From Cucumis sativus (Eukaryota > Streptophyta > Magnoliopsida > Cucurbitales > Cucurbitaceae): a stretch of 64,000 bases of DNA. Below are positions 1 through 64,000 of the stretch, piece by piece (positions within the stretch are counted from its first letter, which is position 1; every line of letters starts with the position of its first letter). The DNA is taken from contig NC_026659.2 of NCBI RefSeq assembly GCF_000004075.3, positions 3,162,001 through 3,226,000 on the forward strand, written 5' to 3'. Made by a program: the position numbers and the translations under genes. The notes beneath the pieces are model-generated. The model did not search any database. It was not told the origin of the DNA and was given only the letters and a program-made list of their open reading frames with translations.

Positions 1-384
1 AAAAAAACTAAAAAAGTTGAATTAGTTACAAAACGCACGGTTTTTAAAAAATTAATTTTCAAAAACAAATAAATTACCAAACATGCTCTAATTTTTTAAA
101 AAAAATTGTTAAAAATATTTATTGATTAGTTGTCAAAGTGAGGTGGGATTTGAATTTTGTTAACATTCTATGAAAGACTAAAAGGCATAAAAATTTCTTT
201 ATAAAGATTTAGAACTCTATACAACCACATATTAGTAAAGTCAAAGTCAAGACATTAGACCCCAGCGAAATTTAATAATATCTAATCGGTTCAATTTTTA
301 GAATTATGATAAGGTTTAGAGTCCAATTTTAGCATCTTTACAAGTTTAAGAACTTATCTATCATTATTGAAACTTTAGTGATTT

Positions 385-779
385 ATCTGGTTCTCTCAAT
401 CTGAGCGTTGTGTATTGTTCGGTTGTTGGATTGTGAATCTAATAATCGCTCTTTGGATATATTTCACCTTCGTGGGGCGCACAATAACAAACCATTACAG
501 GAGTCCACTGAAATCCCATGTTTTGGCAAAGAAAATTCAAGAGATTCAAAGGGAACCCGAGGCGGATTTGGGCGCAAATCGATGAAATCGAATTTAGGAG
601 AAAGAGGGTACTGACGGGGAAAGAAGATGCCTGAAGGAGTAGGGGATGAGAAATGGTTCGACGATGAGAGAAATCGGGATCGGAAATTAGGGAAAGCCAT
701 CGTTTAGAGACGGATTTGAGAATTCGTTGGTGGGTTGGGGATGGAAATTAGAGATTTGAGTACAAGAAGAGATATTATC
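385..779 (-). pseudogene. Broken tandem copy of the neighbouring F-box gene (5' part only)
   Basis: Read on the minus strand this stretch matches the 5' third of the intact F-box gene at 968-2149. Recognisable pieces are the segment behind SVSKRWLSLIS, the Pro-Ser rich PTPSGIFFPR segment, a degraded version of the SCNGLFLCS segment and IHNPTT. Against the intact copy the frame shifts after the F-box, the sequence before it has lost the regular Leu pattern, and an in-frame stop lies just before IHNPTT. Similarity ends at about 385, so the F-box-associated domain is absent. The open stretch at 464-700 is therefore a relic, not a small gene. The layout suggests local duplication followed by decay, usual for plant F-box families. 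Confidence 0.7.
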
Positions 780-967
780 AAATTAGTATTGATAACAAAA
801 CAAAAAAAAATATATGTATCCATAGAGAGCCTTTCGCCTCTGACTCCACAAATCCTATAGATACTCTTATGAGAGTGGACAGTAGGCTAAGTCTCCTACA
901 TATCTCTTGGAACAATTGTTTGAACTTTTTCCTTTTTGTTATTAGATGTGTCTTTGAAATTAAACAT

Positions 968-2149
968 TTAAACAGATGCAAGGCTCTCAATGTACAAAAA
1001 TGCATCAATCCGTCCAAACCCAACAGCCAGTGGTAATTGTGAAGAACATCCACCCTTCTCGATCTCTCCCAATCTCTCAAATCTTCCACTCTCAACGTTC
1101 ACTCTCACGATTTTCCCATCAACTTCCAAAACAACAGACGCTTCCTCAATTCCTTCAACAACGGCCGCCACCGAGAATTTGGGGAACAAACCCAAGTCCG
1201 CATCATCTTCAGATGGAATCATTTCCGGAAACACAACAGATACGCCACGAAGATCAACACGATACCTCACAAACCAACCACAATGATCGTCTTGCATTTG
1301 ATAAACATTCAACTCCATTTCTTGAGCTTCATAGATTTCTATCAAATTAAGATTCCCACCACAAGTCCCAAAATACTTCACCCTTCTCTGTTCCTGTCCG
1401 TCGGGAACTCCAGGCATTGGTAAGTCATGGACTTTCTCTTCACGTAGATCGAAGTAAAGACTGTTTTCCGAAGTGCTGATCCAATGAACAGCGTTGTTCC
1501 AGTACACTCCGGAATCGAATCTCATACTCAATGGAGCTGAAAACACGCCTTGGACGGGCCTCCAAGGGCCGGTTACAGAGGAATACATCTCGATTTGGAA
1601 GGTGTCCGTGTAGGCATCGGAGTATCGAACGCAAATCACTTTGTAATCTGATGATCGTAGAGGATCAAATGCTAAATTGAGACCGAAAACTGCTCCGACT
1701 TGAAGATAGGGAAGCTTCGTGTGATGGTTCGTTGTTGGATTATGAATGTAAAAATCTCTTGTCGAGTAGTTTCCATTGTAAGTGCTGCATAAGAACAATC
1801 CATTACATGATTGGAGGATAAGAAATCCGTGTTTGTCGTCGGCGAAATGGGGAGATTCGAATGGAGGCCTAGATGGATTTGTGGTGAAATTGATGAAATC
1901 AAATGGAGGGGATTTAGGGGTTGGACGGGGGAAGAAGATACCTGAAGGAGTGGGATTGGGATGATGGGAAATAGTTCGACGGTGAGAGAAATTGGGATTG
2001 GAAATGAGGGAAAGCCATCGTTTGGAGACGGATTTGAATCGGAGAAGGGAACGGATGGGTAAACGGAGGAGTATTTGGAAGAAGAGATCGTCGTTGATGA
2101 GAACTTGTTCGGTGGCGGGGGAGGTGCGGGGGAGTTTGGAGGAGAGCAT
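968..2149 (-). CDS. F-box protein with F-box-associated domain
   Basis: Intronless gene for 393 residues. Residues about 16-58 form an F-box (INDDLFFQILLRLPIRSLL, then the SVSKRW motif and LISNPNF), the part that binds SKP1 in an SCF ubiquitin ligase. A Pro/Ser rich linker follows, then a beta-rich F-box-associated interaction region with SCNGLFLCS, YIHNPTT, DYKVICV, a SSVTGPW block and SGVYWNNAVHWIS, the normal order in the large plant FBA class. The substrate cannot be inferred. The ATG lies just before the F-box and is the first Met in frame, and the length is normal for the class. A broken copy lies 190 bp downstream of its stop on the same strand. The specific family name (At5g07610-like) is only an impression. 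Confidence 0.88.
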   Translation of the reverse strand: MLSSKLPRTSPATEQVLINDDLFFQILLRLPIRSLLRFKSVSKRWLSLISNPNFSHRRTISHHPNPTPSGIFFPRPTPKSPPFDFINFTTNPSRPPFESPHFADDKHGFLILQSCNGLFLCSTYNGNYSTRDFYIHNPTTNHHTKLPYLQVGAVFGLNLAFDPLRSSDYKVICVRYSDAYTDTFQIEMYSSVTGPWRPVQGVFSAPLSMRFDSGVYWNNAVHWISTSENSLYFDLREEKVHDLPMPGVPDGQEQRRVKYFGTCGGNLNLIEIYEAQEMELNVYQMQDDHCGWFVRYRVDLRGVSVVFPEMIPSEDDADLGLFPKFSVAAVVEGIEEASVVLEVDGKIVRVNVESGRFERLGEIEKGGCSSQLPLAVGFGRIDAFLYIESLASV

Positions 2150-2515
2150 TTTAGAGTGATGAAGTTGAGGTAGAAGATGGGAGAGGTTTTAAAGAAACTG
2201 ATTGAAAGCAAAATTGCATAGGAAGGAAGCCATTGGAGACTAATTCAAAGGCTTCTTGTGAAAGCTTTGCAATTTGATTTTTTATCACTCATATAAAATA
2301 TTTTTAAACAACTTAGGAAAGTGATGTTTATGATAAGTTTATGATAATGTTATTGTGGTCACAAAAACTTCAATTAAATCACACACAAACCCAGTAGTAG
2401 CACTTAATATAAGCTTAACTAATAAAACTAAAGATGTAGAGGTTAATGAATTGAACATTAAACAACGTCAATTTTTCATTACATGAATCTCAACATTTTC
2501 TTTTACAAACTCAAC

Positions 2516-2553
2516 TTCTTATACCCCAATTAGTTTCTTATACCCCAATTAGT
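2516..2553. repeat. Perfect tandem pair of a 19-bp unit
   Basis: TTCTTATACCCCAATTAGT occurs twice head to tail at 2516-2534 and 2535-2553. It lies between the F-box gene and the WD40 gene. No other feature was seen in 2212-3742 apart from AT-rich DNA. Confidence 0.85.
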
Positions 2554-3742
2554 TTTAGAGTGTTAGTGAGTCACTCCCATTTAAACCCTCTTTCACAAAA
2601 ATGTCACGTCACATCATCTCTCGTCAAATTAGTCTTAAAAGCAATTTGTGTCTTTTTTCTTCATTCCACTAACACATTTCTTTGGTTGATTTGCATAAAT
2701 TCGACCCATTCTATTAAAACTAAAAAAAAAATCACACATTTTACCGAAATTCTTAAAACCCACCAATTTTCCTCAATTTTATTTCAAATCATTGATTATG
2801 ATTGGACCTATAAATTATATGAGTTTTATTCGATTTTCTTTTCCAAAGTTGGTATTTATGGAAATAGTAGTGAAAGCAATCTTAGATCGTCCAAATTTCA
2901 CTAAAAATTGACCCATATTTTAAAATCAATGAAAACTAACATTTTACTTGCATCACATTACACTTGCCAACACATAAATTCTCTCCTATTCCCCCCTTTT
3001 TGTTCGCAGTAAAATAAGCATCGTGAGTATAGTTCAATCGTGAACACAATTAAAAGAGAGAAACATGTTAGTTTTGTTTTCTTTAATTTGAGTCAATCGT
3101 TATTTTGAGAATTTTTGTAGAGATGACTTAATCTACATGGTGTTAATGTCAAACGATTTGAAATTTGAAAAGAGTGGATACCAACACTTCACTTACTTAA
3201 CATACCACTTAGAGCACTTGTGGCAATCGTTCACCACTTACTTCAAACAAATCATTTATGCTCACGCTTCAAGTAACTTATAGACTATCCAACACCCGCT
3301 CTCATTGAACCCTCGAGCTCGTGCTACTTTCCCCTTCCAACTATTCATTGCCATTGAAAGGATCTAAGAGAGGAACACAAGAATTTGGGCTACTCGAGTG
3401 TTTGAAGATGGATAAAGAAAAATAGGATCTTAGGATTTTAATTTAAATTATTATGATTTGAGTTATTCATACAATAATTTGGAAATTGAGGCTATTTGTG
3501 AAAATAATATATGAACTTGAAATTTCGGACACCAAAATTCGTCGATAGTTTTGTGAGAATATATTTGAAATCTCCAAAAAGTTGGTTCCTTTTTGGTGGA
3601 TTGTTTCCGCCAGATTTTGGTCTGATCCAATTGTTAATCACTTTTCTCTTGCAAATTCAAATGTAGAGACTCCCAATCTCTTTCCCATTCAACCCCATTT
3701 CCCCATTATCCTTTTTAAGCTTCCTCCTCCTCTCCAGAAGCT

Positions 3743-6700
3743 ATGGAGTTCACTGAGACTTACAAGCAGACTGGGCCCTGTTGTTTCTCTCCCAACTCCC
3801 GTTTCATCGCTGTGGCCGTCGATTATCGTCTTGTTGTTCGCGACACTCTCTCCTTCAAGGTCTCTCTCGATTCATTCTATTATTTTGAAATTTTAACTTA
3901 TATTCTGATCTCAAATTTTCGCCAATGTATAACTAAACGATTAGGGTATTTGAGATTGAGAGTTTCTGTGTATCTTTGTTAAGCAGCATTGCTGAATTGT
4001 TTAACCAAGTAGGATAAATTGAACTGAAGTGAGCTGATTTGGGTGTTTTTCTTATGAGTCCCTATTTAGGATAAATCCCGTCTAGAAGCTATTTTCATTT
4101 TACAGTGAAGATCAATAAAACATCTTATTTTTCTCTTCCAATTTTTAGGCAAAACCATTTGCCTGCTTCCGTTCTGTTGCTAAATAGATTTGTTGGAGAT
4201 CAGCAAGGATGTAGCCATTTTGGGCCTTTTCAGGCTGAATTGGTAAATGTAAATGCAAAACTATGAGAATGTAAGATCTCAGTATGATTTATTGGAACTG
4301 AAGCATTCTAATCGAGTTGCATTGACATACTGGAGAATCTCTCTCGAGCTATTTGTTAGTGCTTTCCTCTTCTTTAAATGCAGGGTATCTATGATTACTC
4401 TCGTGCTGCTTCTAAATCATTATGTACTCGTCTCAAGAATCATAAAATTTTGGTTAAAACCACAACAGAAACATAAATATAGGAGAAAGGAAGGTTTAGA
4501 AGTATGACCATCTTATTAGCAACAGTTGATAATAGATTTGGAATGATACATGTAAAACTTGATGCTAGTTCTTTCGGGTTCTTTACATTGACAGATAAAA
4601 GTGACACAAGTAAACTTTGTTCTTGCTTTGATTTTCTATTATGGTGGGGTGGGTGGAGAACCCAATGGAAACTTGAGCAGTAGCTTGGTTGTGAGGTAAA
4701 TGTAGCTTTGCTTATCAAGACGATATATAACTTAAATGATGCAATGCAGGTTGTGCACTTGTTTTCCTGTCTGGACAAGATAAGCTACATCGAATGGGCC
4801 CTTGATTCTGAATACATTCTATGTGGTTTATATAAAAAACCAATGATACAGGCATGGTCATTGACACAGCCTGAATGGACGTGCAAGATAGATGATGGTC
4901 CGGCAGGCATTGCGTATGCCAGATGGAGCCCAGACAGCCGTCACATATTGACCACATCAGATTTTCAACTACGGTTGACAGTTTGGTCGTTGGTAAATAC
5001 AGCATGCGTACATGTGCAGTGGCCAAAGCATACTTCCAAGGGAGTTTCATTTACCAAAGATGGGAAATTTGCAGCGGTTTGCACTCGTAAAGATTGCAAG
5101 GATTACATTAATCTCATTTCTTGTCATACATGGGAGATCATGGGTGTTTTTGCTGTTGATACTCTGGATTTGGCAGATCTTGAATGGTCGCCAGATGATA
5201 GTTCTATTGTGGTCTGGGACTCGCCTCTTGACTATAAGGTGATATCATCATGTTTTAGCTTTAAATATTTACTGGATATTTCTGGTGCATACATCTTGTG
5301 AAACTGATCAATGTGAAAGTCCACTTTTTTGTCATTCCTCTTCTTCTTCATCAATATCTTCTGCTTTATTTTATAGAGATGAATGGCTATACTTGGCCAT
5401 AGAAATAGAGTCCATTTGAAGAAAAGGAGCTATTAAAACAAAACAATAAAACTACTAGACCATAAGGATCCATGAAGATTACACCCATGAGTAGAAGAAT
5501 GATAAGTATGATTTTGATATATTTTGTACTGAAATGATTCTTTGTGAGCTAGGGAGCTCTGTGCCTATTTGCTATTCAATAAATTGGTTGATATCACAAG
5601 ATCACTTCCATCGTCATATCATGGTAATCAAGAAGATGTTGAAGATACCCCAAAAGTCTATAAGGAGCTTTGATATTTTTAGGAGAAATTTACTGTCTGA
5701 TCCTTTATACTCTCTTCTCCCTCTTTTGTCGTTTTTTTTGTTTTTGTTTTTTCTAATCCTTTCCACTTGGTCTTTTAGTGTGCTTAAAAGTCATAATACT
5801 GATTATTATGGTGTGAAACCAAAATTCTAAAATAATTTTGAAGGCTAGAGACTAAAGTTCCCTTTGTTCCTTGAGAAGTCATGCTTTAAAGCAATACATG
5901 GAAATTGAAACAAAACATTTCATATGGCTAATTAATTTTAATACTGAATTAACTAAAGATAATAATATGTAAAGCTCGGTTTGGTTTTTGCAGGTTTTGA
6001 TTTACTCTCCAGATGGAAGGTGTCTATTTAAGTATCAGGCATATGAAAGTGGACTTGGTGTAAAAAGTGTTTCATGGTCACCTTGTGGACAGTTTTTAGC
6101 TGTTGGTAGTTATGATCAGATGTTGAGAGTTTTAAATCATCTGACATGGAAGACTTTTGCTGAGTTTATCCATGTATCTACTGTTCGGGGTCCTAGTTGC
6201 ACTGCTATTTTTAAGGTAATATTATTTTGTCTTTCCAGTTACTGTTCTATGATCGTTTTCTAAAAAAAAAAAAACAAAGAAAGCTCATGTTTTTCCCTTT
6301 CATGTTTAGGAGGTGGACGAACCATTGCAGCTTAATATGTCAGAATTATGTCTCAACGATGATTCTGGTAAATTTTATTTTCTGAAGTGACCTTACATTA
6401 ATCTATTGTCTGTAAATTTCTAGTTAACATTGTAAAAAAAATCCCCTTTGTTTAGATGGTACTTGATCCTAATTTTTCCTGAATACGTTCTTTTATAGTT
6501 TCGGTGTTTTAGAGTGAGGTCTTTATCTTTTTCTCGCCAGTTAAGAAAGACCATTCAAAATGTCATACCATCAGTTTTCTTTCACTACCCATCATAGCTC
6601 AATTTTCAATTGTTCGTAAATTTGCAGTTGTGTGGTGTTGCCTTCATAAAGAAGCCATCTTTTCTCTGAAATGGGTACCACAAAAGGCCAATAAATATCA

Positions 6701-7897
6701 TAATCTTGGCCATCGACTTATCAGAACAAAATTAGACTACTAATTTGTCACTCAGTCTTTTTCTCCCTTCACATGGTTTTGAAATCAAAACATGATGTGT
6801 GAAATCAGCCAATCATTTAGTCTTTCGTCTTTAATTTTATACTATTCAATTTTTAAACATTCGAACTACTCCATTGCTAATTGCTTTATCTGTACGTTTT
6901 TCTTATTTTCAAGAAGACTCTACCGAAGGACACTTCAGGGTCAGATACGAAGTTACAGAAGTTCCTATTACTTTGCCATTCCAGAAACCCCTTGCTGACA
7001 AACCAAATCCTAAGCAAGGCATTGGTAAACCCTCTGTTCCTGCCAAATGTGAATGCATGCTCAATCATTTTCTTCTCTTTCAAATAGTATTTAAAATTTA
7101 TTAAGATATATAATGTATTTGTTGACTTTATGAGGTTTGTGTTCTGTATCGTACGAGAGTAAAACCTCGCATAGTATTGTTTGTTTTCGTTGTATACTTG
7201 CCATGAAGTACATAGTAAAACATAAACATTCATTAGCATAAAGAACTACTAAAGATAAGCCTACCAAAATCAAGTTACAATCATGAACCGCTAAGTAATC
7301 CTAACTCCATGTTCCATTTAAAATCAGATCTTACTAGTTCTTGCACTATTAATGGGAAACAAAAGGGTACGTACAATAGTTTTCTCATAATTAAGGTGTC
7401 ATGCATAAACACAATTTGGATTATCTGTTTGTTGTTAGCAATAAGTTTGAACATCCCTCTGGTGTTTTGTATTAGATAAGAAGATACCATCTCTCCTAAA
7501 TATGGTTGTACCGTTAATTGATATAACAGGTCTCATGCTATGGAGCAAGGATAGCCAATACATCTGTACACGCAACGACAGCATGCCGACTGCTCTTTGG
7601 ATTTGGGACATTCACCATCTAGAACTAGCAGCCATCTTGGTGCAGAAAGATCCTATTCGAGCAGCAGCTTGGGATCCGACGTGCACACGTCTTATTCTCT
7701 GCACCGGTAGCCCACATTTGTACATGTGGACCCCTGCAGGGGCTTATTGCGTAAACGTTCCTCTATCGGAATTCGCAATAACCGACCTGAAATGGAATTC
7801 GGATGGTAGCTGTGTTCTCCTTAAGGACAAAGAAGCGTTCTGCTGTGCTGCTGTTCCTGTTTTACCAGAATCAAGTGATTATAGTTCGGAGGAGTAA
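3743..7897 (+). CDS. WRAP73: WD40-repeat protein of the WRAP73 (WDR8) family
   Basis: Six exons join in phase: 3743-3859, 4750-5238, 5994-6215, 6310-6367, 6914-7024 and 7530-7897, giving 454 residues. All introns are GT-AG. WD40 blades are visible from the N-terminus (CCFSPNSRFIAVAVDYRLVV, then YIEWALDSEYILCGL, ARWSPDSRHILTTSDF, LEWSPDDSSIVVWDS, VSWSPCGQFLAVGSYDQ) through DSMPTALWIWD to LKWNSDGSCVLLKD near the C-terminus. The order and the KPNPKQGIG linker match WRAP73/WDR8. In animals and fungi this protein joins SSX2IP/Msd1-type partners at microtubule-organising centres and spindle poles; a spindle or microtubule role in plants is by homology only. Exon 4 is only 58 bp; exon 5 uses an AAG acceptor. 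I saw no convincing TATA box. The similarity is strong over the full length. Confidence 0.93.
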
Positions 7898-8981
7898 TGA
7901 TGATTCCTTATGAAATGGTACTTTCTTGACTTTAGAGTAATGGAACTTAGAAATCAAGAGGTTTTGATTTGGTTGAGTTGAGGAGCTCTCTTTTGGGAGA
8001 ATTTTAGGTACAGGTCTATATCAGAATTTGGAAGATGTAATTACTAATTAGTATGAAGATGAACCTCCACATTTGTTGTAAAACTGAGATACAAATTTAG
8101 CATTAGTTTTTGTAGGATTTTTCTCATATTGGGAGTTGTACTATTAGGGAAGATGAAGGATTATTAAAAAGTAAAGTAATGTTGTATCTTTAGATGTTCA
8201 TAATCAGAACAATTGAACATTATGCCAAAGTGTACATTTTGCTCTAATTTATCGATTTGTGAATAGGTGAAAATTTCGTTTGGCTGAAAAATCGTTTTCC
8301 GGTAAAATCGTTAAAAATATAATAAAATTTCATAGTTTATTAGTATCCTAAAGCTTGAATGAAGTCTCTTTTCCTACGAAGTAATGATAGAGTTCTCTCT
8401 TTTTTCTTTACTTAGTGTGTGCAATTTGGAGTGATTGAAGTAACATTGTGTTGATTTGATTGATGGACTTTGATATATGTTGAGAAGTAGTAAAATGTAA
8501 ATTTGGTGGTAAGGTCCTTACTCCCTAAGTCCCATTGAGTGTGACAACAAACAAAAGTGACTATTACAATACTAAATTTGACTAATCATAGTTTTACAAG
8601 TAAATAACAACGTTTTTATTTTTGTGCAATAAAAACTAAACAACTACACATTAGAATTTTTCTTCCTTTTCTCTTTTTAGTGCTTTTAGTACAATACCTT
8701 AATGGATTGGAGAATTTTTTTTCTCAACCATGTATGAAAGTTAGTTCACATACCTAACCGCAAATAAATATGCTTTAATGAATGTTTCCATCACCTAATT
8801 TAGCAACGAAGTCCAAAATTAATATCTCCAAGTTGTAAGATAAATATTTTGTTGAATCAAACAAAAATGAAAAGAAAAGAAAAGAAATTGTAATTTAACA
8901 CAACATATTTATATACAAATTCATGATTAATCCACAATGAAAATTTGTTCAAAGATTTTATAAACTGTTTTTCCATTTTCA
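7898..8981. other. Intergenic space between convergent WD40 and ERF genes
   Basis: This must hold the 3' untranslated regions of both genes, which point at each other. The DNA is AT-rich and I see no conserved open frame or structured repeat. Confidence 0.6.
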
Positions 8982-9464
8982 CTAAACATTCAAATTTGTC
9001 TCACGTCTCTTCTTCCGGCCATTCCCCGGCGGCGGGTCAGCTTTTCCGGCATCCAACGGAAAGTTCAGCTTAGCTTTTCTTCCCCTTATCTTAAAAGCAG
9101 CAGAATCATAAGCTCTAGCCGCATCAACATCCGAATCAAAAGTCCCCAACCAAACCCTACTCCCTTTTCTACTCGGATCACGAATCTCCGCAGCAAACTT
9201 CCCCCAGGGCCGCCGCCGAACCCCTCTGTAACGCCTACCGTCGTCGGGGGATTGTTGTTGTGGGTGGGTCTTTGGACTTTGAATCGGAGGGTCTTCTTCC
9301 TCTTGGGATGATGGTTTGACGTAGTCGAAATCTTGGAATTGGAGTTTGAATCCGAAATCTGGGAGAGTGGAGAAGGAATGGGAGCTGTCTTGAAGAAGAT
9401 GGTAGCGGATGAGGTTCAATGGGGAGAACTCGTCGTCGTTGTCTTCTTCAAGTGGTAGTTCCAT
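8982..9464 (-). CDS. Ethylene-response factor (AP2/ERF, group IX type), short form
   Basis: Intronless gene for 160 residues starting at the ATG at 9464 (MELPLEED); the open frame runs six codons further upstream but has no ATG there. One AP2 domain spans about residues 79-136 ([39 protein letters not shown]). The Ala and Asp of the second beta strand (FAAEIRD) are of the ERF rather than the DREB type, so binding to a GCC box (AGCCGCC) is expected. An N-terminal block LNLIRYHLL is shared with the larger ERF at 14.3 kb (LDLIRQHLL) and fits group IX (ERF1/2/5/6), generally activators in ethylene, jasmonate and defence responses. A basic KKRRE tail may act as nuclear signal. Subgroup assignment is inference. 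Confidence 0.9.
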
Positions 9465-9508
9465 TTTGATGAGATTGAACACTGAGTTGAGGAAAGCTTT
9501 TGGGTTTA

Positions 9509-9518
9509 GGATTTATAG
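9509..9518 (-). promoter_or_regulatory. TATA box of the short ERF gene
   Basis: On the minus strand CTATAAATCC lies about 45-55 nt upstream of the ATG at 9464, so the leader is short. Confidence 0.5.
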
Positions 9519-10849
9519 TGGTGGAAATTACAATGGCCTCTACCAACACGTGTAAACCGAATTCTAATACTTCACATTAAACAAACCCTAATTTTGGAAT
9601 TTCCAAAAACATCCAAATTAAAGAGAGAAAAATTGAGCTAGTTCTCCGTTCATCCGACTCAATCCGATCGTGTGTATATATATACATACATTTGCACGTT
9701 GAATAACAATTTGTTCAACTTGTCTATTGAAAAACATATGAAATTTTTTCTAAGTTAATATATTTAAAAATAAAAAACCAACCCACCAATCCTACCCGAC
9801 TTATATACACACTCGTAAGGGTCGAGTTTGTATTTTGAGGATTGGGTTTAATAAAGTTACTAACTATGTTAATTTTTATGTTGTATTTACTTAGTTATTT
9901 AATAATTTAAATATAGATGTAATAAAGGTTTTGTTATTATTGGACCCATCTTTTCTAAATTATTTAGACAATTATTTGACTTTTTTGAGTTTTATGTTTG
10001 ATTTTTGTCACACAGTGGAAAGGGGTTGGGATCACTTTTGAGTAATCACTTTTGTCTTCTTCTTCTTTTCAACCTTTTTTGGCATCTTTATCATATTTAC
10101 TAAACAAATAAAAAGAAATTTTGGAATGGAATGATTTGTTCTCACACGTATGCATTTTAGAAAACTTTTCAAAAGGTCATCGTAATATGTTATAATGTAA
10201 CAAATAGTCATACATTGTTAGATTAGATGGATGAAGAGAAAAAAAAAACCTTTCAAATGTCTATCAATTAATTATAATTAGTGATAAGGTTGATTTTCAA
10301 ATTTGCATCCAATACATACAATGAAAGGTGGCTACATTGTAGTTTGCCATGCCTTGCATGAAAAGTTGAGGTGACTACTATCTAAATTTTACTCAAATAA
10401 AATGGTTTATTATAATTGCTAAGACATAAAAGAATTCCTTTATAATCTCAATTACTAAAGATTTGTTTGATTTGATTTGATCCTACTTATTTTAATTAGG
10501 AAGTCATGTCACAAACCTATGATCATCTTAACTTATAATGGTCTACGCAGACTATTATCTCAGCTTTTGTCAGCGTTATTTTCTTTTATAATGGTTGCTA
10601 TTGGAATTTTATCTTTGGCTTGAGAGGGAGGAGGGGATGAGGAAGAGGAGAAAGGGGAATGAGAACCAGCAGTGGCAGATCCAGAAAATTGATTAACAGA
10701 GGGTTTCGAGTTGTAACTTAGTGAAAAAAAATAAAAATCTAAAAAAAACTACAAAATGGGCTGACAAGCGTAGTTACCACTAAACTACCTACAAATATTA
10801 AATAATAATTGGTTGCTCGACCTATACTAAATCCATCGATGAGAACAAG

Positions 10850-10909
10850 AGTATTATCATAATACTTATAAGATTAGGAAAACCCTAATTCTATTATTAT
10901 GATAATACT
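10850..10909. repeat. 60-nt hairpin with 15-bp perfect arms
   Basis: AGTATTATCATAATA at 10850-10864 is the exact reverse complement of 10895-10909. A second inner pair, ATTAGG and CCTAAT, sits around a short A-rich loop, so the whole segment can fold as a nested stem. It may be a decayed TIR element core. Confidence 0.6.
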
Positions 10910-12739
10910 AGGGTCGTCAAACATAAAGTAGGTTAAAATAGTCCACACGACTCCTTTCTAATCTTAGGGACAAACAACGCATACATAGTAGAAATGACAA
11001 AGTTCATAACACGATATGTTGAAACTAGAATCCTACTTTCAAATAAGATACAAGAAAACATACGTTAAAAGTTTATAGTCACCCGTAGATCTTAGTTCGA
11101 GGTACTTTTCTTTTTAAAAGAATTAAGAAAACGTATCCTAGAATAATAATGAACAAAAACTTTTGTATGGTACCAAATAGATGATGGTGTATATAACTCC
11201 TATTTTACTCAATATATATATCACCAATACACAAACTTCCAAATAGTGTCGTAATTTGTGATGCATATCAAGTCTTAAGAGATGGGGGAAATCACTTGAA
11301 GACAAAGTTGTCCCAAACGTAGGGACTCACACCTCCATTAATGACTACCCAACTTGGCTGGTTCATATATTTAATATCAAATCCACACACGTCTTTCACT
11401 CGAAAACACCCCATCAATCTTATCTCCTCTTCATGTCCCCATCCTCATGTTGACTTATAGTGAAGACTTTCAATAACTATCTCCATATTTTCTATATGTT
11501 TAAAGTTCTATCTATCAATCCATCTACCATGCACCAAATTTAATCTTAATAATAAGACAATTCCTTTTAGAAATAACAACATTTTTACGAGATTTAAATC
11601 TTAATATTTATCTTCGTTCCATTGTTATCATTTTGCAAACGACCATTGATTTGATTTGATGTCGTATTTAATTACTTTGTAGGGAACCTATGTCTCCAAA
11701 CGAAAAGCCAATCTACTCCTATCCTATAATAAATATTTCACTCCATGTTAATCCAAAGTATATATATCTCTATAGAATTTGGTGGGAAACTATATATATT
11801 AAAGAGTGTCCCACATATTTGTATGATTGTAAACTAATAAATTCCTAGTAAGGTACATCATTTAAGAATTTGACCTAATTTTGTTTTAATCATCAAAAAA
11901 TATCCAAACTCTCATATTGGTGGAGTTGAAAAATACAAAATTTGGGTTAGATTTTAAAATTTAAAATATTAAGAGTACTAAACACATTTAACCTTTATAA
12001 TTTATAATACCGTACGTACAAGACATGGAATTAAAAGTTATTCAATAATGCAACAAACACAAATGCATGAAAGCTTAGAAAGACTAAAAACTAGTAATTT
12101 TAACTAAAGTTCAGTGGTGATATTTGAATAATGTTTGATCTTCTATCTCGCAATTATTAAGCTAAGAAAAAATATAGTGGAAACGAAAACATTAAAATTA
12201 TAATAAACAAAAACATCATAACAGATCAAATGATATCTTGGAGGACATAGCTCGATACAAAAGATTGTGAAAGTTTCAACGACAAGTCGGAGGGGAAAGG
12301 TGGGGTATGGAGTGGACCAAAGAGAAGAAGAAAAAGAGAGTAAGAGAAGTGAAAATGATATTATTGTTGAGGACAGTGGTCTATGTCATTGCAAGTTGTG
12401 AAGGGTTTTGGTTTTAGAAGTTAAGTTCACAAACAACTTGCAACAATATATAATAATAATAATAATACTCTCACAAAACTAAAAATCAAAATCAAAACTA
12501 TGGGTATGTGAAGAAGCTAAGGGCTCTATTATTATGGTATTCTTTCACGTGAACCCTACTATTGTTGTTGTATTTATTGTCGTTGACGTATTGTGTATGT
12601 TGATTGTACGAATAGTTTAGGAGTGGATCCATAAATTTGTGTTGTAAACATTAATTTATATGTTTATATGCATTATTCATTGTGTGTTTTGAACTGTTTC
12701 AATTTCACGATTTTATATGTGGGATGTTTTCAAATGTAG

Positions 12740-12925
12740 CAAAATTTTTGAAAATATTTTACAAATGAAGAAAATTCTTGTTCCCTTCTATCTATGATAA
12801 ACTATGATAGACTTAGATATACATCTCTCGTTTTAGCTATATATAGATCTAGATAGACATTGGTTTTATTAAGATCAATCATTGATATAGAAAGTAAAAT
12901 TTTGTTATATTTGTAAAAAATTTCA
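12740..12925. mobile_element. Degraded copy of a small TIR element with TCTATC/GATAGA core
   Basis: Arms related to ACAAATATAACAAAATTT enclose several TATC/GATA-rich blocks (CTATCTATGATA, ATGATAGACTTAGATA, TAGATAGACATTGG) and end in AAAATTTTGTTATATTTGTAAA. The same plan recurs at 32.9, 41.2, 49.6 and 56.5 kb. Too worn here to place ends exactly. Confidence 0.5.
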
Positions 12926-14273
12926 ACAATTCTGACATCAAAACATTTTCTATATTTTGGAAAATTAAAATTAACATGAACAATGTTGATTTGAAAATTT
13001 CTTTCAAAACTAGGCTACGTAACCGAATTGCGATTTGACGTATTTTTCTTTTAGCGAAAATAAAATTATAATGGGTTCTTGGAAATTATAAAATTGAGTC
13101 TCTATTCTAAGGATGAGACAATGTGAAATTTTAAATATCATTTTAGTCGTTTTGTTATTTATTATTTATATTACTATGATATTATATTTTCTTCATATTC
13201 ATATTTCGGTTGTGACTCGTTTTATTTTTCGATTTCACAACAGTCTCGTTTTTATTGGAAAAAGATGAACAAAAACCAAGAAAGTACCTTTACGAATATT
13301 TTGAAAGGAGGGGGAAGAGTTGCAAGTAAACTACATAGAATGCAAAAGTACGTATGTGTTTGTATATACATGTTTTGATTGTTATAAATGCAAGAATTAA
13401 ATTTGCATATTTTAAAATCTCAACCGTTCTCGAAAACTCGAGGGACTAAAATTTAAATTTTTTTCATGGTAATAGACTTTGATTAGAAAGCCGACTACCA
13501 TATCAAGGAACAATAACATACAATCAATCGAGACCTTTTGCATCTTACTATGACAGTTCGGCCAACACTATATCATGAGTATCTATATCAATGAACAGTA
13601 TATAACATACAATCAATCATGTCCTAAGTTAAAAGTAAAGGAGATGGATTACATGACCTAACATGCTCTAACTAATAAAATGAATGAGGTTGGTACGAGT
13701 TCGATTGGATTGACTTTTTTTGAAAAGTACTTTTAAATTAAAAAGTGTTTTGAAATACTTCAAAAAACAATTCAAACATGTCCTACATATCGCAGCGATA
13801 GATTGTGTATATATTTTATTGCACCTCTACATTGATTTGCTAATTGCGTTCGACGTGATTAAAAGTGATACTCACACATTGAATTTAACATAACATTATT
13901 ATATATATTAAACAACTTATTTACATTTGTAGAAGATGAAATTAAAGCAACAAGAAGAAGCATGGCATAAAATTTAAACAAAGTCACATACCAAATGAAA
14001 TTCATATTTAGCCATTTAACCTATCAACACATCTTCATGATGTTTGATGGTTCAAAATTTTACATATCAATAAATGAACAAACAAATCATATACTAATTT
14101 CCAAACCTCAAAATATATCTCTTTTTTTTCTTTTTTAAATTCTCATCAACTTGGATAAGCTTCATCTTCACCCTCACAAAGTTGAAGGATTTTAATTTTT
14201 CTTTTTTTTTTTTTTTAGAAAAAAGAAAAACAAATTCATGAAATTTCTTTTTTCACAATTTTTATTTATATAT

Positions 14274-14981
14274 TTATATGACTGTGCATTGAGGATGTCC
14301 CATTAACGGGTAAGGAGATAACGGCGGCACGTTAAAAATTCCTTTCCCATCACTGTCCCAAACCGACGCCCAACAAGACGGCGTTAATGGACAAACGGTA
14401 GTCGGAACTCCGATCTCCTCTGTTTCCGATCTCTCCTCTTTCTTCATCTCCTTCTTTCCCATTTCCACAACCTCACTCTCACTTTCCCTCCTCCTTTTCC
14501 GCCCAACATCCGATGTCGACTGCGGATCCTCCACATCCTTCCCAGCCTCAAGAGGGAAATTCAAAATCGCTTTACTTCCCCTCATCCTAAAAGCAGCTCT
14601 GTCATAAGCTTTCGCAGCTTCAATAGCAGTATCATAAGTTCCAAGCCAAACCCGAGCCCCACGCTTAGCGGGATCACGAATCTCCGCCGCGAATTTCCCC
14701 CACGGCCGCCGGCGAACTCCTCTGTAATGCCGACTCACACCCACATCCGATTTAGCCTCAATCGAGGTTTCAACCGCGGATCCTACAGAGATACTCTTAG
14801 GTGGAATCGCTACGTTTAACGAAGGGCGGCGTGGAGCAACCTTTGAAGGGGTGGGGGAGGAGATTTGAGAGTTGACTCCACTGTTGTGGTCGAAGTTGAG
14901 ATTTGAAGCGAAAGCTTCGATGGAGTTGAAATCGTTGAGGAGATGTTGTCTGATGAGATCGAGAGTGGAAGCGTCATCCAT
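14274..14981 (-). CDS. Ethylene-response factor (AP2/ERF, group IX type), long form
   Basis: Intronless gene for 235 residues. The AP2 domain lies at about residues 86-143 ([53 protein letters not shown]). FAAEIRD marks the ERF rather than the DREB subfamily. The N-terminal block [12 protein letters not shown] is typical of group IX members. After the domain come a basic GRKRRRE stretch, an acidic/basic mixed region and a hydrophobic C-terminal tail. It is the longer partner of the ERF at 9.0 kb, on the same strand and with the same two conserved blocks, so tandem duplication is likely. Expected role: GCC-box transcription activator in ethylene/jasmonate or stress responses. It carries a GAA/TTC repeat in the leader. 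Confidence 0.93.
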
Positions 14982-15011
14982 GGAATCGGTTGATGGGTTA
15001 TGAAATTGGAT

Positions 15012-15044
15012 GAAGAAGAAGAAGAAGAAGAAGAAGAAGAAGAA
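15012..15044. repeat. (GAA)11 microsatellite in the ERF leader
   Basis: Eleven GAA units on the plus strand, read as TTC in the ERF messenger, lie 31 bp upstream of the ATG. Pyrimidine-rich leaders of this type are common in plants, and length may vary between individuals. Confidence 0.85.
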
Positions 15045-15077
15045 ATTGAGTGGAAAAATGGGAGTGAGGAAGGAGAG

Positions 15078-15087
15078 GTTATAAAGG
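15078..15087 (-). promoter_or_regulatory. TATA box of the long ERF gene
   Basis: CCTTTATAACC on the minus strand lies about 100 nt upstream of the ATG at 14981, which puts transcription start just before the TTC repeat. Confidence 0.45.
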
Positions 15088-15199
15088 ATATGAAAATGGG
15101 GGATTCAGAGGAGATTCGAGGAAAGGGAGAGGAAAGGAGGGGAAGGTTTATTTGGGGAGGAAGGGTAAAAGGGTAGTTTAGAGTGTGGGGCATTCGGTA

Positions 15200-18100
15200 T
15201 ATGAATGATTTGTGATTACGGAGAAGCTTCCAAAGGGGTGAGTCGCTCTTTCCGTTTTTCTCTTTTACTCTTTTTTTTTTTTGTTTGAAAAGGAAAATTG
15301 AAATTCACTTTTTTAGTTTTTTTCTTCAATAGATTTGATTTTAATTTTTGTTACTTTTAAATTTATAATTATTGAAAGAAAAGTGAGGAATTTTTTTTTG
15401 TTTTAATTAGATGAAGTTTGATGGATTTGATGGAGATGGGGGTTTGTTGCGTAGACGTATGTTAGTAACAAATTTTCAAATAAAATTACTACCAATCTTT
15501 AATTCTATTTATAAATAATAACTATAAAAATTTTCAATATATTGAGAGAATCTTAGGTGTTGTTTATTTAATTTAATTTAGATAGATGCTTTAAATACAT
15601 TGAATTGTAATATTTTAAAGGAGTTTGTAGAACATATAATTACTAAAAAGAAATGGCCTCTAAAATGTTATTAAAATTTAACTTTATAAACATTAATTTT
15701 GTGAAAAGAAAAATGATGAATTATTATGGTATTTAATTAGGGTGACATATAAATGAAAAGAAGAGTTTAATTGAGGACACCAACAACTTCTTAATCCATA
15801 ATTTGCAATACAGATTGGAAAGATTAACAACAACTTTGATTCTCTTTTGCAAATGGGCTTCCAATAATGCAACCAAAAGTATAATATTTGTAAGCTTTCT
15901 TGACCTTATTGTTATTTTTATATACAAAAAAATATGCTTAAGATAACAAAAAGAAATGCAAAGAGTTTAAATTATTGATATCACCCTAACCAAAACCTTC
16001 TTTTTCATTATTTAAATAAACTCAATAATGTCAAAAACCACTATTAATTAAAATAATTGTGTACTATATCATAATTTTATTTCCATCCAAATTTTAATAT
16101 TTAAAAAAAATCGATCTACGTAATTTAATGTAAGATAATAAGTAAATCTTAATTATTATTTAGATATTAAAGTTACATATATAAAATTGTTCTTAAAATA
16201 TTACCTAATACATATTAAAACAATTTAGAACATAAAATACTATATATATTTATTTAAGATTTTATTTAATCTTTTCCTATCTATTGTAAAATAGCAAATT
16301 TTATCTAACAATGTTTAAATAGAATATCTACTTTAAATCTTATAGATTGAAAATTAATAGTACAAATTTGATATAGATTGGGTGAAGATTATGTAATAAA
16401 GTTTTAGGGATATGAAATTAAAATAAGTTGAATGTATGAATATAAGAAATCTCAAACATTGAAAATAGAAGAATGATAGTCACGTGGGGGATCACGTGGT
16501 CGGCTAAGGAAACTTAATTTAATTAAATTTATAATGAAAATAGTTTTAAATGCAAACAATTTTTTATTTTTTTTTGTGGGGTAAAATAAAATTCTACCTT
16601 TTCTTTAAAGCAACTTTTTGGGAGAATTTAAAGTTAAAATTCATCTAGAAACCATTTGAAATTTCAAGTCTCACCAACTTTTTATTTCACTAAAATAGAG
16701 TTTTTTTCTTTTCTTTTTTGGGCAAGAATTGAAAAAAAAAAACAAAATAAAATAAATAAACGTGAGTGCAACCATAATTTTATATCTATCCAATAATTAT
16801 TTTGTTTTCGGTTTTTATTTTTTAAAATTAATCTTTAACTTTCTTCTTTGTTATCTACCTCCTACAAATTATTTTAAAAATCAAACTAAATTTTAGAAAC
16901 TAAAAAGAATAGTTTTTAATAAAAAAAATTAACTCATTCATTTTTTTCATTAAAAATAATTAAAATGTTTCAAAAGGGGAGCTTTTGTTGTTTTATCATT
17001 TACTGAGAAGTAATAATTAAAAAGAAAAAGTCATATCATACGTTAACTTAACCATGGAGTGAAAATTTTCAAACTTTCCTAAACGAATTAATTCAAATTT
17101 TAATATAGAATTTCCATTTGCCAAATAGTCTTAAACATCCATTCGTTATAAGTTTCACAATATATTTTTCAAAAGAAACGAGAAAGTGATACACTTTATA
17201 AATTTATTTAAAGGTATAAATTGATAATTTAATATGCATTATTTAATAACATAAAGAAGCTAAATTATAGATTCAATGTTTCAACTATCATTCTAATAAG
17301 CCTCTACCTATAATAGTTACATACGTTGCATTGATTGAACTCGAACTCTAACAAATGATAGTTTGACGACGATGATTATATGTTTAGAATTTAGAATTTT
17401 GATTTTTCTGCTTTTGGCTACCCTACATATAATTTTACATTGAAAAAAAAACAGAGAAGATTAGAAGCAGTATTGTTCTAGAAGGGGCTTTAAAGTGAGG
17501 GGCAGCCAAGTTGAGAAGCAAGTTGCAAATAATACAAAAGCTTCAAGTAAACCTTGGAGTACTTTTCTTGTCAATCGCCCAAAAAAAGTGAATGAATTTG
17601 ATCATTTTCTTTCATAAAAATGGGACCCTTTTCATGAGGATAATATGGAAATGAAGAAAATTTATTTAGAGTTTTTAAAAATTTTGTTATTCAAATAATT
17701 TTCTTGCCTTTGCCCGCTCCTCCATTTCAACTTTCCTTTCTTCCTCTAATTTGTGATTATTATAATGTTCGTCATGTTTGAAACTGAAGTTTAGAAGGAA
17801 TTAAATGATGGAATGCATAACGTTTTCAAAGATTTTAAATTCTCTTTACGAATTGAAAAGTAGAAGGTGTAGATGTGTTGATAACCTTTGCATTTTATTC
17901 ATAAACTTCATACATACGTACATATACTCCATAATACTTTTATATAGGTTACTTTAATTAATTAATTAATTAGAAAAATAATATAAAATTAATTATATCA
18001 ACTTGGTGTCCACATCTCCATATATCAAAATAAAATAAAATATTTTTTTTAATATAAAACCCACATTTTAATTTTAGGGATAAACATTAACAAAAAAAGA

Positions 18101-19130
18101 TGGCTAACTTAAATTTTATTTTGGATTTTGTATTGGGACTTTTATAAACTGCATTTTATTCCTTAAATATTTGTACCGTCAAAGTTGAAAAACAAGAAGT
18201 TATTTGTCTATATGTGTTCAAGGAGATGAGACACAACTGATATAACTTCTGTTGCATAATCATATATGATCAAGTCGTCACTTATATAATTTTAACTATT
18301 GGATGAAAATTTTGTGAAAGAAAAATATATTATTATTTTATTATTGTTGAGTGTTTTTTTTTATTAGCAGTTGATTTTCGTGCAAAATCAATTAGATGAT
18401 AGAGCAATAGTGTATTTGTACCAATTGCAACAACGTTAACGATGTTAAATTTGTCATAGAAGCAATTAATGTGTACATACAAGTCGTCTTCACTAGTGTC
18501 GAGTACACATCATGTGCAATGTTTGTAGCAGCATATGACTGCTTGATCTTAATTTGGAGGGGAAATTTAGTGAAAGGAACTATTAAAAGATATGGAAGTC
18601 GAGGAGTGTGGAAACAAGCAAGGATGGGTAAGGACTTTAATTAGAATAGAGGAGGAGAATTCTCTATAGTTTGCATCTTATTCGAGTCTCATTGTTATCG
18701 ACATGGATATTTTTCGTAAAAAGGAGAATTCATTGGAGCAATTGGAACAAGTTGTGCCTAACAAAAAAGCTGGGGCTTGGACTTAAGAGCTGCAACAATA
18801 TGGAGTTTTAATTCTAAGTTTGGAATGGTGAGTAGATTTTTTGATCGGATCAAACTATAAAATTTTCTCACTTGGAGGAACTTGAACCTTATCAAAATCT
18901 TAAAAGACAAAAATGTTCTTAAATTCCAACCTCTTAATTGATAGAAGAAACACTATGGATGACCTTCCAATAAGAAATAATAAACATCACACAATGTTAC
19001 TACTTTTAACATAATATGAACAAGAATAGTAGTGAACTTTTGGTGTTAATCAAATGTGGTCTTCACTTGTCATTTACATTGGATGTCACTTATAAATACA
19101 AGTGACAACCATCAAAACGTAACAATCGAA
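15200..19130. other. AT-rich spacer without genes, with a paired CACGTGG motif
   Basis: No believable coding frame or repeat with clear ends. The one ordered motif is CACGTGG at 16481-16487 and again at 16493-16499, a pair of G-box/ABRE-type sites 12 bp apart in the same orientation, but with no gene within 1 kb. Confidence 0.5.
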
Positions 19131-19207
19131 ATGACATGAAAAGAAAGATAATCAGAAGGAGGAAGCCACATAAAAAATCGAGTTGTCCAAAAACAAAGCC
19201 ATTTCAA

Positions 19208-19260
19208 ATGCATGCAATAAGAAGTCTTCAAACACCTGCTTATCCATTTCCTATATATAT
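19208..19260 (+). promoter_or_regulatory. Seed-type core promoter of the oleosin gene: RY motif and TATA box
   Basis: ATGCATGCAA at 19209-19218 contains the RY core CATGCA bound by B3 factors (ABI3/FUS3/LEC2 class). A CACCTG E-box-like site follows at about 19234, then CTATATATAT at 19251-19260, about 56 nt before the ATG. The combination suits seed-maturation expression. Confidence 0.65.
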
Positions 19261-19315
19261 CATCATCAAAACAACTTTCATTCAAATAAAAAAAAAACCC
19301 ACAACCCGAAATTCA

Positions 19316-19747
19316 ATGGCGGAATCACGTAACCCTCAGTACTCCAAATCCCAACAGTTCTCCTCCGGTAACCCTCAATACTCCAAATTCCAACAGTTCT
19401 CCTCCGATCAACTCCCCCGCTCTCACAAAGTCGTCAAGGCCGCCACTGCAGTCACTACCGGCACATCGTTCCTCGTCCTCTCCGCCCTAATAATGGCCGG
19501 TACAGTAATTGGTCTGGCCGTTGTTACCCCATTGTTTGTCATATTCAGCCCGGTTCTTGTGCCTGCACTGATAACGGCCACGCTTTTGATCTTGGGGTTC
19601 TTGGCCTCTGGTGGATTTGGAGCTGCGGCTATCGTTGTGTTGTTGTGGTTTTTCAGGTATATGGGTAATAATGGGAGAAATCGTAGTGGAGATTGGCCGG
19701 AAAAAAGTCGGTTCAAGTTCAACGGCAAGGGGAGAGTGGAAGGCTAA
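19316..19747 (+). CDS. Oleosin (low molecular weight type)
   Basis: Intronless, 143 residues. A hydrophilic N-terminal arm (1-36) is followed by an uncharged hydrophobic stretch of about 70 residues (41-113) with the proline knot [12 protein letters not shown] at 72-83, which fits the P-x5-SP-x3-P rule exactly, then a short polar C-terminal arm. Oleosins coat seed oil bodies: the hydrophobic hairpin enters the triacylglycerol core and the knot makes the turn. The short C-terminal arm without the 18-residue insertion points to the L-type. The start at 19316 (MAESRN) was chosen over an upstream in-frame extension because it follows the TATA box at the normal distance. Odd: the N-terminal arm holds a near-perfect tandem repeat, [13 protein letters not shown] then [13 protein letters not shown]. 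Confidence 0.93.
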
Positions 19748-19871
19748 ATTTGGAGATGAATGAAGTGAACGGATGGATGAGGTAAGTGCATTTTGCAGAA
19801 AGGCAATGGCTGTTGAATGAATTTGTAGTACCTTAAGACTGCCTTCAATGTTTCTTTGATCAATAAAATGT

Positions 19872-20010
19872 AGGTTAATGTTCTTTCATTGGTAGGCTTA
19901 GTCCGTTCATTTGTCTCTTTCAAACCAAATTTTGAGTCACTATTACTTTAAGTTAATGTTCTTTCGCTGTGTTGTTGTGGTTAATGTTCTTTCGTTGTGT
20001 TGTTGTGGTT
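19872..20010 (+). repeat. Three copies of GTTAATGTTCTTTC in the oleosin 3' flank
   Basis: The unit occurs near 19873, 19953 and 19980. The last two are followed by a GYTGTGTTGTTGTGG block, and that block also occurs inside the oleosin reading frame at about 19632-19650 (part of the codons for VVLLWF). The likely polyadenylation signal AATAAA is at 19862-19867. Confidence 0.7.
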
Positions 20011-20207
20011 TGTCAAATGTTCTTAACCCACATGAATTTTGGTACCTTATCTAAATAGATTCTAAGCTATTAGTATGCTTTAGATCCTAGAGTTTAAATT
20101 CTGAACTAATATACATAAAATTTTCAATTCAGTTCACAACACAATGCATATCAAAATAAAATAACAATTCTTATTATAGGCATCCCATTAAAACAAATGA
20201 ACAAAGA

Positions 20208-20312
20208 TGTGATCATCATCAGAAAGGAAATGTAGTTCTCATCCACAGCATGGCTTTACTGTGTAGGAAGGTGTCCTAAGATTATTCCACATTTCATCAT
20301 TTGATGAACACA
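20208..20312 (-). ncRNA. C/D box snoRNA candidate (third of the 20-kb cluster)
   Basis: Minus strand. C box ATGATGA at 20294-20300 and D box CTGA at 20219-20222 are directly flanked by TGTGTTCATCA and TGATGATCACA, which pair at 10 of 11 positions as a terminal stem. Between them lies CACAG/CTGTG, a small internal hairpin of the kind that often bridges D' and C'. Length about 105 nt including the stem. I could not assign a target; the guide before the D box reads ACTACATTTCCTTT. The long terminal stem abutting both boxes makes chance occurrence unlikely. Confidence 0.65.
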
Positions 20313-20390
20313 ACCAAATCAAACAAAGAGCAAAAGAATCAAAGTATTAAATCTGAATTTGAAAGAGTTTAAAAAATTGGGAAATAGAAT

Positions 20391-20490
20391 GGTATACTCA
20401 GATGGCAATGGAGATAATTAGGTTCGATTCTGCCAGCAGAGTCTCCTCAATGGATTTCAGAAGAGGGAGCTTTTTATCCTCATTGTAACC
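20391..20490 (-). ncRNA. C/D box snoRNA candidate (second of the 20-kb cluster)
   Basis: Minus strand. A C-like box ATGAGGA (20477-20483, one change from RUGAUGA) and D box CTGA (20398-20401) are flanked by GGTTAC and GTATACC, which pair with one bulge. An internal CTGA at 20457-20460 can serve as D', leaving GCTCCCTCTT as guide, and ATTGAGGAG may be C'. Target not recognised. Position between two better supported snoRNAs in the same direction supports it. Confidence 0.45.
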
Positions 20491-20586
20491 CTCCGATTTC
20501 CCAAGAGAAACGCTCATTACAAAAGAGTAAAAAAGAAAAAACAGATTTTATTGGAAGATAAAATGGAAACAAAAAAGAGAGAGGAA

Positions 20587-20681
20587 GGGCTCAGTTTCGA
20601 AAGTAATCGACACGCAAGATTCGAAAAGAATCCTGCATTCCGGTCTGTTGAGCTTGATCTTTCATGAAATCATCAAAGCCA
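20587..20681 (-). ncRNA. C/D box snoRNA with guide to 25S rRNA domain V (first of the 20-kb cluster)
   Basis: Minus strand. C box TTGATGA (20670-20676), D box CTGA (20591-20594) and a short closing stem GGC/GCC. Just after the C box lies TCAAGCTCAACAG, a perfect 13-nt antisense (20645-20657) to CTGTTGAGCTTGA, a universally conserved stretch of eukaryotic large-subunit rRNA (GACCCUGUUGAGCUUGACUCUAG). The D' box is not canonical (CAGA or CGGA follows), so the exact methylated base is left open. The guide box and a second block (TTGCRTGTCGAYTAC on this strand) recur in the snoRNA at 35.15-35.26 kb. The match to rRNA is from memory of the rRNA sequence. Confidence 0.75.
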
Positions 20682-20942
20682 CTTGTTGTATGTACATAAA
20701 ACCAACCAAGGAAAATCCAAAGAAAGAAGATAAAAAAACTTGAAAACCTCACAGAAGAAGGAAAAACAAAAATGATTTGAAACAGTGAACATGGAAATTG
20801 TTAGTGAAATTGAGTAGCAGTAAAAACGAAGAACCTCAGGAAAAGAAGGAAGATGGGGAAGGACAAAGAAGCCTGTGCAGCCGCAAACACGAAGAAGAAA
20901 GAGTCGTAGTTGATGAGGGTAAAACCTGGGGAGGGTTCAAGG

Positions 20943-21010
20943 GTTTAAATAAGGGGAAGAAGGAATTAGGGTTATTGTTTCCGCCGCTCCAATTTGGGAT
21001 TCAAAGCCCA
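20943..21010 (-). promoter_or_regulatory. snoRNA-type Pol II promoter: site II, telo-box, TATA
   Basis: Reading the minus strand: TGGGCT (site II core, 21005-21010), AACCCTAA (telo-box, 20966-20973) and TTATTTAAAC (TATA, 20943-20952). Site II plus telo-box is the signature of plant ribosomal-protein and snoRNA cluster promoters, recognised by TCP and telo-box factors. The first snoRNA begins about 260 nt downstream of the TATA. Confidence 0.7.
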
Positions 21011-21028
21011 ACCCAATTCGATTTCTAA

Positions 21029-22032
21029 AACATCCGCCTCAAACAAATTTATTCCTTTTCTTTTTCGATTAACAAATAACAATTTTCTTTTTAAATTTGA
21101 AATTCTCACAATTTACTTCCACTTATTATTTTAGAAAACAAAATTATAAAAAATTAAACATTTACGTCCAAAAATTAGTTTATGAATTTTTCTATTTTGA
21201 AAAAAAATTATAAAGTATAGATATTAAATTTTTACTTATTAAATGTGAATTTTGTTAAAAAAATTATAGAGAAAAAATATTTTTTTATTAATAATAAATA
21301 TTTTGTAAAATATTTTATTTTTTACAAATTGTCTTAAAAAAATATAGAATTTAAACGTGAATTCATATGTGTTCTTTGTTACGAACATATGTAACAAGAA
21401 ACAATCAATTTTTCGGAACGATGTCATAAAAAATAAATAATTTTTGTCATATCAACTTGTTGATTTAATTGCCGAATCATTTTATCGTTAATCAACTAAA
21501 CGGTTCAAGTAACTTTAGAAATCATTTAGAACTATTTCTCAAATCTCGGAGACGATAGTGTTTATTTTCAAACTTCAAATACCAAATAGACATCAATTTC
21601 AAGAATAAAAAATGGATTTTGCCCTAAATAATATCAATATTCTAACCTCTGTGAAATAGTAATAACCGTTATTAAGGTTCATTCGGGAATGTTTTGGTCA
21701 TTTAAATTAAGTTTGTGTTTTTTAAAAAAAAATGTTCGAAATAAAAATACGAAAACATTAATTATTGATATGTACTCGTAAAAGTTAAAGTTCTGATTTT
21801 TGTGGAGAGTGTTTATGATTGATGACTTATTTCTCACGAAATATAATTTATAACTTTTTGTTTACGTCATATCCTATTGTCTCGTTTTGGTTACCCTATC
21901 GTATTATATCTCCGAATGTGATGCACGATCTTTTAATATGGTTCTAGATTTGTTATTATTTTGTTTGTTAGAATTTCATACAAAGTTACAATAAAATAAA
22001 ATGAAAACTTGAATGTTACATACATATGTATA
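21029..22032. other. AT-rich spacer, nothing recognised
   Basis: No conserved open frame, RNA gene or repeat with defined ends was seen here; it contains the 3' flank of the phytocyanin gene. Confidence 0.5.
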
Positions 22033-22699
22033 TTAAATAACGATAAAGGATAGTGTGGATATAACATAGCACACAAAGAGAAAAGCAAGACCTTGGTTTC
22101 CTCCGATCACAACTCCCGCGGCAGCGCTGGGAACACTGTTGTTGTCAGTTTTGGAAGAAGGTCGGGGGAGGGCATCGGACTGGGACGACGGTGGCTGAGG
22201 AGCAGCAGCAGGAGAGAAGGATTGGTTGTTTTCGACATTGACTTGCAACTTCATGCCACCGAGACAGAGCAACCTGTTGCCGGAAACAAAGAACCTGTGG
22301 CCGGGCTCGGACAAGGTGACGGTGGTGTTGCCAGAGGAGTAGGCTTTAAGAACATTGGTAGTGTTGCAACTGTTGAAATTTTCTCTAGTCACTTCGTTTA
22401 AGCTTGCCAATGAAGAGTATTGAAACACTGCATGTTGTATGGAGATCAGACGTCATATAAATGAATTTAGATCATATTATATTGGATATAATTATAAGAT
22501 CGATATATATATATATATAGTTACCAAGAACATCTCCAACAAAAAACCTCTTGCCCTGAGACCAAGTATCAAGATCAGTGCTGATATCCCAACCAGAAGT
22601 ATCTCCTACAATATATGTTGTAGCATTGCATCTTATGAATGCAAATCCAAATATCACCACTAACACACAAACCCAAATATTATTATTGTTTCCCATCAT
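22033..22699 (-). CDS. Phytocyanin / early-nodulin-like protein, GPI-anchor type
   Basis: Two exons, 22699-22525 and 22427-22033, joined in phase 1 to give 189 residues. Residues 1-26 are a signal peptide, then a plastocyanin-like domain (TTYIVGDTSGWDI, TWSQGKRFFVGDVLVFQYSS, FNSCNTTNVL, GHRFFVSGN, GGMKLQV), a Pro/Ser/Ala-rich arabinogalactan-like linker and a hydrophobic tail expected to be exchanged for a GPI anchor. The intron falls in the VGDVLV motif, the usual place in this family. Two of the expected copper ligands are missing: the first His is absent from YSSLASLNEV, and the GHC loop is RLLCLGG. It is therefore closer to ENODL proteins, which do not bind copper, than to stellacyanin. 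Likely at the outer plasma-membrane face. A TATATATATA run at about 22753-22770 is the probable TATA region. Confidence 0.88.
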
Positions 22700-24288
22700 T
22701 TACTCACAATATATTGCTTCTTCAATTTCCCTTTCATTTCCAAATTTATGTGTGTGTATATATATATACCTTTAGCTTACACCAAACTTTTATTATTTCC
22801 TCTTTATTAGATTACCTAACTCTCCCAACTTCCATTTTCCCCCTTCTTATGTTATATTGAAAGGAATTAATAAGAGGGTGGTAGAAATAAGCAGCTTAAC
22901 CTCCAATTCCAACTCCCAAAAATCAATAACTTCCCTAATTTCTTGACTTTTTTTGTTTAACCCAATGATCACCTTTTATTATCTGTGGTAATTAATTCCT
23001 TGGTAATTGTTTATTTCCTATTTTCAAATTGAAACCCCCCCCTGGAATAATGGGGAAAATATATCTATGTAAAGTTTAATTGGAGTGTTGAATCATTATT
23101 GTATTTGGTATGTCTAAGTGTTGTGATTATCTTAGTTTAATTTGGTAGCTAACCTACCCACCATTTTGTTTCATGAGATATGACTTCAACTGTTAATAAA
23201 ATAAGTATATATGATATGATTTTCAACAATCAATAAAACAGGGTAACATGACGGTGTTATAATGACTACGCTAATTAATTCTTAAATCACCAATCTACCC
23301 AAAAGTTTAAATTAATAGTAGGAATAAATTATTTATAATATCTTAACACTAATGAACGAGTAGTATCTTCGACTAAAAAGACGAATACGTTTAAATCTTT
23401 CGCTCGTCATATTATTAAGCTCATACACTAATTAATAGTAATAACAACAACGACGAGACTCGCGTTTTAAGTTTAAATATATAAACCTTAACACATGGTT
23501 AATATGAAATTGAACTACTATAAAGTTGGTAGCTTTTTCTTTTTATACGTAAAAGTGCGAGAGTGCATTATTATCGTACGAGAGAGAGAGTCATAAGTTG
23601 CTTAAGTTGGAAAGCTAATGACAACTTTTATTAATAAAATTTGTGCGCTTGTAAATATGGTTACAATTCGATATCTTTTTACGAATTAAAGAAGAAAGCC
23701 AGCAATGAGACAGAGAGTCAAAAAGATCTCACTCACTGCTAGACAATGTATAACTGGCGAGAGAATTAATGGAGCAATGTATACAATAAACTTTATAGCT
23801 CTCTTTGTATATACAAAAAATTGAAATAATTTCAATATAGTTGTTGACCTACTGTAAAACGATCATCTAATCCTACTCTTTACATTTTTTGTAGATTATT
23901 TTTACTAAATTATAAAGCTCTCCATGAACAAATCTTTGGATGTGCTACTTCGTGGATACAATAACTCCATACGAATAATTGAACAAAGCGTGAGCGACGA
24001 CGTTTTGTTCGATGGTGCTTGCAAAGTGGATCGTCGTCAAAAAGCCATATGAACTTTTTCACATAGGCATACCTATTTTGATAATTTCATTCAAACTTCG
24101 CATGAGTGTAGAGCAGCATAACACTAAATTTGAAATGCCTTGCTTATCATCAGACCAAAAAAAATCAAATTATGAAACAGTTCGTATACAAGAGGCTTTA
24201 AGAGAATTAAGAAGATGAAAAAGAAAAGGTTTTATTCATACAAATTAAAATATGGAAAAGAAAATCAAGAAAAAAGAAGTGGTTGAGT
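22700..24288. other. AT-rich spacer upstream of the phytocyanin gene
   Basis: Contains the phytocyanin promoter at its left edge and the 3' flank of the dehydratase-like gene at its right edge. A short GA run near 23.58 kb is the only ordered feature; no coding frame is supported. Confidence 0.5.
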
Positions 24289-25090
24289 TCATGCCCAAGC
24301 TCTTTTCCTGGGAGCAAGATCTGATGTTTTAATCTCATCAATTTTTGCAGCTACTATATAATCATTCATGCTCAACCCTCCTGCATGTATTCAATTCCAA
24401 AATCACTCACCTAAGACATTTTAACAAACACAAAATGAGGAGTAATGGAGAAGAAGAGATATCAGTATTCAATACCAATGGATGAAGTCCAAAGCTCAGC
24501 TCTAACTTGATTGGGTTGCTCCAAATGAAGATCAGGAAAATGGCCAACATTCTCAACAACTTTACAAATTCTATTAATCAGCTCAACACTGCATTTAAAA
24601 TCCCTCAATTTCCATAAACATTGAAGCTTTAATTCCCCTCTTCCACCATCCACCAATTTCCAACCCACAACCTAACAACAAAAAACTTCATATCAAATCA
24701 AATCAAAAAACCAATTTCAAAATCAAACACACAATATACCTTCCTCAGGAGCTTTTTGGCTTCATCCTCTGCCATTGGAGCCTGCAATGAAGAAACTGGA
24801 ACACACTCTTGTTCAGAGAGAGCCAAGGCTCGGGCATTAGGGATCAGAATCTTGTGCTCTGTATCGGAAAATCCGATAACTTTTTCCCCGAAATTGCTCG
24901 CGATTTCCTCCGGAAATGGGTCTCTGGCGCCGAAGTCTCCTAGTATGTCTGTTCCCACGGAAACGGTGAGGGAACGGAGGTTACGGCGGAGGAGGGTGGT
25001 GGGTAAGGGAAGGAAGGTGCGGTGGTGGGGTTGGGGAAGAGGGAGGAGAGGGAGGTGGAGGTGGAGATGGGTGGATGAGGTTGTGGCCAT
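24289..25090 (-). CDS. Pterin-4a-carbinolamine dehydratase-like protein (RAF2-like), plastid-targeted
   Basis: Three exons, 25090-24740, 24671-24476 and 24380-24289, join in phase to 212 residues. The first about 45 residues are rich in Ser/Thr/His/Leu/Pro with no acids, as in a chloroplast transit peptide. The C-terminal half is a PCD-like fold: GWKLVDGG, LWKLRDFKCSVELINRICKVVE, GHFPDLHLEQPNQVRAELWTSSIGGLSMNDYIVAAKID. The canonical PCD catalytic motif E-x3-HHP appears as ENVGHFP, so the second His/Asn is Phe. This pattern, the DLHLE segment and the RKRAWA end recall the plant RAF2 branch, linked to Rubisco accumulation, more than true pterin-recycling enzymes. RAF2 assignment is from memory of family sequences. 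Confidence 0.82.
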
Positions 25091-26118
25091 GGTTAAAGGA
25101 TGAGAGTGAAGCTCACTTGGCCGTTTACCTTTCTTTCTTTTCTATTGAAAATTTAGTGGATAGCTTTCTATTTTGATATTTAGCCTTTCGCAATGAAAGC
25201 AAACACAAGCTACAAACCAAATTTTGTTAAATCATTATTCTTTTTTAATATTGTAACTCGGATTTCAACAAAACCGCCATGAAAATTGCTTATGGTCGGT
25301 CCAGTGAACGTTCAATTCAATCTCGATTACGAAGGAATACATTTGAATTTTTTTTCTGAAATATTATTGGTTTGAATTTTCTCAAGTCTGACATCGATAG
25401 AATATCTTCTTATCTTCAACCAATAGCTTATGCTTGGTCAAATTTTGTAAGTTTTTTTTTGTTTTTATAATATACCATCTTCAATCTTATACGAGAGTTC
25501 ATATGCATATCAACTAATTTTGCATAAAATCTACCAAACTTACAATATATGAGTATAAAATTTTTGTAAAAAATTAAATTATACGTACATGATTATCATA
25601 GATTGAACTTATTGTAATTTTTTTAATAAATTAGTACCACTTTTGTACCACTAGAACGACTTGATTATGGATTAAAATGGGTTATATTAGAAGTTTCGTT
25701 TATAAAATTTTAAGTTTGAATGTATTTTAGTAAAAGGAAAAAAATTCATTTGATTTTTTAAAATTCAATTGCATTATGCTTATTTTAACTTAAAGTTTAT
25801 AAACATTAAATCTACTTCTACGTTTTCATGTTTTATTAGTAATTTTCCTTTTTACATAGTAAACTCGATTTTCCAAACTAAAAGAATTGTTTTTTAAAAC
25901 TTTTTTATTTAAATATATAACAAAATAAACTAAAATATTTTACATATATACACTAAAATATAATTTTAAATTACTTTCTAAAAACTAAACAAATCTAAGA
26001 ACAAAATGATAAGTTATATAAAAGAGAAAAAACTTGTAAAACAATAATGGTAAATAAAATAACATAAAAACGGCGACGTTTCACTTGGGAGAGGGCATGG
26101 AGTGGGTCACGGACTGAG
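25091..26118. other. AT-rich bidirectional intergenic region
   Basis: Lies between two divergent genes and should hold both promoters. Apart from the motifs listed at its right edge I see nothing defined. Confidence 0.5.
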
Positions 26119-26165
26119 CACGTGATAGAAAAGAATTAGGGCAAAATCATGGCTCCCTATAAATA
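26119..26165 (+). promoter_or_regulatory. G-box and TATA box of the uncharacterised His-rich gene
   Basis: CACGTG at 26119-26124 and TATAAATA at 26158-26165. A C-rich leader follows, and a likely donor (CTTCTT|GTGAGT) near 26306 would open a leader intron of about 1.3 kb that ends at TATCAG just before the ATG at 27630. Confidence 0.55.
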
Positions 26166-27629
26166 CATCAAGCGGCCCGTCGCTAAACGTCAGCAACCCC
26201 CTCTCCCGCTCCCGCCCCTTTCCTCCATTTTCTTCAATGGTTACAATTCCTTTTCCGCAACTTTCTTCTTTTTCCATCTATTTTGGCCTCAATGATCTTT
26301 CTTCTTGTGAGTTTCTTCTCATTTTCTGTTCGTTTTCATGATTTCCGTTTCGTTTCGTATGATTTACTTTTTAATTTTCATTCGCAACGTTGTTTATACG
26401 AATGTGTATGTAGATGAGGATGAAGCAAATACCATTAATCCAACACTTGATCTGAGATAATCTATTCGTTTATCTTTTGATGTTATGTGTAGCTTCTGAA
26501 TCTACTCCTTCTCCTATCCATTTCTTTTTTAAATGCTCAAATCTCGATCTCTTGTTTTTATTTTACACGATTTTCTCTCTTGGTTTTTTTCAAACTGAAA
26601 GTTAGTTTTATTTAGAACTTTTGTTTTGAGTACAATGTGTTTTCATTGGAGGGCTGTTTTTGCCAATCCTGGATACGAATCGATTAGTTTTTGGGTTTAA
26701 GAGGGAACAGTGAATTGCCATGATTCTCCAGCAATTTGGAATTCCGTACCACCAAAAGACCAATCAAAATTAATCTCTTTTCTCTAATTTGACAACAACT
26801 ACTCCAAACAGAATGAAAACTATAGAGAAGAGCCTTGAGAGGGAATGAGGAATGAGTCGTTCGTTATATGATTCTTGATGTAAGAAAAGAAGCCAAGCCA
26901 TCTCCAATGGATCATCGAGATTTTAATCACGAGTTAACAACTGGACAAATCTAAACCGTAAACATTAGTGAATTCATTGATGTTGATTTCATTATATATA
27001 AAACTAGATTGATGTAAGATAGCAATAAATGGTCGATAAAATAAGTTACCCAATAGTAATTGAGTATTAAGTTCGGGTTATTCTAAATCTCCTTCATATT
27101 TTTCGTTTTGTTTACATCGAAATCATGGAAATGACAAACAAACTCTGAGAAGTTCTTTGGGTCCTCAAATTGCCTAAACAAGCTTGCTTAAACATCCTTT
27201 TTTGTGAGATATTGACACGAACCTTTGAACTTGAAACCATAATAGACAATCAAAGAATGACAATTCAAGTTATTTCCTAATAAGAAAAATGGTAAACCAA
27301 TTTTGATCAGCTCTAGCACATCGAAACAGCGGATGCTCGGTTGGTTACCAAATCAGTATGAGATTAACTTACGGAAAAGTTCAATTGTTAACATTGTACT
27401 TGGGTGAAGTGGATTTGATTATTTCAATTTGGGAACTTGAGTGTTTTGTTCTAGAGTCTTTGATTTGTTATGGCCAGGTTATATTAGTAGTAATTTGCCA
27501 CTCTTGTATAGGGTTTGAGCTTTTTGATGATCAAATTATCAGTTGGATTCTCATTACTTTTCATTAGTTGGTACCTGAGTTGAGTTTATTCTAAACCTTG
27601 AGTACTTGGCATGTAGTTTATCAGACAAT

Positions 27630-29530
27630 ATGGAAGTTGATGAGTTATACCTTGATCTCCTAGCTCTGAGGGAATTATACATCCTTCTCTTGAAGATTTG
27701 TTTGCGAGATACAAATTCTGAACTTGTAAGCTTTCGCAAGTTACTCTTCTCGTTCTCAGTCTAGTTGCCTTTTTACTTTAGAGTTGTTCAATCATTATAA
27801 TAGTGCTCGAAATAATTAGCCAAAGTGAGCTTTGGTCCGTGATTGGTCTATGAGGTCAGAGGTTCAAGCATGAGACTATTGCACTGAACTAGCAGATCAG
27901 TTCTTCTTAGATGGATTTAGTTTATCATCAAGACTCTGTATGAGTGAGCTTTGTACTTGAATATTTGACTGTTGTGGTTTGGGTTTCTTATCAAAGCAGC
28001 TTGATGAAAGGGCACAGATTCTATTGAAGCGCTTGCTTGATGATGCTACTTCAGGAGTTTTGGAGGTTCTCTCAAAGGTTTGTTTTTCATTCTCCATGAA
28101 AACCATTTTTTGAACTAAAAACCATGTTCAACGTTATGTTCTCTTTTGATTTTGTACAGATCTTGGCAGCAAGCTCTAATATTCTTTACAATTTTCTACA
28201 CAAAGATGACAAACAGACAAAGCCAGTAGACAAGAAAGTTGTTGAATGGATGAAACACAATCAAACTGCAAGGAAAATGGAAAATCCAAAGTTTGAACAG
28301 AACCCCATTAGGGATAGAGCCTCAGCTTCAAATACTGCTTTTAATGATTTACCTCATGGTATTATTTCAGCACTCAGAAGAATTGAACTCCACATTTTGT
28401 CCCTACAACATTGCACAAGCCAAAGTAGGAAAACAAGAGGCAATTGCCAGTGTGTTCTTCATAGGAATGAGACATTAAACCAACAGAAAGTTCACTCAAA
28501 AACAGATCACTCAACTTTAAGGACAGGGTTTACTAAGCCAGTTAATCCAATAGAGACGCAGCATAGTTCCGAGTTCGTTCATGGTTTCAGAATACCTCGG
28601 AGTCAAGGAAATGATGAGACCATAATGAAACCTCCAATCATTGAAACCCATGTAATACCTAATCAACACAAAGTTGTAAATCCAATGACTAAATCTGGAT
28701 GTACTTCAGTAGGATCCAAGGCCGCCACCTTCAGGCCTGCCATGAAATTGGATCAAACTAGTAAACAAGTAAAGAAGAACCAAAGTCTATATGGTCACAT
28801 GGTAATGGGGCCAACATTGCTGGATCATCATCCCTCAAGAGAAGTAAGAAAGGAACATACTTATAACAACACCCATTTACCTCCACAACAAGAATCAGAA
28901 TCCTCGAACTCTGAGTTTGAATCAGCCTTTTCTTCTTCTTCAAGTTGGACAACACAACAAAACACAGAAAGTGAAACCGTTGACAATGATGACTACGACT
29001 CTTCTTCCCCAAGTCACCAAGACGATTCCTCAACAACAGATTCAAAATCAAGTAGCACATATTCGATGAAAACATTCAATACCAAGCATGGGAAGAAAGA
29101 GTCGAAACAAAGAGTAGGACGATTCAAGCAACTCAAAAACAAACTTGGTGTAATCTTTCACCACCACCATCATCATCACCACCATCACCACAATAGCCAT
29201 AACTTCATGTGGAAGCAGCTAGGTAAGATCTTCAATCACAAAGAGAAGAGAGGATCAGTAGTAAGTAAAGAAGATAAGTATGAGAAGGTAAAGAACAGAG
29301 CCGTTCGAAGTGTGTGTGATAAGAAACAAGTGAGGAAATTTGAGGCACTTGCTGAAGGGCTAAGAAGCCATGTGAGGTCAAAAGCCATGAAAAGGAAAGA
29401 GTTTAAAGGGATGAGATATGGGAAGAAGAATGGTGTGAAGAAATTGAATTGGTGGAAAATGTTTCGTAATAGGCGTGGAGTGAAGTTGCCTAATAAAGGG
29501 CGTATGAAAATAGGGTATGTAAATAGATAA
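27630..29530 (+). CDS. Uncharacterised plant protein with basic C-terminus and His run
   Basis: Coding exons 27630-27725, 27997 (or 28000)-28077 and 28160-29530 join in phase 0 and give 515 or 514 residues. The N-terminus (MEVDELYLDLLALRELYILLLKICL, split here by description only: MEVDELYLDLL followed by ALRELYILLLKICL) and LDERAQILLKRLLDDATSGVLEVLSK form amphipathic helices. The middle is polar and Ser/Asp-rich, probably disordered. Then come 11 consecutive His and a strongly basic C-terminal region. No catalytic motif is seen. Similar proteins with this N-terminal helical block exist in other dicots without known function, as far as I recall. The second exon has a tandem acceptor (AAGCAG), so one Gln may be optional. 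The leader appears to hold an intron. Confidence 0.78.
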
Positions 29531-29835
29531 GCATAGTTTTAGAATGGATTGGGACAGATTTTTTATTTTTCTACAAAGGGAAGATGAGATTTTTGCTTCT
29601 CTATGGATGTTGATTCATCATTTTTGTGGAGGTATCAAATCTAAAATTTTGATGTGTAGCATATAGGACTCCTTAGTCTTAGATATCAAATTTAATACTT
29701 TTTTCTAATAACTTTAAAGATACTTTTTTCTCTTTGATTTTTTTATTTTTCTTTTTCTCAATTTAAATTCATTTCATTCCAACAATTTTGTTTAATTTCA
29801 CTTTTGTTTTTCTTCGATCCCACCCTATTTTTCAA

Positions 29836-29935
29836 GACTTCTTTCATTTCGAATAATTTTATTTACACTCAAGCTTTCTAAAAACTTCTTTCATTTCGAA
29901 TAATTTTATTTACACTTTAGCTTTTTAAACAACTT
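29836..29935. repeat. Tandem duplication of a unit of about 50 bp
   Basis: ACTTCTTTCATTTCGAATAA with the following TTTTATTTACACT and AGCTTT segments occurs twice head to tail, with few differences. It lies in the 3' flank of the His-rich gene; a smaller repeat, AAATTACATGGATAA twice, follows at about 29985-30022. Confidence 0.75.
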
Positions 29936-30272
29936 CTATGAGTCGTGGACACTCTACTTGTCTTTTATTTCAAAATCTTCTAACAAATTACATGGATAAC
30001 AAATTACAAATTACATGGATAAGTTTTCAAGATTCTATATTATATATTTTGAAATAGTCCACAAACAAAATCATCAAATTTGGTGTCATGAGCATCTAAA
30101 AAAAGATACTACTAGCAACCATCTTACAAATTTAATCAAAATCATAATAAAATTATATCTAACTAGACAAAGACATCCAATGACGTTTAAAACACAAAAC
30201 AAGGCAAAGACTCACTTTTCTTTTCTCTAAGGCTTAGAAAATTTACAATCCTATTATCAATTTACTATAATG

Positions 30273-31237
30273 TCAAACTCTTTTTTGCTTAAGCCATGTA
30301 ATTTGTATTGCTGGCTTTTGTAGTGCAACAAACATTTCTCTATTTTCTCTTTTGATAAGTATATCTGCAGCCTTCATATACAACTCATCGCCTTCTATAA
30401 TCCCAGGCAAACTTCTTAAAGTTTCCATTACTTCGAGAGTACTACATCCTGGTAAATCTCTTTTTCTATATTCTATAACATCGGAAAGACGATCTAATGC
30501 ATCAAACAACCTAGAAGGTGATCCAACCTTTGAATCTACTCTTTTCCTCCTTTTCTCACTCTCTTGAGTATGAGTTGCACTAGTATTAACTTCATTAGTG
30601 TTACTTTCAACATTGTTAAACTCATTCTCGTTGAACTTTGTATCTCCTATGGTGTCCTCATTATAATCTTCTTCAACCTCATCACTTTCCTTGCGTAAAA
30701 CAACTTGAGATGGGTTTGGGGCCCAAGCTCCTCCATTAATTGCAACACCTTTAAAAAGAATGTTCAAGAGCTCCAAACTTTGCAATCCTTTTGCACGAAA
30801 CTTGGCTGCCTCAGGAAGAACCTATAATAAAAATATAAAAAAAATGGTGATAGGGACGTATCTACCATTAAAATCAATACAGATCCATGGAATATTACCT
30901 TTAATTTGTGATCCCACCATTGACTAGTTGCATCAATGGTTTGCCTCAAAGGGTCCCATCCTATTTCTTTTTCATTTCCAATCAAATCATTCCAAACTTG
31001 CCAATCTCTCTTCAGTGTTGTCCATTTGTTCTTAAGTTGCTTGTATCCATAATTTCTTCCTGTCTTTTCATAGAAGTTCTTAACTACATTCCTCCATCCA
31101 ATTTTCGTAAAATAACCACGGGGTCTATGCCCATTTAATGTCTCGGTAACACAAACATTTATGAATGAATCGACAGTAACATCATCCCAAATGGCCTTTG
31201 TTTGCCTCTCTTTTTCATCACTAGTAGTTTTGGACAT
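30273..31237 (-). CDS. Myb/SANT-like DNA-binding protein (L10-interacting MYB-like)
   Basis: Two coding exons, 31237-30899 and 30821-30273, join in phase 0 to 295 residues. Residues about 12-108 form a Myb/SANT-like trihelix domain with conserved aromatic residues (AIWDDVTVDSFINVC, FTKIGWRNVVKNF, YKQLKNKWTTLKRDW, GWDPLRQTIDA, WWDHKLK). An acidic Asn/Glu-rich linker and a helical C-terminal region (LFDALDRLSDVIEYRKRD, LYMKAADILIKRENREMF) follow. This plan is shared by the LIMYB-type proteins and by the Myb-like second protein of PIF/Harbinger transposons. I see no nuclease partner, and there is a TATA box with a leader intron, so a resident gene of transposon descent is likely. Function in this plant is unknown. 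Confidence 0.82.
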
Positions 31238-32347
31238 TCTAATACATCAACAAAAAAAAGTATCTGAATCAATTGTACGTAGATTAAGACTAAAGAAAAA
31301 AGTGAGATATACAAATTTGAAATGTAAAAGGCAAGAAATGATACTATTTTCCTTGTGATCCAGAAGCAGTCATACTTTTTCCTTGAATTTCAAATAAACC
31401 GTAGAAAAATGGTAAGTAACTGATGTACTTTTTCAGTTTCATTGTCACTAAAGATCCACAAAAAATCCCCGTTTACAAAATATGTATTACAGAATATGTT
31501 CAAATTCTCTCTATTGATAGAAAGGACTACACAGTCTTATTACTTAAAGCAATGCCAAGGAATTTAAACAAAGAGAAACAAAGGTGATGTTGTTTTAAAA
31601 ATGATATTAAACTATAACAAATAAGAATGAAGTGTTTGCACACCCGAAATTGCATTGAAATAGAATGTAATAGAAATTCTATATTTGAATTGGGCGTTTT
31701 GAGTCTAACTTGTTACTAAAAACTCATTAAGTCTGACAGATTTAAGTTAAATCATACTTTCTATCACGTTTTACGATCACATTTGTATTTCACACACATT
31801 CCAACATGTTTTCGATTTTCAGTAATCCTAATTACTCTCTAAACACCTCCAAAAAGTTTAAAGTAAGATCTTCTTCGACAAAAGACACCAAGGTTCTAAA
31901 TTCAGAAATGAGAAGCAAGTAGCATATTAAAGGCCATAACCCTTGCATCCTATTAATAGACAGTTTTTAATCCCAATAAAAGCGATGGACATGTTTAATT
32001 ATAGCTAGGTTACTTTAATTAACCTATTTAAGTAAGTAAACGAAGATGTTACTCCACATTTTGACTATCACAACAAAGTTGATTAAACATTCTAACAGAT
32101 GACCATCGTTAAGAAATTGGATAAAAAAAAGTGTTCGAATCAAAATAAAAGAGAATTGCAATAGTAAAAAGCAAAATAAAGTTAAATACTAAGAGAGAAA
32201 CAATACACAATTGGAATGTGATGAGTAAGATTTTGGGATACAGTTCACTTCTAATTACAACATGACAGCAAAACAGAATGGAATTTCTGGAAAAACATTC
32301 AAAATCAAGGTTAAAGAGATGATAAAATTGAAAAAGAAAACGCGTAC

Positions 32348-32607
32348 CTTAAGAGAGAGTCAACAATGGTGTAGGTGAAGGCAAAGTAGAGGAAGGCAGT
32401 GATAGATTTGATTTAAAGCAATTAAAGGAAGAAGAAGAAGAAGAAGAAGTGACCAATTAGGGCGGAAGAGAATGGAGGAGGAGGAAGCATCAAATTAGAA
32501 TGGGGGATGGACGTTTGGTATAACAGTTTTTTTTGTAATGTGCTTTCCAGTCAAGCAGTTGGACGGAAAGTGCTTCCGAATTCTAACCTTATAAACCTTT
32601 TATAAAG
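32348..32607 (-). promoter_or_regulatory. TATA box, leader exon and donor of the Myb/SANT-like gene
   Basis: CTTTATAAAAGG on the minus strand (32596-32607) is followed by a leader that ends with CTTAAG|GTACGCG (donor at 32347). The acceptor TATTAG|A lies one base before the ATG at 31237, so the leader intron is about 1.1 kb. A GAA microsatellite lies at about 32428-32449. Confidence 0.5.
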
Positions 32608-32929
32608 CAAAACGTAAAAGTGGTTTGTTTTACTAAAAGCACTTTCCATTATGATTTTGGCTCCACACCCCTCTCTCTCTCTCGCTTTCTATTTCTTAAA
32701 TTTATAATAATGGAAATTTTGAGAAACCAAGATGAACCAACTGACTTGGACCGGTTTTCAATCTTTTTTCTTCTTTCTCTTCTTTGGATTTTGGTTTGTT
32801 TACTTCGTTATTTTAAATTAGTTTGGTCGGTGGTTGTTAAAAACGGTCTGACCCGGATTGAACCGGTTGTTGGTGGGACCCAGCTGTAGAGATGAGACAT
32901 TTTGTGAGGCCCATATTGGTAAAATGAAT

Positions 32930-33135
32930 TTAGGTATAGATGTAAATTTAACGGTTAAATTTAAAATAATTAACTTTATAACAACATTTTAAAAAATTTG
33001 TCAAATTCTATCAAACATGCAAGTCTATCACCTTTATTATTATAGTGTAAATATAACTAAATCTATCGAGGAATATTTGTACCATTCTTTCATAATATGA
33101 TCTACTATTAATAGTTTATGAAAAATACTCCCATA
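32930..33135. mobile_element. Small TIR element relic (TCTATC family)
   Basis: TTAAATTTAAAATAATTAAC then TATAACAACATTTTAAAAAATTTG, followed by TCTATCA blocks and ATAACTAAATCTATCGAGG. It shares this order with the copy at 49.6 kb. The right arm is worn. Confidence 0.5.
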
Positions 33136-33179
33136 TTCCAATACTTATTTATTCATATATATATACCAATACTCTGAAA

Positions 33180-34990
33180 ATCCTTATATGTATAAGTTTA
33201 GAAAATTGACAAAAGTTACACATTTTTAATAAATAAAAATAGCACATTGTTTTACTTTTTTTCAAAAGTAACGCATTTTTAAAACTCGATCCAATAAAAT
33301 CTTAATTTTATCTTTGATTAAATTTCTACCATTTTCAAATCTTATTTTTTTTTATCGTTGCAAAACAAATTATTTAAATCTTCCCTAATCTTAATTTCAA
33401 CCATTGTGGCTATACCTAAGATTTTTTTTTTTTGAAAAATAGAGAAATATTTGAACTACAAGAAGAGAACCTAAAGCAAAAAACAGGAAACAGGTAGCTG
33501 AAAACAGAAACAAGAAACAAAAAAATAAAATAAAACGAGAAACAGAAAAAAAAAAAAGAAAAACAAGAAACCTGAAACAGAAAACAAAAAGCAGAAAACG
33601 AAAAGTAGGAAGCAGAAAACGTTTTTGTTTGTTCAGAATTGATTGAGTTTTGTTCAACAAATTTCCTAAGCTTTAGACATTTGCCAAATACAATATTGAT
33701 AGCAATTGACTTCTTATTTCTAAAAAGAAGGATTTTGTATTACTGCATCTGCATCCCATGGGTTTCTCAAGTTTTATTATCCACTTACTGTGCAGTTTAC
33801 AAAATCCGAGTTAAGCCTTGAAAAACAAAAAACCAATCATAATTCAAACCTTACCTTGTTACCCTATTTTTTTAATTGTTGAAAATCATATCATACATAC
33901 TTATTTTAGTGATTAAGTTTTACAATTCAATGAGGTTGGAATTGGTATTATTTCAGTCAAATATATAGATTACATAAAGAGAATAACCCCTAATCCTATA
34001 CTATAAAATCTTCAATAAAAAGAAAAAATATTCTATCCCTTGTTCTCTTCTCTTTTGTTAATCGAATCATACCAACTGGATGACTAATCGACTGCCATTT
34101 CAATGTCTCTAATATAGTGTGTATGCTTTCACCAACAATTTCTTTATTTACATTTTTAATGGAGGAGAGATGAGTTAACAATATAAACACAAGCATCCTT
34201 CTCAATTTCAAGAATCTGAACACCAAACACCGAGCAGTGACGACTTCAATGGGATATTAAACTCTCCATGGACGCAGATGCACAATATCATCAAATGAGG
34301 CATCAATCATTAATTAGAGCTTAGAACTTGGTAAGATTCTTGAAATTGTTTTTAAAATTGCAATATTACTCTGGTTAATCCAGTAATGAAGCAACATTCA
34401 TTTGAAGTTTGGATAAAAATCTCAGCTGATTGACAAATAAACGAAGATTCATAAAAAATAAAGGTTACAACCGTAAAGCCTCAAATTAGTTATCCAATAT
34501 TCATTGATCAAAAGATCAGAGACCAAAAAAAAACAAGGATGAAGAATGACAACGTTTAAACCTGTATTTTATCAGTTCCTAAAACAGTGATCTGAATGAA
34601 ATTCTATCAGCGAAGAAAATCAATAACACAGCTAAAGCACATAAAGTTTTGCAAATCAGTTGAAATTCTATGATATCTGTGGGTTGTATACATAACTATG
34701 AATCCAAATCCAGCGGCTATGATTAATTTTTCTTTCGATAATTGTATCACTAAAAGAATCGAAATGAAAATTTCATCAGTGAAAAGTAAATCAAGAACAC
34801 AGTTGATTTTTTTTTAATGAAAATGAGATTATAGGAAATCGAAATAAAGTTAGCCAAGAATACGAGACTATGCTTTTGCTTCATTTCGAAAATTCATCAT
34901 TTAAATCAAGAAACAGAAAATCGGAATGAAATTAAAGCGCGTTGGAAAACGGATGGAAATCATCAGAAAATGAAGAATCAGAGCAAGAAC
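33180..34990. other. AT-rich spacer with an A-rich degenerate repeat
   Basis: From 33470 to 33625 the plus strand is a degenerate run of GAAACAGAAAA-like units. Elsewhere I see no gene. On the minus strand several TGATGA boxes occur at about 34780-34965, downstream of the 35-kb snoRNAs, but no matching D boxes with stems were found. Confidence 0.5.
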
Positions 34991-35002
34991 TGAAAGCAGA
35001 TT

Positions 35003-35082
35003 CAGGCCTCAGACAGAGTGTTCTCAGTCATAAAATTATCAGACAATGTAGGCAAATCAAAATATCAATCATCACCGGCCTG
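35003..35082 (-). ncRNA. C/D box snoRNA predicted to guide a 25S rRNA uridine
   Basis: Minus strand, 80 nt. Terminal stem CAGGCC/GGCCTG, C box GTGATGA (35069-35075), D' box CTGA (35039-35042), a C'-like ATGACTGA and D box CTGA (35009-35012). The guide before D', TTGCCTACATTGT, is a perfect 13-nt antisense to ACAATGTAGGCAA, which I know from plant 25S rRNA (AATGTAGGCAAGGGAAGTCGGC). By the D+5 rule the target would be the U in ACAAUGUAGG. All required boxes, the guide spacing and the stem are present. A worn copy lies at 37.08-37.18 kb. Confidence 0.82.
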
Positions 35083-35145
35083 ATTCAGCAAAAATAAATA
35101 GAAATGAAAACAAACAGAATGGAGAAAAATGGCGAGTGAAGAGAT

Positions 35146-35258
35146 GGCTCAGTTCAGCGGGGTAGTCGACATGCAAAGACGTTTCACTCATTCAAGGAAG
35201 AAAGAGGAAATTACTCTGCAATCCGGTCTGTTGAGCTTGAATTTTACTGAGTCGTCAC
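35146..35258 (-). ncRNA. snoRNA paralogue carrying the 25S domain V guide
   Basis: Minus strand, just downstream of the promoter and 64 nt upstream of the next snoRNA. It keeps TCAAGCTCAACAGACCGGA (guide to CTGTTGAGCTTGA at 35228-35240), the block TTGCATGTCGACTAC and the end AACTGAGCC, all shared with the snoRNA at 20.6 kb. The C box would be GTGACGA (35252-35258), one change from consensus, and the closing stem is only AGAT/ATCT with mismatches inside. It may be functional or beginning to decay. Confidence 0.55.
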
Positions 35259-35371
35259 GGCGATCTACTTCACTCGCTAGAAAATACAAAATGAAAAGCA
35301 TAAAGGAAGAAGAAGAAGAGGATTGGAAGAGAAAAGAGTTTGAGGAATGAAGGCTGTGTGTGATTGATTAG

Positions 35372-35397
35372 TTATATAGTGGAGGAGATTAGGGTTT
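35372..35397 (-). promoter_or_regulatory. Telo-box and TATA of the 35-kb snoRNA gene
   Basis: Minus strand: AAACCCTAA (35389-35397), then CTCCTCCA and CTATATAA (35372-35379). The first snoRNA box begins about 115 nt downstream. No site II core was seen within the next 80 nt upstream. Confidence 0.65.
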
Positions 35398-35459
35398 GTC
35401 CACAACATTGTAGGAAAATACGAGAATGACCCGCTCCTCTCTACTCTTTAGGATTCTCC

Positions 35460-37060
35460 AGAGATTTCGATTCCCCCATTATTTATTTTTTAAAACGGGA
35501 TTGTTATAAATAGAAAAAACCAATTTTGATATTTTATTACTTTTAAAATATTCTATATTATAAAAGAATATTCTCATTAGTTTTATATGCGTAGACTAAC
35601 ATCTCAACTAATTACATGAGACAATCCGACTATTCTCGTTAATTAGTTAAGATTACATTTGAAAAATGTATTTATAATAATGGACAAATAACAACTTATT
35701 AACAACCTATTAATTAACAAAAAAAAAGCTTAATAAAATTTGATTGTAGTTAGGACGATAGTACAATTTTCATGTGAATTGAATCGTGTTCATTTTTGTT
35801 TATAGAGATATTTTTTTAGTTGGATTCGACTGGGTGGGGACGGAGATGGAGAGAGTAGACTAGTTAGATTATTTGTGTCATGAACTTGGATATATGTAAA
35901 ATATCTACTAAATTATTTCCAAACAGATCAAGATTGGAATTAAATTGTGATACATATGGCTACAAAAGTAAAACTAAGAACTTGGTGCTGTGACAAAACA
36001 TGTAGTTGATAATTGAGTTTGCTAAAATAGATTGAAGAATATTATTAGGGAGGAGAGTTAAAGATCAAACAGTGTCATTTATATATCTGTTTATTAATAA
36101 TAAAGAATTATCTTCTCTTCACCTTCTTCATACTTCTTCCTTCTTCAATCTTCAATCACGACGCGATAATTGTCACGAAGGAGACTTGATGAATCAACCA
36201 TGATCACAAGTAGCTCCGATGAAGAACCAACAATGTCATGGGCATCTCTCTTTGACAACGAATTAAAAGTCTCAATTTGTTGAAAAATATATAAGATCAA
36301 AATGTTGAACAAAATACATTGTGGTGTTTGTGATGAACCACTATCAACTACGGTCTATTGGTGGATGAACCACTGCCAATTACAATGTCCAGAAAATGGC
36401 TAAGATGATGTCAATAGATAGGGCAGAGTCCAAATTTAGTTAACAAAAATTACCTCTTTTTGGCTCAAACCCATCCGAACAGACTGCTGCGGCAGAGCAC
36501 ACATGTGGTGACAGGGTTATTCTATTCCATCATCACCCACGCACTTTTGTCTCTCAACTTTCTTTAGTATATACCCTCTCACATCTTTTAAATCTCACAA
36601 CTTTGCTTATGAGCTTAAGTCCACGAGCCATTTCCAACACCTTCTTGAATCTCGTTGCTCTATCCGGGTGATAGATAGTATCATCCTTCAATTAGATATA
36701 GAAAAATCGATCATCCTAATTTATAAATGAAAGAGAAGGAAAAGATACCTCTGCTGAACCTGATCATTTCATCCATAGCAGTACATCCAGTTCCTCCAAC
36801 TTATTGAACTCGACCTTCTTGAGAGAACGCTTCCAAAAACACTTTTCCTTGCTATGACTACAAAGATAAGGAAATTGAGAGGGAAAAGGATTTACAGAGA
36901 ACTGTTTTTCTTTTGTAGAATTGTCGGTGAGAAAGAGACAGAGAGTATTTGATGTTTTAATTTTTTTCTTCTTCAAGTAGAGTGTTGATTCTAATGAATA
37001 ATAAAATAAATAAAAACAATATAATTAAATAAAATAAATATTTGAATATATATTATGAGA
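35460..37060. other. Spacer between two snoRNA loci
   Basis: AT-rich with no supported gene. A pyrimidine-rich patch at about 36.11-36.16 kb (CTTCTTCATACTTCTTCC) and a somewhat GC-richer patch near 36.47-36.56 kb stand out but encode nothing recognisable. Confidence 0.45.
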
Positions 37061-37080
37061 TGAAATGAAAACGAAAAATG

Positions 37081-37180
37081 AGGCCTCAGATCACAAAGAG
37101 TTTGTCAAATTATCATGATAAATGATCAAACGATGTTGGCAAATACATGAAATAATATCAATCATGATCATCACCGGCCT
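37081..37180 (-). pseudogene. Decayed copy of the 35.0-kb snoRNA
   Basis: Minus strand. AGGCC/GGCCT stem, C box GTGATGA (37168-37174) and D box CTGA (37086-37089) survive. The guide reads TTGCCAACATCGT, two changes from the 35-kb copy, and the D' box is TTGA. An insertion near the C box and a longer 3' half make it 20 nt longer. Alignment to the 35-kb copy is evident over the whole length, so this is a duplicate losing its guide rather than an independent gene; retargeting cannot be excluded. Confidence 0.65.
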
Positions 37181-37327
37181 GTGATCAAATTATATAGTAA
37201 CCATAATAATCACAAACAATGTAACAGAAACACATTGGGGGATCGATGGATCAAGAGAGAAGACTCTCTTCCTGCAACACAGTGAAGACACCCATGGCCA
37301 TATCATTATTTATTGAGCATTTATACA

Positions 37328-37440
37328 ATTATATAATGGAGGAGAAGGAGAAGGAGGAGGAGGAGGAGGAGGAGGAGAAGGGAGGAGGAAGAGGGAGGAG
37401 CTCAGAAGGATATTAATTAGTTGATGATGATTTAGGATTG
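37328..37440 (-). promoter_or_regulatory. Worn snoRNA promoter with GGA repeat expansion
   Basis: Minus strand: AATCCTAAATC where the 35-kb locus has AAACCCTAATC, a CTCCTCCTC-rich tract of about 50 bp (37336-37400), then CTCCTCCATTATATAATT where the 35-kb locus has CTCCTCCACTATATAACT. The telo-box is lost while the TATA is kept. Confidence 0.55.
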
Positions 37441-37988
37441 TGGGAGAGAGGTTCCTCTCATAATTTCCACAAAGAAAAGTCATCTTTTACGTCCAAAAAG
37501 TTCCAAAATTTCAAACTAAATTATAAGAAATTTCTATTTCGAGTGGTTGTGAGGTTTTCTTGACTCAATTATTGAGACAGAAGCACTCTCCTATTTGAAT
37601 TTGTTCTTCCAATTTCTTTCTAAGTACCTTTTTGGTAAACAATAATTCAAAACTAATATCTTCAATTTTAAAAAATTACAAAAAAAAAAAAAGAGATAAT
37701 TTTTAAGGGTGTAAAGAGTTTTGGGATGGATTTTAAAAAGATATTTTTAGGACAAATTAACTCGAAAAAGTTTATATTGTCCTTAGGTTAAAAAAACCTC
37801 TAAAATTCAACTTTTTCTATTCTTCTCATCTTCCTTCTCCTTCATTTTCGGCTTTCTCCTCCCTTGCTCTCTTCTTCTGAGCAAAATGCAGCGACTTCAA
37901 CTCTTCTCATTTTTCGGTCGCCGTCGTCGTCGTCTCCTTCACCTATTACATCTTCATTTATTGATTTTTTCTTCAATTTTTTTTTAAA

Positions 37989-38336
37989 TTATTGTTGACA
38001 TGTGAAACAAGTTGGATTTTGATAAACTATTTGTATTCCCCTTAGACCCAAATGTGGAAATTGCAGTGTTAGTGACCTATGCCCATATGCATTCAAGGAG
38101 TCTTCAAGCTCATCTCCCAAATTAAATGATTCAAGTTCTAACAAAAAGTTGTGATCATCATTCTGATATGAATGAATATATTTACTAGTCCTACATTTTT
38201 CTCCAAGTTTTTGGTTTTCTATCTTTTTTTTTTTTGTTTTTCTGGCACCATAATGGTTTACAGATTTAGAGGTTTCATTATGGTTTCTATCGCCAAGTGT
38301 TGAATAGATAGATAGGTGGATACTGAAGGATCTCAA
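37989..38336 (-). other. Exon-like open stretch inside the TIR element
   Basis: Open for about 115 codons on the minus strand. The part from EKCRTSKYIHSYQNDDHNF through LELESFNLGDELEDSLNAYG to LTLQFPHLGLRG has balanced, protein-like composition, unlike the AT-rich surroundings. It may be the last exon of the gene piece also seen at 39.4-39.7 kb. Product not recognised. Confidence 0.35.
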
Positions 38337-39387
38337 TTGGCCAATGCGTGTTGTGTAGAAAGAACCTTGTTATTGATGTTATAATGTAATGTATTGATGT
38401 TCTTGGTACGAGTTTTACATTATACCATAATTTCATCATCATTATTGTTGACTAATTCTTCATGAAACTGTTTTATAATGGAATTCAACCCCTAATTGTT
38501 AGAATTTTATAGACTTTTGTTCTAATGTTTTATCTCACACGTATCTGTCATGTTTCAAAATTATACTAGGAGTTTCAAAATGAAATTGCTACCCTTCATA
38601 AACTATTTAGAGTGATTCTATGCATGTTTAGTAAGTTTATTAAATCTTTATGTTTTATCTCACAACTTGACATAAATGGAAAAAATGAAGGTGTTCATGT
38701 TTTATAGCCTAGATCAATAACTTCTCAGTCATTTGTATTTACTGTGTACCAATAATTTATCAGCTTGACATAACCACTATGTACCAATAAAATACATTTC
38801 ATGTTTGACAGTGTGTGAGTTAGAGAAATTTTTTTGAATCCAGTAGTTGATGTATCCATAGAAGGGAAATATATAAGTGCTACAGATAACTCGGACAGGG
38901 TAAAAAGGAAGGCGTTGTTGATGGTTCTGCATATTGATCATTCGTGACTAACTATTGTAGGAACACTGGTTGAAGAGAAAGAAGAAATCACAAGGATAGG
39001 TTGGAATAATGTGCCTTATAATTTTATAACATTGAAAGTATAAAAGAGAAACTAGAAACTATTTAGTGCTATGGATTAATAGAAGGCCCTAGTGGAAGAT
39101 GGTTACGTGTAAACCTAATGTAGATACATAAAAACATTGTAATATTAAATATTAAAGCTTACAATCCCTTTCCCCACTAATAGTAAAACTGCAATGTCTA
39201 AGCTTGTCAAAGTAGAGTCATTCCCTTATTGTCTCCCCCTCAAGAAATGTAATATCAAAAAGCTTTGCAACAATTAAAAGAATCACTATAAATACACATT
39301 AATTGATACAACTCACTAGGACAGAATAAAGAGCATCAATGGAAAACAAGTAATTATAATAGACAAAACAACAAAAGAAAAATAAAA

Positions 39388-39696
39388 TCAGGAGAACGGG
39401 AAAAAGTTAGAAAGCAACATAAAGGTTTTACGCAGAGCATTCCTTGGAGATTTCCTTGTTGCACCCCCATCACATCTGAGTATTCCAATTTCTTTGGATT
39501 GTGTCTTTGCTGGAAGAGAAACAAATAAAGGACCATCTTTAAAGTCAATTCCCCTAGGACACAATATTGAAATCATTCCAAGAAGGCCTTCGTAAAAGAG
39601 CACTTTGCACTCCTCAGATTTGTAAAATGAATAATTTTGAAGATCTAAAAGAGACAGTTTGCACTCTTCAAATTCGAAAAAACTTTCGTGTTGGAG
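39388..39696 (-). other. Exon-like gene fragment inside the TIR element
   Basis: An open stretch starts exactly after a good acceptor (TTCCATAG|CTCC). It encodes a coherent segment: HESFFEFEECKLSLLDLQ, FYKSEECKVLFYEGLLGMIS, ILCPRGIDFKDGPLFVSLP, EIGILRCDGGATRKSPRN. The composition is that of a conserved protein. I do not recognise the family. It is probably host sequence captured by the transposon, or part of an unannotated gene in which the element's ends serve as flanks. Confidence 0.45.
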
Positions 39697-40734
39697 CTAT
39701 GGAATACAAAAACAATCCTGGACAGAATCAACTCAGCTAGTTAGCATCATTAGATCATTACAAAATATATTATACATTCTAGAACAAGAAGTACAGATGT
39801 CATTGTGGCTAACCATTTCACTTCTTACCTCTTAAAAAGTGCTACATCCCAACTCTAAAAACCAAGTAAAAATATTCCTAAAAAGTGTCTAAGTCATATT
39901 TTGATTCTCAAAACAACCTAAAAAGTTCATAAGTATCACTTTAACTCTTAAACCAACCTAAAAATATATACAAAAACTAAATTAACATTATACATCACTT
40001 ACTTTTTTAATGATCAACTTCATATTTTTTGTAGCGTGAACTTGAGATTTTATGACCAATAACGAACTTTCTCTAAATCTTACAAAAGAGATAAAAAAAA
40101 TAAAAAAAGACAATCTTAATAGATCTATATAGCTTGTAATTTGATAACACAATCTTTTTTTGGCTAAGATGATCTTGATTGAAGAAATAGTAATTTACAA
40201 TTTGATTCATACGACACAAGAAACTTGCGATTTTCAAGTATGTAACATGAATCTCACACTTTCAATTTTTCTGAAACTGACTAAATTGTAGATATTTGAT
40301 ACTAGGAGGTAAGAGATCAACTTGTCCCATTAATCTCCAAAAAAGTATCAGTCCAATTAAGATATCTACAAAATAAAAAGTAAATGCAAGAACAATATGA
40401 GAAAAATCTCCATATGTTGTGTAATTTAGTCAATATATAAAGAAAGCTTTATGAGATATAACATGCCCAATGGCCAAACTAGTTTACACCTAAACCAAAT
40501 ATGAATATATATGAATATTAGATTTAAAATAAACAAAACAAGAGGAAATTTGTGGACAAAGGTAGTTTAGAGGTTCCAAAAGAAAAAGTGGTTTAGAAAA
40601 CTCATTCACTTTTACTTGTTGTTAGGTAAAGAGAAGCAGAAATTAGGATTCATATTCGTGTATACCGGTTGCTAGTTGCATATAAAATGAAAAAATGTTT
40701 CTTAAAGTAAAATAGAAAGAAAAAAAATACTCAC

Positions 40735-40806
40735 AAGAGTTGTGCGAAAATCTTTATAAACCTCACTATCATCGTCGTTTGAAGCCACATCATCATTGAT
40801 TGAAGC
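40735..40806 (-). other. Exon-like stretch with donor site, next to the right TIR
   Basis: Minus strand frame SINDDVASNDDDSEVYKDF followed by RTTL ends at a perfect donor, CTT|GTGAGT. The acidic composition and precise donor suggest the end of an exon that once fed the exon-like stretch at 39.7 kb. Short, so evidence is limited. Confidence 0.35.
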
Positions 40807-41154
40807 TTGTCATCACCATCCAAAGCCTTTCGTCAAAGTCACATGTGCACGAGAGATTTTGAGAATGGAAAACATGAAGATGGAGGAAGGGGAAGAAAAA
40901 AGACCTTCTTTCTCCTAAGGGTAATTTGGATATTTCACCACCTTATTCGTCCTAAAACTCTACCTTTTAAAAAACCATCCCAAAACTCTTTCACCCCCAA
41001 AATTTTGTCCTATTTTTGGTAATTTTCCACGAAATTGGTAGATAACTTATTGCTTCATTTTCTTATTATAATTCAAAACAGCCCTTTTTCATTTTCTTTT
41101 TCAATTAATAGTTTAATAAATTACTTTTTACTTTTAAAAAAATCACGATATTCC

Positions 41155-41300
41155 TTGCTTATTTTCATATATACCAACAAAATTTGAAACTATTTACAAA
41201 TATAACAAATTTATCAAATTCTCTATAGTTTAAGTATATGTGCTTTTTTCCTTCAATTTTGTGGTATATGTAAAAATAGTTTATCAAAACTTTTTTCTTA
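41155..41300. mobile_element. Degraded small TIR element (same family as 49.6 kb)
   Basis: Arms CTATTTACAAATATAACAAATTT and, inverted, a TTTGTGGTATATGTAAAAATAG segment face each other around a CTCTATAG core. Strongly worn. Confidence 0.35.
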
Positions 41301-42678
41301 TTCATAAATTTCTTTCTATTTTCTATATTTTAATTTTGAATGAATGAGATTTTATTTATATTATAATATTCCTAATTTCAAATTTTAACTTAAACCAGAA
41401 AAAAGAAGAATGGTCAAAAAATAAAAAATTTGACAAAATATTTTCAATATATAGTAAAAAGTTTGAATTCTATTAATAATAAAAATTGTTGGACATTGTT
41501 CCAATTTTTTATTATTTGAAATTCTGTGGTAACTCTCTTACGGAATGTTTCTTTTTTCTTTTTTTTGATTAATTTCATTCAAATAACTATATATAGTTAA
41601 ATTAAAAAATGACTAAATATCAAGAAACATTGAAGATTTATTATGATTTTGACAATTGGACTAAATAATTGGTAGATTAATGAATGAACTAATAATCAAT
41701 TAAATTATAGATAATGTTGCATTTTTTCCCATAAGTTTCTTTTTTAATGCTTACCATAAGTTTAAGGAAGGAGAAAAAAAAAAGGCCAATAATGTTAATT
41801 AAGTCAAAGTAATTAAACTTTTTAGTATAATACTTACGTCCAATTAAACAAATTTAACAAAACTTTTTGGTAATAAGTAATTTTGTAGAGATTCAAATTT
41901 TGGAGTCCACTTATCATTTTCCTTTTAGGGGTATTTTATTTTCTTGACATATATTACTCCTTAATTCTAAATAAATCAAAGCCAATACAATTTAATTAGT
42001 TTTGAATGAAATATCATTGAGACATCAAAGTCTTTTTTGGCTGCGGCTGTAGTTTTCATTCTAATCACCACTCAATAGGAAAGAATCATCGTTAGGATTG
42101 ATTTTGCCACCGTCTGTTTTATAACGTTCATGTTTATTCTTTCTATTTCTCATTTTTCTAAAAAGAAAATTACGAGGAATAGTGTGAATATGTTTGAGAA
42201 TATATTATTTTTAAATTAATATATTATTTTTATCTTCCAAATTTAAATTGTGAATATGTTTATTTAAATATTTTCTAAATTTTAAGTTTCAAATTTCAAA
42301 ATTTGCAACATGACTATGTTTATATTTTATTTTAAATTAAAATTTATTATTTTTAGTATCACTAAAATTAAAATTAATTAGAATTTTACCTCATATAATT
42401 TTTAAACTAAGATTATGTTATCTTTAATATTTTACAATTATCACTTTTATATAATAATATAATTGATTAGTGGAATTTGAATTAACAATGTTGAGCAGAA
42501 ATGAATGGAATGAAAAATAATATTTCAAATCAAGTTTTAAACAACATATGATTAATATAATTGTTGTATTATAGTGATTTATATGTATTAATAATGTTAA
42601 TGTAACAAGAAATGAATATAATTTTTTTTTTGTTTATGTTCTCTTCAAAACAGGGAACAAGAAAATTATCGAACACAA

Positions 42679-42719
42679 TTTCGTTTCTTGTTTTTTTTTA
42701 AAAAAAAAGAAACGAGAAA
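42679..42719. repeat. Imperfect palindrome TTTCGTTTCT... / ...AGAAACGAGAAA
   Basis: Arms of about 20 nt, nine T then nine A at the centre. It sits in an A-rich GAAACA-type repeat like the one at 33.5 kb. The remaining DNA of 41.3-43.5 kb is AT-rich without genes; a TATAATAATCGTTATATTATAA patch (described from 43057) may be another small element. Confidence 0.5.
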
Positions 42720-43513
42720 ATATGAAACAAAAAAGAGAAACGTTATCAAATGGTTTGGTTATGGTGGAACTTAATTGAGGTAAAGGTTAGTTACGATGTG
42801 AATGCAATTTTTAAAATTAAAACTACCTGACCAATAATTTGATTTAAAATAAAGTTCTTTTTTTTTCTTACTTAAATAAACAAAAGTTTATTAAACAATT
42901 TAGAAAAGCATAAAACAAATGTTAAATTCACATCCCTTGCAAATATTTAAAAGGTTGATTTATGAAACGAGGCAAAAAAAAAAACGGTTAGTTTTATAAT
43001 TTTAATAAAAGACTAAGAGTGTGTTTGAGAAAAGAAGTGATTCATGGAAGAGTTAGTTTTATAATAATCGTTATATTATAATAAAATAGTGTTATAGTAT
43101 GCGTTTGAAAAAAGATTATAATAGATAAAGTTGTGATAGTATGTGTTGAGAGGAGGACCGATAAAAGAGGAAAATGAAGTAGGTTTTCCATAATCGTCCA
43201 CTCCCCAATAGTTGTAGGGCAAGTATGGCACTGCCAAAAGACCACGCACCCTCTACATCCATGCCATTACCTCAAAGGTGCACGATCATATACATGGGTA
43301 GAATGACAATAATGTATTAGATCATCCAAATTAATAACCAAACCAAAACCAAAGAATAATATATAAATTTCCCCAATAACGATACATATATTATTGATAC
43401 AAGTTACAATAAAATGAATTATTCCCCATCAATTTGATACAATATGAAATCATAATCCTCTTTGATCTTCATAAATTAAATTAACCGCAATTTAAACTTA
43501 ATTCATGTTTTCT

Positions 43514-45304
43514 TCAAAGCCCAGCAGTGAATGGGACTCCAGTTCCTGGCAACCATGAGTTCCCAGCAATAAAACTCCCAACAGTGAATTTAGCTGCTTC
43601 ACTTGCACTTGTTATCACTCTATAACCCTTCCATTTCACTCTATTAGCAGTTGAAGAACCAGGCCCAGAATTCTTGAACTCTCCATAATACAATGTATTC
43701 AATGCAAAATTACCACTCCATTCCAACCACCCTGCTGGATTCACCAAGCTATCCATGAAGCTTTGCAAGTAAACCGTTCTCGAGTACTCCTTCCATGGCC
43801 TACCCAAATACGTTCTAACCGACTTGATAACCGGTTTTAGGTCGTCTGTAGCCATCACTCTCGAGTTGTGGATTGAGATCCCTGTGTTTTGGTTTGGGTC
43901 GGTTCGGCCTTGGGCTGTGACAACGCATTGTTGCCCTTGCATTGGTTTTCTTGCGTAGATCATGCAGTTTTGGAGAACTACGGCTGAGTTGCCGAAAATG
44001 AAATCAACTGTGCCGTATATGTAGCATTCTCTGTAGAATTGTCTTTGTGAATGGACGTAGAGAGTGTCTTGGTATCCTTCAAAGCCGCACCGGAAGAAGA
44101 CTGAGAGATCGGCGCCTGACCGAAGGGCGACCGCTTGGTGGTTTTGGGGTCCGGCGGTGTTGCGGAATGTGATCCCACGAGCAATGAAACGTTCACCGGT
44201 CACAGCTGAAGAAAGTCACAAAATATCTTAAAAGGTTATTATGTATATATTTTGTTAGCAAACTATTTTGAAGATTTATTAAAAATAAAGACTAGAAATA
44301 TTTTGAAGTAGAGATCAAGAACCAAAATAGATTGAAACTAAATGAAAACCCTAAAATCTTGGGACCAAAATGATATGTTAATCAAAGTTTTAAGTTTTGA
44401 AAAGAAAAAATGAGGGGGAGAAAATAAACTCACCAACAGTAGCAGAGTTGAAAGTAGTAGAACCACCACCAACACTTCTACTCCCAGTAATAATTGTATA
44501 TTTCAATCCATCTCCAACAAGCATCAAATTCTTCACTTTTATCACTACATTCTCCTTATAGACTCCTTTCTTTACACGTATCACAAATCTCCCACTCCCT
44601 TTCCTCTTCCCCGCCGCATCCACTGCTGCTTGCACAGTCTTATAATTTCCTGACCCGTCCTGCGCCACCACCAAATCTGCCTTAGGCTCCGCTGCCTGCA
44701 ACAACCGTCGGTCGCCACCATGAAGCCACTTCGGAAATCCTTCATCACTCGTATTCCCCTCATCGCTCTCAGAACAATTATTCATAGCCAAACTATTACT
44801 TATAAGTTTTGTGATATTATTGTTCTCCAAAAAAGGGAAGACTACGCCGTAATCTTTGATCCCGAGGTCAACGAACCCAGCACGACACGTGTGGAGGTTG
44901 GTCAAGGCGGAGCTGAGCCATGTTTGGATATCAAAGTTAGAGCAATTTTTGTCGGAGAAGGTTTTGTTGAGGTGGAGGATTGTGGTTTGGTAAAGCTCCA
45001 AACAGTCAGCCCATGCAGCTCTTTCTTTCTTGTTGCGGCATTTTTGGCCCAAGGCTTTTGTGAGGGTTTCGGTTTTCATAGCTCTTTCCATGGCGATTTT
45101 GAGAGCTGCTTTTTTGATATCTAAGAGATTTCTGGGGTCGAATTCACCGTTATTGAAGAAGTGTTTGCATACGTCGGGATATGGGGTTCGGCTGCACCAT
45201 AACTCGATGGCTTTGTTGTTAGTTTTGGTTGAGAAAGGTAGGGAACTTGATGAGAGGATGAACATAGAAAAAAGAATGATGGAAAAATGAAGCTTTTGAG
45301 CCAT
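43514..45304 (-). CDS. Pectinesterase with inhibitor pro-domain (type I PME)
   Basis: Two exons, 45304-44434 and 44205-43514, join in phase 1 to 520 residues. Residues 1-25 are a signal peptide. A PMEI-like pro-domain follows with Cys pairs (WCSRTPYPDVCKHF, CLELYQTTI, ALTNLHTC), then the processing site RRLL at 199-202, and the catalytic CE8 domain. Marks of activity are all present: GVYKENV, QAVALR, QDTLY, DFIFGN and LGRPWKEYSRTV, which hold the two catalytic Asp, the Gln of the oxyanion hole and the binding Arg/Trp. The enzyme removes methyl esters from cell-wall homogalacturonan; the pro-domain is cut in the Golgi. The single intron is where many PME genes have one. TATA (TTATAAAT) lies at 45362-45370, 60 nt before the ATG. 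Nothing is broken. Confidence 0.95.
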
Positions 45305-45379
45305 CTTTTCTTTTGTTTTTTGATATTTTGAGTGTTTTTGGTTGATGGGTTTTTTTGGGTCATTTATAAGGGAATGCTA

Positions 45380-48300
45380 TTGATACACAACTGGGATATT
45401 TTTTAAACTTTTCTATTAAACTATAGGGAATATTTTAATTTGTGTTACATGATTACAGAATAATTGTATTGAAAAAAATGATAGTAAACTACCAACCAAT
45501 TAAAAGTCTATTGTTTTGAATTAGTCATGGTTTTGTGTTTCCTTTTTCTTATTTTATTTCACTTCCCAATCATTCCTGCAAGCAAGCTGTCAGAATTAGA
45601 ATGTGGGTTTTTCTTTGGTTCTCTTCTGTGTTCTCATTTCTGTATAAAGAATGTTAGATTTGTTGAAATCTAACAAATGAATTCTTGTAAGGATTCTACT
45701 TCAAACAAAATTTATGTTAATAACCGTTACATTTTTTCGTTGTCAATTAACTTTGAAAAGGAATATATATGAAAGTAGCATCTAAACGATGTTCTACTTG
45801 AGAAGTACCATCTAATAATACATGAGAAAGTATCATATTAATTAGATAAAAAAAAATCGAAACAAAAATTCAATCCAAATAAAAATACGACTCAAGGTGC
45901 TATCTTGAAATGATATATTATGTTTAAGAATCTAGCATAATTATAAAGATAGAAAGATCAAATCTTACCATCTTTATATTAAGATAGATCAGTTTTTCTC
46001 TCATCTACTTGTTAACCCCAAACCCTAACTCTCTTCTCTACATGTAATAAATTTTAGGCAGTATTTATATTTGGTTGGGACTCAATATAAACATTTATAA
46101 AAGTTAATTGTTTGTTATTGGCATTATAAATTATACTTCACCATTAATAGTACTTTTGAATGTTCTCTTGTAATTAAATATAGAAGAAAAATAAAAATGT
46201 ATAAATTGTAATTGTCAACGTTTTACTTTACCTTCAATATTTATATATAGAATTTGGAATAATAAATTAGGTGTAGAAAAAGATAGATAGATAATGAATA
46301 TATTTTTTGTTGGATTAATGGATTGGAACAATGTTTTAAAAAAATGAGGATATAAACCCCACCAACATGTAATAAATATTAATGAAAATGAGTGGCATTT
46401 ATTTTAAATATACCACTAATTGGGTTTGACAAAACATTCTAATAATAATTTCTTTTATATTAATTAACTTCTTATTATTATTTAATTTATACCCTTTAAA
46501 ATTTTCCCAATTTTATCAATTTTAAATTGGTTAAATTCTAAAATTTTGATTGGAATTAAGATGTATTAATAATGGGTATTTGGACCAACTATCAATATTA
46601 ATTTAAAGTTACAAAGCTATATATAGCTAGTGGTTGGGGAAGAGGACCAATATAGCTATAGAAGAAGCATCTCAAGTAATTGGTTGACATTACTTTAGCA
46701 CTAAACTCTATGAGTTAAAGAAAAAGAATTTGTTATTAAATGGCAACGAAATTTAATTAGCAACAAACTATTCCATCATGGAATCACGTCTTGATTATTA
46801 AATTAAGGGTTTTTAATAGGCTTAATAGACTGCATGGAATGTGTCAAAAGCTATACATATGTATAGCTATCACCAAATTTAAGATTTCTCATATATATCA
46901 TATGCTATAAAGACGAGGACCATGATGTATGCATATATATGGATGTATTCCACACGTATGTTTTGGTATATTTTGATTAATGATTTCAACTTTACTATCT
47001 CAGTGAGTCAATTACCACTGTGTTGGTGATGGTAGGGTTTTTCTTTTTTCTTTGGGAGAGAGTTTGATATGTGTGTGAAGAATTTGAATATTTCATGTGT
47101 TTAAACTATTTGAATTATGTTTAAAGTTGGATAAAACAAAGTGATTCTCGTAGTTAATTCTTATTTGTTTAGTTTCTAAATTTCTAAATGTTATTCATTA
47201 ATTAAATCTATGTAACATGCTTAACCTAAAATAGAGCGTGACCAACGTTTTCAATATATATCTAAACTGTGGGAGTGAGTATGATAGATCGAAAAATAGA
47301 GAGTTGATCCACCAAACTGAAGTTGATCAGTTGGTTTCGAAAAGTTTCAAAATTGAGAATCTTCAAAAAGTAGTAAGTGTTAAACCGACAAAAACCGACC
47401 GACCGACCGACCTTTACTCATCAACGTCAAAGTCAGTTTAAACATTTATTAAATTGACTATGGGCGATTTTGTTAAAAAACCAACTCAACCAACTAATGA
47501 TCACCCATAATATTAAAGAATCACCAAATATATGCAAATATTAGAAAATGCATGGTTTTCACAAGGGAACAATGACTAGGCATTGCCTAGGCTACATCGA
47601 TAATAGACACTAAAATATAGATCGATAGAATATGGAAATTTTCTATATTTTATAAATAATTTTTTGATCAACTTTAATGAAAATTATGTTCGATAATTAC
47701 AAATTTGCCATTTAAATAATTACATGAAGACATTAGGAAAAAATAAAGTTAATTCGTTACTACGTGAAAACATTAGGAAAAGATAAAGTTAATTAAGGAA
47801 TGAGTTGAAATTTGAAACTATATAGTATATATATATAGATGTAATATTTAAAATAGAGAAGAATAAATTTGAGTAATACAAATGGAGTTTTGGTTGAGAT
47901 TGGACGAAGTCCACTCTTTCCCCACAAGCAACCGATCATCATACCGAACCACCGTGCCGGCCGTCGCTGATTATTATTATTCAATATATATATAATTTAA
48001 ATAAGTATTTATTACAATGTTGAATAAGAGAGTATTGAAGAATGGATTGAATAAAAACTATTTTTACCATTCTTTTTTAAAAAATTATAATTAATTTATC
48101 AAATTAATCTATAATTGCATTTCATAAATTAAAATCAAATAGTTATCGAACAAATTTTGTTTTAAATCATTTTACGAAACAAAAGAACAGAAACGATCAA
48201 TTGAAATGATTATAAATCGGATCGAAACATTTTAGTGGATTATAATTGCATTTTACCAAAAAAAGAAAAAAAGAGATAATAGGCTTATGAACTATTTTCT

Positions 48301-49080
48301 ATTGCTTTTTCATGTTTAGTTTATTGAGTTTTTTTTTTTCTAAAGAGAATTATGAAGGTAAATGATTGTAGGTCAACTATATATGGATGGACAACAAGGA
48401 TATAGAAGAAGAACATGATTATAGATATCAACATTGAATTTGAATAATTTATATATATATATATATAAAGGTTTTTGTATATTATGTGAATGATAAATAA
48501 AATTATTCTTTTAGATGCTAATTATTTACCCACAATTGTTTTTTTTTTAATTACAATTAATTCTTTGTTTAGAGTTTTTCTTTCTTCTTTTCTAAGTCAA
48601 TATCTTGAATAGTCAATGTATAAACATAATTAATTAAGTAGGTAGAAGGTGGATTACTATCTTAGTTTTAAAAACACATATACTTTTTGAGTCAATATGA
48701 TATATAAACTTCTATCTTGTTTCTACAATGATGAGATAAACGATATAAAATAATGATATTAAATTACATATCATATAAAGGTATAGAAATTTGAATTCTT
48801 ACTTTTCAAATATTGAACTAAAAAACATTAAAAAAAGAAAGATCAAATGACGATATTGAGTGAATTTGAATTATTAAGACTTCTTATATAATTATTTGGA
48901 TAGTTTTTAAAAGTTAACTAACTTATAAATCCATTTCAGTTTTCAATCTTATAAGGTTATATGTTTTATTATCCGACCTTAATTTTAATAATATGATTTT
49001 AAAAATTAATTAGAAAACATACATATATATATATGTATATGTACACATACGTGGATATGTATATATATATATATATTTAT
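45380..49080. other. AT-rich intergenic DNA
   Basis: No gene supported. Noted: a GACC tetranucleotide run at about 47395-47411, a GC-richer patch at 47880-47970 (see findings), and a TA microsatellite at about 48450-48468. Confidence 0.5.
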
Positions 49081-49087
49081 TATTATT

Positions 49088-49172
49088 TTTTTAAGTTGAT
49101 GAGATTTGAACACATGACTTTTTAGATTTGAACAAGACTACTACAATATCATCTGAACTAACTAATATAAAA
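49088..49172 (-). mobile_element. tRNA-like SINE head
   Basis: Minus strand: TAGTTCAGATGATA fits a Pol III A box (TRGYNNARNNG) and GTGTTCAAATCTC fits a B box (GGTTCRANNCC), with a second B-like TGTTCAAATC between them. An A-rich tail follows. No full tRNA cloverleaf forms, so this is a tRNA-derived SINE relic rather than a tRNA gene. Confidence 0.45.
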
Positions 49173-49584
49173 TTTTGAATTAATCTATAAAAGTAAAGTT
49201 AATATTATATATATACTTAATTTCATTAAAAGTAAAATTAACGAGGATTTAAATTGAACATGACAAAACTTATTTTTACATTTGAATCATCTCAAAATTG
49301 TCAATTATCAAAAGAATACTCTTCGAGAGTTTTATATCGAAAAAAAATTAGATGGTGCCTAAGACATACAAAATTCTTCCTAAAAAAGTAAAAGTAAATC
49401 TCAACATATAATGAAAAAAAAAAAAAAAAAGAAATTAAGTGATGCCTAAATTGTACTTAATCGTTACTCCTTTACCCTCACCAAGTTTTTTTCTTTATTG
49501 ATCATTATACCAATTAAACATTCAAGAACGATGGGCCTAAATTAACAATCGTATAAGTTCAAATTGAGAACATTAAAAAATGGG

Positions 49585-49790
49585 ATAGTGCTAAATTTAG
49601 CAATTAAATTCAAAATAATTAAGTATATAACAACATTTTAAAAAAATTGCAAATATAGCAAAATTTGTCAAGTTCGATAGATCAAGTTGTAAAAATTGGT
49701 CTATCAGTAATACAAGTCTATCAGCGATAGTTTTGTTAGATTTGCAATTATTTTTTTAAATATTGTTGTATCCTTAATTATTATTCTTCA
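49585..49790. mobile_element. Small TIR element, best preserved of the TCTATC family
   Basis: Left arm AATTAAGTATATAACAACAT with TTTTAAAAAAATTGCAAATA, right arm the inverted form ending ATTGTTGTATCCTTAATT. The core holds TTCGATAGATCA, GGTCTATCAGTAATA and TCTATCAGCGATAG. It has no coding capacity. Confidence 0.6.
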
Positions 49791-50351
49791 AATGACCATC
49801 AATTACAAATACTTTTCAAAAAGAAAGTTTCACTTGTACGAAGGATTCATATCGACGACCAAATCCATCGAATCAAAATATATATGTATTATGTACTTAT
49901 AACTACGTTCCACGAGTAGAGCAATGCATTTGAACGTAATATATTTCCAATATCTATAAAGAATCTGTTTTTACACTTCAACTATACTTTAATTAACATT
50001 TAAAACAAATATTCAAAGATTAAAACATATATTCAAAGGACATGAACATGGTTCAAGCACTTTTCAGATTGTATGTTTCTTCAATTCAAATAACCCTTAT
50101 TCAACAATGAATCCAATCTGACCATGAACCATTTGGATTGCTTCGTTTATCCACAAATTAAGAAGAGGGGGAGAAAAAAAATGAAATACTGATTGTATAT
50201 AAGGCTGAAAGAGAAATTATATGTATCCCAAGGCAGACCAATTATTTTATCTCAGGTGGATTTCATGTATTTTGTTCAATGTTTCCTTTCCAATTAGAAT
50301 TTGAATCTCTTTTTTTCCTCGGAGATGTCCTCTCCCTCTTACGGTGTCTCA

Positions 50352-50490
50352 CCATGTTCCAATGATAATCAGAAACCATTGGTTACTAAGATTGAAAATG
50401 AATATGGAAACGTTCAGTCTTCTTTGGGGTCTGCTGCTAAATCCTAAATTCAGTGTGGAACTGCAACGTCCATGGCTACATATTTTAAAG
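50352..50490 (+). pseudogene. Beta-galactosidase (GH35) exon fossil
   Basis: In one frame the plus strand reads QKPLVTKIENEYGNVQSSLG followed by SAAKS, a stop, then IQCGTATSMAT. This matches the plant beta-galactosidase signature ...TQIENEYGNV...YGAAGKSYIQWCANMA. The stop stands where Tyr is expected, and Trp-Cys is changed to Cys-Gly. The IENEYG motif holds the general acid/base Glu of the enzyme. Neighbouring exons were not found on either side, so this is an isolated, decayed exon-sized piece. Confidence 0.65.
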
Positions 50491-51132
50491 CTTTTATTTC
50501 CAACTAATTCAATATCTAGTAAGCATTCCAACCGTATGGAATGGAATAGGTTAGGCTGATCAGTTTTTTGAGATCATCCGGTTTGTTGAACACCCCTAGA
50601 ACACAGCAAAAGAAAACACAATTCCAAAATTTGTGAACCCCAACAACCCTTACACAGCCTCTAGCTTCTTTTTAAATTTCCAAAATTTGTACACAAGTTC
50701 AAGCAAATTTAGAAGAACAATAATCATATAATTAAAACACTGCCAAACTCATCTGTTTCTCATAAGAAATCAAAATACAATTTACCAAATGACCTTATCC
50801 CCCAAAAAAATTTTAAAAAGTACCCAGGATGGGGAAGGGAGCTCTAAACTTAATACATGTGAACATCCACTTTGATAGCTGATATAGGACAAAAGTAAGT
50901 ACAGCAATATATATTACTTAAATGTAATCATCAATTTTGAATAATACACCTTCATACCCTATTCATATTCTTCAACAAATGTATATGCACAACTTTCATG
51001 CAATTTAATCAAGTCAAATCAACTGATCATAATATAAAGCAGAGGACAACAAATGCAAACAATTTTCTTCTTATACCCTCTTTTCTTCTTGTATATGTAG
51101 TATTCTTGATTTATTCATTTTGTACCTGAAAC

Positions 51133-53957
51133 TCACAAGTCTCGAAAGAATCTGTTGTTGATCCCAGCTCTGTACATATGTAATTCTATAGCTGTAGCTG
51201 TTATACTCACCTCCATATATGCTGGAACGAACAGAACTTCACCTTCTTGCAATGTAGTTTCTTCGGAATAGCCTGTGATAATTGTCCCTTTCCCGGACAT
51301 CACTAGAAACAGAGATGGTCCTGGGACGGATGGGAACGACACGGATGCAGCTTGTGGGAGAATACAGCGATCGACTTCAAATTCATCGAATGGAGGGGCG
51401 TATTTTCTTGTGTATTCATTCAAGGAAACTCCTCTCAAAATTTCAGGAAAACCCTGTGATGAAGAAACTGATTATAAGCAATCTTCTCTCAATGAAACTC
51501 CAAGGCAAAAACACAAAGAGGAAAGATTTCAACTATTTCCCTTATCTTCAATGAGTAATAATGGAAGATCAATATGAATCATTAACCAAGTCGTTTGAGA
51601 TCGTACTACCGAGGCATATTTTTAATTACTTTCTGTTAGCAAGCACTAGAAAAAGGAAAAAAAAGATACTCATCTGGAAATATAAGCGAGCTCCAACAAA
51701 TATATAAATATCGATATATGAAATTTATAAAAGAAGGGAAAAATGCCCAAACCAAAGGAGTTATAAAAAGATTTCTCCAATTGGTCAAGAGAGATGTATG
51801 TTTGCATCAAGTCATAATAGACTCTAAGAGCTCCAACCAATATGAAAGCTTGACAACATATATAATGTGCATTTAAGACTAACATCGAAACTAAAAAAAA
51901 ATGCAAATTAATTAATTTGAATAAGCCTTTAGACTCCAAGAAAGAGGACATGGAAAACAAGAACCAATAATAGCATATAATCAGTTTACATATTAGAATC
52001 ACATCTATAAAAACCAGCTCCTGCAAACAATATGTGATTACCTGTTTGTAGTTGAGCATTGAAAGAAGTGCTTGAACGTCTCTTTTTTTAGAGGTAAGGC
52101 CTGCACGAACAACATTGTCTGAGGTTGCCATACACTCGATGCATTCCCCAGATATATATGCATGGGGTTCATTTGGACCAACATATAATGCTTCGCCTGG
52201 TTTTAACTCCACATAGTTGAGAAAATATGCTGCTAGTATACCAACATCAGCAGGATATTGACTTTCTAGTCTGAGAATCAATTGTTCTTTGGCAGATAAT
52301 TGTCTCTTCTGATGAAAGAAAAAGAAGGTAATACAATGAGTAGTTGCATAAAACTATACGAAAACAAATGAATAATATTTTGCAGAGATTGATGAAGTGA
52401 AAGAACAATTTAAGCTTTATTATGAAATATATCCTATTGATCACAGAACTTCCTATCGATGGTAACCCTTGAGATTTAAAAAAAAAAAAGTCGCCACTGA
52501 AAAATGCCAAATTCTGCTGACAAGATCATTTGTAGAGATATAAAATAAAACTTCAATTACCTTTTTCTCCAAACTAAGACGTCTTTTTAGTTTACATACA
52601 GCCTCGCGAACTATGCCCTTGTTAGATGACATGATCTGACTAAATATGGACTCAAAAAGTTGTTTTACTTTCTCCTTCCCATCTTGCTCACTATCGTGAG
52701 AGAACTTCTCTGCATCAGCACATTGGACCAATTCTACTATCTCAGGAACGCTACTAAGCACCGCCTTGAGCTCCTGAAAAACAATGAAATAAGTAAAATC
52801 AAATGACATGGGTTTTGCAATGTAAACGAATCTATAAAGAAACTTCATTCATTATCAGTTACTAATAGTCTTTGTTTATTTTTCTGAATTTTCAGCCATC
52901 TGGAAATACATACACGATTAACCAAAAAGCGGAATTAACATCTTGATTTGAGCTTCTTTCATCTCTCTAAATCCAATTAGTGTAATAAGAACAGAGTAAG
53001 AATCATTAAGATATTTAAAGTAAGTTTAAGAAACTTTTTGAAAACCCCAGAAGAGTAAGTCTCTGGTACTATATGTTATGGTACCTTAGAGCTGATGAAC
53101 CCACAGAGGGCTTCAAATCTTGTCAATGCTAGAGCCATTTCAGGCTTGTGGTTATCATCTTTATAGATGCTTGGTTGAGCTTCGTTCAAGGATCTCGCCA
53201 AATCTTTATCTGGATGAGCCTGAATAGATAAAGCCTTCTCTATCGACAGCACCTATGCTCCCAATAAGAAATCATCAAGTTGCAGTCCAACTGAACTCAA
53301 AACATTAACATCAAGGAAAATAAGAACAGTAATTGAGGTTCGAGAACTAATTGAACATACAATTCAAAGAGCTGCAGCAAACAATTTTCGGTAATGAAGC
53401 ATTAATGTCATTCAACAGGCAAATGCTCAGCATCCAAATTAATTCACACACCGACACAATGCAGAGCATAATTAAAACCCAAAATTCGTGTCCGATTGTG
53501 AAATCTTGAAAGAAATCAAGCCCACCGACAAAACACATTCCCCAAGGATCTAAAGGAAAATAAAGCCGACCTTGAAAAGAAACGGAAGATCGCCTCCCCA
53601 TTTCCTCGCAACCTTATCACCAAGCACAGCAACCGGATCGACGGAGATACAATCCTTAAGACTCAGGGGTTTGGATCCAAACGCCGCGACAGCATTATTA
53701 TCCCGTCCATAAACAACAAAAGACGGACCAGATTTATGCGTCCCAATCCAGAATTCTGCGTAACATTCCCCCGGATCGACATTGCAGCGACCTGAATTGA
53801 GAAAAAACAGCCTCGCAACTTGGGAATTACACCCAATAACTCCCCAATCGTAGTTTTGAACACAGCATTTTAGACGAAGGAGCCGCTTCCTCCTGTCGGC
53901 GCCAAACAGTCTCTTCTTCCTACACTTCCTCAATTTCTTATCATCTTCCTCGTCCAT
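51133..53957 (-). CDS. PMI1: Mannose-6-phosphate isomerase (type I phosphomannose isomerase)
   Basis: Five exons, 53957-53571, 53252-53085, 52773-52561, 52308-52042 and 51453-51133, all in phase 0, give 451 residues. The enzyme interconverts mannose 6-phosphate and fructose 6-phosphate and feeds GDP-mannose, ascorbate and glycan synthesis in the cytosol. The zinc ligands of type I enzymes are present: Gln140 and His142 (SIQAHPDK), Glu167 (HKPEMA) and His305 (GPNEPHAY). Other conserved blocks are [39 protein letters not shown] and a C-terminal cupin ([18 protein letters not shown]). The first 25 residues are highly basic ([13 protein letters not shown]), unusual for this enzyme and without a clear targeting meaning. 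All introns are GT-AG. PMI1 or PMI2 cannot be told apart. Confidence 0.94.
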
Positions 53958-54309
53958 TGGTCATCAACGAGAAGCACACAAATGGAGGTTGTTAACGTAA
54001 TCCTTCCCATATGCTGTAAATTTGACAAACAAATTAGACTCCAAATTAAGCGAAAACTTCCTAGATAAGGTAACAGAGCCATATGTATAAAGAAAAGAAA
54101 AAAAGAAAATCTTCCTCATTTCACCTTGTCCTCGTGCCCACTCTGCTCCCATCCGCTTGCCGCCCAAAACGCCGCTGGAAATGGAGAATTCCTTCGCCTG
54201 AAGCTCAGAATGGGAGAGATCAGAAATCAAGATCTGAGATTTAAAGAAGAAAGAAAGATAAAAAGAGAGAAAGAATGAAGAGTGAAGAGTAACGTTTTTG
54301 GAGTTTGGA

Positions 54310-54570
54310 GTGAGTACCACTGGAAATCAAGGGAGTGGAGGAGAGAAAGGCCGTGAGAGAGACCGATGGAGTGGAATGAGAGAAAGGCCGCGAGGGAGAT
54401 CGACCGTGAGGTAGGTCGACTGTGACGGCGAGGGCGACGGCGAGGGAGCAAAGTAGTAAGCGGTGAGTTGAGAGAAGTGATTAAGATGACCGACAGGAAG
54501 GAGAATGAAGATGACGGTCGGTGTTGAAGGCCGAAGAAGGAGTGAAGGGAAATCGCCGAAGGAAGAAACT
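54310..54570 (-). other. GC-rich leader exon region of the isomerase gene, with internal duplication
   Basis: A pyrimidine- and GC-rich stretch on the minus strand, followed by a plausible donor (TTTCCAGTG|GTACTC at about 54316). It contains a unit of about 37 bp, GAGAGAAAGGCCGTGAGAGA on the plus strand at about 54340, repeated with changes at about 54378. It probably is the first, non-coding exon. Upstream of it (54600-54660) lies a CCCGACCAACCCGAACC-type patch. Confidence 0.4.
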
Positions 54571-54699
54571 GAAAACTGAAAAATGAAAATCCTATTAAAT
54601 TTATAAATGTTTAAAATGATGTGGCCTTGGGTCGGTTCACCCCGACCAACCCGAACCGGGAAATAATTAACCCAACCATTGAGTTGTTAACCACTTGTG

Positions 54700-57600
54700 T
54701 TGATGCACATTCTCAACATTATATCTTATATGGTCTTTAAATCAAAATTTTAATATCCAATCTAAATTGATTCAATTATGAAAGTAAGTTTTGACTCGTA
54801 ATTGATACAACAACGATACTATCTTTCAAGTGATACAACTTTCAAGTTTTTCAATATTTTTATTCCCTTGAATCTTTTATTTTTAAATAGATTTGTAGGA
54901 TTTTGTACATCATTTTTATAATTGTCCACGTTTAGCACATGTGGTAGAAGTATTTGTAAATTTGTATAGAAACATGGGTGGTCAATCAATTTCCATTATA
55001 GTTGTCCTTATTTTACAAAATAGAAGTATTTTGTTTAATTTCGTATTTCATTCGTTGAACTAAACTAGTTTTTATCTATTTTATATTCTTATACGATTAT
55101 GAGCCAAAAGAATGACAACAAAGACATTTCAATCTCAGATGGAAGTGAATAAAGGAGACCTCACAATTGAACACTAAGAGGACTTGATTGACTTCTACCA
55201 TGCCATAGTTATATAACAATAGTACAATTTTATTAGATTCACCGCCTCCAACTAGTTGGATTCCATTCCATTTATAACGATCTACTTCTTACGAGTGCTT
55301 AAAATTGTTAAATATTATATTCACTTTTTCTTCGCCTATCAACTTAATCTATTAGGTTAAATTGGTGATTTAATATGGTATTATCACACCAAGTGGTAAG
55401 AAAAAAGGTTATGTGTTTAATTAAGTAAAAAATAATCGACTCTAAATTGTGAAAAATAAAAAAAATTCATAGTAATTTAAAAAATCTTGTCAATATCTAA
55501 AAAAGATACGTTAAATTTATAGAAATAAAAAACGAAATAGTAATGGAGAATTCCAACGCATAAGAATTTAAAACGAAACACGAAAACATAGATTGATATT
55601 ACACTCAACAAATCAACAAATGATTAGAAGAAAACAAAAACCCGAGTTTTACACGTGAAATAGGTTGGGAGGATATCCCTATGATAGATTCTTTGTAAAC
55701 ATATCTCAACTTTTTAGCTTTACATTGATTGAATAATAACGAGATCAAACATTTTCTTTTTCTTATTCTAACCACAATTAATTTGATTTTAAATTATTTC
55801 AAGTGACCATGATTTAATATGTTGTCAATTTAATACAAAACCCTATGTATTTAAATCTTTACAAGGACAGAATTTTGTCTCATTCAATTCTGAATTTAGC
55901 TATCAAAAAAAAAAAAAAAAACTTAGTCTATGCTGTGATGTGTGACCAATGGGTCGATAATAATCACTCAAAAGGGTTTGTTTATATATGTGGACAAGAA
56001 TGTTATAAAAACCAATATTAAAAGTGCATAAGAAAATGACAAATATATATGGGGGTAGGTAATAACTATAGCAAATTATACCACTAAGTTTGATTAAATT
56101 CAATTGTGTGTTCTTTTCCTAATTAATATTTTATTTCATAAAAATATAAATAATATTCATTAAAGCCCTATGAAAGTTAAGTGGTTGTTTTAATTACATA
56201 TTCATTTGAAATTTAAAGTGTGGTCGTAATTCGAATGTGTAATAATTAGATGAAGTTGTAATAATAGTGATGAGATTAATCTCTGGCTGGCTATATATAA
56301 CTGTTTAATAATTTGTATACAAATAAGTTAAATTGTAATCATAAGTCTAATCCATATAATATAATTAATAATGAAAATAGTAATTTTAATGATTACCAAT
56401 CTCTTTTATGAATTAAAAAAAAATATTATAGAAAATTAGATAAATTTTAAGTAGTTTAAATTTTGTACTATATTTAAAAAATAGCTACTTTTTTCACAAA
56501 TATTATGAATAATAATTAAGTATATAATAATATTTATAAAAAAATTGTAAATATAACAAAATCTATGATAGACTTGAAGATTTTGTTATATTTATAATGT
56601 TTTTAAAATATTATTATATACTTTAAGTTGAATCTAATGGTTATATTTGAAACTATCTTTTTTTTTTCTTTAACATAACTTATTAAGAAAAATGATCAAA
56701 AAATAATAAAAATGGACCAAAGATAATTTTTATTTTTTTTATTAATCCCTATTTATTAATTATAAAACTTAATACCTAAACAAAAAATGGATTGTTTGAA
56801 AAAAACAATTATTTCAAAATTTCGTAAATGATTTTTTTTTCCCAAAACAATATTGGTATGAATATTCCTAATATACTATTATGAATATTCCTTCTATATA
56901 TATATATATAAAAACAAAATATTCTACTATATAAAATCTATATAATGAATAATATATTCGCTTTGAACAAATAACAATAATATGAGTCCCCAATCTTAAA
57001 TTTTGTAGATCAAGTGAAACTCATAATTGAGATTGGAATCTGATCAAACTTCACGGATTTCGAGATGAAATAATGCATATGGAATGTGCTTAGACTGAGA
57101 GAGACAATAAAGTTTGATATGGGTTTTTGTTTGTCTTAAAAAAAAATTGAATAGACGATGATCGATGAATGTGGTGAAAAAAATACAGTTTGAATCTCTT
57201 CGTATAATCTAATATGTAATCTCATAATAAAATTATTCTTATGATCAATAACAATACATGATAGTGTGTAGTAAAAGAAAATAATTGAACCTACGATTGA
57301 TTTTCATCAAAGACTCAAATAACGATAAAAGAGTAACTAATAATTAATTTCTACATTTCTAAATTATCATTGATTACGTTTGAAATACGCTCTTAAAAAA
57401 ATATATAGGACTATTGATAGATCCATTATGTTATTGATATATATGAAGTCTACAACTAACTAGGAAAATCAAACTCAAGCATTCTTTGTTTAATTGTTAA
57501 AAACCACGTGATGATAATATTCAAACAGATGAATTAAGAAGTCTAACATCAAAATGATTTGATATATATAATCATTAATGTAACTGAAAGTTTGATATAA

Positions 57601-58500
57601 GATATAGTAATATTAATTGTGATACAAACTAATACCATAGTCTTTGTTGAAAAATGAAAAAGAAGCATTGACCATAAAATCAGGAATTTGGAGAGAAGCC
57701 CACATGCATATGGTTGAGAGAAAAAAAACCAAAGAAAAATAAAAGATTAGGCTTTTTTTTTCTATATTGTTTTCACTCATTTTAAAGCAACATTACAATT
57801 TTAACGTAATTATCCTTTTAAAAAAAAGCCATTAGAACGGACTACAAAGTTGAATTTTTTTAGCAAACTCGAAAGATAAAAAATGCTTTTAAAAACTTTT
57901 TTTTTTTTACAAAGGAAACATATGGGATATAGTGTGCTTCCGAACATCTCCATGTAGATTTTATGAATGATGAAAGGATAATAAGAGGATGTCAAGTTTT
58001 TTGGAGTTCAAAATTTGGCTTTTTAAAACATCGGTAGAAAATATATAAATAAACAAAAATTTGAAAATGCCGTAAGAATTTTCAATTTATATTCCTTTGC
58101 TAACGAAATATTACAAACTAACTAAAAACAAACTAAGTATTATGAAAGAGTGTGTGGTATAGATGGGAAAATTACATAGACACCTAATTCTCCTTTCCTA
58201 ATAATTCACTTTTCATCAATACCATAAAATATAAAAAAGAAAAATTGTCAACTTAGTAAAGTGCATTAGAAGCACAAACAAAGAGGGGCATTCATTCCCC
58301 TTTACAAAACCAACACACAAACCATAGCATCCAACCCTACCTTCAAGATAGGCCCTCCCATAAATCTCTCTAAGGAAGTGCTTTTTCAAATATGCTTCAT
58401 AACAAAGTGATTGCGTATATCAAAAACCTACTTTTCCTTTTCTAATCTCCTTTTTACACATTCATATATATATATATATATGGTTCATATTGGATTATTG
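54700..58500. other. AT-rich intergenic DNA
   Basis: No gene supported. A SINE-like B box region (GGTTATGTGTTTAATT near 55408) and the small TIR element at 56.5 kb are the only ordered pieces. Confidence 0.5.
56514..56626. mobile_element. Short TIR element with 50-bp arms
   Basis: The left arm (56514-56564: TTAAGTATATAATAATATTT then ATTGTAAATATAACAAAATCT) and the right arm (56577-56626, inverted) match at more than 85 percent of positions by eye. The loop is ATGATAGACTTGA. It is the most compact member of the family seen here. Confidence 0.65.
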
Positions 58501-58516
58501 TTATGTGCATTATTAT

Positions 58517-58524
58517 TATATAAA
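58517..58524 (+). promoter_or_regulatory. TATA box of the endoglucanase gene
   Basis: TATATAAA lies 75 nt upstream of the ATG at 58599, with AT-rich surroundings. Confidence 0.5.
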
Positions 58525-58598
58525 GCCTTGCGGAAGGATACACGTTTTCATATATACACATATATGGTGAAGAAACATATATACAGAAGAAATAAATT

Positions 58599-61500
58599 AT
58601 GGCAATATTTTTTATGAAGTACTTTTTGGTGATGATTTTGATGTTGAAGCTTGTGGTTGTGTCTTCTCATGACTATGGTGATGCTTTGACAAAAAGTATA
58701 TTGTTTTTTGAAGGTCAGAGGTCCGGAAAATTGCCTCCTAACCAACGAGTCACTTGGAGGAAGGATTCGGCTCTTCGTGATGGCCTTGAGTTTGGTGTAA
58801 GATCATATTCTTTTCTTTCTTTCTGTTGAGGTTATGATACAATTCTTCATACTCTTATTCTTTAGATACTTCAATTTCACATATGACTGTGAGGAAAAAA
58901 ATGTTATTTTTGACCAAAAACAATGACGGTTTTAAGATGGGTACTGTTATATAGGTTGATTTGGTGGGTGGCTACTATGACGCCGGTGACAACGTGAAGT
59001 TCAGTTTTCCAATGGCGTTCACCACCACCATGCTTTCATGGAGTGTGCTGGAGTTCGGCAAAGACATGGGTTCCGACCTTCCCTACGCCATGGACTCCAT
59101 CCGATGGGCCACTGATTACTTACTCAAAGCCACCTCTGTCCCTGGCTTTGTTTTTGCTCAGGTTGGCGACCCCTACGCCGATCATTTCTGCTGGGAACGA
59201 CCCGAAGACATGGATACGCCGAGGACTCCTTATGCTGTCAGCAAGCAGTTTCCCGGCTCTGAAGTCTCCGCCGAGATCGCTGCTGCGCTAGCTGCTTCCT
59301 CCATGGTGTTTAAGCCTCTTGATGGAGGTTACTCTGCTAGGCTTCTTAAAAGGGCTAGAATGGTGAGAGACTTTGTTTTAATTTATGATAGAAGTAAAGT
59401 TTTAGTGATAGATTGAGTCAGTTTATAAACAACCTATTCAAATGGAGTGAGATATATACATATATTTGAAATATATTTCAATGCATCTCAAGTTGTATAT
59501 ATATATATATATATTTGTGCTATCTTATAACCTAAGCTCTCGTTATCAAGTTGGGTTATTATTTGAACTTTAACATTGCACTATACAATTTTTTGGACAC
59601 TTCAATTAGGGATCTTAGTTAATGAACAAAGTTTATGTATGTTTATTGATTTAGGTTTATTAATTTTTTTTTTTGGGTTAGGTTTTTGAGTTTGCAGATA
59701 CTTATCGAGGGTCTTACAATGACAGTCTTGGACGATGGGTTTGTCCATTTTATTGTAGCTATAGTGGCTATGAGGTATGTATTATCTAATATTAAAAAAA
59801 ATAACGACTCGTTTGGCAAAAAAAATTCTATTTTATGTTTTCAAATGCATTCAGTCGTTCAACAAATATATGTTTAGCATATACTTCGAATTATGTCTTT
59901 TGAAAATCGTTTTCAGATTTTGTGATCTATCATGTTCAAATCTTAAAAATTAAGATTTTTTTCATGTTTTTGTTGTGCATACATTTTCATCGAACCACTT
60001 GTTTTCAAATTCTCACTAACAAATGAATCCTAAATAATCTGGTTGGATATAGGACGAATTAATATGGGGAGCTGCTTGGTTATACAAGGCAACAAAGACG
60101 GCATTTTATTGGAACTATATCACTAAAAACATCAACACAATAAAGAACAACAACAACAATCCTGCAGTTGATTACAATAATGTAATTAACTCTAAAACTG
60201 ATAATGTCTTTCAACATTATTCTAGTGGTAACTTTGCTGAGTTTGGATGGGATACCAAATATGCGGGAATTAATGTACTCATTTCCAAGGTATGTATATA
60301 TGTATATATATAATTATAGCAGAATAAATATAATGTATTATTATTAACCAAATTATTTATTATTACAGTTTGTGTTAAGTACTGGAAATGGTTCTTCTTC
60401 ATCCAATATGTTTATTAATTATGCTGATAAGTTCGTATGTTCAGTTCTTCCTGAATCCCCTTCTCTGTTAGTTTCTTACTCACGAGGTAACTAAATTCTC
60501 TTTCTAATCATATATACATGTATGTGTGGTTATAAGTTATAAATCAAAGGGTTATACAAAACAAATCTGGAGGTGAATATCTAGTTTGAACTAAAATGGG
60601 TTATTAATATGAATGAATATAGGTGGGCTTCTGTTCAAGTCTGGAGGAAGTAACATACAGCATTCAACAGCCTTATCATTTCTTCTTATTGTATATTCAA
60701 ATTACTTGAATCAATATAAACACATTCTTCATTGTGGAAATGTTGTAGCCTCTCCATCTCGTCTTCTACAACTTGCCAAGACCCAGGTAATTAATTAAAC
60801 AAACTCCAATTTTAGTCCTTAAATAACTTTTTTACGTTTTAAGTAATGATCTCTTTCCCATGCACCCAAGTAATTACTTATCTCTAAATTAAAACAAACA
60901 AACAAACAAACCTAATTCTTAATTTCGCATTTAAAAAATCTTTGATTTGTTTTTCCTTTAACAAAATAATCATAACACCAATTAGATCTTTATAGTCATA
61001 TTTAGATATAAATTTTAATTTTATAGAAGTGTTTTTAAATATAATAAAATATATAGTAAAATTTTGACTATCTTTATCGATCAATATTAATGATAAATAT
61101 TGATATACATACACTCATATAATTTGTACGATAGAATTTGAAATCCGGTTAAATATTATTTGGAGTAGTTTTACATTTTATAATAATCTTCAAATTTTAT
61201 GTCTTGGGTCAGATAATAATTTGAATGTATTATGAATAAGATACAAAAGAAAACTAAAAGCTTATTGAACATATATATTATATTAGACCTTATCTTAAAA
61301 TCTACCCCTATTGAATCTAAAGTTCAAAAGACTTACTAGATATTTCTAATTTGATTGTTTTTTCTTAGACATAAAGTTGAAAATAGAGTTTAACCAAAGT
61401 TTGTAATGCTTATTAATTAAGAAATTCTTATATTTTACTAGTTGAGATATTAGAATGCTAAAATGTGTCAATATTTTCATACGTACACTTAGTTGAGAGA

Positions 61501-62026
61501 TATTAATATGCTACTCTATTATCGATCGACCACTAATGTTTCTTTGTTAAAAAAATTATTATAATAATCTTCTAAATTATATTAGATATTGTGAAACGTA
61601 TGATAGTATGAAATACAATTTTTTTTTCCAAACACATGAAAAACTTGTATTTAACCTAACAACGAAGGTGACGTGGATGCATTTCTGGATGATACGTAGG
61701 TGGATTACATATTAGGAAGCAACCCATTGGGGATGTCCTATATGGTGGGTTATGGCAAAAACTTCCCACAAAGGATTCACCATCGTGGCTCATCATTGCC
61801 ATCCATGGCCAACTATCCACAGGCCATTGGATGTGCAAAAGGGAAACAGTATTTTCAAAGCAACAATCCAAACCCTAATTTGCTAATTGGAGCTGTTGTT
61901 GGAGGACCTGATTTCAATGATTCTTATGCAGATTCCAGACCTGATTTTGTTTATTCTGAACCAACTACTTATATTAATGCTCCTCTTGTTGGTCTCTTGG
62001 CTTACTTCAAATCCCATCCTAATTAA
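58599..62026 (+). CDS. Endo-beta-1,4-glucanase, glycoside hydrolase family 9 (secreted, class B type)
   Basis: Seven exons, 58599-58796, 58955-59362, 59682-59774, 60053-60289, 60369-60486, 60623-60786 and 61700-62026, join in phase to 514 residues. Residues 1-23 are a signal peptide ([15 protein letters not shown]). The GH9 domain then runs to the C-terminus without a carbohydrate-binding module. Key motifs: [32 protein letters not shown] with the nucleophile-side Asp pair, [20 protein letters not shown] with the conserved His, and [21 protein letters not shown] with the catalytic Glu. The enzyme cuts internal beta-1,4-glucan links in amorphous cellulose or xyloglucan-bound glucan in the wall, in growth, abscission or ripening. 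An Asn-rich insertion ([14 protein letters not shown]) in exon 4 is unusual but in frame. No break was seen. Confidence 0.94.
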
Positions 62027-62099
62027 TTCATAGAAACATTATTTGGCGTAATTGTTATCAATTACATTGGTGGTATGTATATATATATACACAAAGGAA

Positions 62100-64000
62100 T
62101 ATTATATGAATCTATATGTATTATATTTCTTAGGTAAGATAAATGAGTTGTTCCTCTCATTGTGATCAATAGGTTTTGAGAAAAAATAAACACCATTTTG
62201 AGTGAGAATGAGTTGCTCTTTTAAGTTAATTGGTTTTAAAATAGATATAACTTTATATTTACGATGATAAAAGTGATTTTGACCCAAAACATATATATTT
62301 TTTTAAAGTTAAAGATACATAAGTAAACTTTAGAAACAACTAAGAAAGTTGCTGAGCTTATGTTCTAGTCAATAAGGATTGTGATTGATGATAAGATTGA
62401 TTGAGGGTTCAAGACATAGTCGTCCTATATGGGCCATCATAACTTGGAAAAGGTAATTAATTAACTATATGTTATTAAAATGTGACCAACAATTTGTCTA
62501 AGAGATTATTCAATAAAGTAGAAAATTGAATTTCACAAAAGTCTACTTCATGTGGGTCCAAACTATTGATATGTAATGAATCCAACCACAAACATTGAAC
62601 ATGTGAAAGAGTGAGAGAAATTTTGCTTGGAAAGTTCAATAAGAAATTTGGTATGATAATCTTTAATGGACTTTAATGTTACTAGTAAGGTGTACATGAT
62701 GACATGCACATATAGAGAATTAAAGCATAACTTAAATATTTGAAGGATAATGTTTATATATTGGAGATAACATGCACATATATACAAATCCAATCTCACA
62801 ATTTAAAATGATTTTTGTCCTACTTTTTAAATTTTAAAGATTTTTGTTGTCTTTGTTTACACAATCATTAGCTAAATTTAATAAAATTAGTATGAGAAAG
62901 AGTGCAAAAGGCACAATATTAAGTTCCTAGTTTAGTAATTAATCCATTATGAAGTATTTTACATAAAGTTTGCTGACAAAATTTGGTGATTAGAATTTTT
63001 TAAAAATTAAATATCAATTTTATTTCGTTATATTTTAGTCACGTCCTTCCAAATATTTATCAATTCTGATTCATGTTATTTGGCTTAAGAATGCAAATTG
63101 TTTATATTTAATAAGATTTAAGAAAGTGATTATACGTTCTAAAGGACTATAAAATGAGTTTATAACTTCGGTTTCAAGTTAATTATATATCCCAATTTAA
63201 AGCATTTTAACTTGATATAGTAACTTAGTTGTATATTCACACACACGCACACACGTACGCGCACATGCACACACACTCTTTGACTGAGACCAAAACACAG
63301 AAGGCATCACCATAAGTCTAAGGAATTAGGTTCTAACACTCTTTAATGGAGCTTTAGCTTTAGCTTTAGTAGTCGTGACAAAGAAACCACTGGTTTCGTT
63401 TGTAAATATTGAAAAGTCCAACAATGCAAATTATCCGATAAACAGCTAGGGTCTCATTGAACCCAAATATATGTTGGGATAATCGTATTCTAGTCTGGAG
63501 CAATAAACCTATTCGAAGTGAATCATTTCGTAATGAAGTAGTCCATGCATGTATGAACAAGGGTTAAATTTGACTTTTCCACCTACCTACTCTAGGTTGG
63601 GGGTAGGCCACCGAGAAAAAAATTATAAACTATTTCATATTCATCATCTTTCTATCATCGTTACAACGTTTTCTATTTCTTACCTAGATTAAAAATAGTT
63701 TCCATGCACTTCAAACATACATCTTATTATAAACTACTAATCGTTAAAACTAGCTCATTAACTAAAACAACCAACTTTAACTCGAAAAGAAGCTAGAAAG
63801 TTAACTCGATTTTAGAATAAGGTAGGTGGAATTAATATTGTGATCATCAGTGGAATAATAATATTGGAAAGAAGTGATTCAAAATTGGCGGTGAAGAACG
63901 GCATCATTTCTACACCAAAGATGTGTATAGCAAACGCATTAGACTAAATATTAATATTGTTGGTTGTGATTGAAAATTTACTTTAATTAATTTGGTTTTG
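62100..64000. other. AT-rich 3' flank, nothing recognised
   Basis: No gene supported. It holds a CA/CG-rich microsatellite (63238-63276) and three tandem GCTTTA units near 63352-63370. Confidence 0.5.
63238..63276. repeat. Imperfect (CA)n microsatellite
   Basis: CACACACACGCACACACGTA followed by CGCGCACATGCACACACAC; interrupted by CG and TA steps. Confidence 0.85.

Follow-up and report, generated by a model that had tools for sequence, protein, structure and literature searches.

The 64,000-nucleotide stretch of DNA analysed here (the window) carries, on its minus strand, what we take with about 90% probability to be a conventional plant nuclear gene in which three box C/D snoRNAs form one polycistronic unit. 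The identification comes from covariance matches to three plant snoRNA families, read together with their order and orientation, the promoter motifs upstream of them and the pairing of two of the guide regions with ribosomal RNA.

Three box C/D family matches on one strand

Rfam was run twice, over the whole 64 kb window at gathering scores and over 19800-21400 (1.6 kb) with E-values listed. Three plant C/D family matches were found in one orientation within a span of 472 bp. RNA 1 (20585-20683, minus strand) is a Z107/R87-like box C/D RNA whose match to RF00360 (E 6e-8) reaches 45.2 bits where the family's gathering score is 50. RNA 2 (20394-20493, minus strand) is snoR30/Z108, matching RF00046 with 62 bits against a gathering score of 60 (E 5.4e-13), and RNA 3 (20212-20308, minus strand) is snoR31/Z110/Z27, matching RF00353 with 55.2 bits against 45 (E 3.3e-7). 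Over the full 64 kb, five matches reached their gathering scores, and 20208-21010 contains two of these; of the three RNAs, RNAs 2 and 3 pass and RNA 1 stays below, at 45.2 versus 50. The table for 19800-21400 held 14 matches, and the 11 besides RNAs 1-3 were at chance level (E at least 0.32). Since the E-values of RNAs 2, 3 and 1 were 5e-13, 3e-7 and 6e-8, respectively, a chance origin of the three matches is very unlikely. A preliminary description of this DNA had proposed three minus-strand C/D candidates in the same order and suggested a covariance search; all three now match Rfam C/D families, RNAs 2 and 3 above gathering and RNA 1 below it, with ends that deviate by 2 to 4 nt from those proposed.

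The boxes were located on the minus strand for each RNA. RNA 1 has the C box TGATGA at 20675-20670, the D box CTGA at 20594-20591 and, read by eye, a terminal stem of 3 bp (GGC/GCC). RNA 3 has the C box ATGATGA at 20300-20294, the D box CTGA at 20222-20219 and a stem of 6 bp. In RNA 2 the C box, ATGAGGA at 20483-20477, is degenerate in a way that the RF00046 family consensus shares. This RNA has the D box CTGA at 20401-20398 and a D' box CTGA at 20460-20457; it has no good terminal stem, yet it has the highest Rfam score of the three. The earlier statement that two of the three RNAs have good boxes and stems was about right, in that RNAs 1 and 3 have canonical boxes and RNA 3 a 6-bp stem, but the stem of RNA 1 reaches only 3 bp. 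When the window was scanned strictly, with RTGAYGA, CTGA and 4 bp or more of stem all required, four places were returned, all of them on the minus strand, and RNA 3 was the only member of this cluster among them. Because the scan recovers just one of the three, box reading alone is insufficient as proof of RNAs 1-3. The places 37174-37086 and 34900-34776 on the minus strand are C/D-like, with stems of 5 bp and 4 bp, and have no Rfam match at gathering score.

The folding energy relative to shuffled sequences gave a z value of -4.17 for RNA 3, -2.22 for RNA 1 and -0.24 for RNA 2, which was not separated from its shuffles. Stable folding is not required of C/D snoRNAs, and for this reason the folding energies were not taken as a test. 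The region also holds no protein frame, as had been proposed: the longest ATG frame overlapping 20150-20930 on either strand is 39 aa. No tRNA was found anywhere in the 64 kb window by ARAGORN in its bacterial setting, which an intron-bearing tRNA could escape, and the Rfam listing for the window likewise holds no tRNA match. A dicistronic tRNA-snoRNA gene of the RNA polymerase III type was rejected on these two results.

Guide regions and their predicted rRNA targets

The guide regions were paired with eukaryotic large subunit (LSU) rRNA (RF02543) obtained by pattern scans, which gave two records from bacterial genome contigs (L001, 1-3101; L002, 1-1750) and a third fragment from viral contigs (L003, 10860-11223). 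As a control, each pairing score was compared with the maximum of 20 letter shuffles for that guide and LSU record. Two contigs deposited as bacterial MAGs (JABSRU010000113.1 and BQJP01000067.1) and one viral contig contain this eukaryotic LSU rRNA, and L002 terminates in TTTGGGG repeats that resemble protist telomeres.

The D' guide of RNA 3 (20282-20269, minus strand) pairs over 14 nt with AGGTGTCCTAAGGT at 660-673 of L002, with 13 Watson-Crick pairs and one G-U pair. Its score of 20.6 is above all 20 letter shuffles (maximum 19.4). L001 differs by one base at this site, which scored 15.9 there, under a shuffle maximum of 20.8 and also under the 18.0 of a different place in the record; L003 does not contain the target site. 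In Arabidopsis, the methylated 25S bases include G2620, A2641, U2651 and G2652 (PMC8053127). The spacing of these four allowed one placement only within 60 nt at the RNA 3 site, and did so in each of the two LSU records with that site. In that placement U2651 and G2652 are positions 5 and 6 from the D' box, if this box is the degenerate CCTA at 20267-20264, which we assumed. SnoR10 is assigned to 25S U2651 and G2652, and blocking SnoR10.1 reduces methylation at both of its targets, the canonical one and the non-canonical one, which lie at positions 5 and 6 from box D' (PMC8053127). Because its D' guide pairing and the methylation spacing match U2651/G2652 at these positions, RNA 3 is most likely SnoR10-like in function, regardless of its Rfam name.

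For RNA 2, the D' guide GCTCCCTCTT (20470-20461, minus strand) adjoins the D' CTGA. No LSU pairing above the shuffle maxima was found for this RNA in L001, L002 or L003, and plasmid records gave no match to the snoR30 stretch. In Arabidopsis snoR30 is assigned to 18S G392 (PMC8053127), which is Gm390 in an older numbering (PMC3511168). The text of PMC8053127 also ties SnoR30 to 25S U803, where the table of the same paper has SnoR14. The predicted pairing of snoR30 with 18S rRNA is taken from the published assignment.

RNA 1 has retained its D' guide region (20657-20645, minus strand; TCAAGCTCAACAG) and, compared with the RF00360 consensus, has lost the family D guide CCCGCUGAA. The D' region pairs over 13 nt with CTGTTGAGCTTGA in L001, L002 and L003 with a score of 20.4, which exceeds the shuffle maximum in two of the three records only (21.8 in L001, 18.9 in L002 and 15.4 in L003). 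A target for the D guide of RNA 1 was absent among the best three pairings in each of the three LSU records. The spacing of Arabidopsis A2322, A2327 and C2338 fits two or three places near the R87 site.

An intact second copy of R87 (RF00360, 87 bits) lies at 35143-35265 on the minus strand, followed downstream on the same strand by U34 (RF00147) at 35002-35083, with 46.1 bits against a gathering score of 38. Upstream of this second cluster (35002-35265, minus strand) there is a putative promoter at about 35372-35397 with the telo-box AAACCCTAA and TATATAA; no site II was found within 1 kb. The D guide of the second R87, CCCCGCTGA, can pair over 9 nt with TCAGCGGGG in L002, beginning 19 nt before the D' target. 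The score was 16.4 versus a shuffle maximum of 16.5 in L002; the pairing was 7 nt in L003 and fell outside the best three in L001. The D' guide of U34 abuts a CTGA and pairs with ATAATGTAGGTAAG in L001 with a score of 16.2, below the shuffle maximum of 19.2; U34 is assigned to 25S U1892 (PMC8053127).

When 19800-21200, flanks included, was compared with the window by blastn, the two R87 copies proved identical at 24 of the 25 bases in a block around the D' guide, and there was no other match between the two clusters at E up to 0.01. A recent segmental duplication between the clusters at 20 kb and 35 kb was rejected since blastn returned the 25-base block only. The canonical boxes of RNA 1 and the 24/25 block amid otherwise unmatched clusters suggest that the D' half has a retained function, and RNA 1 is likely an old duplicate in which this half is still kept. 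We also considered that RNA 1 may be an R87 paralogue whose D' guide is under selection and whose D guide has been replaced (CGATTACTTTCGAAA before CTGA) and aimed at another RNA. This we regard as unlikely; if true, the cluster would carry a re-aimed snoRNA with another second target.

The same features bear on the possibility that the cluster is partly decayed, with RNA 1 a degenerate R87 copy and the whole unit weakly expressed or silent. RNA 1 scores 45.2 bits versus 50, its conserved D guide is gone and an intact R87 of 87 bits is present 14 kb away at 35143-35265, all of which speaks for this reading. However, RNAs 2 and 3 are above their family thresholds, and RNA 1 has kept canonical C and D boxes as well as the 24/25-base D' block. 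We consider decay of the unit highly doubtful.

Promoter motifs and the proposed transcription unit

The motifs that the preliminary description had placed upstream on the minus strand, TGGGCT, AACCCTAA and TTATTTAAAC, were all located (21010-21005, 20973-20966 and about 20952-20943, respectively). TGGGCT at 21005-21010 (minus strand) is a site II element according to the TGGGCY definition (PMC4660826), and AACCCTAA at 20966-20973 (minus strand) is a telo-box permutation listed in PMC4660826 and PMC3022908. A second telo-box permutation, TAAACCCT, is found at 20940-20947 (minus strand), where it overlaps a weak TATA-like box, TATTTAAA, at 20944-20951 (minus strand). None of the eight hexamers in the published TATA list (PMC4660826) occurs within TATTTAAA; those hexamers served there as a search pattern and not as a strict requirement. 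Transcription would start about 25-35 nt downstream of the TATA-like box, near 20915.

The frequency of such motifs was examined with a count anchored on the first snoRNA, which had itself been identified independently of them. The site II element is 322 nt and the telo-boxes are 257 and 283 nt upstream of RNA 1. Among 127,300 choices of position and strand in the window, 0.85% resemble this cluster in having both a site II element and a telo-box in the 350 nt upstream; the share rises to 1.4% when 500 nt are allowed and to 5.9% with 1000 nt. Site II matches number 22 in the window, and telo-box permutation matches 25 when overlapping ones are counted separately. A telo-box and a site II element no more than 150 nt apart occur at two places in the window, this cluster and 10757-10888. 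When the window was shuffled with dinucleotides preserved, at least one pair within 150 nt was present in 37 of 60 shuffles, so the promoter motifs prove nothing on their own. The other pair, at 10757-10888 on the plus strand, has no Rfam match at gathering score nearby.

The position of these motifs is relevant to the question of whether the snoRNAs, though real, are released from a longer host transcript, in which they would lie in an intron or an untranslated exon, and have no dedicated gene. In rice, snoRNA clusters often lie in introns, and in maize they are frequent in untranslated regions (PMC3022908 and PMC6172812). Against such a host, the site II/telo-box block is directly upstream of the unit and no ATG frame longer than 39 aa lies over it. 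The neighboring oleosin frame at 19136-19747 cannot be the host because it is on the plus strand and convergent. A plastocyanin-like frame at 22033-22428 (minus strand) lies upstream of the promoter motifs. Processing from a host transcript is in our judgment very improbable. The unit could also produce a long lncRNA that retains its snoRNAs and serves some purpose other than rRNA methylation; Arabidopsis lncCOBRA1, with the same promoter type and two snoRNA domains, is an example of such an RNA (PMC9175010). Nothing in the sequence points to this, known rRNA targets agree with the families and guides, and we give the possibility almost no weight.

We favor a dedicated polycistronic snoRNA gene that would be expressed as follows. 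RNA polymerase II would start near 20915 from the site II/telo-box promoter and produce a single non-coding minus-strand precursor carrying the R87-like, snoR30 and snoR31/Z110/Z27 (SnoR10-type) RNAs. The spacers would be removed, and the C/D core proteins would associate with each RNA, as would fibrillarin. The snoR30 RNA would then direct 2'-O-methylation of 18S G392 and the third RNA that of 25S U2651 and G2652, while the R87-like RNA would pair with the 25S segment CUGUUGAGCUUGA. This analysis itself provides the families, their order and orientation, the promoter motifs and, for two of the RNAs, a pairing with eukaryotic LSU rRNA. The targets, the existence of RNA polymerase II clusters and TeloSII promoters are taken from published work (PMC8053127, PMC4660826 and PMC3022908); transcription, a single precursor, its processing and the start site are what we infer from these together. 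The original proposal that the region has the architecture of a plant RNA polymerase II snoRNA cluster is supported by the families, order, orientation and promoter motifs.

Comparison with known snoRNA genes

The cluster is of an ordinary type; it adds no new kind of gene and leaves the existing picture of plant snoRNA genes unchanged. The case confirms that raw sequence allows a plant snoRNA gene to be recognized by its promoter and boxes. It also allows likely targets to be named, namely 18S G392, 25S U2651/G2652 and the 25S segment common to the R87 copies. For annotation the gain would be three guide RNAs, or six within 15 kb when the loci at 35002-35265 and 26411-26505 are counted. Z107, Z108 and Z110 are presumably rice snoRNA names, and these names alone hint at an equivalent rice cluster. 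In the accessible text of the literature searched, a set apart from the original rice and Arabidopsis cluster papers, no cluster composed exactly of R87-snoR30-snoR31/Z110 is stated.

A lone snoR31 (RF01288, 66.9 bits) is present at 26411-26505 on the plus strand, with TATAAATA about 250 nt upstream; within 1 kb, neither a site II element nor a telo-box was found. RF00353 and RF01288 are distinct Rfam families that are both named snoR31, and the copy in the cluster has the guide of SnoR10. The double name is a naming trap for annotators. The Arabidopsis targets of SnoR31 are 25S A2912 and U2 snRNA A31 (PMC8053127), which would apply to the lone RF01288 copy if it is the SnoR31 of that paper, a link made by name only.

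Each of the three RNAs can be compared with a known family. RNA 1 resembles Z107/R87 (RF00360) in sharing the D' guide block with the intact copy at 35143-35265, but differs from it in having no D guide and a sub-threshold score. RNA 2 resembles AtsnoR30, which is listed with RF00046 and has HBII-429 as its human counterpart (PMC3511168), in its family match of 62 bits and in the guide GCTCCCTCTT beside CTGA. RNA 3 resembles AtsnoR10, listed with RF00353 (PMC3511168), in its family match of 55.2 bits and in a D' guide that crosses the validated tandem target site of SnoR10; it differs in that the name snoR31 is also borne by RF01288, with its separate copy at 26411-26505. A telo-box/site II association is reported for 16 of 17 intergenic snoRNA clusters in Arabidopsis but for only 19 of 42 in rice (PMC3022908, table 3). 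As a whole, the unit resembles the intergenic TeloSII C/D clusters described for these two plants (PMC3022908 and PMC4660826) in its promoter elements, the shared orientation and closeness of its RNAs and the lack of a protein frame.
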